From NCBI GenBank assembly GCA_030600605.1, contig JAUVLT010000012.1, positions 1 to 36,850 of the forward strand: a stretch of DNA of 36,850 bases. Direction: 5' to 3'. The position numbers and the translations under genes were made by a program. Below, piece after piece: positions 1 to 36,850 of this stretch; the stretch's first letter is position 1, and each line of letters begins with the position of its first letter. This stretch comes from Mycoplasmatota bacterium (lineage in GTDB: Bacteria > Bacillota_I > Bacilli_A > Izemoplasmatales > Izemoplasmataceae). The notes under the pieces were generated by a model. The model did not search any database. It had not been told where the DNA came from and saw only the letters and a program-made list of their open reading frames with translations.

Positions 1-66
1 ATTGGAGATTTAGATTTAGAGGAATACTCGTATAGAATTTCTTTTACAGGTTTATTATTTAACTAA
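1..66 (+). CDS. C-terminal end of an upstream gene (partial)
   Basis: Frame 1 is open from the first base to a TAA at 64-66 and gives 21 residues ending in GLLFN. A terminator hairpin follows 17 bases later, which supports a real gene end. The fragment is too short to assign a family. Confidence 0.5.
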   Translation: MGDLDLEEYSYRISFTGLLFN

Positions 67-82
67 TGATATAATTAATTAT

Positions 83-112
83 AAAAAAAGTGCTAATTTT
101 AGCATTTTTTTT
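83..112. terminator. Bidirectional intrinsic terminator
   Basis: An A-run, the stem GTGCTAA/TTAGCAT and a T-run make a hairpin that works on both strands. It lies between the upstream + gene and the stop of the convergent GNAT gene. Confidence 0.75.
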
Positions 113-117
113 GGTTA

Positions 118-399
118 TTACGTATATAGTATATCTTTATATTCATCATTTCTAGTCATTTTAACAACTGCATAAGAACATTTTGGTATGATTAGTAAAT
201 CATTTTCCTTCGCAAAATTTACTACTTTACTTAGAAGTTTTCCAGCAATGGATTTTCCACGAAGTTCTACATCTACAAATGTATGATTAATGACAATAAC
301 TTTTTCTTGTTCATAGTAATATGTTATTCTTGCAATATCATTTTCTTCACTTTCGCCTATAAAAAAACGATTATTTCCTTTTTTGATTTGCATGTCCAT
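118..399 (-). CDS. Small GNAT-like acetyltransferase (PF14542 type)
   Basis: A 93-residue protein that resembles the minimal GCN5-related acetyltransferase family also seen in YjdJ-like proteins. These keep only the acetyl-CoA-binding core. The section HTFVDVELRGKSIAGKLL corresponds to GNAT motif A, with RGKSIAGKL as the pyrophosphate-binding loop, and is followed by the typical IIPKCSYAVVKM strand with Cys. Substrate is unknown. A GTG nine bases further upstream lies inside the Shine-Dalgarno GAGGAGGTG, so the ATG at 399, seven bases after it, is preferred. It is monocistronic, with its own promoter and a shared terminator. Confidence 0.8.
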   Translation of the reverse strand: MDMQIKKGNNRFFIGESEENDIARITYYYEQEKVIVINHTFVDVELRGKSIAGKLLSKVVNFAKENDLLIIPKCSYAVVKMTRNDEYKDILYT

Positions 400-428
400 T
401 TTGAGCACCTCCTCGAGTTTATGTTTTA

Positions 429-457
429 ATTATAATCAAATTAAAAGGATTCTACAA
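429..457 (-). promoter_or_regulatory. Promoter of the small GNAT gene
   Basis: On the minus strand, TTGTAG (452-457) and a perfect TATAAT (429-434) are separated by 17 bases, just ahead of the ribosome binding site. Confidence 0.6.
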
Positions 458-477
458 CTAATGTGATTTTAATATTG

Positions 478-506
478 TTGTCTATACTATCCATAAATGA
501 TAGAAT
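478..506 (+). promoter_or_regulatory. Promoter of the LysE-type exporter gene
   Basis: TTGTCT (478-483), a 17-base spacer and TAGAAT (501-506), the latter preceded by TG one base away as an extended -10. The inverted repeat CTATC-N7-GATAG (487-503) overlaps the spacer and -10 and could be an operator. Confidence 0.5.
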
Positions 507-533
507 TAGTTATTAAATGAGGATGTGGTATTT

Positions 534-1115
534 ATGAATGCTGTCTATATTTATATTTTAGTAGCTATTTTCACGCCAGGACCTAACAACGTAATGTCAT
601 CAGCATCTTCTTCAAGGATTGGATTTTTAAAAACATTACCTTTTATGGCTGGAGTACTTGTGGGTACTTTTCTTGTTTTTTGTTTGACAAGTATTTTTTA
701 CGTTGCTTTATATGATAAAATACCAATAATTAAGACATATATAGGATTTATTGGGGCTGCATATATATGTTTTTTAGCTTTTAAAATAGCTATAACTGAT
801 AATTTAAAAGAAACAAAAAATATTAAATCTAAGAACTTGTTTTTTAAAGCGATATTTTTAACTTTTGTGAACCCGAAAGTAATTATTTTTGGACTAACAG
901 TTACTGGATTGTTTTATAGATGGGGAATAAATATTGAACAACTATTAAAAGTCTCTTCTGCCTTAGCATCATTATGTTTTTTATCAGTGATAATTTGGGG
1001 TGGCTTTGGATATCTATTTATGAGGGTTTTAGCGCAATACCAAAAAGTATTTAATACGATAATGGCATCTTTATTAATATTTAGTGCATTACTAATTATT
1101 ATAGATACAGTTTAG
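534..1115 (+). CDS. LysE/RhtB-family amino-acid exporter
   Basis: A 193-residue integral membrane protein with about six hydrophobic segments. The family hallmark TPGPNNVM is near the N-terminus, and FVNPKVIIF stands where LysE/RhtB proteins carry their conserved NPK motif. Members export amino acids such as lysine, homoserine, threonine or leucine, or related small metabolites; the substrate cannot be read from sequence. GAGG at 519-522 precedes ATG 534 by 11 bases. A GTG at 525 is only two bases from the SD and is less likely. The Nudix gene starts nine bases after the stop, so the two are probably co-transcribed. Confidence 0.85.
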   Translation: MNAVYIYILVAIFTPGPNNVMSSASSSRIGFLKTLPFMAGVLVGTFLVFCLTSIFYVALYDKIPIIKTYIGFIGAAYICFLAFKIAITDNLKETKNIKSKNLFFKAIFLTFVNPKVIIFGLTVTGLFYRWGINIEQLLKVSSALASLCFLSVIIWGGFGYLFMRVLAQYQKVFNTIMASLLIFSALLIIIDTV

Positions 1116-1124
1116 GGGGACAAT

Positions 1125-1664
1125 ATGAAATTAACAGAGAAAACACTTAGGAGCAAATTAGTATATTCAAATTCCTTTTTAGATTTATATGAAGATGAGG
1201 TATTGTTACCTAACAATAAAGTTAGTAAAAGGATTTATGCTAAACACTTAGGAGCTGCCGCAGTACTTCCGATTACAAAGGATAATAAAGTAGTTCTTAC
1301 TAAACAATATCGTTATCCAATAAAATCAGTAAGTATTGAAATACCTGCGGGTAAAAAAGATTTTAAAGGTGAACTAGGAATTGATTGTGTTAAAAGAGAA
1401 CTTGAAGAAGAAACTAATTATACATCAGACAATCTTCAATTCTTATTGAGTACACATAATTGTGTTGGATATAGTAATGAAGCAATTGAAATATATATAG
1501 CTTATGATTGCATTTATGAAAAAGGAATAAGAGAAAGTGATGAAGATGAATTTATCGAGACCAAAGTATATGAACTAGAAGAGGTAATAAAACTTATTGA
1601 TACTGGTGTTATCACTGATGCTAAAACGATTATTGCTGTTCAAGCATATCTTTTAAAAAGATAA
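1125..1664 (+). CDS. nudF: Nudix hydrolase, ADP-ribose pyrophosphatase-like
   Basis: A 179-residue protein of the NudF/YqkG type, which cleaves ADP-ribose or related nucleoside-diphosphate sugars to AMP plus sugar phosphate. The typical beta-strand lead-in (KQYRYPIKSVSIEIPAG) precedes the Nudix box, where Gly76, Glu83, Arg91, Glu92, Glu95 and Glu96 supply the metal site. Two departures are visible: there is one extra residue between Gly76 and Glu83 (x6 instead of x5), and the Gly after the EExx helix is Asn98. The catalytic glutamates remain, so activity is likely. The start follows AGGGGGAC. Confidence 0.85.
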   Translation: MKLTEKTLRSKLVYSNSFLDLYEDEVLLPNNKVSKRIYAKHLGAAAVLPITKDNKVVLTKQYRYPIKSVSIEIPAGKKDFKGELGIDCVKRELEEETNYTSDNLQFLLSTHNCVGYSNEAIEIYIAYDCIYEKGIRESDEDEFIETKVYELEEVIKLIDTGVITDAKTIIAVQAYLLKR

Positions 1665-1695
1665 TCTCATCATTATTTTCAGCTAGTTTTGTTTC

Positions 1696-1724
1696 TTGAA
1701 TAAAGATAACTAATATTGTAAAAT
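1696..1724 (+). promoter_or_regulatory. Promoter of the acyltransferase-to-cyclase operon
   Basis: TTGAAT (1696-1701), 17-base spacer and TAAAAT (1719-1724). Both boxes are five of six to consensus. The five following genes are closely spaced up to the terminator at 5723, so this promoter may drive all of them. Confidence 0.65.
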
Positions 1725-1752
1725 ACTATTAAGACAAACCGTGAGGTGCATG

Positions 1753-2901
1753 ATGAAAAAGACTAAAAAAGAGATTTTTCAAGATGTAGTATTAACTATA
1801 ATTCGTCCACTAGTTCATATATGGATGTTTTTTGATATGAAAGTAAAAATAAATAAAGGTGAGGGAGTAAATTTTAAGACAAAAAAGCCTTATATTATGT
1901 TGGCTAATCATACCTATTTATTTGATGTAGTTCAAGTTCCATTGCGTTGGAAAGTAGCTTCATATGTGGTAGCTTCTCAAACGCTTTTTACAATACAGCC
2001 AACTAAATTTTTATTTACTCATATTGCACATATTATTCCAAAGTCCAAAGGAGCTAGTGATCTAAGAACTGCCAGAGGATTAATTAGTGCTGTAAAAAAA
2101 GGATATCCTATTTTGATATTTCCTGAAGGTAATTCAACATTTTATGGTTCAACAAAATATATTGAAGAATCAACTATGAAGTTGATTAAGAAATTAAAAG
2201 TGGATGTAATTACTTGTAATGTAAAGGGTGGTTATCTTTCTAAACCAAGATGGGCGACAGGAAAAAGAAAAAAACGAAGAGCTGAATTAAATTATGAGCT
2301 TACAATTACTAAAGAAGAATTAAAAGAAATGCCTATGGATGAAATACGTAGTAAAATCCATAAGGCATTATACAATAATGATTATGATTATCAAAGAATG
2401 AAAATGATCAAACATCCAGGAAAAACACTCGCAGAAGGATTAGAAAATGTTATTTATATTTGTTCTGAATGTAAAGCTATTAATTCAATAAAAACATCAG
2501 GAAATAATTTTGAATGTACACAATGTAATACAAAAGGTTATGTTGATGAATATGGATTCCTTCATGGATTTAAATTTGATAACTTATTTGAATGGGATAA
2601 ATACCAAAAGCCATTTAAAGGTGAAGTTGAAAAAGAAGTTATTAAAAGCTCCGGATTTTTAAACTTTTTAAGATTTGAAGATGATGCAAGAATCCCTGTT
2701 GGTGAAGTAGAGTTAATATATAAAGAGGGGAAATTTTATTTCTCTGGAGCATTAGATGAAATAGTAGAATTAAAAGATATTCGTAATCCTGTTATTACTT
2801 TAAGAAGAGATTTATCTTTTGATTATGGAGATAGACATTTTATTATTAAATTAAATCGTTTTGGAGCGAGTTTGTTAAGAGTAGCACAAAACAAATATTA
2901 A
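1753..2901 (+). CDS. PlsC-like acyltransferase with C-terminal zinc ribbon
   Basis: 382 residues. The N-terminal half has the acyl-glycerophosphate acyltransferase signatures: NHTYLFD, an HX4D catalytic pair (His53, Asp58), and IFPEGNSTFYG, the substrate-binding FPEG motif. It should transfer acyl chains to a lysophospholipid or related acceptor at the membrane; an amphipathic segment (IIRPLVHIWMFF) near the start may anchor it. Residues 237-258 form a rubredoxin-like zinc ribbon with CxxC (237, 240) and CxxC (255, 258). The last 110 residues are unrecognised. A zinc ribbon is not part of ordinary PlsC, so this may be a specialised or regulatory version. GAGG six bases before the second ATG selects 1753. 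Confidence 0.8.
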   Translation: MKKTKKEIFQDVVLTIIRPLVHIWMFFDMKVKINKGEGVNFKTKKPYIMLANHTYLFDVVQVPLRWKVASYVVASQTLFTIQPTKFLFTHIAHIIPKSKGASDLRTARGLISAVKKGYPILIFPEGNSTFYGSTKYIEESTMKLIKKLKVDVITCNVKGGYLSKPRWATGKRKKRRAELNYELTITKEELKEMPMDEIRSKIHKALYNNDYDYQRMKMIKHPGKTLAEGLENVIYICSECKAINSIKTSGNNFECTQCNTKGYVDEYGFLHGFKFDNLFEWDKYQKPFKGEVEKEVIKSSGFLNFLRFEDDARIPVGEVELIYKEGKFYFSGALDEIVELKDIRNPVITLRRDLSFDYGDRHFIIKLNRFGASLLRVAQNKY

Positions 2902-2911
2902 GGATGATTCT

Positions 2912-3556
2912 ATGATTATTAATGATGAAAGACTTAGTGATTATCTTAATAAAAATGAATTAATTGAAATGGCAGATATTATGAGTGATGCCTTTGTAAA
3001 TCACTCTAATTTTATCTATACAATAACAGATGCTAAAAGACGTAAAAAAGCACTTTTTAATATATTTTTAATGATTTATAAGATTATTAATATTTATGGG
3101 TTTACTTATATAGTAAGAGAAAAAAATGAAGTGATTGGTTATATTACTTATATGGATGCTAGTGACAAATCACAAATATCATTTAGAAGAATATTAAAAA
3201 CAAGAGGACTTCTTTTAGTCATTAAGTTTTTCTTAATTCTTAAGTTTTCAGAAATTAAAAAGCTTACTAGATATATTAAAACATACAATAGTTATCAAAA
3301 AACAGAGATTAAGGAAGATAAGATTCATCTTTATTCTACTGGGGTTAAGGATAAATATAAGGGTAAAGGATTAATGGGAAAGGCAATTAGAAATACTTAT
3401 CCATATTTTAAAGATTTAGGATATAATGAAATGGTATTGGAAACTGCTGATCCAATAAATATCCCAATATATATTAAGTTAGGGTTTAAAAAAATTGAAA
3501 ACAGAAGTACCGATGATAATCTTCAAACTATATGCTTTATGTCTATGCCATTATAA
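2912..3556 (+). CDS. GNAT-family N-acetyltransferase
   Basis: A 214-residue protein. The C-terminal half has the acetyl-CoA loop in STGVKDKYKGKGLMGKAI (consensus Q/RxxGxG/A appears as YKGKGLMG), then the LETADPINIPIYIKLGFKK section typical of GNAT motif B, in which a bound residue and a GF turn recur. The N-terminal 100 residues are diverged. Substrate unknown. It starts ten bases after the acyltransferase, with AAGGAT as ribosome binding site, so it belongs to the same operon. Confidence 0.8.
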   Translation: MIINDERLSDYLNKNELIEMADIMSDAFVNHSNFIYTITDAKRRKKALFNIFLMIYKIINIYGFTYIVREKNEVIGYITYMDASDKSQISFRRILKTRGLLLVIKFFLILKFSEIKKLTRYIKTYNSYQKTEIKEDKIHLYSTGVKDKYKGKGLMGKAIRNTYPYFKDLGYNEMVLETADPINIPIYIKLGFKKIENRSTDDNLQTICFMSMPL

Positions 3557-3583
3557 AAATATAAATACTAAGGAGTTTAACTT

Positions 3584-4300
3584 ATGACAAAAGAGACTTA
3601 TAATTATTTTTCAAATAAAGAATTAGGATATTTTAAGAAAGCAATATTATTTTACGGATTATTTATTGCCATTTTCCTTGGGCTTATTACTTTGATGTTT
3701 TTTTATCAAATTTATTCTTATTTTGTAACATTTATTATTATATTAGTAATAATGTACTTCTTATATAGATTAGTATTTTATGATTTTATCTATTATGTTT
3801 CTAAAACAAATGATTTTAAAAGAATTAAACTAATGAAAAAATTCGGGATAACAGAAGAAGTATTAAATTATTTTGAAGGTGAAGTTTTCAAACAATTATT
3901 TGATGATGATTTTGTAATATTACATAAAAATGATGTTTACGTTTTAGCAAAAAGTGATATCACTGATAGTATCCATGCCTTAGGCCTTGCGGTTTATTTC
4001 TTAGATAATACAACAGATGAAATTAGTCCTACTACAAGAGAACTTAGTAATGAGTTGTCAGGCTATATTGTTAATTCTTCAGTTGTTAAAGTTATTTTGT
4101 TAGTTAAAGACAAATTTGAAGAGGATGAAATGGAAGCACTAGAATATGATTCAGCTGTACATAAAAATACAGTTATTATTGGTCTTGAAAAATCAACTAG
4201 CCAATTAATATATAATTACTTTTTAAATGGCGAACAAATTGATGCTTTTTTAGGCAAATTGTTTAAAGTTGATTTAGTAAGAGAAGATTTAAATAATTAG
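3584..4300 (+). CDS. Membrane protein of unknown function
   Basis: I do not recognise a family. The 238-residue protein has two hydrophobic helices at about 20-41 and 45-65, joined by a short turn, then a soluble mixed alpha/beta region to the C-terminus rich in Asp and Glu. The charge pattern (KKAI before helix 1; KTNDFKRIKLMKK after helix 2) puts both ends in the cytoplasm. It lies in the same operon as the acyltransferase and the diguanylate cyclase, with AAGGAG as ribosome binding site. A membrane-tethered cytoplasmic domain is all that can be supported. Confidence 0.6.
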   Translation: MTKETYNYFSNKELGYFKKAILFYGLFIAIFLGLITLMFFYQIYSYFVTFIIILVIMYFLYRLVFYDFIYYVSKTNDFKRIKLMKKFGITEEVLNYFEGEVFKQLFDDDFVILHKNDVYVLAKSDITDSIHALGLAVYFLDNTTDEISPTTRELSNELSGYIVNSSVVKVILLVKDKFEEDEMEALEYDSAVHKNTVIIGLEKSTSQLIYNYFLNGEQIDAFLGKLFKVDLVREDLNN

Positions 4301-4318
4301 TAATCCAAGGAGAGAATA

Positions 4319-4576
4319 ATGAGTATTTTTGAAATAGGAATGTTGGTTTGTTTTGGATTTGCTTGGCCAACTGCAATACATAAAAGTATTAAAAGTAAAA
4401 GTATTGAAGGTAAAAGTTTATTGTTTATTTATGTTATAATGATGGGGTACATTTTTGGAATTATCCATAAAGCCATATTTAGTCTTGATTTTGTTATAGT
4501 ATTATATATAGCAAACTTATTAATGGTGTTTACGGATTTATTGCTTTATTATCGAAATAAAAAATTACCAGTATAA
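4319..4576 (+). CDS. Three-helix PQ-loop (SemiSWEET-like) membrane protein
   Basis: 85 residues with three hydrophobic helices. The first ends in FAWPTAIHKSIKSKSIEGKS, matching the PQ-loop pattern: a Pro-containing turn after helix 1, a basic loop, then K-S/G-x-S leading into helix 2. The length and helix count match bacterial SemiSWEET units, which dimerise to form a small-solute carrier. It may equally belong to the uncharacterised short PQ-loop proteins of Bacillota. Substrate unknown. The start follows AAGGAGAG, and the cyclase gene begins 15 bases after the stop. Confidence 0.65.
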   Translation: MSIFEIGMLVCFGFAWPTAIHKSIKSKSIEGKSLLFIYVIMMGYIFGIIHKAIFSLDFVIVLYIANLLMVFTDLLLYYRNKKLPV

Positions 4577-4591
4577 GGAGGAATTGATATT

Positions 4592-5740
4592 ATGTCAATT
4601 GATCTATTTGTTAAATATGATATTAATTTTTATTCAGCATTTTTTTTAATGGTTATCCTCATAACCATTTATATGAAAAAAGATATATATAGTTATTCAA
4701 GTAAAATATTTAAACTGATTATTATAACAAACATTTTTTTATTAGTTTTTGAGGGCCTTACATTTTTTGCTAATGAGTTTGATGGAAGATTTGCTTGGTA
4801 TTGTAATTATATACTTAACTTTATTGTTTTTTTAATCACACCGTTAGTTGGTAGTTTTTGGGCAACTTATATTGATTTTAAAATTTACGGATCTAAAGAT
4901 AGAATAGCAAAAAGACTTTACTATTTGTATCCATTCATTATTGGAGTAGTATTGTTAGTAATAAACCTATTTTATCCAGTGTTATTTAGTATTAGTGAAC
5001 AAAACACTTACCAAAGAGAGCCTTTAATATTTGTTAATGTAGCAACATTATATTTGTTATTATGTTACGTTTTTTTCCTCGTAGTAAAAAAACGAAACTC
5101 ACTTGAAAAAAACGTTCTTTCTGGTGTGCTTTTCTTTATGCTTTTCCCAGCAATAGGAGGAGCAATTCAAATGCTTTTTTATGGAGTATCTTCGTTATTC
5201 TCTATGATGACTTTAGGGATTGTAGCTACTTATATTTTTATGGAGACAATTGTTACTTCAAAAGATTATATAACGAATCTTTATACGAGAATAAAATCAG
5301 ATGAACATATTAAGATACTGATAGATAAGCATGTCGAATTTGCTGTGATTATGATTGATTTAGATGATTTTAAAGCTTTAAACGATTTACATGGACATAC
5401 TGAAGGGGATAAAGTATTGAAAAGTTTTGGAATTGTACTTAAGAATGTTTTTGATTATAAATCGCTTGTATCTAGATTTGGTGGAGATGAGTTTTTGATT
5501 GTTGTCGAATCAAAAGATGAAGAAAAAATAAGTGATTATAAAAAAACTATATATAAGGAATTAAAAAATGAATCAAATCAAAATGAATTATTGAATACTT
5601 TAAAATTTAGTTATGGATCAAGTTTTTTTAGAGAGGGAGACCATAAAACACTTGATGAAATAATTGTTGAGGCTGATAACCAAATGTACTTAGATAAAGC
5701 TATAAATAAGAATTATAAAAGAAGAAGAAGTGACGAATAA
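4592..5740 (+). CDS. Membrane diguanylate cyclase (7TM + GGDEF)
   Basis: A 382-residue protein with about seven transmembrane helices (residues 10-220) and one GGDEF domain (about 230-375). GGDEF domains condense two GTP into c-di-GMP. The active-site FGGDEF is intact at 297-301, and the metal-binding IDLDDFKALND motif is present upstream, so catalysis is expected. The inhibitory I-site is missing: the residues aligned with RxxD read DYKS, so product feedback is unlikely. The N-terminal membrane part resembles a ligand-sensing module, but I do not recognise the family. It is the last gene of its operon; the terminator stem uses its final codons. RBS is AAGGAGG. It could feed the riboswitch at 19609. 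Confidence 0.9.
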   Translation: MSIDLFVKYDINFYSAFFLMVILITIYMKKDIYSYSSKIFKLIIITNIFLLVFEGLTFFANEFDGRFAWYCNYILNFIVFLITPLVGSFWATYIDFKIYGSKDRIAKRLYYLYPFIIGVVLLVINLFYPVLFSISEQNTYQREPLIFVNVATLYLLLCYVFFLVVKKRNSLEKNVLSGVLFFMLFPAIGGAIQMLFYGVSSLFSMMTLGIVATYIFMETIVTSKDYITNLYTRIKSDEHIKILIDKHVEFAVIMIDLDDFKALNDLHGHTEGDKVLKSFGIVLKNVFDYKSLVSRFGGDEFLIVVESKDEEKISDYKKTIYKELKNESNQNELLNTLKFSYGSSFFREGDHKTLDEIIVEADNQMYLDKAINKNYKRRRSDE

Positions 5741-5760
5741 TGTCATTTCTTTTATTTTCT
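5723..5760 (+). terminator. Intrinsic terminator of the cyclase operon
   Basis: A 12-bp stem with G.U pairs (5723-5734 with 5742-5753) around loop GAATAAT, followed by a T-rich tract. The 5' arm encodes the last codons of the cyclase. Confidence 0.7.
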
Positions 5761-5769
5761 AATATATGG

Positions 5770-5775
5770 TATAAT
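5770..5775 (+). promoter_or_regulatory. -10 box ahead of the DUF445 gene
   Basis: A perfect TATAAT 28 bases before the start codon. The matching -35 is poor (TTCTTT at 5747-5752), so an activator or other contacts may help. Confidence 0.5.
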
Positions 5776-5802
5776 TATTGTACAAACTAAGGAGTGATTA
5801 AC

Positions 5803-6399
5803 ATGGAGATTATTAGATTTTTTATAATGGTATTAATTGGAGGATTGATTGGATGGCTTACAAATAAAGTAGCAATAAAGATGCTATTTAGACCAGTTAA
5901 TCCTATTAGAATATTATTTTTTACTTTTCAAGGTGTCTTTCCAAAAAGAAAAGATATAATGGCTATATCACTTGCTGACACTATTGAAAAAGAATTATTA
6001 TCTAAAGAAGTAATTTTGAATAAAATAATGAACGAAGAAAATCTAGAGAATATTAAGAAGCAAGTTTCAGATGCATTATTAGTAAAAGTTACTAATAAAA
6101 TACCTTCAATGGTAAGAATGTTTTTAGGAAGTAATGTTGATCAAATGATGAAAGACTTTTTTGAAAAAGAAGGAGATAGTCTTTTTGATGAATTGATTGA
6201 TAAATTTAAAGAAACAGGACTTGAAAATTTAAACATTAGAGAGATTGTTGTTGAGAGAATAAATGATTTAGATTTTATAGAGTTTGAAAAAATTATCTTT
6301 GGATTAATGAATAGAGAATTAAAGCATATTGAAATTATCGGTTTAGTTTTAGGTTCCTTAATTGGTATAGTCCAATATGCAATTACAGTATTTTTATAG
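5803..6399 (+). CDS. DUF445-family membrane protein
   Basis: 198 residues. The N-terminus has the DUF445 (YheB-like) signature: a hydrophobic helix with GGLIGWLTNKVAIKMLFRP, then QGVFPKRK. A charged helical middle part follows, and a second hydrophobic helix (about 178-196) closes the protein. Known members are longer (about 370-400 residues) with a repeated helical part, so this is a short version. Function of the family is not established; in Bacillus YheB is a membrane protein linked to spores, and that role need not hold here. AAGGAG eight bases before ATG 5803 selects this start; the upstream GTG lies within the SD. The DUF2785 gene follows after 14 bases. Confidence 0.8.
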   Translation: MEIIRFFIMVLIGGLIGWLTNKVAIKMLFRPVNPIRILFFTFQGVFPKRKDIMAISLADTIEKELLSKEVILNKIMNEENLENIKKQVSDALLVKVTNKIPSMVRMFLGSNVDQMMKDFFEKEGDSLFDELIDKFKETGLENLNIREIVVERINDLDFIEFEKIIFGLMNRELKHIEIIGLVLGSLIGIVQYAITVFL

Positions 6400-6413
6400 A
6401 GAGGTGATTGGTA

Positions 6414-7259
6414 ATGAATGAAGAATTTATAGAGTTATTGAAAAGAATAAGAGAAAGTAAATTTGAGATTGAAGATGAAATTGATAAATCTAAACTGGCA
6501 GAAACATTAATTAAAAATATTGGTAATCATGATTCATTTGTTAGAGACAGATTAATTTGCCCGACGCTTTCAACACTTTTTTATTATGATCATTTAACAA
6601 AAGAAGAAATAGTTCGATTTACCAAAATTTTAATTGGAGATAAAGGTATGAAATACGATATGCCTAATTATTATGAATTAAGTGTTTTAACAAGATCTTT
6701 TAGTCTTTTGGCAATAGTGATTATTTTATACAGACAGCGAAATGACAAAATATTATCTGATGAATTATTCAAAGAGGTATATAATGAATTTTTAGATTAC
6801 TTTAGAAATGAGACAGACTTTAGAGGTTATATTGAAGATATTGGTTGGGCACATAGTGTTGCACATAGCGCTGATGTATTTAAACAATTATTCAAGTGTG
6901 AAGAGTTAGGAGAAAAAGAGTTTGTTGAGATGTTTGATGTTATTAGAGACCGATTTATGATAAACACATATGTCTTTATGAGTGATGAAGATGAAAGAAT
7001 GGTTTCTGCAATTCACGAAGGCTTAAAAAGAAATGTACTAAAGGAAGAATATATCTTAGATTGGATAAATGGTTTTAGAAGTTTCGAAAAATTAGCGAAA
7101 TTTCCTGAAGATTACAATGTTGATATAAACATAAGAAATTTGTTAAGATCTTTATATTTTAGATTGATTGGAGATCAAACATATCAAAATATACTTGACA
7201 AATTAGTGGATGTTTTAAATGAATTAAATACTCATAAAAAAGAAAAAGTTACTAATTAG
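6414..7259 (+). CDS. DUF2785-family protein
   Basis: 281 residues, soluble and mostly helical. The conserved GWAHSVAHSADVFKQL segment near the middle is characteristic of DUF2785, a family of helical-repeat proteins common in Bacillota with no known function. The two closely spaced His residues could bind metal, but nothing shows that. GAGGTG precedes ATG 6414 by a normal distance; an upstream TTG is a weaker choice. It is probably co-transcribed with the DUF445 gene. The last codons lie inside the palindromic terminator shared with the convergent amidase, and the two coding regions overlap by eight bases. Confidence 0.8.
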   Translation: MNEEFIELLKRIRESKFEIEDEIDKSKLAETLIKNIGNHDSFVRDRLICPTLSTLFYYDHLTKEEIVRFTKILIGDKGMKYDMPNYYELSVLTRSFSLLAIVIILYRQRNDKILSDELFKEVYNEFLDYFRNETDFRGYIEDIGWAHSVAHSADVFKQLFKCEELGEKEFVEMFDVIRDRFMINTYVFMSDEDERMVSAIHEGLKRNVLKEEYILDWINGFRSFEKLAKFPEDYNVDINIRNLLRSLYFRLIGDQTYQNILDKLVDVLNELNTHKKEKVTN

Positions 7260-7274
7260 TAACTTTTTCTTTTT
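7237..7274. terminator. Perfect 38-base palindromic bidirectional terminator
   Basis: A perfect inverted repeat with its centre between 7255 and 7256. It holds A5GA5 on one side and T5CT5 on the other, so it ends transcription in both directions. Both flanking genes terminate translation inside it, and each therefore encodes the same C-terminal KEKVTN. Confidence 0.85.
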
Positions 7275-8688
7275 GCAAAGGATTAACTCTTTTATTTATA
7301 ATTTGTTCTAAAGAGTATCCAATCTTGATTAAATTTTCTTCTTTTAATTTAGGAGCCATTAAATAGGCACCAATTGGAATTTTATCTTCATCAATTCCAA
7401 TTGGGATTGTCATAGTTGGATAACCACAATGTGGACCAAGACTTGTATAACCAGCAAAGAATATTAAATCGATTTTATTTTTTTCAAAAATATCATCTAT
7501 TGATTTAATTGTTGTCTCTCTTTCTTCTAAGCTTTTTAAGTATTCTGGTTCATTCATTTTACCTGAAGTATTATACTGGCAAAGTTCAAGTAGTTTTTGT
7601 CCGTATTTTAGTGTTTCACGATCATTTAATCGATTATAATCAATAATGTCTTTTAAAGTTTTCATTGATGTATTTGTCCCAAGAGAACTTAAATATTTAT
7701 TCAAGTTTCTTTTAAATTCATATTTCATTAAGTAGAATATGTATTTTGTTTGTTTTATATTCAATCCCTCAAATATTGTTGCACCTGATTCCTTCATAAT
7801 TTCTACTAGATTATCAAATGATGCTTTTCTTAATCCGGATAGTTTATCATAGTTATTTCTATCAATTGCAATTCTTGCATTCTTAAGGGCATTCTTATTA
7901 AGAAATTGTGTGTAGTCTATATATTTATCCTCTTTAATATTTGTGATTGGATCATAAGTATCATTTCCTCTTAAAGCACTTAGTAGTATGGCTACATCTG
8001 TAACAGTTTTACCCATTGGTCCCGCTGTATCTAAAGTTGATGAAATTGGAACTATTCCAGTCCTGCTTATTAGTCCAATAGTAGGTTTCATTCCAACTAT
8101 TCCATTTTGCATTGCAGGTGACATTATGCTTCCTCCTGTTTCGGTTCCAATAGCCACTGGAGATAGATTTAGAGATACACCAACAGCACTCCCAGCACTA
8201 GAACCAGAAGGATCGTGTAATACATTATAAGGACATAGCACTTCTTTTCCTAAAGAACTATAACCATTTCGCATATTAAACGACATAAAATTAGCGAATT
8301 CAGTTAAATTAGTTTTCCCAAGGATAATTGCACCACTTGCTCTTAACTTTTTTACAATAAAAGCATCATAAGGAGCGAAATTGTCTTTTAAAGCGATACT
8401 TCCTGCGGTAGTGTGCATCTTATCGAAAGTATTAATATTGTCTTTAAGTAGTATAGGAATACCGTGCATAATACCTCTAATCTTGCCATCTATTCTTTCT
8501 TTATCTAAAACTTTTGCGATATTTAATGCATCAGGATTTATTTCTAAAACAGAGTTATATTTTACTTTTCCTTGATCAATTTTAGTAATTCTATCTAAAT
8601 AAATTAATACTAACTCATAAGAAGTTATTTCATTCTTTTCGAGCGCTTCTTTAATCTCTAAAATGTTTTTTTCAATAATATTAAACAT
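7252..8688 (-). CDS. Amidase-signature-family amidase
   Basis: 478 residues of the amidase signature family, which hydrolyse amides through a Ser-cisSer-Lys triad. Lys82 (GIPILLKDN), Ser163 (DPSGSSAGS) and Ser187 (GTETGGSI) fit, and the 24-residue Ser-Ser distance is the usual one. The family also includes GatA of the tRNA amidotransferase, but no gatC or gatB lies nearby and the C-terminal part (GCGYPTMTIPIG-like GPHCGYPTMTIPIG) resembles free-standing amidases. The substrate is unknown; small peptides or amides are reasonable given the peptide importer downstream, but that is inference. The start follows AAAGGAGG. No signal peptide, so it is cytoplasmic. Confidence 0.88.
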   Translation of the reverse strand: MFNIIEKNILEIKEALEKNEITSYELVLIYLDRITKIDQGKVKYNSVLEINPDALNIAKVLDKERIDGKIRGIMHGIPILLKDNINTFDKMHTTAGSIALKDNFAPYDAFIVKKLRASGAIILGKTNLTEFANFMSFNMRNGYSSLGKEVLCPYNVLHDPSGSSAGSAVGVSLNLSPVAIGTETGGSIMSPAMQNGIVGMKPTIGLISRTGIVPISSTLDTAGPMGKTVTDVAILLSALRGNDTYDPITNIKEDKYIDYTQFLNKNALKNARIAIDRNNYDKLSGLRKASFDNLVEIMKESGATIFEGLNIKQTKYIFYLMKYEFKRNLNKYLSSLGTNTSMKTLKDIIDYNRLNDRETLKYGQKLLELCQYNTSGKMNEPEYLKSLEERETTIKSIDDIFEKNKIDLIFFAGYTSLGPHCGYPTMTIPIGIDEDKIPIGAYLMAPKLKEENLIKIGYSLEQIINKRVNPLQKEKVTN

Positions 8689-8716
8689 CTAATTCCTCCT
8701 TTACAACTCTAATTAA

Positions 8717-8725
8717 ATTATATCA
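8717..8725 (-). promoter_or_regulatory. Extended -10 promoter of the amidase gene
   Basis: Minus-strand TGATATAAT gives a perfect TATAAT with the TGn extension. No good -35 is seen at 16-18 bases, which is common for extended -10 promoters. Confidence 0.55.
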
Positions 8726-8744
8726 CACTTTTTTTGTACAATAC

Positions 8745-8773
8745 TTTACTAAATTATCTTTTCAAGATATAAT
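8745..8773 (+). promoter_or_regulatory. Promoter of the PHP-domain gene
   Basis: TTTACT (8745-8750), 17-base spacer and perfect TATAAT (8768-8773). It diverges from the amidase promoter within about 110 bases. Confidence 0.55.
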
Positions 8774-8798
8774 TTTTAAATAGCAGAGGAGTGTTACT

Positions 8799-9626
8799 AT
8801 GAAAGCAGATTTACATATGCATACGACATTGTCTGATGGAGTATTTGATGCAGAGACAATAATAAAAAGAGCTAAAAGAAATGGTGTAGACATAATATCT
8901 ATTACAGATCATGATGTTTGTAAGAACGTGTCTGAAAATTATCAATTAGCCAAAGAGGTAGGTATTACATATCTTCCTGGGATTGAATTATCTACAATCT
9001 ACAAAAATAGGCCTGTTCATGTTCTTGGTTACTTTCGTGATGAATCTTATAAGAGTGAAGAAATGCTAAACTATTATAAATTTATCAAAGAAGGAAGAGA
9101 AAAAAGAGCGGTAAAGTTTATTGAAAATTTAAAGAAATTTAACAATATTGAAATCACATATGAAGAAGTATATTCATATTCTAGTGGAATAGTCACACGT
9201 CCACATATAGCTAGAGCTATTGTTAATAATTATCCTGAATATGATTTCAATGAAGTGTTTGGAGATATAATTGGTGATTATAGTAAAGCTTATGTACCAA
9301 GTTGTGAGATAAGCATTCAAGAAGGAATTGATTTACTTAGAAGAAATAACTGTCTAGTTATTTTAGCACATCCGACATTATTAAGAGATGATATTAAAGA
9401 TTATGTATTAAGTCATGATTTTGATGGATTTGAAGGTATCTATTTTAGAAATAAGGAAAATGATGAAGAGTTTTTTAGAAATCTTGCCAAAAAGAGAAAT
9501 TTAATAATAACTGCAGGAGGAGATTTTCATGGCACTCCTGGAGATTCTATTCATGCTGATATTGGAGAGATTACGATTGAAGGGGAAGATTTAGAAATCT
9601 TCTTAAAAAAACTTAGGAATAACTAA
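8799..9626 (+). CDS. PHP-domain phosphoesterase (RNase AM / YciV-like)
   Basis: 275 residues with the four PHP metal-binding motifs in order: DLHMHTTLSDG at the N-terminus, ITDHD, GIELS, and GGDFHG near the C-terminus, plus RPHIA and LAHP in between. This arrangement matches the YciV family, whose characterised members hydrolyse 3',5'-nucleoside bisphosphates or trim 5' ends of RNA using a trinuclear metal centre. Length agrees with the family. The protein is cytoplasmic. AGAGGAG precedes the ATG. It appears to be a single-gene unit. Confidence 0.85.
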   Translation: MKADLHMHTTLSDGVFDAETIIKRAKRNGVDIISITDHDVCKNVSENYQLAKEVGITYLPGIELSTIYKNRPVHVLGYFRDESYKSEEMLNYYKFIKEGREKRAVKFIENLKKFNNIEITYEEVYSYSSGIVTRPHIARAIVNNYPEYDFNEVFGDIIGDYSKAYVPSCEISIQEGIDLLRRNNCLVILAHPTLLRDDIKDYVLSHDFDGFEGIYFRNKENDEEFFRNLAKKRNLIITAGGDFHGTPGDSIHADIGEITIEGEDLEIFLKKLRNN

Positions 9627-9656
9627 TAAGTAATATATCTTATTATTAGAAAAACG

Positions 9657-9684
9657 TTTAAAATTGGTGGATTTGTAGTATAAT
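9657..9684 (+). promoter_or_regulatory. Promoter of the 9712 gene
   Basis: Perfect TATAAT at 9679-9684, with TTTAAA (9657-9662) 16 bases upstream. The transcript would start shortly before the RBS AAGGAG. Confidence 0.5.
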
Positions 9685-9711
9685 TATATATACAGTAAGG
9701 AGACGATTAAG

Positions 9712-10062
9712 ATGAAAAGCAGAAGAGTTGCTGGAGAATTACGTTATAAAGATAGGGGAAAAATTACCTATACAATAATCCAAGGTTTTGATAATGAAGA
9801 AGACTATTTGGAATTAAAGTATTCTGATAATGAAAAAACATATTGTTGGGATTACCATTTCAAGGCTGATGGTAAAACTGCCTTAATGCATATTCAAGAA
9901 GTATCTTATGAAGAATTAAAAGAAGGATTTGTAGATTTCATCCATCGTGATGGATACTATTTACATAAAAACGAATATAAATTATTAAAAGAAGCAATCG
10001 TTATTTTTGTAAGCCATAAGAAATATATTTGGGATCTTTGTAAACAAAGTGGAATTTGTTAA
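9712..10062 (+). CDS. Conserved-looking hypothetical protein
   Basis: I do not recognise this 116-residue protein. It is soluble and mixed alpha/beta, with many aromatic residues (YCWDYHF, IHRDGYYLH, KYIWDLCK) and two Cys at the C-terminus. AAGGAG at a normal distance supports the start, and it has its own promoter. The next gene begins three bases after its stop, so the two are translated from one message. Confidence 0.6.
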   Translation: MKSRRVAGELRYKDRGKITYTIIQGFDNEEDYLELKYSDNEKTYCWDYHFKADGKTALMHIQEVSYEELKEGFVDFIHRDGYYLHKNEYKLLKEAIVIFVSHKKYIWDLCKQSGIC

Positions 10063-10065
10063 TAG

Positions 10066-10698
10066 ATGAAGAAAGATTATATATTTTCGATCATTGTATT
10101 TTTAGTGGTAGCATTATTAATCTTCATAGTTACTAGAAGTTTCTTTTTAAATTTTGCAGCTAGTTATCCACTTATTGCTGGCTTTACTAAGTTTTTTATA
10201 TTAGCTACTTTTGGTGATTTTATTGGATTTAGAATTAAATTAGGTAAATGGAAGAAACCAGACTATTTATTTGCTAAGGCAACTATATGGGGAATAATTG
10301 GGATTACTATTGTATTAATATTTGGTATTTTTTCAAGTGGTGTTGAACATCTACAAAGTGAAAATATTTTACCTTTTGAAGAAAGTATCTTTGCATTTGC
10401 TTTGTTTACTTCAATACTAATGAATCTAACCTTTGCGCCTACAATGATGGCGTTTCATCGAATAACAGATACGTATTTAAATCTGCGAGTAGACAATAAG
10501 AATGTTTCATTTAGAGAAGCAGTAGATGAAGTGAAATGGAATAAGTTTTTTAGTTTTATTGTGCTAAAAACTATACCTATGTTTTGGATACCTGCCCATA
10601 CAATAACGTTTTTATTACCCAACGAGTATAGAATTATATTTGCAGCATTATTAGGTATTTTCTTAGGATTGATTTTAGGGCTATTTAAGAATAAATAA
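10066..10698 (+). CDS. Membrane protein resembling Mpv17/PMP22
   Basis: 210 residues with about five hydrophobic helices. The C-terminal section (WNKFFSFIVLKTIPMFWIP, then LLPNEYRIIFAALLG) follows the order of conserved features in Mpv17/PMP22 proteins: a Trp-Lys start, a W-x-P turn, and a P-x-x-x-R before the last helix. Those proteins are best known as small-solute channels of organelle membranes, with few studied bacterial relatives, so the link is tentative and no function can be assigned. No strong SD is visible; translation is probably coupled to the gene ending three bases before it. A terminator directly follows. Confidence 0.6.
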   Translation: MKKDYIFSIIVFLVVALLIFIVTRSFFLNFAASYPLIAGFTKFFILATFGDFIGFRIKLGKWKKPDYLFAKATIWGIIGITIVLIFGIFSSGVEHLQSENILPFEESIFAFALFTSILMNLTFAPTMMAFHRITDTYLNLRVDNKNVSFREAVDEVKWNKFFSFIVLKTIPMFWIPAHTITFLLPNEYRIIFAALLGIFLGLILGLFKNK

Positions 10699-10699
10699 G

Positions 10700-10734
10700 A
10701 ATATTTGGGAAACTAATTTCTCAAATATTTTTTT
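10700..10734 (+). terminator. Intrinsic terminator after the Mpv17-like gene
   Basis: A 13-bp stem with one G.U pair (10700-10712 with 10717-10729), loop CTAA, and seven T residues. Confidence 0.85.
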
Positions 10735-11059
10735 AATTTAATAGCAAATAAATTGAAAATATTGAAATCTAAAAAGATAGAAAATTGGTGGTCAATATAC
10801 CACTAAATGACAGTTCTACAATAAATGTCGTGAAATATTCATAGAAATTTTTAGAAATATTGTAATAAAAACCCGTATAAGAAGTAGTGATGTTGGATGA
10901 AAATCAATTGTTAGAATTCTTCATGAATGAATGTAAAATCAAATTTATGATATTTTTCTAAATTAATTTGGTTCTACGTTTTATCATGTATATAATTCAG
11001 AACTATTTGCTAAACTAAGCCACTCTAGAAGTTGAAAAAATAATGTTTATAGAATGTAG

Positions 11060-11091
11060 CGCTTTACAGTAATAAAGCGAACAAACGCTTT
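11060..11091 (+). other. Two mutually exclusive small hairpins
   Basis: CGCTTTA (11060-11066) pairs perfectly with TAAAGCG (11073-11079), whose AAAGCG also pairs with CGCTTT (11086-11091). A T-run begins at 11101. The last segment AAACGCTTTCA also matches the right half of a catabolite-response element. Function is unproven. Confidence 0.35.
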
Positions 11092-11232
11092 CATAAAATA
11101 TTTTTTTGTTTTTTATTCGTAGTATATATTTATTTTTTAAAAATCACTTTTTACTACTTTTCTTTTTATCGAATTACCACGATAATTATTAATCATAGCC
11201 AATTTATAATATTTTTTTTTTGCTTTTTTTTG

Positions 11233-11250
11233 AATTTTTTCAGGAAAATT
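11233..11250. promoter_or_regulatory. Possible CodY-like operator upstream of opp
   Basis: AATTTT-N6-AAAATT with CAG at the centre, about 11 of 15 matches to the CodY box AATTTTCWGAAAATT. CodY represses opp operons in many Bacillota. The AT-rich background makes a chance match possible. Confidence 0.25.
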
Positions 11251-11307
11251 TGTGAAATTAATTTGTTTGTTATGTTCTCACATTGACCACTTTGCATCTA
11301 ATCTGTA

Positions 11308-11335
11308 TTGCTTTTATTTTAAAGTATTGTATAAT
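11308..11335 (+). promoter_or_regulatory. Promoter of oppBCDF
   Basis: TTGCTT (11308-11313), 16-base spacer and perfect TATAAT (11330-11335), ending 31 bases before the oppB start codon. Confidence 0.6.
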
Positions 11336-11366
11336 ATATTTATACTTATATGAAAGAGGCGATTTT

Positions 11367-12287
11367 ATGGGAAACTATTACGTTAAACGTTTCTTGTCAG
11401 CTATCGTTACAATATTCATTATAGCTACCATTACTTTCTTTTTAATGAGAGCTATTCCAGGTGGTCCCTTTACGAGGGAACGTAAAGTACCTGATGAAAT
11501 CTTGAGATCTTTAGAAGAGAAGTATAATTTAGATGAACCTTTATTTATTCAATACGTTGAATATATGAAAGGTTTGGTTACTCTTGATCTAGGGCCATCT
11601 TATAGAATTCTTGGATATTCTGTAGTTGATCTGATAAAGGGAGGTTTTCCAACAAGTGCTAAAATTGGAGCACTCGCGACCATATTGATTATATCCGTCG
11701 GCGTCCCGGTTGGAATTATTTCAGCATTAAAACAAAATAGTACTGTTGATTATTTTGTTACATTCATGGCAACTTTAGGTGTAACTGTGCCTAGTTTTGT
11801 TATTGCAACACTTATTATTTATTTCTTCGCAGGACGATTAGGGTGGATTCCCACAAACGGATTAAATGAACCACTCGCCTATATTGGACCTACTCTTGCA
11901 CTTTCTGGATATTCACTGAGTTTCGTTTCTCGTTTAACGAGATCTAGTATGCTTGAAGTTTTACGTCAAGATTATGTAAGAACTGCTAGAGCTAATGGAC
12001 TTAGTGAATTTAAAGTAATTTTTAAGCATGCGCTTAAAAATGCTTTAATACCAGTTATTACATATATTGGGCCAATGGTAGCAGCAATATTAACAGGATC
12101 ATTTGTTATTGAAAGGATATTTGCATTACCTGGAATGGGGGGGTACTTTGTAGAAAGTGTTACAAATAGAGATTATACCGTAATTATTGGTATGACAGTT
12201 TTCTATGCGACTTTCTATATCATTATGGTATTCTTTGTTGATATCGCATATTCATTTATTGATCCTAGAATTAAATTAGATGGTTAG
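11367..12287 (+). CDS. oppB: Oligopeptide ABC transporter permease OppB
   Basis: 306 residues, the normal OppB length. The protein begins NYYVKRFLSAIVTIFIIATITFFLMRAIPGGPF, the standard first helix and GGP motif, followed by YNLDEPL and YVEYMKGLVTLDLG. The permease EAA loop that contacts the ATPases is present near RQDYVRTARANGLS. About six transmembrane helices. It forms the inner-membrane channel with OppC. The ATG at 11367, with AAGAGG seven bases upstream, gives the family N-terminus; the open frame reaches further back but into the promoter. oppC starts 11 bases after the stop. Confidence 0.93.
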   Translation: MGNYYVKRFLSAIVTIFIIATITFFLMRAIPGGPFTRERKVPDEILRSLEEKYNLDEPLFIQYVEYMKGLVTLDLGPSYRILGYSVVDLIKGGFPTSAKIGALATILIISVGVPVGIISALKQNSTVDYFVTFMATLGVTVPSFVIATLIIYFFAGRLGWIPTNGLNEPLAYIGPTLALSGYSLSFVSRLTRSSMLEVLRQDYVRTARANGLSEFKVIFKHALKNALIPVITYIGPMVAAILTGSFVIERIFALPGMGGYFVESVTNRDYTVIIGMTVFYATFYIIMVFFVDIAYSFIDPRIKLDG

Positions 12288-12298
12288 GAGGTTAGGAA

Positions 12299-13909
12299 AT
12301 GGCAAATAATGATTTTGAATTTATTACTCGTGAAGAAAAGTTAGATAGTGAACAAACTCGCCGAAGCCTAACTTACTGGCAAGATGTTTGGCGAAGACTA
12401 AAAAAGAATAAATTATCAATGTTTGGGTTAGTAGGAGTTATTATTATTATTTTATTTGGTGTTTTTGGACCATTTATTACTCCTTATAGTTATTCAGACC
12501 AAGTATTAGATTATTCAAATTTACCTCCAAGTTTTGAAATATATGAGCTTGAAGATGATATGTTTGTGTATGTCACAAAAGAGTACCGTGTTTTAGAAAC
12601 AACGGAAAAAGGTGAATTACTAGGACGTATAGACTACGTTCATAAAGACGTTATTAATAAGTTGTATTATTATGCAAAAGAATATACTATAACTTTAGAA
12701 AATAATGAGAGTGGAAATTATCCTCTAGAATTTGTAATAGGATTAGGCTCTATTTATTCAGAGAAATGGGGTATTGCATTTAGAGATTATGAAAATGCAG
12801 CTGGAGAGGATGAAGTTGAGTTAACATATATTCATCCAGATAGTCCTTTTAATAATGTTTTAATTGAAGGAGAAACTTTCAATATTAAAAGTGAAGATTT
12901 TACATTAACTAGTATTATTTTTGTTGATGATTTAGATAAAACAACTCCTGTTTATACTTCAATTGATTATGAAGATGGTGCACAAGCTATAATTGATCAA
13001 TTCGAATTACAAGATTATATTTCTGAAATGGTATTAGGAGGAGACATAATTACAGTTAATTTTTCGTATAAGTTGATGGACGAAATTGAAAGACCTGATG
13101 GTTATAAAGATGTAATGATGACTGTAACTTATAAAGATGTAGAAAGTAAATATATATATGATAAGGTATCAAATTCTACTTATCTTTGGGGTACTGATAT
13201 GCTTGGTCGTGACATGTTAACGCGTGTAATGTACGGAGCAAGAATTTCACTTACTGTTGCTTTTGTAGCTACGATTGTAAATTTCTTTATTGGGATTTTA
13301 TATGGTAGTATTTCAGGATATAGTGGTGGAAGTGTAGATAATTATATGATGAGAATTGTTGATATTATTAATTCAATACCGTTAGTGTTATATGTTATCT
13401 TATTAATGGTATTACTTAGAGAGGTTGTAATAGATATTACTATCTTTGGGCATTATTTTGTAATCTTCAAAGGTGGAGCAGGTCTAGGTACAATCATTAT
13501 TGCTTTAGGTAGTATTTACTGGGTAGGTATGGCTCGTTTAGTTCGTGGCCAAATACTTGGACTGAAAGAACAAGAATTTGTACTTGCGGCTAGAACTATT
13601 GGTGTTTCTAAATTTAAGATTATAACTAGACATTTAGTTCCAAATGCAATGGGACCAATTATTGTATCAATGACGATGATGATTCCTTCTGCAGTATTTA
13701 CTGAAGCATTCTTAAGCTTTATAGGGCTAGGTATTTCAGCTCCTAAAGCATCTTGGGGAACTTTAGCAAATGATGCATTAAGTGGATTAACAACATATCC
13801 ATATCAGTTATTCTTCCCATCTGCGGCTATCGCAATTACAATGCTTGCATTTAATTTCTTGGGTGATGGATTAAGAGATGCTCTCGATCCAAGACTGAGA
13901 AAAGGTTAG
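12299..13909 (+). CDS. oppC: Oligopeptide ABC transporter permease OppC with large inserted domain
   Basis: 536 residues, compared with about 300 for ordinary OppC. The first helix (about 40-61) and ITPYS are normal. The family then expects the GTDxLGRD motif within about 20 residues, but here it comes at 298-305. In between lie about 215 acidic residues (roughly 80-295) with alternating strand-like segments and no Cys, placed outside the membrane by topology. From GTDMLGRD on, the permease core is regular, including the EAA loop (QEFVLAARTIGVSK) and the closing DALDPRLRKG. A second, short insertion precedes GGAGLGTIIIALG. The extra domain could contact OppA or the cell surface. AGGAGG precedes the start. 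Confidence 0.92.
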   Translation: MANNDFEFITREEKLDSEQTRRSLTYWQDVWRRLKKNKLSMFGLVGVIIIILFGVFGPFITPYSYSDQVLDYSNLPPSFEIYELEDDMFVYVTKEYRVLETTEKGELLGRIDYVHKDVINKLYYYAKEYTITLENNESGNYPLEFVIGLGSIYSEKWGIAFRDYENAAGEDEVELTYIHPDSPFNNVLIEGETFNIKSEDFTLTSIIFVDDLDKTTPVYTSIDYEDGAQAIIDQFELQDYISEMVLGGDIITVNFSYKLMDEIERPDGYKDVMMTVTYKDVESKYIYDKVSNSTYLWGTDMLGRDMLTRVMYGARISLTVAFVATIVNFFIGILYGSISGYSGGSVDNYMMRIVDIINSIPLVLYVILLMVLLREVVIDITIFGHYFVIFKGGAGLGTIIIALGSIYWVGMARLVRGQILGLKEQEFVLAARTIGVSKFKIITRHLVPNAMGPIIVSMTMMIPSAVFTEAFLSFIGLGISAPKASWGTLANDALSGLTTYPYQLFFPSAAIAITMLAFNFLGDGLRDALDPRLRKG

Positions 13910-13918
13910 GTGAAGAAA

Positions 13919-14929
13919 ATGAAAATATTAGATGTTAAAAACGTTAAAACTTCATTCTATACTCATTTAGGAGAAGTGCAGGCTGTTAGAGGAGTAACTT
14001 TTGATCTAGAAGAAGGCGACGTATTAGGTATTGTTGGTGAATCAGGTTCTGGGAAAAGTGTTACTTCGTTAAGTGTTATGAATTTAATTGAAGAACCAGG
14101 CCGTATTAAAGAAGGTGAAATATGGTTTAATGGTGTCGATTTGACTAAATTAGATAATCGAGAAATGTCTCAATATCGTGGTGATAAAATTGCGATGATA
14201 TTCCAAGATCCAATGACAAGTTTAAACCCTGTATATTCAATAAAGAATCAAATGATAGAAGTAATTAGAAGACACACAGATTTAACAAAAAGTGAGGCTC
14301 TTAAAAGAGCAAAAGAATTATTAACATTAGTTGGAATTCCTGATCCTGAATTACAAATATATGATTTTCCACATCAATTTTCAGGTGGGATGAGACAACG
14401 TGCTTTAATCGCAACTGCGATTTCATGTAATCCAACATTATTAATTGCAGATGAACCAACTACAGCATTAGATGTAACAATTCAAGCACAAATACTTGAG
14501 TTGTTAAAATCTATCCAAGATAAAACAAAAATGTCAATAATCTTAATTACTCATGACCTTGGGGTTATTGCTGAATTAAGTACACATGTTATTGTTATGT
14601 ATGGTGGATTGATTATGGAAAAAGGAACTGTTGAAGATGTTTTTTATCGTCATCAACATCCTTATACTAAAGGTTTATACAAATCAATTCCGAAATCTAC
14701 TAAAAAAAGTAAAGAAAGACTTGTTCCAATTGAAGGAAGTCCTCCAGACTTAATGAATCCTCCTAAAGGATGCCCGTTTAGTCCGAGATGTCCTCATACA
14801 ATGAAAATTTGTTTAGAAAAACAAGCACCTTTATTTAGAATCTCTAGTTCTCATACATCTGCTTGCTGGTTACAACATGAGGAAGCTCCAGAAGTAGAAG
14901 GATTTACTAGAATAAAGGGGGCGAATTAA
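13919..14929 (+). CDS. oppD: Oligopeptide ABC transporter ATPase OppD
   Basis: 336 residues. ABC ATPase with Walker A GESGSGKS (40-47), Q-loop FQDPMTSLNP, signature FSGGMRQR, Walker B LLIADEPTTALD and the switch His in LITHDLG. The C-terminal oligopeptide extension has four Cys (CPFSPRCPHTMKIC and a later ACW) of the type that binds a [4Fe-4S] cluster in characterised Opp/Dpp ATPases. It pairs with OppF to power import. AGGTG lies six bases before ATG 13919; a GTG directly after the oppC stop falls inside that SD and is less likely. Confidence 0.93.
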   Translation: MKILDVKNVKTSFYTHLGEVQAVRGVTFDLEEGDVLGIVGESGSGKSVTSLSVMNLIEEPGRIKEGEIWFNGVDLTKLDNREMSQYRGDKIAMIFQDPMTSLNPVYSIKNQMIEVIRRHTDLTKSEALKRAKELLTLVGIPDPELQIYDFPHQFSGGMRQRALIATAISCNPTLLIADEPTTALDVTIQAQILELLKSIQDKTKMSIILITHDLGVIAELSTHVIVMYGGLIMEKGTVEDVFYRHQHPYTKGLYKSIPKSTKKSKERLVPIEGSPPDLMNPPKGCPFSPRCPHTMKICLEKQAPLFRISSSHTSACWLQHEEAPEVEGFTRIKGAN

Positions 14930-15946
14930 ATGGATGGACGAGTACCTTTATTAGAGGTAAAAAATCTTAAAAAGTATTTTGATAAAAGTAGAGGATTCTT
15001 TAAAAGAGAAAAAAGAGTTTTAACTGCTGTTGATGGAATTAATTTACATATTTATAAAGGAGAAACATTTGGACTTGTTGGAGAAAGTGGTTGTGGAAAA
15101 TCAACTACTGGTCGTACGATTGTAAAATTATATGAACCAACTGGTGGACAAATTATATTTGATGGAGTTGATTTAGCATCTGTTAAAGAAAAAAATATGT
15201 TACCATATCGCCGTAAAATTCAAATGATTTTCCAAGACCCATATGCTTCTTTAAATAGTCGTATGACTGTAACTGATATTATAGGTGAAGGAATTGACAC
15301 ACATAAAATATTTGCTGGTCATAAAAATCCTGAACTTGCAAGACAAGAAAAAATTTATGAGTTACTAGAATCTGTAGGACTTAAAAGAGAACATGCAAGC
15401 CGTTATCCACATGAATTTTCAGGTGGACAACGACAACGTATTGGTATTGCTAGAGCTTTAGCAGTAGATCCAGAGTTAGTTATCTGTGATGAACCAATTA
15501 GTGCATTAGACGTTTCAATTCAAGCACAAGTAGTTAATATGCTTGATGATTTTCAAAAAGAAAGAGGATTAACATATTTATTCATTGCACATGATTTATC
15601 AATGGTTAAATATATTAGTGATCGTATTGGAGTAATGTATATTGGGAAAATGATGGAAATAGCTACAAGTGATGACCTTTATGCTACGCCACTACATCCA
15701 TATACACAAGCTTTGCTATCAAGTATTCCGGTACCTGATCCTAATAATCCAAACAAGGGAAACAGGATTATATTAGAGGGAGATGTACCAAGCCCGATTA
15801 ATCCAAAAGAAGGTTGTAGATTTGCATCAAGATGTAGATTTGCAAAGAACGAATGCTTTACTATAACACCTGAGTTGGTTGAGGTGCGCAAGGATCATTA
15901 TGTAGCGTGTCACTATATTGAAGAAATAAACAAGGATATTTTATAA
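14930..15946 (+). CDS. oppF: Oligopeptide ABC transporter ATPase OppF
   Basis: 338 residues. Walker A GESGCGKST, Q-loop FQDPYASLNSRMTV, signature FSGGQRQRIGIARAL, Walker B LVICDEPISALD and switch His in FIAHDLS identify the second ATPase. The N-terminal KYFDKSRGFFKREKR insertion is typical of OppF. The C-terminus again holds four Cys (CRFASRCRFAKNEC, then ACHY). The start codon directly abuts the oppD stop, with AGGGGG upstream, so translation is coupled. No clear terminator follows; a short GGCTA/TAGCC hairpin (near 15959-15972) lacks a T-run. Confidence 0.93.
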   Translation: MDGRVPLLEVKNLKKYFDKSRGFFKREKRVLTAVDGINLHIYKGETFGLVGESGCGKSTTGRTIVKLYEPTGGQIIFDGVDLASVKEKNMLPYRRKIQMIFQDPYASLNSRMTVTDIIGEGIDTHKIFAGHKNPELARQEKIYELLESVGLKREHASRYPHEFSGGQRQRIGIARALAVDPELVICDEPISALDVSIQAQVVNMLDDFQKERGLTYLFIAHDLSMVKYISDRIGVMYIGKMMEIATSDDLYATPLHPYTQALLSSIPVPDPNNPNKGNRIILEGDVPSPINPKEGCRFASRCRFAKNECFTITPELVEVRKDHYVACHYIEEINKDIL

Positions 15947-16011
15947 TCTTTAATAAATGGCTATAGATAGCCTATGTTGACGTTTTCATATGTTGCAACG
16001 CTCGTTTATAC

Positions 16012-16040
16012 TTGCAAATACCGCTTAAAAGTGGTAAAAT
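16012..16040 (+). promoter_or_regulatory. Promoter of oppA
   Basis: TTGCAA (16012-16017), 17-base spacer and TAAAAT (16035-16040). The spacer contains CCGCTTAAAAGTGG, an imperfect palindrome that could be an operator. A separate promoter lets the binding protein be made in excess over the permease. Confidence 0.65.
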
Positions 16041-16076
16041 ATCACCATAAAATATAGAAAAGAGAGAGGGTTTGAA

Positions 16077-17765
16077 ATGAAAAAATTATTATTAGTTTTA
16101 GTTTCATTAGTTCTAGTTTTTGGTTTAGCTGCTTGTAAACCAGATGAAGAAGACGTAGTTTTCAACTGGAACTTAGGTGCAGATCCAGCAACTCTAGATC
16201 CAACGTTAAATGGAGCTAGTGATGGTGGAGATGTTATTAACCAAACATTTGAAGGTTTAGTTAGAGAAATTAATGGTATCGTTTATCCTGGTATCGCAGA
16301 AACATGGGAAACATCTGCTGACGGATTAACTGTTACATTCCATTTAAGAGAATCTAACTGGAGCGATGGAACTCCATTAACTGCAGATGATTTTGTTTAT
16401 TCATGGTTACACGGTATGGACCCATTAACAACTTCAGAATATAGCTGGATTTGGGAATATACAAACGTAGTTGGAGCAATGGATTATGCTTATGGTGAAA
16501 CAGGAGCAACTGCTGAGGCAGTTGGAATTAAAGCTGTTGACGATTACACTTTTGAAGTTAAATTAATTAATCCTACTTCATACTTCGTATCATTAACTGC
16601 TTTCTATCACTTCTTACCAGTTAAACAAGAAGCTGTAGAAGCTGGTGCAGATGGTATCTGGGCAAAAGATCCTGATATCTATGTATCAAATGGACCATTT
16701 GTATTAACTGAATACACAATTGGTGAAGGTTTAAAATTAGTTAAGAATGAAGAATATTGGCAAAAAGAATTAGTTGGTATTGACGTTATCGATGCAAAAT
16801 TTATTGATGATGCTTCAACTGCTTATGCTGCTTACAACGCTGGAGATTTAGACTTTATCCCTAGTGTACCAACAGCTGAAGTTCCAATCTTAATTGCTGA
16901 ATCAGATGAATTCTATGTATTCCCATTACTTGGAACTTACTATTACAGTTTCAATATGGATGAAAATGGCGATGGAGACAACGCTGATGGATACACTATG
17001 GGTTCTACTACTGATGATGGAATCTGGTCTAACGTAAACTTAAGAAATGCTTTATCTTATGCAATTGATAGAGAAGCAATTACTGAAGTTTTAGGTGCTG
17101 GACAAGTTCCTGCTGGTGGATTCGTTCCTCCGGGATTCTTAGATAACAATGATAAAGACTTCTTCGCAGAAGCTGGTACTTACGGATTAGTAACAGATGA
17201 TGGTAACTTCGATGAAGCTAAAACATTATTTGCTACTGCAGCAACTGAATTAGGATTTGCTGACACTGCTGGATTAATAGCTGAAATTGAAAAAGAAGAA
17301 TTATTGTATAATACTTCTGAAGGTCACAAATTAATCGCTGAAATGGTACAAGAAATGTGGAAGACTACTCTTGGATTCACAATTCCTCTTGCAAATCAAG
17401 AATGGGCTGTATTCCAAGGTACAAGAAGTGCTGGAGATTTCTCAATTGCACGTGGTGGATGGCTTACTGACTTTATGGATCCTTCTGGATTATTAAGTAT
17501 ATTTGATGGATCTAATCCTTACAATGATCCTAACTACTACAATGATGCATTTGATACTTTACTTCAAGAAGCACAACAAACTACTGATATGAGCGTTCAC
17601 TTTGCTAAATTATATGATGCACAAGAAATGTTCATGACTGATATGCCAATTATCCCTGTATATCATTATACTGACACTATGTTAGTTAAAGATTACGTTG
17701 TTGGATGGGGACGTTCAGTTCTTGGTTCTGTAGACTTCTCAAGAGCTTCAATCGAAAAAGAATAA
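16077..17765 (+). CDS. oppA: Oligopeptide-binding lipoprotein OppA
   Basis: 562 residues, solute-binding protein family 5. A lipoprotein signal peptide ends in the lipobox LAAC with Cys20 as the modified residue. The mature protein starts with NWNLGADPATLDPTLN and contains QTFEGLVRE, the usual family-5 landmarks, and HLRESNWSDGTPLTADDFVYSW. It captures peptides outside the cell and hands them to OppBC. More codons end in C (AAC, TTC, GAC) than in neighbouring genes, consistent with strong expression. AGAGAGGG precedes the start. It ends at a strong terminator. Confidence 0.93.
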   Translation: MKKLLLVLVSLVLVFGLAACKPDEEDVVFNWNLGADPATLDPTLNGASDGGDVINQTFEGLVREINGIVYPGIAETWETSADGLTVTFHLRESNWSDGTPLTADDFVYSWLHGMDPLTTSEYSWIWEYTNVVGAMDYAYGETGATAEAVGIKAVDDYTFEVKLINPTSYFVSLTAFYHFLPVKQEAVEAGADGIWAKDPDIYVSNGPFVLTEYTIGEGLKLVKNEEYWQKELVGIDVIDAKFIDDASTAYAAYNAGDLDFIPSVPTAEVPILIAESDEFYVFPLLGTYYYSFNMDENGDGDNADGYTMGSTTDDGIWSNVNLRNALSYAIDREAITEVLGAGQVPAGGFVPPGFLDNNDKDFFAEAGTYGLVTDDGNFDEAKTLFATAATELGFADTAGLIAEIEKEELLYNTSEGHKLIAEMVQEMWKTTLGFTIPLANQEWAVFQGTRSAGDFSIARGGWLTDFMDPSGLLSIFDGSNPYNDPNYYNDAFDTLLQEAQQTTDMSVHFAKLYDAQEMFMTDMPIIPVYHYTDTMLVKDYVVGWGRSVLGSVDFSRASIEKE

Positions 17766-17787
17766 TTACAGACAAAATTTATTAATT

Positions 17788-17818
17788 AAGGAATCCAAAT
17801 TTGGATTCCTTTTTTTTG
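17788..17818 (+). terminator. Intrinsic terminator after oppA
   Basis: A perfect 24-base inverted repeat (AAGGAATCCAAA with TTTGGATTCCTT), followed by a T-run. The palindrome leaves only a few unpaired loop bases. Confidence 0.9.
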
Positions 17819-17880
17819 TCGTATATTGTTAATAATGGTGCTATGTCTAAACAAAAAGAAATGCTAACCATAGTAAAAAC

Positions 17881-17909
17881 TTTGTATCTCAAAAATATAA
17901 TGCTATAAT
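17881..17909 (+). promoter_or_regulatory. Promoter of pcp
   Basis: TGCTATAAT (17901-17909) is an extended -10 with a perfect TATAAT. TTTGTA (17881-17886) lies 17 bases upstream. Confidence 0.65.
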
Positions 17910-17926
17910 AAGGAAGAGGTGGTGCC

Positions 17927-18520
17927 ATGAAAATAATAATTACTGGATTTGAACCCTTTTTGGATAGTGAAGAAAATCCCACTCAAGAGATTATTAAACT
18001 ATTACCAAAAAGTATTTATGGTAATGAATTAATAAAGGTAGAACTGCCAGTTATTTACGATGAATGTTTTAATATATTACTTAAAATAATTGAAGAAAAG
18101 AAACCTGATGTAATTATTAATTTAGGCTTGGCTGGTGGGAGAAAGGCTATTAGTATTGAGCGAGTTGCTATAAATATTAATGACTCTAGTTCTCCAGATA
18201 ATAAAGGAGTTATCTTACAGGATAAACAAATTATCAAAGCTGGAAAAAACGCTTATTTTTCAACATTACCAATTAAACAAATAATGAAAAATATTGAGAA
18301 GAAAAAGATACCTGTCGAGATTTCAAATTCAGCAGGAACATATGTTTGTAATAATTTAATGTATCATGCGTTACATTATATTTATATAAATAATTTAGAC
18401 ATCAAAGCTGGTTTTATTCATGTGCCATACATGAAACAACAAGTAAAAGAGGAAGTAAATTCACTACCTCTAGATGTTATTTTAGAAGGAGTTATAGATT
18501 CAATTAAAGCTTGTTTATAA
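17927..18520 (+). CDS. pcp: Pyroglutamyl-peptidase I
   Basis: 197 residues. This cytoplasmic cysteine peptidase (C15) removes N-terminal pyroglutamate from peptides. The catalytic triad is visible as Glu78 (SIERVAIN), Cys141 (SNSAGTYVCNN) and His165 (GFIHVPY), and the protein opens with the family's TGFEPF. Length is slightly below the usual 200-215. It follows the peptide importer and would process imported or recycled peptides. RBS is GGAAGAGGTGG. The hydrolase gene starts 18 bases after its stop and is likely co-transcribed. Confidence 0.93.
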   Translation: MKIIITGFEPFLDSEENPTQEIIKLLPKSIYGNELIKVELPVIYDECFNILLKIIEEKKPDVIINLGLAGGRKAISIERVAININDSSSPDNKGVILQDKQIIKAGKNAYFSTLPIKQIMKNIEKKKIPVEISNSAGTYVCNNLMYHALHYIYINNLDIKAGFIHVPYMKQQVKEEVNSLPLDVILEGVIDSIKACL

Positions 18521-18538
18521 TCGGAAAAGAGGGAAAAT

Positions 18539-19486
18539 ATGGAAGTTATGAGATTTAAATTAAGAGGGAAAAAGGAAATTGAATTAAGTTGTTTTAAAAT
18601 TTTTCCAGAAGAGGAAGTTAAAGGAGTAATACATATTTTACATGGTATGGGGGAACACAAAGAACGCTACTTAAATTTCGCTAAGTATTTAGCGAAAAAT
18701 TCTTATGCAGTTTATGTTCATGATCATCGTAAACATGGTGAAAGTGTGAATGATGAATCACAAGTAGGAATATTTACAAAAGAAGACAAATGGAATGATA
18801 TAATTGATGATTGTAATTTTGTAAATCGTCAAATTAAAAAAGATTTTCCTGATATACCAATTACAACTTTAGGACATTCTATGGGAAGTATAATTGCTCG
18901 AAAGTTTATATCTAAATACCCTAACTCATCTACAATGGCAATTATAATGGGAACATTACCACCAATAACTTGGAAAAAGGCATTTATTCCTTTGGTATTA
19001 ACATCCGTACTTGGTTTGTTTAATCCTAAAAATAACAGAAGTCCATTCATAAGTAAGTTATTAAATGATCCTTTAATTAAAGACTTTGAACCAAGAAGAA
19101 CTGATTTTGATTGGCTTACTACTGATACAAAAGTGGTAGACAAATATGTTGAAGATCCTCTTTGTGGCTATACTTATTCACCAAGATTTTACAAACAATT
19201 TTTCAAAGGTATAGTAGATGTTAATAAATCTGATACAATTTTTGAAACAAAAGAAATTCCACTTCTATTCATCTCTGGGAAAAATGATCCTGTAGGTGAA
19301 TATGGTGAAGGTGTAAAAGCCACTAGAGAATTATATAGTGGACATGGTCTTTTAGAATTAACTTTAAAAATAGTAGATAATGGAAGACATGAAGTTCTAA
19401 ATGAAAAAGATAAAACTGATACCTATAAATTTATTATTGATTGGATTGAAACTAGTTTAGAAAAAATTCGAACTGAATTAGATTAA
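18539..19486 (+). CDS. Alpha/beta hydrolase, monoacylglycerol-lipase-like
   Basis: 315 residues of the serine aminopeptidase/monoacylglycerol lipase group (Hydrolase_4). The triad is Ser114 in GHSMGS, Asp250 in SGKNDPVG and His284 in NGRHEVLNE. The oxyanion-hole HGMGEHKERY and the DHRKHGES motif are typical of lysophospholipase/monoglyceride lipase-like enzymes. It probably hydrolyses a lipid ester in the cytoplasm or at the membrane; the exact substrate is unknown. A lid region (about 150-215) is rich in Pro and Phe. GAGGG precedes the start. Confidence 0.85.
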   Translation: MEVMRFKLRGKKEIELSCFKIFPEEEVKGVIHILHGMGEHKERYLNFAKYLAKNSYAVYVHDHRKHGESVNDESQVGIFTKEDKWNDIIDDCNFVNRQIKKDFPDIPITTLGHSMGSIIARKFISKYPNSSTMAIIMGTLPPITWKKAFIPLVLTSVLGLFNPKNNRSPFISKLLNDPLIKDFEPRRTDFDWLTTDTKVVDKYVEDPLCGYTYSPRFYKQFFKGIVDVNKSDTIFETKEIPLLFISGKNDPVGEYGEGVKATRELYSGHGLLELTLKIVDNGRHEVLNEKDKTDTYKFIIDWIETSLEKIRTELD

Positions 19487-19525
19487 TTTTTTTGGCGCAA
19501 CTATAGTCTTTAAGGTGAATATAGA

Positions 19526-19553
19526 ATATGAGTAAAAATATGTTGGCTCATAT
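19526..19553. repeat. Inverted repeat upstream of the riboswitch
   Basis: ATATGAG (19526-19532) and CTCATAT (19547-19553) form a perfect 7-bp inverted repeat with a 14-base loop. There is no following T-run, so it is a poor terminator. It may mark the end of the pcp-hydrolase message or be an operator. The riboswitch promoter is unclear; TAAAAT at 19584-19589 is the best -10. Confidence 0.35.
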
Positions 19554-19608
19554 ATGGACTTTTAATATTGATTTGTTGTAGTGTAAAATGTAAATTGAAG
19601 TTGTATAA

Positions 19609-19702
19609 AATAAATATTTCAAGGGCAACTACGTGGAAACATGTATACGCAAAGTCACAGGGCTAATGGAATACCAATGCCGGCTGGACCGCAATATTTA
19701 TT
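19609..19702 (+). promoter_or_regulatory. c-di-GMP-I (GEMM) riboswitch aptamer
   Basis: The GEMM core is clear. P1 is a 10-bp helix (19609-19618 with 19693-19702). Then come AAGGGCAA, a hairpin ACGTG-GAAA-CATGT with the GNRA tetraloop, ACGCAAAG (19647-19654), and GGGCTAA with the second hairpin TGG/CCA and ATGCCGGC. By comparison with the Vc2 aptamer, the position that discriminates ligands (G20) is a G at 19624, as expected for c-di-GMP rather than cGAMP, and the intercalating A47 corresponds to 19651. The aptamer ends 141 bases before the first mreB and has a terminator in between. Whether c-di-GMP turns the operon on or off cannot be read from sequence. Confidence 0.87.
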
Positions 19703-19703
19703 A

Positions 19704-19759
19704 ATAAGATTATCTAATTTTTTGCAATTGCACTCAAAAAATTATTTTTGCTATCTTAT
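19704..19759 (+). promoter_or_regulatory. Hairpin between aptamer and terminator
   Basis: ATAAGAT (19704-19710) pairs with ATCTTAT (19753-19759), and inside it AATTTTTTG (19716-19724) pairs with CAAAAAATT (19735-19743). It directly follows the aptamer's P1 helix and may be part of the expression platform. Confidence 0.45.
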
Positions 19760-19772
19760 ATATTGTGTAAAT

Positions 19773-19813
19773 AAACGCCCTGAATTATTTTGGGGCGTTT
19801 TTTGTTTATTTTA
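19773..19813 (+). terminator. Intrinsic terminator, riboswitch expression platform
   Basis: AAACGCCC (19773-19780) and GGGCGTTT (19793-19800) form an 8-bp GC-rich stem followed by a long T-rich tract. It lies between the aptamer and the first mreB, so readthrough must be controlled for the operon to be expressed. The P1 3' strand TTTATT could pair with AATAAA at 19770-19775 and open the stem base; this is a guess. Confidence 0.8.
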
Positions 19814-19843
19814 TACACAAAAAATATATTTAGGAGGAAATAA

Positions 19844-20875
19844 ATGGGTGAAAGAGCAAAAGGCAAGATGAATGTTGGAGTTGATCTTGGGACATCAAAT
19901 CTTCTAATCTATGTGGAAGGTCGAGGTACAGTATTTAATGAACCATCGATTATTGCTGTTGATAAAGCTAGAAAAAAGGTTGTATCTGTAGGATTTGAAG
20001 CCGCAGGATTAGTTGGTAAAGTACATGACAAAGTCGAAGTAATTAAGCCGTTAAATGGTGGAGTTATATCTGACATTGATATGATTCGAGAGATTTTATT
20101 ATTCACTTTCGAAAAAGTATTTATGTCAAGTATAGACAGTATTAACAAATTGTTAATATGTATTCCATCAGAAATAACGGAAACTGAAAAAGCAGCTATT
20201 ATGAAACTTGGACATGAACTAGGAATTGAAAACACATACATTGATGAAGAAATAAAAGCTGCTGCACTTGGTGGTGGAATTGACATTTATACACCATCTG
20301 GACATTTAGTTGTTGATATTGGTGGAGGGACAACAGACTTTGGTGTGTTATCACTTGGAGAAGTGGTAAATTCAAAATCAATCAAAATAGCAGGTGATTA
20401 TTTTGATAAACAAATCACTACCTATGTAAAAGAAAAACATAAACTCGAAGTTGGTCCACAAACTGCTGAAAAAATCAAAGTAGCATTGGCATCGCTTACT
20501 GGAGACTTACCTCAAGATGAAGAAGGAAAAGTACTTACATATAGTGCAATGGGTAGAGATTTAGTATCTGGTTTACCACAACAAGTTAGTATTAACGCAA
20601 AAGAAATAAGAGGGATTTTATTAACTTGTTTTGAAGCAATTAAGGCAACACTTATCTCAACTTTAGAATCAACACCACCTGAACTTGCAGGTGATTTAGT
20701 GGATAATGGAATACATATTACAGGTGGCGGAGCACACATCAAAGGTGTAAAAAAATATTTTGAAGATGTTACTGGGGTAGAAGTTCAAATTTCTAAGGTT
20801 CCTATGACAGCCGTTATAAACGGTACTAAGAAACTTTTAAAAATTGATAAAAAACACTACTTTGGGGAATTTTAG
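19844..20875 (+). CDS. mreB: MreB-like actin homologue, paralogue 1
   Basis: 343 residues. Bacterial actin that polymerises with ATP on the inner face of the membrane. Phosphate-1 DLGTSN (14-19), phosphate-2 DIGGGTTD (158-165) and the adenosine motif TGGGA (293-297) are intact, so it should bind ATP. Where classical MreB has EEPMAAAIGAG, this one has EEIKAAALGGG (135 on), with Pro replaced by Ile and a Lys added, a change shared by all three paralogues. It is the first gene after the riboswitch, with TAGGAGG as RBS. No mreC, mreD or rodA follows, unlike the classical wall-elongation cluster. Confidence 0.9.
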   Translation: MGERAKGKMNVGVDLGTSNLLIYVEGRGTVFNEPSIIAVDKARKKVVSVGFEAAGLVGKVHDKVEVIKPLNGGVISDIDMIREILLFTFEKVFMSSIDSINKLLICIPSEITETEKAAIMKLGHELGIENTYIDEEIKAAALGGGIDIYTPSGHLVVDIGGGTTDFGVLSLGEVVNSKSIKIAGDYFDKQITTYVKEKHKLEVGPQTAEKIKVALASLTGDLPQDEEGKVLTYSAMGRDLVSGLPQQVSINAKEIRGILLTCFEAIKATLISTLESTPPELAGDLVDNGIHITGGGAHIKGVKKYFEDVTGVEVQISKVPMTAVINGTKKLLKIDKKHYFGEF

Positions 20876-20885
20876 GAGGATTATG

Positions 20886-21899
20886 ATGGCAAAAAAAATC
20901 GGAATCGGTGTTGATTTAGGTACTGCTAATTTATTAGTATACCTTGAGAAAAAAGGAATCATCTTTAATGAACCTTCAGTAATATCCTTTGATCGTGAAA
21001 GTGGAAAAATCGTTGCAGCTGGTGCTGACGCACACAAGATGCTAGGAAAAGTCCACAGTAAAATATCTGTAATAAAACCACTAAAAGACGGAGTAATTAG
21101 TGATATGAGAGCTGCGAAATCTTTACTATCATTTGTTCTAAAAAAAGTTGAGAATTTAACAGAGAAACAATTATCAAATACTTCATGTGTTATTTGTTGC
21201 CCATCTGAAGTAACAAATATTGAAAGAGATATTATGATTGAATTAGCACTTAATATGGGTATTAGTGATGTTTTTATTGAGGAAGAAATTAAGGCAGCTG
21301 CCCTTGGTGCTAATGTTGATATTTTTAAATCAAAAGGCGTGATGATTGTCGATATAGGTGGTGGAACTACCGATGTTGGTGTTTTATCATTTGGAGACAT
21401 TGTATTATCACGAACTATCAGAATGGCAGGAAGTTTTATTGATTCTGAAGTTGCAAAACTAGTTAAGAAAAATGATCGAGTTGAAATTGGAGAATTAACT
21501 AGCGAAAGAAGTAAAATTGAATTAGCAGATTTAAGAGAAGATGCACCATTTGTTGAAAACAGATATGCGGGTAGAGATATTGTTAGAGGTGTACCAAAAT
21601 GGGTTCACATTTCTAGTGATGATGTAAAGAAAGTCATAAATCCAGCTTATGAAGAAGTAGTAAAATTAATTGCCGCTGTATTAAAAGATACACCACCGGA
21701 ACTATCAGCTGATATATTCCAAAATGGAATATTGTTAACTGGTGGTGGAGCATTAGTAAGAGGTGTAGAAGATTTCATAAGTAAACGTATTAAAGTTCCA
21801 GTAAAAGTAGTAAGTAATCCTTTAACTTGTGTGGCAGAAGGATCAAAATACTTACTTAAAAATCGCGGGGATTATTTAATTAATCCACTGCAATTATAA
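20886..21899 (+). CDS. mreB: MreB-like actin homologue, paralogue 2
   Basis: 337 residues, full length. DLGTANLLVYL near the start (Asp10), DIGGGTTD (156-163) and TGGGA (285-289) keep the nucleotide-binding set. The catalytic-side loop reads EEEIKAAALGAN. It is clearly related to paralogues 1 and 3 but not near-identical, so the duplication is old. AGGAGG overlaps the stop of the first gene, which couples translation. Two ATGs occur in a row at 20883 and 20886; the second has the better spacing. Confidence 0.9.
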   Translation: MAKKIGIGVDLGTANLLVYLEKKGIIFNEPSVISFDRESGKIVAAGADAHKMLGKVHSKISVIKPLKDGVISDMRAAKSLLSFVLKKVENLTEKQLSNTSCVICCPSEVTNIERDIMIELALNMGISDVFIEEEIKAAALGANVDIFKSKGVMIVDIGGGTTDVGVLSFGDIVLSRTIRMAGSFIDSEVAKLVKKNDRVEIGELTSERSKIELADLREDAPFVENRYAGRDIVRGVPKWVHISSDDVKKVINPAYEEVVKLIAAVLKDTPPELSADIFQNGILLTGGGALVRGVEDFISKRIKVPVKVVSNPLTCVAEGSKYLLKNRGDYLINPLQL

Positions 21900-21912
21900 A
21901 GAGGTGAAAAAA

Positions 21913-22956
21913 ATGATTATGGATAATAATAGACTTACGAAATCAAAACATAAATATATTAAAATTGGAATTGATTTAGGTACAGCGAACCTATTAGTTT
22001 ATGTTGATGGTGAAGGAATTATTTTTAATGAACCTTCAGTGATTTCAACAGATTATGAAACAAATGAAGTTATCGCAATTGGTTTCAATTCAGCTAGAAT
22101 GATCGGAAGAGGACATCACGGAATTAGAATAATTAGTCCTTTAAATCGTGGAGTTATTTCTGATATGGATGCTGCAAAGAAATTAATTGAAATAGCAATA
22201 AGAAAAGCAGAAAATATTGATATAAATTTAAAAGCATCTACTGTATTAATATGTTGCCCTAGTGAAGTAACGCAACTTGAAAGAGATGCTATGATTGATT
22301 TAGCACACACATTAGGAGTACCTGATGTCTTTATAGAAGAAGAAGTTAAGGCAGGAGGTATCGGTGCTGGATTAGATATTTATAGTTCAAATGGTTCAAT
22401 GGTTATTGATATTGGAGGAGGATCAACAGATATCGGTGTTTTATCTTTAGGAGATATCGTTGTAAGTGATTCGATAAGAATCGCTGGTAATTATTTTGAT
22501 CAAGAAATAATTAATCATCTTCAATATGTTCACGGGCTTTTAATTGGTCTGAAAACTGCTCAAAGAATTAAAGAAGAAATTGGGACTTTAAGAGAAGTAA
22601 TCGTTGATGAAAAAACAACACATGCTAATGGGCGAGATGTTGTAACAGGATTACCTCGAAAAATTGAAGTAACACAAACAGAAATAAGAGACATTTTAAT
22701 AGAACCTTTTAATACTATCTCAACAGCTATTTTAAAAGTTTTACAAAATACACCAGCTGAGTTATCAGCAGATATTATTGAAAATGGTATGTTAATAAAT
22801 GGAGGGTGTGCATTAATTGATGGTGTTGATGAGTTTTTAGAAAAATCTATTGGATTAGACGTTCATATAGCGAAAAATCCTCTAACAGCGATTGTTGAAG
22901 GAACAAAGGTATTACTTCAAAACCGTGGAAACTATTACGTAAAACCAGTTGATTAG
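21913..22956 (+). CDS. mreB: MreB-like actin homologue, paralogue 3 (divergent nucleotide site)
   Basis: 347 residues with a 15-residue basic N-terminal extension before the fold starts. Phosphate-1 DLGTAN (21-26) is kept. Phosphate-2 is DIGGGSTD (166-173), and the adenosine motif is NGGCA (296-300) in place of TGGGA, a departure from both paralogues and from classical MreB. The catalytic loop is EEVKAGGIGAG. It may bind or hydrolyse ATP differently and act as a specialised partner, as one MreB paralogue does in Spiroplasma; this is inference. GAGGTGA eight bases before ATG 21913 selects the start. Confidence 0.88.
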   Translation: MIMDNNRLTKSKHKYIKIGIDLGTANLLVYVDGEGIIFNEPSVISTDYETNEVIAIGFNSARMIGRGHHGIRIISPLNRGVISDMDAAKKLIEIAIRKAENIDINLKASTVLICCPSEVTQLERDAMIDLAHTLGVPDVFIEEEVKAGGIGAGLDIYSSNGSMVIDIGGGSTDIGVLSLGDIVVSDSIRIAGNYFDQEIINHLQYVHGLLIGLKTAQRIKEEIGTLREVIVDEKTTHANGRDVVTGLPRKIEVTQTEIRDILIEPFNTISTAILKVLQNTPAELSADIIENGMLINGGCALIDGVDEFLEKSIGLDVHIAKNPLTAIVEGTKVLLQNRGNYYVKPVD

Positions 22957-22962
22957 GCAAAT

Positions 22963-24411
22963 ATGAAAAAAAGAAACGCATTACTGGGTATATTGCTGTT
23001 TCTTCTATTAACTCTCGTATTTAACACATTTCAAAGAAAAGAAATTATTAATATTATTTTGAGTATGATGAGTTTTGTTACTCTTCTATTCTATTTAAGA
23101 ACCAAAGATGAAATCAAATTAGTTATATCAAAAAGGATTATTTTTACTAAATACGGGAAAAAGAAAATAAAGGATCATTATGCTATTTTCTTAGAAATCT
23201 CTAATCTTATGACTTATAGTCAGTTCTATGACATAAATCTAAGTGATCAAATATTAAAACAAGTATATAATCAGTTAGTTAAAAAGATGGGGAGAAATCA
23301 TGTTTTCTTATACCGAACAGATCAAATTGTTGTAATATTACAATTTAAAAATACAGCAATTATAAATCAATTATTAAGATATGAAGAACAATACCGGAAT
23401 ACAAAACAGATACTTAACTTTATATCTAGGATATCATTTAAAATTGATAAAGAAGAAGAAAACTATGAAATATCTTTGGTAGCTGGTTGTGCTTCTATTG
23501 GAATTAAAAATGACATAAATAGCATTGATGAAATAATTAAGTTAGCTCATTTTTCAATGCTAAAGGCAAAAGATAGTGGAGCCGAAATTGTTGTTGCTAA
23601 TGAAGAAATCCATACCATTAAACAGGACTTAGATAGTTTTAATCAAGAAATATCAAATGGTGTTAAACTAGATGAGTTCTCGCCTTTCTTTCTTCCGATA
23701 ATCGATGTTGCTTCAAATAAAATTGTTGGTTGTGAAAGCTTGGTAAGATGGCAAAAAAACAAATACCGAATAATTGAAACTGCTAAATTTAAGGACATAG
23801 CTTTAGAAAAGAATTTATTTGAGAAAATAGATAAAAGAGTTATTGAAAAAACTTTTCTAGCTTATAGTTCATGGCAAAAAAATAAAATAATAGGAAAAGA
23901 CTTTCGAATTACAATTAACTTAAGTCTTAAAAGTCTATTGTCTTATAAGCCTTATGAGTTAGTTCATTTGGCAGAGGATTACAGAGTAGATCCAAAAAAT
24001 GTTGAGTTTGACATTTCCGAAGATGATATTACATCGGATAAAGCACTTCGTGCGATTTCTAATTTAAAGAAAGCTAAATTCATGGTTTCTATCGATGCCT
24101 TCAATACCAAAAATTTCTCACCTAAAGCCTTATTGAATATTGATTTTGATATTCTTAAGATAAATAAATCAAATCTTCCTGAACTTGAATTGACAGAGCG
24201 GGAGTACGGGTTTTATACAACGCTAATCAAGTTTGCTAGAATGATGAAATTGAAGGTCTTACTAAAAGGAATAGAAAATAATAAACTACTTAAGTTTGCT
24301 AAAGAACTTGAAGTAGATTATGTTCAGGGGTACTACTTCACACCACCTCTAGATGAAGTGAACATTCTTATATTTCTAAAAAAGTATAAGCAAGGTATCC
24401 CTACTATCTAG
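22963..24411 (+). CDS. Membrane protein with degenerate GGDEF and EAL domains, probable c-di-GMP receptor
   Basis: 482 residues. Two transmembrane helices (about 6-22 and 28-46), then a GGDEF-like domain with RTDQI (118-122) in place of GGDEF, so no cyclase activity. The EAL domain (about 228-480) keeps Glu258 (ESLVRW), Asn319, Lys399 and Gln455 but has lost others: the DD pair is Asp378-Ala379, the Glu of ExxE is Asp, and the general-base region AEGVE reads LKGIEN with Lys435. Phosphodiesterase activity is therefore unlikely. Dual-degenerate proteins of this build (LapD, FimX) bind c-di-GMP and signal to partners. It starts six bases after mreB3, so it belongs to the riboswitch-controlled operon. 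Confidence 0.85.
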   Translation: MKKRNALLGILLFLLLTLVFNTFQRKEIINIILSMMSFVTLLFYLRTKDEIKLVISKRIIFTKYGKKKIKDHYAIFLEISNLMTYSQFYDINLSDQILKQVYNQLVKKMGRNHVFLYRTDQIVVILQFKNTAIINQLLRYEEQYRNTKQILNFISRISFKIDKEEENYEISLVAGCASIGIKNDINSIDEIIKLAHFSMLKAKDSGAEIVVANEEIHTIKQDLDSFNQEISNGVKLDEFSPFFLPIIDVASNKIVGCESLVRWQKNKYRIIETAKFKDIALEKNLFEKIDKRVIEKTFLAYSSWQKNKIIGKDFRITINLSLKSLLSYKPYELVHLAEDYRVDPKNVEFDISEDDITSDKALRAISNLKKAKFMVSIDAFNTKNFSPKALLNIDFDILKINKSNLPELELTEREYGFYTTLIKFARMMKLKVLLKGIENNKLLKFAKELEVDYVQGYYFTPPLDEVNILIFLKKYKQGIPTI

Positions 24412-24413
24412 AT

Positions 24414-24449
24414 AGAAAAGGAAAATCCCCATTTTCCTTTTCTTTTTTT
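24414..24449 (+). terminator. Intrinsic terminator of the mreB operon
   Basis: A perfect 13-bp stem (24414-24426 with 24431-24443), loop CCCC, and seven more T residues. It separates the operon from the coiled-coil gene. Confidence 0.9.
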
Positions 24450-24458
24450 CAAAAAGCA

Positions 24459-24487
24459 TATAATAACAAGTAAATTAGTGGTAAAAT
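24459..24487 (+). promoter_or_regulatory. Promoter region of the coiled-coil gene
   Basis: Two possible -10 boxes occur: TATAAT (24459-24464) and TAAAAT (24482-24487). Neither has a good -35, so the true start is uncertain. Confidence 0.35.
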
Positions 24488-24517
24488 GTATATAACAGGG
24501 TAAAGGAGGATATTAAA

Positions 24518-27166
24518 ATGGTCCAAAAAAATGAAATGCTTGAAAAAACGATAAATAAAAACTACGGAGTAGTCCAAAAAAAGGAAAATGAACTTGCTGA
24601 AAGTATCATCAAAATGACTAAGGATTTTTCAACAAATACTAATAATTATAATAAAACATTAAAACAAGAGTTGAAAATCCATATAGGGTTAGATAGTGAA
24701 ATTAAGAAGAAATATGTAACTAAATTAAAAGAAATAAACTCAAATGATGTTTCTCATTTGAAAGATATTGAGAGTCGAATTAAAGATTTCCAATTAGTTC
24801 ACCAAAAAGAACTGAAAGAAAGCTTGGACAAGCTTAACAAAGAGAATGCAAAATTAAATAATAATACAGAACTATTAAAAAAAGAACACGAGAAGCAAAT
24901 TTTTGATATCGATACAAAACATAATAATGATATTGAAAATAGTGAAAACGAGAAAAACCAAATTAATGTAAATGCAGATAAGGATATTAATAACCTACAG
25001 TCTAACTTAAAAGAAACTCAGGATAAATATGAGACTTTAGTTGTTAGTTTTAACGAAAAAAGAGATGCTAAATTAGAAAAACTCAAAGTAACTTCTGCTA
25101 AAAAAATCGAAAAACATACTGCTGATATTGAAAAAGAACAACTTAAAACTGATAAAAATATTATTGATTTAAAACCGCCATTTGAAGAAAAATTAGCTGA
25201 AATTGAGAAAAAACTTGCTGTTGAAAAAGAAAAATATCAAAAAAAAGAAGCGGCAATTAAATCAACACTTGAATCAAAAGTTGCTAGACATGAAAAATTT
25301 ATGAATAAGTCGATGAAGGATAATGATCAAAGAGCTGTCAAACAACATAAAAAAGAAATCAGTGTTCTAGAGAAAAACGCAGAAAGAGAATTAAGACTTT
25401 TTGCAAAAGAACATGGGGACAGATATAATATTTTAAATAATATGAAAAAGGAAATTATTACTAAGAATTTAAATAAGATTGCATCATTTGAAAATGATTT
25501 TGTTAATTTTAAAGAAAATAGATTATATCAAATTGAACAGTGCAAAGTTACTTTAACTAATGATTTAGAAGTAACTACCTTAAAAACAAAACAACAGTTA
25601 GAAGATGAATTAAACAAATACAATGAGTATTTTGCTGATAATGATCGTAAACAAGTTGAAGTAATTAAACAAAAAGAAATGGATATCGAAAAACAAGTAG
25701 ATATTCAAGCGAACTTAAAGATTGCATATGATAAAGTAAATCAAATCAATGAAGTGAAACACCAAGAATCTTTATCTCTTATAGACAAACAATTAAAAAA
25801 TGCTGAGATTACAAAGTCATCAGAAGAAGTATCATCAAAACTAGTATTAGATGTAGCCTTAACAAAAATAGAAAATGAAAGATTAGTAGCTGAAAAAGAA
25901 TTGATTCAGTCTATTAGAATTAATGAAGAAAATGAGCTTATTGAATATCATGATGTTGATTTCAATAAACAAGCAAGTATTAATAATGAATACTTAAGTC
26001 ATCAAAAAGAATATACAGGTTTATGTAAAGAGAGAGCGGATTCTATTTTTGAGTATGAGGAAATAGAATTGAATAACAGATATAATCTAAAAGAAGAATT
26101 TCTTAAAAAACAAAAAGCAATTTTAAGTGGTAATTACGATGCGATTGTGAATAAGATTAATCAAGTGTATGAATCTGAGAAAAGCTTTTTTGATTTAGAA
26201 ATTAATAAACTTGCTCAAAATGCCCTAGAAGAACTTGCTAAATTTGAAGAAATGTCAAAAAAAGAAATTAAAATAATAGTTGATAAAAGAAATGCTCTTG
26301 ATCCAAGAGCATACAAAAAAGAAATTAAATCATTAGATCGTGAAATTTCCGATAAAAAGGAAAACCTTGAATTAGAAATAAAAAAGAGAAATGCAGCAAT
26401 TAATAGTAAAACTGCTTTATTTAATACGGGAATAAAACAAGCAACAAGTAGACAACAAACCGCGTTAAATGAAGTTAAGGTTTTAGAGAATTATGGACAA
26501 AGCAGATTTGATGTTTCAATTCAACTAATCGAAAAAGCAAGAAATGAAGAATTAGCAAATATTAAAGAAAGATTATCTCAAATTGCCAATGATTCAAAAA
26601 ATTTCTTTGCTCAAGCTACAGATAGAAATAGACTAATGACACAGGAAAATACTGAATATCAGAAAAAACGTATTCAAAAAGAAGAAATAATAATTAAAGA
26701 TACTAAAACTACTTTTGAACAAGAAAAGCATTCATTTACTAATGCATTAGAACATGCTTTGGCTGGTTTAGATAATCTAAAGAATGAAAAAAATAGTGAT
26801 ACAAAGAGTAAACTACTAAATGAAGAAGAACTATTTGAAAACAAAATAAAAAATTATGACAGTCAAATAAAATCTTACGAGAAAGCTTCTTCAGAAATTG
26901 CTAGTACAAGAGTGAATGATTATAGATTAGAGTCAAATAAAATTAATTTGAAATATGAAAACCATTTAAAAAGAGTATCAAGTGAACATAATGTTAAGAT
27001 TGATAAATACAAAGTTAACACTGTTGAAATAGATAGAGAAACAAATGCTGAACAAAGAACATTCGAGACTGCTAAAAAGCAAATCAAGAAGAATCATGAT
27101 GATGCATTAGCAAAAGGGTTAGCTACTATCAATCAAAAGCTTCAACAAGATATTAGAAATATTTAA
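24518..27166 (+). CDS. Giant coiled-coil protein (882 residues)
   Basis: I do not recognise a named family. Almost the whole length is charged helix rich in Lys, Glu, Asn and Ile/Leu at heptad spacing, with no membrane segment, signal peptide or Walker motif. Pro is nearly absent: DLKPPFEEK (about residue 220) and ALDPRAYKK (about 590) are the visible breaks. Only a few Cys occur. Such a protein should form a long rod, possibly a filament or scaffold. It sits directly after the mreB operon but has its own promoter and terminator. It could be a cytoskeletal partner, comparable in position but not in sequence to fibril-type proteins of motile Mollicutes. Strong RBS AAAGGAGG. Confidence 0.75.
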   Translation: MVQKNEMLEKTINKNYGVVQKKENELAESIIKMTKDFSTNTNNYNKTLKQELKIHIGLDSEIKKKYVTKLKEINSNDVSHLKDIESRIKDFQLVHQKELKESLDKLNKENAKLNNNTELLKKEHEKQIFDIDTKHNNDIENSENEKNQINVNADKDINNLQSNLKETQDKYETLVVSFNEKRDAKLEKLKVTSAKKIEKHTADIEKEQLKTDKNIIDLKPPFEEKLAEIEKKLAVEKEKYQKKEAAIKSTLESKVARHEKFMNKSMKDNDQRAVKQHKKEISVLEKNAERELRLFAKEHGDRYNILNNMKKEIITKNLNKIASFENDFVNFKENRLYQIEQCKVTLTNDLEVTTLKTKQQLEDELNKYNEYFADNDRKQVEVIKQKEMDIEKQVDIQANLKIAYDKVNQINEVKHQESLSLIDKQLKNAEITKSSEEVSSKLVLDVALTKIENERLVAEKELIQSIRINEENELIEYHDVDFNKQASINNEYLSHQKEYTGLCKERADSIFEYEEIELNNRYNLKEEFLKKQKAILSGNYDAIVNKINQVYESEKSFFDLEINKLAQNALEELAKFEEMSKKEIKIIVDKRNALDPRAYKKEIKSLDREISDKKENLELEIKKRNAAINSKTALFNTGIKQATSRQQTALNEVKVLENYGQSRFDVSIQLIEKARNEELANIKERLSQIANDSKNFFAQATDRNRLMTQENTEYQKKRIQKEEIIIKDTKTTFEQEKHSFTNALEHALAGLDNLKNEKNSDTKSKLLNEEELFENKIKNYDSQIKSYEKASSEIASTRVNDYRLESNKINLKYENHLKRVSSEHNVKIDKYKVNTVEIDRETNAEQRTFETAKKQIKKNHDDALAKGLATINQKLQQDIRNI

Positions 27167-27170
27167 AAGT

Positions 27171-27195
27171 AAGCCGGGATTCCGGCTTTCTTTTT
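27171..27195 (+). terminator. Intrinsic terminator after the coiled-coil gene
   Basis: AAGCCGG and CCGGCTT (27171-27177 with 27182-27188), 4-base loop, then a TTTCTTTTT tract beginning at the last stem bases. Confidence 0.85.
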
Positions 27196-27216
27196 CATAA
27201 AAAATATATAGATATT

Positions 27217-27225
27217 TGATATAGT
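27217..27225 (+). promoter_or_regulatory. Extended -10 promoter of cls
   Basis: TGATATAGT, an extended -10 with TATAGT. It lies 18 bases before the cls N-terminal start; no good -35 is seen. Confidence 0.4.
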
Positions 27226-27243
27226 GAAGTGTAGGTGATTTAG

Positions 27244-27513
27244 ATGAAGGTGAATATTAAAAGATTGATTTGGGTTTTAATTTTAATTGGATTAGCAATA
27301 TTATTTAGATATTTCTTTGAATTTATATTTGATATTTATTCTACTAAATATTCATTAACTCAGTTTTTGAATATTGTTTTGCATTTTATTCTTACTGGTA
27401 TAGCGGTTTTAATATTTTTAGGTATTTTAATTAGAAGTGATTATTCACCAGCGAAATTACCTTGGCTATTAGTATTATTGTTTGAACCATTCATTGGGCT
27501 TACTTTGTTTTGA
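27244..27513 (+). CDS. cls: Cardiolipin synthase N-terminal membrane part (split gene)
   Basis: 89 residues with three hydrophobic stretches, ending LPWLLVLLFEPFIGLTLF before a TGA. In ordinary cardiolipin synthase this is the N-terminal membrane anchor and runs straight into the FGRNF segment found at the start of the next open frame. The break is at a run of four T; adding one T would read LTLFLTFGRNF without interruption. So this is one half of a frameshifted cls, or a sequencing error, rather than a true separate gene. AGGTGA is the RBS. Confidence 0.75.
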   Translation: MKVNIKRLIWVLILIGLAILFRYFFEFIFDIYSTKYSLTQFLNIVLHFILTGIAVLIFLGILIRSDYSPAKLPWLLVLLFEPFIGLTLF

Positions 27514-28787
27514 CTTTTGGAAGAAACTTTAAAAAGAGTTTTAGATATATAGCACATCCATTGATTAAGGATGGGTTATATTTAACACATGAACCTAAAA
27601 CTGATTTTAAGGAAACGCAATATATGGCAATTGATTCTGAAATTACCGATATTTATAAAACGGCATATAATATGACTTTTCATCATGCTTATTTAAATGA
27701 TTCAAAAGTTAGTGTTTTAAAAAATGGTGAAAGTCTTTTTCCAGAGTTACTTGATAAATTAAGAAATGCTGAAAAATATATATTTATGGAATACTATATT
27801 ATCAGAACAGATAAAATTGGGAAAAAGGTTCTTAACATCTTAAAAGATAAAGCAAAATCAGGTGTTGAAGTAAAATTGTTATATGATGCTATTGGTAGTG
27901 TTATGTTGAATCGCAAATTTATGAAGAAATTAAAGAAAAGTGGCGTAGAAGTTGTTGTAAATGATAGAGTTTATTTTGGGGTTTTTAATACTAGAATTAA
28001 TTATCGTAACCATCGAAAAATTACAGTTATTGACAGTAAGTATGGTTTTATTGGAGGAATGAATTTAGCTGATGAATATAATGGTTCTTCTAAAAAGTTT
28101 GGTAAGTTCAGAGATACTCATCTTTTATTAGAAGGAAAAGCAGTAAATTCGTTAACCGCATTATTTTTAAGAGATTGGTATTATTCTTCACATAAATTTA
28201 TTGATGATGATAAATATTATCAAGCTCAAATCGTAAATTCAAAAGGTCTTGTTCAAGTTATTCCATCAGGACCAGATTTTGATTATCCAACTATTAGAAA
28301 TACTTATGTTAAAATGATTAACAATGCAAAAAAATCAATTAAGATTATGACGCCATATTTGGCACTTGATCAAGAAATTCTTACATCTTTAATTATCGCT
28401 GCAAAAGGCGGAGTTGAGGTTTCTTTAATACTTCCAGGAAAGCCTGATAAAAAAACGATATATATTGTCACAAAATCATTTTTTGAACAACTTTTGAAAG
28501 CCGGTATTAATATATATTTATTTAAGAAGACATTTACACATGCAAAAGTCTTCATTGTAGATGATATAATAGCATCTTGTGGAACATATAATCTCGATAA
28601 TAGAAGTGCTAGAATTAATTTTGAGGCAACAGTTCTACTTCATAATGAATCTGTATCTCGTTTGATTGAGGATTTTTCAGAAGACTTATTACTTTGTAAA
28701 GAAGTAACATTAAAAAAATGGAAAAAAAGAGGACTTATTAATCGCTTACTAGAAGGATTATTTAATTTATTTTCACCACTAGTGTGA
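27510..28787 (+). CDS. cls: Cardiolipin synthase catalytic part (split gene)
   Basis: Phospholipase-D-superfamily enzyme that joins two phosphatidylglycerols into cardiolipin. Both HKD motifs are present: HRKITVIDSKYGFIGGMN, and HAKVFIVDD followed by GTYNLDNRS. Total length with the upstream part is about 510 residues, close to family size. The frame begins with TTG that overlaps the preceding TGA (TTGA), so if the split is real the catalytic part would need reinitiation, a ribosomal shift, or an internal start such as ATG 27624. It ends in TGA, followed by a terminator. Without the anchor it could still associate with the membrane through its own amphipathic ends. Confidence 0.85.
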   Translation: MTFGRNFKKSFRYIAHPLIKDGLYLTHEPKTDFKETQYMAIDSEITDIYKTAYNMTFHHAYLNDSKVSVLKNGESLFPELLDKLRNAEKYIFMEYYIIRTDKIGKKVLNILKDKAKSGVEVKLLYDAIGSVMLNRKFMKKLKKSGVEVVVNDRVYFGVFNTRINYRNHRKITVIDSKYGFIGGMNLADEYNGSSKKFGKFRDTHLLLEGKAVNSLTALFLRDWYYSSHKFIDDDKYYQAQIVNSKGLVQVIPSGPDFDYPTIRNTYVKMINNAKKSIKIMTPYLALDQEILTSLIIAAKGGVEVSLILPGKPDKKTIYIVTKSFFEQLLKAGINIYLFKKTFTHAKVFIVDDIIASCGTYNLDNRSARINFEATVLLHNESVSRLIEDFSEDLLLCKEVTLKKWKKRGLINRLLEGLFNLFSPLV

Positions 28788-28798
28788 AACATATTTAT

Positions 28799-28828
28799 AG
28801 ACCACAGCATTGCGTGTGGTCTTTTTTT
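28799..28828 (+). terminator. Intrinsic terminator after cls
   Basis: AGACCACA (28799-28806) with TGTGGTCT (28815-28822), and a run of seven T. Confidence 0.9.
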
Positions 28829-28840
28829 ATTGAAATTAGT

Positions 28841-28869
28841 TTGAAATTAATACTATTTCTATGTAAAAT
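28841..28869 (+). promoter_or_regulatory. Promoter of the ABC-2 exporter genes
   Basis: TTGAAA (28841-28846), 17-base spacer and TAAAAT (28864-28869). A second candidate -35, TTGACA, occurs at 28869-28874 with a weak GTTAAT -10. Confidence 0.55.
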
Positions 28870-28911
28870 TGACATATGAGACAAAAGTATAGTTAATGCG
28901 AGGTGATTAAT

Positions 28912-29820
28912 TTGATAGCTATTAAAGTTGATAATTTAGTAAAAAATTATGGTGAGATTGAGGCTGTGAAAAAGATTAGTTTTACAGTTGAAAAAAATTC
29001 TTTTTTTGCTTTTTTAGGACCTAATGGTGCAGGGAAAAGTACTACAATAAATATTATTTCTACATTGTTAAATCATGATGATGGTGATATTTCTGTATTA
29101 GATAATATCGTGGGAAAAAATGATTCTGAAATTAGAAGTAAAATTGGGGTTGTATTTCAGAATTCAATGTTAGATGATTTATTAACGGTAAAAGAGAATC
29201 TCATTGTAAGAGCTTCTTTTTATAGTATTGATAAATTAAGACTATTAAAAAGAATTGAGGAAATAAATGAATATTTAGAAATAAACTCTTTTCTTAATCA
29301 AAGATATGGTGAATTAAGTGGTGGACAAAGAAGGAAAGCCGATATTGCTAGAGCTTTAATAAATTGGCCGGAGATATTGATTTTAGATGAACCTACTACT
29401 GGATTGGATCCAAAAAGTAGAAAAGATATCTGGGAGTTAATTGATAAGTTAAGAAAAGAAAAAGAAGTTACAATATTTTTAACAACACATTATATGGAAG
29501 AAGTATTAGATGCAAATAAAGTTGTTATTATAGATGAAGGTGTAATAGTAGCTCAAGGATCAAGTGAAGAACTACGCTTGAAATACTCAAAAGATAGAGT
29601 TAAGATAATTCCTAATAATAATTTAGAAAAGATTTTAAAAGAAGACAAAATTGATTATTATATTATGAATGATACGATAAACATTACTGTTGATGGTTGT
29701 TTTAAAGGTATTGATATTGTAGAAAAATATAGAGAACATATTAGAGAGTTTGAGATATTACGAGGAGACATGGATGATGTATTTTTAAATATTACTGGTA
29801 GAAAGTTGGTGAGTGAATAA
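28912..29820 (+). CDS. ABC transporter ATPase of an ABC-2 exporter
   Basis: 302 residues. Walker A GPNGAGKST (36-44), Q-loop FQNSMLDDLLTVKENL, signature LSGGQRRK, Walker B ILILDEPTTGLD and switch His in TTHYMEE. The FQNxxLDxxLT pattern and C-terminal section are typical of DrrA/CcmA-type ATPases that drive ABC-2 permeases in export of drugs, lipids or polysaccharide. The TTG at 28912, eight bases after GAGG, is preferred; a GTG nine bases upstream lies within the SD. It overlaps the permease gene by one base (TAATG). Confidence 0.88.
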   Translation: MIAIKVDNLVKNYGEIEAVKKISFTVEKNSFFAFLGPNGAGKSTTINIISTLLNHDDGDISVLDNIVGKNDSEIRSKIGVVFQNSMLDDLLTVKENLIVRASFYSIDKLRLLKRIEEINEYLEINSFLNQRYGELSGGQRRKADIARALINWPEILILDEPTTGLDPKSRKDIWELIDKLRKEKEVTIFLTTHYMEEVLDANKVVIIDEGVIVAQGSSEELRLKYSKDRVKIIPNNNLEKILKEDKIDYYIMNDTINITVDGCFKGIDIVEKYREHIREFEILRGDMDDVFLNITGRKLVSE

Positions 29821-30695
29821 TGACTATTCTTTTTCAACTTGTTAGGAGAAATATGCGAATCTATTTAAGAGATAGAGCTACAGTATTTTTTAGTTTTTTA
29901 TCAGTAATCATTATTTTGTTATTGTATATTTTATTTTTAGGTGAAATGCAAACAGATAGTTTAATTCAACATTTTGGTGATATTGAGGGAATTGATTGGT
30001 TAGTTAGTGCATGGATTATGGCAGGGATTTTAACGGTATCAACTGTTACAGTTCCTCTAACTGTACTAGGTACTTTAATTCAAGATAGAAGTAATGGTAC
30101 AATTAATGATTTCTATGTATCTCCAATTAATCGAAAAATTCTTGCTTTGAGTTATTTGATAAGTTCATGGATTATCGGATTTGTAATGGTCTTTTTTAAT
30201 TTTGTAATTGGCCAAATTTATGTTTATTTCAATGGAGGAGAGTTTTTACATTTTATTCCAATTATGCAACTTTTGGGAGTGGTTATGTTGTCAATAGTTT
30301 CTTTTAGTAGTTTCTTTTTCTATATTTCCTTATTCATAAAAACAACAAATGCATTTTCAATATTAGGTACAATCGTTGGTACTTTTATTGGATTTTTAGG
30401 AGGAATCTATATTCCTATTGGTATTTTATCTGATAATGTTCAATTTGTAATGAATATATTACCAACAGCACATAGTGTTACACTTTTAAGAAACATATAC
30501 ATGAAAGGCGCTATTGATGTTGTATTTTCTGGAACACCAGACGAAGTTTTTGATACTTACTCAATGATTTATGGTCTCGAGGTGAATATCGGTGATTTCG
30601 GGTTAAATAATATTCATTTATTATTTGGAATGATAATATTTGCTGTTATATTTTATATCTTAAGTGTTATTAAATTATCTAATTCAAAACTATAG
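29820..30695 (+). CDS. ABC-2 type exporter permease
   Basis: 291 residues with six hydrophobic helices in the ABC-2 layout: an N-terminal amphipathic start (NMRIYLRDRATVFFSF), then helices around 23-42, 60-83, 107-130, 140-165, 175-195 and 265-285. A large extracytoplasmic stretch precedes the last helix. LIQDRSNGTINDFYVSPINR is the conserved cytoplasmic loop. Substrate unknown. It forms an exporter with the ATPase encoded immediately upstream; translation is coupled through TAATG. Confidence 0.88.
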   Translation: MTILFQLVRRNMRIYLRDRATVFFSFLSVIIILLLYILFLGEMQTDSLIQHFGDIEGIDWLVSAWIMAGILTVSTVTVPLTVLGTLIQDRSNGTINDFYVSPINRKILALSYLISSWIIGFVMVFFNFVIGQIYVYFNGGEFLHFIPIMQLLGVVMLSIVSFSSFFFYISLFIKTTNAFSILGTIVGTFIGFLGGIYIPIGILSDNVQFVMNILPTAHSVTLLRNIYMKGAIDVVFSGTPDEVFDTYSMIYGLEVNIGDFGLNNIHLLFGMIIFAVIFYILSVIKLSNSKL

Positions 30696-30776
30696 AAATA
30701 CATATACCAAAAACAAAATAACAGTTATGAAATGTATTTTTGAATAGAAATTCATAAGATATACATAAGTAATCAA

Positions 30777-30782
30777 TATAAT
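30777..30782 (+). promoter_or_regulatory. -10 box of the 30807 gene
   Basis: A perfect TATAAT 24 bases before the start codon, without a recognisable -35 at the right spacing. Confidence 0.4.
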
Positions 30783-30806
30783 AGGATTATAGAGGAGGTA
30801 TAATTA

Positions 30807-31088
30807 ATGAGTCTTTTTAAAAGAAAAAACAAAGTAGTCGAAATAAATGATAAAACTGAACTAGAAAAAGCTTTTGAAGAAAAAGGACAAAAAGTTGGTG
30901 TGGAGACAGGAAAATTTGTTCAAAAAAGTGTCAACAAAATTAATAAACTTAGAGAAAAATATGACTCTGATGAAAAGATTGATAAAGTAAAAGTCTTTGC
31001 TGATGAAACAGGACAAAAAGTTGAAAACCTAGTTGAAAAGGCTTCTAAAAGAGGAAAAGAAGCAATAAGTAACGTTAAAAAGAAGTAA
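30807..31088 (+). CDS. Small charged helical protein, unknown function
   Basis: 93 residues, mostly amphipathic helix with many Lys and Glu, no Cys, Trp or membrane segment. It begins SLFKRKNK and has a weak internal repeat (EEKGQKVGVETGKFVQK, then ADETGQKVENLVEKASKR). This looks like YtxH- or apolipoprotein-like stress or membrane-surface proteins, but no family can be claimed. It has a strong RBS (GAGGAGG) and its own terminator. Confidence 0.6.
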   Translation: MSLFKRKNKVVEINDKTELEKAFEEKGQKVGVETGKFVQKSVNKINKLREKYDSDEKIDKVKVFADETGQKVENLVEKASKRGKEAISNVKKK

Positions 31089-31104
31089 TAACAATAAGAT
31101 CTAT

Positions 31105-31137
31105 AAAAAAATGAATTCTTAAGGAGTTCATTTTTTT
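31105..31137 (+). terminator. Intrinsic terminator after the 30807 gene
   Basis: An A-rich 5' arm with ATGAATTC pairs with GAGTTCAT (one G.U), closed by a short loop and followed by seven T. Confidence 0.85.
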
Positions 31138-31150
31138 ATTAACATTATCC

Positions 31151-31179
31151 TTGACAGAATAACGTAATTACTATATAGT
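31151..31179 (+). promoter_or_regulatory. Strong promoter of the RND-tetR operon
   Basis: A consensus -35 TTGACA (31151-31156), 17-base spacer and TATAGT (31174-31179). It is the only perfect -35 with a correctly spaced -10 that I found in the window. Confidence 0.8.
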
Positions 31180-31182
31180 TAT
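31167..31182. promoter_or_regulatory. Palindromic operator, candidate TetR site
   Basis: ATTACTATATAGTTAT is a 16-base palindrome with one mismatched pair, centred on ACTATATAGT and covering the -10. A direct repeat GTTATG...GTTATG (31178-31192) adjoins it. Binding of the TetR encoded at 34080 here would repress its own operon. Confidence 0.5.
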
Positions 31183-31217
31183 GTAAGTTATGACTAACAC
31201 ACATGAGGAGAGAAAAA

Positions 31218-32678
31218 ATGTTAAAAAAAATTACAGAATTACTAATGAGAAGTCCGATGAAAATAATAATTATTGGTGGAGCAATATTTGTTGCATTACT
31301 TGCTGGGGTTACTCAAGTTGAGTTAAAAACAGGAAATGAAACATTAATTCAAACAGACACAGATGAATACATTGATAATTTTGAATATCAAGCAGAATTT
31401 GGTAGTGATCCAATTATTGTTATGTATAAAGGTGACTCTTTGGAAGATTTATTCACTGTCGAAAACATGGAGTATATGAATCAGTTAGAATCTGAGTTAT
31501 CTCATTATGATGAAATATTTACTGTGAACAGTCCAGTTTCATTAGTGAATCAATTTGCATCGATGCAAGCAACACAATATGAAACAGCTTTGTTGGAACT
31601 ATCAACTGGGCTAAGTGAAGTATCTACTAATTTGGAACAAATGAGTGTATTACTATCATCAAATGGTGATGCAGGAGATATAGAATCAACATTATTGCAA
31701 TTAAATACAGCAATTGATTCAATGATTATTGGCCAAGAGAATTTGGGAATTGGTGTTACAGGTTTATTAACATCTTACGCTACATTTAGTACACAGCTAT
31801 TAGCAGTATCTGACAGTATTAATTTAATCATTACTGATTTAAGTGCTGATCCATTGTTAAGTGAAGAAGTTGCAGATCTTACTACAGCTAACTCACAAAT
31901 AATTGCGATGGCAAATCAGATGAGTGCAATTACAACAAGTGATGCTGCAGCTTTGCCTACTATTACAAGTAATACAGTTACTGGACTTGGAAATATTATT
32001 TTAGGTCTTACAGGAATGATTGAAGATCAAACATTAATGGCAGCTCAGATTACGATGTTATCAGATAATTTATCAACTATATCTAGTAATTTGAATCTAA
32101 TGAGCGTAAATCTGGGAATGATTCATAATAATTTTAATGTTCTTACACCTTCAATACCAACAGAACAATCAACACTTGATTTAATGATTTATGATGAAAC
32201 CGGAGAAATAAGAAGTATGTTCTCAGAATTTGTTATTGATGAACAAAATATGATGTTTATTATTGTATTAGAAGGAGAAATATCAGATGATGTTAAAAAT
32301 GATATTATTGATACTATTATAGTTACTTTAGAAGAACAAGGTATAACTGATTCTACTTTAGTTTCAGGGAAACCTGTTTTAGATATGTCTATCAAAAATG
32401 CAATGATGGAAAGTATGCAATTAATGATGGGGCTTTCAGCCCTCATTATGATTGGAGTATTACTTATTGTATTTAGAATTAGATGGAGTTTATTACCACT
32501 TGGAATTATTTTAATTGCAGTAGTAGCAACAATTGGAATCATGGGATGGTTAAATATTGGATTAACCCTTGTTTCTATGGCCGTATTCCCTGTTCTGATA
32601 GGACTTGGGATTGATTATGCTATCCAGTTCCAAAGTCGTTATACAGAAGAATTAGCAGGAGGACAATACAATGGATAA
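31218..32678 (+). CDS. RND/MMPL-family exporter, N-terminal half
   Basis: 486 residues: helix 1 (about 13-33), a large extracytoplasmic part (about 35-395) and helices 2-4. The last helix ends in the RND hallmark GIDYAIQFQSRY. The extracytoplasmic part contains long Ser/Thr/Leu-rich heptads (e.g. LSTGLSEVSTNLEQMSVLL), predicted to form a helical hairpin. An RND exporter normally has 12 helices in one chain of 850-1050 residues; here the chain stops in the cytoplasmic loop between helices 4 and 5, and the next gene supplies the rest. The ATG at 31218 follows GAGGAG by seven bases. RND proteins of this type move lipids or hydrophobic drugs. Confidence 0.85.
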   Translation: MLKKITELLMRSPMKIIIIGGAIFVALLAGVTQVELKTGNETLIQTDTDEYIDNFEYQAEFGSDPIIVMYKGDSLEDLFTVENMEYMNQLESELSHYDEIFTVNSPVSLVNQFASMQATQYETALLELSTGLSEVSTNLEQMSVLLSSNGDAGDIESTLLQLNTAIDSMIIGQENLGIGVTGLLTSYATFSTQLLAVSDSINLIITDLSADPLLSEEVADLTTANSQIIAMANQMSAITTSDAAALPTITSNTVTGLGNIILGLTGMIEDQTLMAAQITMLSDNLSTISSNLNLMSVNLGMIHNNFNVLTPSIPTEQSTLDLMIYDETGEIRSMFSEFVIDEQNMMFIIVLEGEISDDVKNDIIDTIIVTLEEQGITDSTLVSGKPVLDMSIKNAMMESMQLMMGLSALIMIGVLLIVFRIRWSLLPLGIILIAVVATIGIMGWLNIGLTLVSMAVFPVLIGLGIDYAIQFQSRYTEELAGGQYNG

Positions 32679-34077
32679 TCAAAACAAATCAAGAAACGCA
32701 ATTAGAAATACTATCAAAAAACTAGCACCAGCGATTATGACAGCTTTAGTAGCTACTGCTTTAGGGCTACTAAGTTTATATACATCACCCGTTCCAATGA
32801 TTCAAGATTTTGGTAAAATGTTAACAATTGGAATGATAGTTAGTTTTATTGTTGCTTTAATGATAATGTTACCAATTTTGTTTGTGAGAGATCATTATTT
32901 CTTTGCAAATAAAAAACTTAAAAAAGTTAAAAAAAGTAGTAAGTTTGAAAAAGTAATGAGAAAACTTACTAAAGTTACTTTAAAATTAAAATATCTAATT
33001 TTACTTTTAGCTATTTCAACAGCTGCTATTGGGATCTATTACGATCAAGAAGTTGGTGTTGAAACAGATATTGAAACGTTTATGCCACAAGACACAGAAG
33101 AATTAGAAGATATTCAAGAATTAAGAGGTATCTTAGGATCAACTGAACAATTGTCAATTGTTTATAGTAGTTATGATATTTATTCTGATATCAATATTTC
33201 TTGGATCGAAGACACAACAAATAATCTTTTATTAGAATTTCCAGATGAAATAATTTCAGTTAGATCAATTACAAGTGTTTTAGATCAATTAACGGATGAA
33301 GAACTAACATCACAATTAGCTAATGAATTAACTGAAAATCTTCCGGAAACACAACTAAAAATGCTTGTTAATGATGATCAAACACAAGGTGTTATAATTA
33401 TTTCGATAAAGGATTTAGAATCAGATGAACTTGGTGCATTTATTGATGAACTTGGTATTTACTTATCAACAACTACTACAGATATGGATTTAACAGTTAC
33501 AGGACAAGCAGTTATTGATGTTGAAATGATTACTGCTTTAACTACTGGTAGATACACAATAACATTAGTTGGAATGGCATTAGTGTTTTTAGGGTTATTA
33601 TTAATTTACCGTAATCCTTTGAAAGCAATTATTCCATTAATACCGATTAGTTTAATTGTTGGATGGTCTGGAGGATTCATGTATATCTTTGGATTAGACT
33701 ATACACCATTAACTGCGACATTAGGAGCTCTGATTATTGGAATAGGAACCGAATTTACTATCTTAGTTATGGAACGTTACTATGAAGAAAGAGACAATGC
33801 ACTTAATAATAATGAGGCTATTGAAATAACAATTGGAAAAATTGGTAAACCAATTATTGCCTCAGCTTTAACAACTATTGGTGGATTTAGTGCATTAGTT
33901 ATTTCTGACTTTGAAATCTTAAGTAATTTTGGTATAATGACATTAGTAAATATATCACTAGCACTACTAAGTACATTAATTGTAATGCCGGCAGTATTGT
34001 CATTACAATTTAGTGTTATATCTATTTTTAGAAGAAAGAAAAAAAAGGAACTAAATCTTAGTTATTCTGAGGTGTAA
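32671..34077 (+). CDS. RND/MMPL-family exporter, C-terminal half
   Basis: 468 residues: helices 5-6 (about 18-70), a basic loop, helix 7 (about 105-123), a second extracytoplasmic part (125-285), and helices 8-12. The second hallmark GIGTEFTILVMERYYEE is present. It overlaps the first half by eight bases. AGGAGG (seven bases before the ATG) lies within the coding sequence of the first half, which favours a true two-gene arrangement with coupled translation. A single-base removal at the junction would also join the frames, so an insertion or sequence error remains possible. It ends with GAGGTGTAA, which doubles as the RBS of tetR. Confidence 0.85.
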   Translation: MDNQNKSRNAIRNTIKKLAPAIMTALVATALGLLSLYTSPVPMIQDFGKMLTIGMIVSFIVALMIMLPILFVRDHYFFANKKLKKVKKSSKFEKVMRKLTKVTLKLKYLILLLAISTAAIGIYYDQEVGVETDIETFMPQDTEELEDIQELRGILGSTEQLSIVYSSYDIYSDINISWIEDTTNNLLLEFPDEIISVRSITSVLDQLTDEELTSQLANELTENLPETQLKMLVNDDQTQGVIIISIKDLESDELGAFIDELGIYLSTTTTDMDLTVTGQAVIDVEMITALTTGRYTITLVGMALVFLGLLLIYRNPLKAIIPLIPISLIVGWSGGFMYIFGLDYTPLTATLGALIIGIGTEFTILVMERYYEERDNALNNNEAIEITIGKIGKPIIASALTTIGGFSALVISDFEILSNFGIMTLVNISLALLSTLIVMPAVLSLQFSVISIFRRKKKKELNLSYSEV

Positions 34078-34079
34078 AT

Positions 34080-34634
34080 ATGAAAGATAAAACAGACCAA
34101 ATTATAAAAGCTAGTATAAGCGTGTTTGTTAAAAAAGGATACATTGCTTCAACAACTAAAGAAATAGCTTTAAAAGCTAATGTTGCTGAAGTAACTCTTT
34201 ATCGTAAATTCGGTACTAAAAAGAATCTATTTGAATTCAGTGTAAAAAGCATAACTGATGATAAGTTTAGTTCGGTACTAGAATTTAAAGAAGAAATTAG
34301 TACATCTGATTTTTTTGGACAATTACTAGATAACCGTCTACAAGTAATTTCAAAAAACATTTCAGTTGTGAAAATGTTAATTTCTGAAAGTCTAGCTGGT
34401 AATTTACCAAAAGATCTTAAATTTACTCATGTAATTTTTGAAAATGTTAGTTTAGCGATTAAACAACATTTTTCAATTAAAAAGTTGAATGGTGATTATC
34501 AAACATACTCAAAAATAATTGGGGGAATCTTACTTGGCCATGCAATTTTACCAAATGGGAAATCTTACCATAAATTAAATCAACAAGAAAAAGAAGAATA
34601 CATAAATAAATATTTAGAAATAATTGTTAAGTAA
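34080..34634 (+). CDS. TetR/AcrR-family transcriptional regulator
   Basis: 184 residues. The N-terminal helix-turn-helix (about 10-52) has IIKASISVFVKKGYIASTTKEIALKA in the usual order, then NVAEVTLYRKFGTKKNLF, the recognition helix and following helix. The C-terminal ligand domain is diverged. It starts two bases after the RND gene, so it is the last gene of the exporter operon and probably its self-repressor, through the palindrome over the promoter at 31167. The ligand is likely an exporter substrate. Confidence 0.88.
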   Translation: MKDKTDQIIKASISVFVKKGYIASTTKEIALKANVAEVTLYRKFGTKKNLFEFSVKSITDDKFSSVLEFKEEISTSDFFGQLLDNRLQVISKNISVVKMLISESLAGNLPKDLKFTHVIFENVSLAIKQHFSIKKLNGDYQTYSKIIGGILLGHAILPNGKSYHKLNQQEKEEYINKYLEIIVK

Positions 34635-34650
34635 TAATTTATATGAAAAG

Positions 34651-34676
34651 CAGATAATCATTATCTGTTTTTTTTT
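34651..34676 (+). terminator. Intrinsic terminator after tetR
   Basis: CAGATAA (34651-34657) with TTATCTG (34661-34667) and nine T. Confidence 0.85.
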
Positions 34677-34685
34677 GTGGTTTCT

Positions 34686-34714
34686 TTTACAATTCAAACT
34701 ATAGGGATTATAAT
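34686..34714 (+). promoter_or_regulatory. Promoter of the FNR-like gene
   Basis: TTTACA (34686-34691), 17-base spacer and perfect TATAAT (34709-34714). Confidence 0.7.
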
Positions 34715-34732
34715 AAAACATGAGGTGATTTG

Positions 34733-35410
34733 ATGTCTGATGAAATAAAAAGATTTGTTATTGAGTTAATTAATGTAAACAAAATAGGTGAAGACTATTA
34801 TGTATTTGATTTTAAAATTCCTAATAATCTTTCTTATAAAGAAGGACAATATGGAGTTTTCATGCATGTTGATAAAGAAATTGAGGGTCGAAAAGTTAGA
34901 GCTTTTAGTATCGCTTCTAGTAAAGAAGAAGAGGTATTTAAAATTGCTACTAAGATAATTGAAGTGCCAAGTGATTTTAAATATAAGATGCTTGAATTAA
35001 AAATTGGGGATACAATGACTTATGATGGACCAATGGGATCATTTATACTTGAGGAAGAATATCACTCAGTATTTATTGCTGGAGGAATTGGTATTACTCC
35101 GATTAGAGGAATTATCAAACAAATCGAAAAATTGAATATTAATAAAGAAGTTGTTTTGATATATTCTGAGCCAAGAGCAATTTATCCTTTTAAAGATGAG
35201 TTTGATAAATTATCATTTGTTGAAAAACATTATAAAACTAACACTAAAAACACTCAAGAAATAATTGAAAAAGCAGCTAATAAATATCTTAATAAAGCGA
35301 TTTATTATGTTGCTGGTAGCCCTGGATTTGTGGGTGGAGTTAAAGAACAATTAGTTAATAATGGTGTGAGTATTTCGCAAATAAAGTTTGATCGTTTTAA
35401 TGGATATTAA
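34733..35410 (+). CDS. Ferredoxin-reductase-like FAD/NAD(P)-binding oxidoreductase
   Basis: 225 residues. FAD-binding beta-barrel with RAFSIASS (the RxxS motif), then the NAD(P) half with GGIGITPIRG and a C-terminal AGSPGFVGGVKEQL and FDRFNGY. There is no ferredoxin domain or Cys cluster, so it must pass electrons to or from a separate partner, for example flavodoxin, ferredoxin or free flavin. GAGGTGA seven bases before ATG 34733 sets the start; a TTG three bases earlier is less likely. Single-gene unit. Confidence 0.85.
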   Translation: MSDEIKRFVIELINVNKIGEDYYVFDFKIPNNLSYKEGQYGVFMHVDKEIEGRKVRAFSIASSKEEEVFKIATKIIEVPSDFKYKMLELKIGDTMTYDGPMGSFILEEEYHSVFIAGGIGITPIRGIIKQIEKLNINKEVVLIYSEPRAIYPFKDEFDKLSFVEKHYKTNTKNTQEIIEKAANKYLNKAIYYVAGSPGFVGGVKEQLVNNGVSISQIKFDRFNGY

Positions 35411-35675
35411 AGTATTTGTGTTTTACTTGTTAACGTCTTAACTAAGGCACAATTAGCTACATTTAGAACTAATATTACTGCTGTTGATTATGACAAGAGA
35501 TATACATTTACAAATACTGAAATTCTTAAAACTGAATATTATGCATATTTCTTTAAATTTGTTGATAGACAAGACAAAATGGGTATTGTTTAGAGATTAT
35601 ACAGACACTACAAAGATTTTAAGATTCTCAATTACACAAGCATATAATTACACTATTGTAACTTCTGCTACATAA
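35411..35675 (+). pseudogene. Frameshifted, 5'-truncated gene remnant
   Basis: The frame just after the previous stop reads without interruption as a protein-like sequence (e.g. LTKAQLATFRTNITAVDYDKR, YYAYFFKFVDRQDKMGIV) until TAG at 35591. The next frame continues in style with RDYTDTTKILRFSITQAYNY to TAA at 35673. Removing one T at the TTT of 35589-35591 joins them. No start codon with an RBS is present, so this looks like the C-terminal end of a larger, possibly surface-exposed beta-rich protein. I do not recognise a family. A terminator follows. Confidence 0.4.
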
Positions 35676-35706
35676 AAAAGAATAAGCAATTTATAAATTA
35701 TAACCA

Positions 35707-35743
35707 ATAGATGGGTTCTTAATTGAAGCCATCTATTTTTTTT
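35707..35743 (+). terminator. Intrinsic terminator after the remnant
   Basis: ATAGATGG (35707-35714) with CCATCTAT (35729-35736), inner TTC/GAA pairs, and eight T. A working terminator here supports a once-functional gene upstream. Confidence 0.8.
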
Positions 35744-35765
35744 AGGAGAATTATGAACCATTTAG

Positions 35766-35774
35766 TGCTATAAT
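35766..35774 (+). promoter_or_regulatory. Extended -10 promoter of the adenosyltransferase gene
   Basis: TGCTATAAT with a perfect -10 and TGn extension. Transcription from here would begin near 35781, too close to ATG 35790 for that to be the start, which supports ATG 35814. Confidence 0.6.
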
Positions 35775-35813
35775 GTTCATGTAGACTGTATGCATATAGA
35801 AAGTAGGTTTATT

Positions 35814-36347
35814 ATGAAGAAAATTGATAATTATAAAACAATTTCGACAACTACGGGGGATAAAGGAACTTCAAAGAACTATTCTAATGAAGTTTTATCA
35901 AAAAGTGATATTTTATTTGATGTGTTAGGTAATATTGATGAGCTAAGTTGTTTGCTTGGAATTGTCTATCACCAAACTGAACACAAAGATGAAATAAAAC
36001 ATATTCAAAAGACTTTACAGTATATTAGTTCTTTAGTAGCCACAACGGATAAAGATGTAAGAGAAAATGATTTAATTCAAATAACAGCTTCAGATATTAT
36101 GATATTAGAATTACGTGAGAAAACACTAATTGCCAAAACTAATCTTAATCCAGTCTTTATTTTACCAGGAAGTGATACCTCAGTTGTTGGATCGTATTAC
36201 GATTTGTCAAGAAGCATTGCTAGAAGAGCTGAAAGAAGCTTAGTTAAATTTATTGAAAAGAATCAACGCGACGATTTAGATTTTTGTATGAAATATTTGA
36301 ATAGACTTAGTGATTTACTGTTTCTTTATGCCAGATCTTTCTCATAA
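35814..36347 (+). CDS. PduO-type cob(I)alamin adenosyltransferase
   Basis: 177 residues. Transfers the 5'-deoxyadenosyl group of ATP to cob(I)alamin, giving coenzyme B12. The ATP-binding TTTGDKGTSKNYS lies near the N-terminus, followed by DVLGNIDELSCLLG, FILPGSD, and the signature SIARRAERSLVKF with NRLSDLLF near the C-terminus, all in family order. The usual start MxIYTKTGDKG corresponds to ATG 35814, although the RBS is weak (AGTAGG). No other B12 gene is in view, so imported corrinoid is the likely substrate. Confidence 0.9.
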   Translation: MKKIDNYKTISTTTGDKGTSKNYSNEVLSKSDILFDVLGNIDELSCLLGIVYHQTEHKDEIKHIQKTLQYISSLVATTDKDVRENDLIQITASDIMILELREKTLIAKTNLNPVFILPGSDTSVVGSYYDLSRSIARRAERSLVKFIEKNQRDDLDFCMKYLNRLSDLLFLYARSFS

Positions 36348-36371
36348 ATATGAGTTGGTTATTTAGATTTA

Positions 36372-36436
36372 TTTTAAACTGAAAGATAGATTATTTTTTA
36401 GTTTAAAAGAATAATATTTCCATCTAAAAATTAGAT
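36372..36436. other. Two stem-loops in the intergenic gap
   Basis: TTTTAAACT/AGTTTAAAA (36372-36380 with 36400-36408) is a 9-bp inverted repeat, and ATCTAA/TTAGAT (36422-36427 with 36431-36436) a shorter one. Neither has a clean T-run. They may end the adenosyltransferase message or act as an operator for the next gene, whose probable -10 is TAAAAT at 36471-36476. Confidence 0.4.
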
Positions 36437-36520
36437 AAAGAAAACTGTAGCAAAAAGCGATAGTTTATAGTAAAATTAACATAAGAGTTTATACAATACA
36501 AAAAAAATAGGAGGAAAAAA

Positions 36521-36850
36521 ATGAAAAAATTATTATCTTTGGTTACTATTTTAATTCTTGTTTTTGCAATGGCGGGATGTCGAAAAGAAACTAAAACATT
36601 ATCGGTTTATTTTGTACCTTCAAGAGATGCAGCTTTAATCCTTGAAACTACTGAACCTTTAAAAGAATTATTAAAAGCTGAATTAGCTGACTTAGGTTTT
36701 GAATTTGATGAAATCATTATCGAAGTTGGATCTTCTTACGAAGCAGTTGGGGAAGCTATGATTTCTGGTACTGCTGATGTAGGATTCTTACCTGGTGGGA
36801 CTTATGCTTTATATTCTGAAGATGGAGAAGTTGATGTAATATTAACAGCT
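36521..36850 (+). CDS. phnD: PhnD-like phosphonate/phosphate-binding lipoprotein (5' part)
   Basis: The first 110 residues of a gene cut by the window end. The signal peptide ends in the lipobox AGC with Cys20 as the lipid-modified residue. The mature part, LSVYFVPSRDAALILE, then a helix, and AMISGTADVGFLPGGTYAL, matches the start of PhnD-type binding proteins of phosphonate, phosphite or phosphate ABC importers. The transporter genes would be expected just downstream. RBS TAGGAGG is strong. Confidence 0.85.
   Translation, partial: MKKLLSLVTILILVFAMAGCRKETKTLSVYFVPSRDAALILETTEPLKELLKAELADLGFEFDEIIIEVGSSYEAVGEAMISGTADVGFLPGGTYALYSEDGEVDVILTA

Follow-up and report, generated by a model that had tools for sequence, protein, structure and literature searches.

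Bacterial second messengers are best known for their action on flagella, pili or matrix. The locus described here raises the question of whether one of them, c-di-GMP, also acts on the actin cytoskeleton, to which it appears in this case to be wired straight. The stretch of DNA analysed (hereafter the window; 36,850 nt, contig JAUVLT010000012.1 of the Mycoplasmatota assembly GCA_030600605.1) contains a GEMM-I aptamer, a terminator, three mreB paralogues and a membrane protein with inactive GGDEF and EAL domains, all of which a sequence-only reading had described with positions and descriptions that proved right (Table 1). The transcript would begin with the aptamer and its terminator and continue as one operon encoding MreBs of clades M1, M2 and M3 and the dead GGDEF-EAL protein; the messenger would set MreB amount through the RNA and MreB activity through the protein. 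The explanation favoured here, with somewhat better than even confidence, is a conserved and horizontally spread module by which c-di-GMP controls the sole MreB cytoskeleton of wall-less bacteria. The recurrence of the aptamer-mreB-sensor package in relatives and in spirochaetes suggests that c-di-GMP directly controls the cell-shaping or moving machinery.

In our reading, the parts are known and their combination is new. As in known GEMM-I riboswitches (RF01051), a full-length aptamer above the gathering score is followed by a terminator, whereas the target here is an MreB set. No such target, and no description of a c-di-GMP riboswitch linked to MreB, was found in the open-licence PMC literature, including that on Izemoplasma/Izimaplasma and Sphaerochaeta, in agreement with the earlier statement that no case of this combination had been described.

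Table 1. Features of the riboswitch-mreB locus, in window coordinates.
Feature	Position	Strand	Basis or remark
Extended P1 stem, 5' strand (GUAUAAAAUAAA)	19601-19613	+	Near presumed transcript start; alignable in 13/13 leaders
c-di-GMP-I (GEMM-I) aptamer	19614-19696	+	RF01051, cmscan, 57.2 bits, E 8.7e-9, full length
5' P1 region (UUUCAAGGGC)	19617-19626	+	Can pair with 19777-19784; MFE fold, RNA truncated before terminator 3' arm
3' P1 strand (CGCAAUAU), switching element	19690-19697	+	Complementary to 19760-19767
Anti-P1 element (AUAUUGUG), directly before terminator	19760-19767	+	AUAUUG(U/C)(G/A) at same place in 13/13 leaders
Intrinsic terminator between aptamer and mreB1	19773-19800	+	Pattern scan
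Terminator 5' arm and loop (GCCCUGAA)	19777-19784	+	Predicted antiterminator partner of 5' P1 region; MFE fold
mreB1 (clade M1), 343 aa	19844-20875	+	PF06723, 350 bits
mreB2 (clade M2), about 337 aa	20886-21899	+	PF06723, 363 bits; tree
mreB3 (clade M3), about 347 aa	21913-22956	+	PF06723, 373 bits; best PDB match Spiroplasma MreB3 7E1C; tree
Membrane pseudo-GGDEF/pseudo-EAL protein, predicted c-di-GMP receptor, 482 aa	22963-24411	+	EAL 147.7 bits
Terminator at operon end	24414-24443	+	Pattern scan; next same-strand terminator with clear T run

Aptamer, operon and host

The aptamer is the only Rfam match at gathering level in the whole window (cmscan), and its significant score, against an RF01051 gathering cutoff of 35 bits, bears out the riboswitch proposed by the sequence-only reading; both sequence and structure agree with the family. 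Among 13 homologous leaders, the extended P1 stem is paired in 97.8% of cells and the aptamer helices covary, with two-sided changes at 10 pairs, a level reached in 0 of 500 shuffles and far above that of slid controls. A chance aptamer is ruled out by the covariance-model score, the covariation and the conservation, and an aptamer serving another gene by the conserved arrangement and by there being no gene between it and mreB1. The case for RNA control of the mreB operon is strong on conservation grounds, and the proposal that MreB levels are set through RNA is well supported by the covariance-model score and by the conserved position before mreB1. The host genome carries two GEMM-I aptamers in total, the other of which (L002, G000:C60:63964-64046) lies ahead of a gene for a membrane protein whose GGDEF motif is intact, a possible feedback on c-di-GMP synthesis. 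In a related genome, three tandem GEMM-I aptamers lie within about 500 nt (G053:C10:77844-78344).

Gaps within the four-gene cluster measure about 6-13 nt, with ribosome-binding sites visible in the sequence; the likely mreB starts were set from these sites and from homologue lengths. All three products belong to the MreB/Mbl family (PF06723) and keep DLGT, the catalytic E and GGG(T/S)T, and mreB1 orthologues in Izemoplasma-type and Spirochaetia genomes are 65-88% identical. A Pfam search of the host genome found these three as its only full MreBs, a result that, like the wall-less state discussed below, goes beyond the earlier reading; a fourth match, partial and located in a 611-aa frame, was rejected as probably DnaK. 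Just downstream of the module, an 882-aa ORF (24518-27166) has no Pfam match and a coiled-coil-like composition; counterparts of similar length, conserved as neighbours but fast-evolving (23-51% identity), occur at several Izemoplasma loci and are missing next to the module in L088 and in spirochaetes. Further on, two overlapping ORFs (31203-34077) together encode a split HAE3/MMPL-type transporter.

The named relatives of the host are Candidatus Izemoplasma/Izimaplasma MAGs. No PBP transpeptidase was detected in any of 61 related genomes, and no MreC match was obtained in 17 module carriers, with a model that also misses some control genomes; the host is therefore most likely an Izemoplasma-type wall-less bacterium. 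Its genome contains 13 GGDEF matches, 11 of them above cutoff, from which it probably makes c-di-GMP.

Terminator, anti-P1 element and direction of the switch

A hairpin with a U-run follows the aptamer in all 16 leaders (weakly in L112), and a pattern scan found 8 terminator-like sites in the region against 1.6 expected. In 13 of 13 leaders, the 3' P1 strand has an AUAUUGYG partner (G-U allowed), situated 11-19 nt ahead of the point at which the terminator 5' arm ends. The resulting anti-P1/3' P1 helix measures 8-10 bp in all 13 Bacilli-type leaders and in that of one spirochaete, L113, in which an AUAUUGYG-type partner is kept despite a much longer platform. L139 combines UUGCAAUAUU with AAUAUUGUAA, a compensatory change in this helix, and L088 shows a one-sided change. 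When the RNA was folded up to the terminator loop, most leaders showed the 5' P1 region paired with the 5' arm of the terminator (MFE); taken alone, this antiterminator helix did not rise above shuffles except in L139 and, more weakly, in L084 and L085.

The conserved anti-P1 helix and the truncated folds with the antiterminator, taken together, favour c-di-GMP as the OFF signal, and the riboswitch is quite likely a transcriptional OFF switch. With c-di-GMP, P1 would close, the terminator would form and the operon would be shut; without it, the conserved AUAUUGYG element would capture the 3' P1 strand, and the 5' P1 strand, thus released, could occupy the terminator 5' arm, leaving the operon to be read. 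GEMM-I ON switches exist, and ligand-free full-length MFE folds often hold the terminator, which makes a ligand-free OFF state conceivable. An ON switch, by which c-di-GMP would raise MreB and MreB would build a sessile or elongated rather than a motile form, is nevertheless unlikely: no conserved element was found in the leaders whereby P1 closure would break the terminator, in several of them a freed AUAUUGUG would lengthen the base of the terminator instead of weakening it, and the truncated fold favours the anti-P1 helix together with the antiterminator. Since the anti-P1 helix and the terminator often coexist in full-length MFE folds, the direction depends on kinetics, which the fold energies leave out along with tertiary ligand contacts.

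The membrane pseudo-GGDEF/pseudo-EAL protein

The AlphaFold2 model of the fourth gene product (mean pLDDT 82.9) combines a GGDEF and an EAL fold with two N-terminal helices (residues 2-25 and 28-48), and Foldseek matched it to GGDEF-EAL structures, with a target TM of about 0.85 for the EAL domain. The GGDEF domain scores 19.2 bits, below the Pfam cutoff of 23.8, and lacks the diguanylate cyclase motif, which reads RTDQI in the window protein and is absent from the aligned homologues. In the EAL domain, DDFG has become DAF, without its second Asp, and xEGVE has become KGIE, without its Glu; in alignment with solved EAL enzymes, E258, N319, D378, K399 and Q455 are kept, while three positions are altered (E to D350, D to A379 and E to K435), and the window protein does not hold the complete catalytic and metal-binding set. 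An active phosphodiesterase is ruled out on these residues. Lysine 435, at the position of the catalytic Glu, is invariant in a 15-sequence set from Izemoplasma and spirochaetes, and in a set of 19 sequences this position differs only in the proteins of f5, another Bacilli family; speculatively, the lysine may stand in for the lost metal. One f5 locus (L147, 4705-13349) carries a MreB2-MreB3-EAL-343aa unit in tandem duplicate, with an EAL protein that is degenerate differently (TKIE) and no adjacent GEMM-I.

The window protein is read here as a conserved, non-catalytic and putatively ligand-binding pseudo-enzyme, and the balance of the residue evidence inclines us to predict that it binds c-di-GMP without hydrolysing it. 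The earlier proposal of a receptor fits both the conserved pseudo-enzyme signature and the conserved linkage. It might instead be a feedback enzyme (a weak phosphodiesterase) or a passenger, with the RNA alone coupling c-di-GMP to MreB; retention of the EAL signature Glu, N319, K399 and Q455, and a faster evolution than that of the MreBs (35-79% against 73-88% identity), would suit this alternative, which seems improbable given that the catalytic Glu has become an invariant Lys and the metal ligands have changed (D to A and E to D) across Izemoplasma and Spirochaetia. Moreover, no complete locus lacks the linked gene, which comes first in L089, accompanies MreB2 and MreB3 in L147 and is retained in Sphaerochaeta, where the aptamer is missing. 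As a receptor, the protein would hand the signal on, at the membrane, to the MreB filaments, a hypothesis that we rate about as likely as not.

With LapD-type degenerate GGDEF-EAL receptors it shares a membrane anchor and the degeneracy of both domains; unlike LapD, it has a short two-helix membrane hairpin and no periplasmic output domain. LapD is among the weaker Foldseek/NCBIfam matches, PA0575 and MorA being better fold matches, and membership of the LapD family proper (NF045673) is ruled out by an NCBIfam score of 36.5 against a cutoff of 1020 bits.

Distribution of the module and kinship of its MreBs

An MreB-like match (E 1e-40) was obtained in only 12 of the 61 relatives, each of which carries the module set, or as much of it as the contig holds. 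Fourteen Bacilli loci include the DNA upstream of mreB1 (the window, G001, G002, G005, G007, G014, G016, G017, G023, G028, G034, G151, G302 and L097), and every one of them has the aptamer directly before that gene, in at least three genomic contexts; so do, at the same place, three Spirochaetia (L098, L112 and L113); conservation of the aptamer before mreB, which the sequence-only reading had called for in relatives, thus holds for every Bacilli relative that could be checked. It is the sole GEMM-I in G151 and in the genomes of the three spirochaetes (G410, G416 and G420). G052 falls outside this count because its contig starts 146 nt before the EAL gene; three other contig ends with GEMM-I do not overlap the EAL-gene contig. 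Complete loci retain the order mreB1-mreB2-mreB3-EAL, whereas the genes on either side are not the same in G023, in G151 and in the spirochaetes; this contrast sets the borders of the module. In the spirochaete MAG locus L112 (7986-10881), mreB1 and mreB3 appear to be interrupted by a frameshift or stop.

The genes occur without the aptamer in L111 (labelled Clostridiales) and in ten Sphaerochaeta/Spirochaetales loci (L100-L109), and two Sphaerochaeta leaders (L100 and L102) gave no Rfam riboswitch match even at E 5. Sphaerochaeta keeps the four module genes without the aptamer and can thus do without RNA control. A search of five spirochaete genomes (G410, G411, G412, G414 and G416) for full MreBs yielded those of the module and no others, and a single PBP transpeptidase was found in each spirochaete carrier, these five included. 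The Sphaerochaeta genomes searched (L102 and relatives) gave no canonical spirochaete MreB, their only full MreBs being the three of wall-less type. The non-spiral spirochaetes form one clade (PMC12236494), and the module is a candidate explanation for their cell form, some of them being in culture (Sphaerochaeta halotolerans).

In a tree of 114 MreB proteins, each of M1, M2 and M3 forms a monophyletic group (support 1.0) in which Izemoplasma and spirochaete members are mixed, M2 and M3 reaching into two more Bacilli families. Spiroplasma MreBs form a clade of their own on the module-MreB side, apart from the walled-type proteins, with a support of 0.73 only; SMreBs have also been described as distant from walled-type MreBs (PMC8432965). 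The active-site Pro of IEEP is present in all 10 walled-type proteins and in Thermotoga; every MreB of the module, of f5 and of f10 has I, V or L in its place. Among PDB entries, MreB1 matches Spiroplasma MreB5 best, and MreB3 matches Spiroplasma MreB3 best. The tree strengthens the likeness to the multiple MreBs of Spiroplasma noted earlier: the SMreB1-5 swimming cytoskeleton provides the nearest solved relatives (7BVY and 7E1C), lies, at the modest support just given, on the same tree side and likewise comprises several differentiated MreBs in wall-less cells. The module differs in having three MreBs in the distinct clades M1-M3, in its linked GGDEF-EAL protein and c-di-GMP aptamer, and in that no fibril gene was identified in its cluster.

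In a minimal wall-less cell, a pair of differentiated Spiroplasma MreBs is enough to produce helicity and swimming (PMC9710875). The output of the module is offered as a hypothesis: high c-di-GMP would give round, non-moving (surface-attached) cells, and low c-di-GMP would permit MreB-driven shape change or movement. A static role only, in shape, division or chromosomes and not in movement, with c-di-GMP as one of several inputs to expression, appears somewhat doubtful; Sphaerochaeta carriers are described as spherical (PMC12236494), and a cultured Izemoplasma relative, which may or may not carry the module, is coccoid and non-motile (PMC8397711), but the three differentiated MreBs appear to group with the Spiroplasma motility set, and MreBs are absent from 49 of the 61 relatives, which argues against a housekeeping function. 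On the preferred reading, of MreB-driven change under c-di-GMP control, the module would provide a relative of the Spiroplasma swimming actins that is free-living and regulated, making the origin and control of MreB-driven movement testable. A wider proposal is that of a mobile second-messenger-to-actin module in which the riboswitch switches the production of three cooperating wall-less MreBs and the linked pseudo-EAL receptor gates their filaments. In non-spiral spirochaetes this module would have taken the place of the ancestral MreB, and it would be the regulated, free-living relative of the system that gave rise to Spiroplasma swimming. As a whole, this proposal is rather doubtful and is put forward tentatively.

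Multi-MreB clusters of another Bacilli family, f10, which we take to be perhaps Haloplasma-like, share M2- and M3-type MreBs with the module and differ from it in having no M1, no adjacent EAL protein and no GEMM-I in the loci read. At four f10 loci (L145, 9047-10933; L140, L144 and L146), genes for a protein of about 625 aa are interspersed among the MreB genes; in L145 this protein carries a C-terminal PIN domain.
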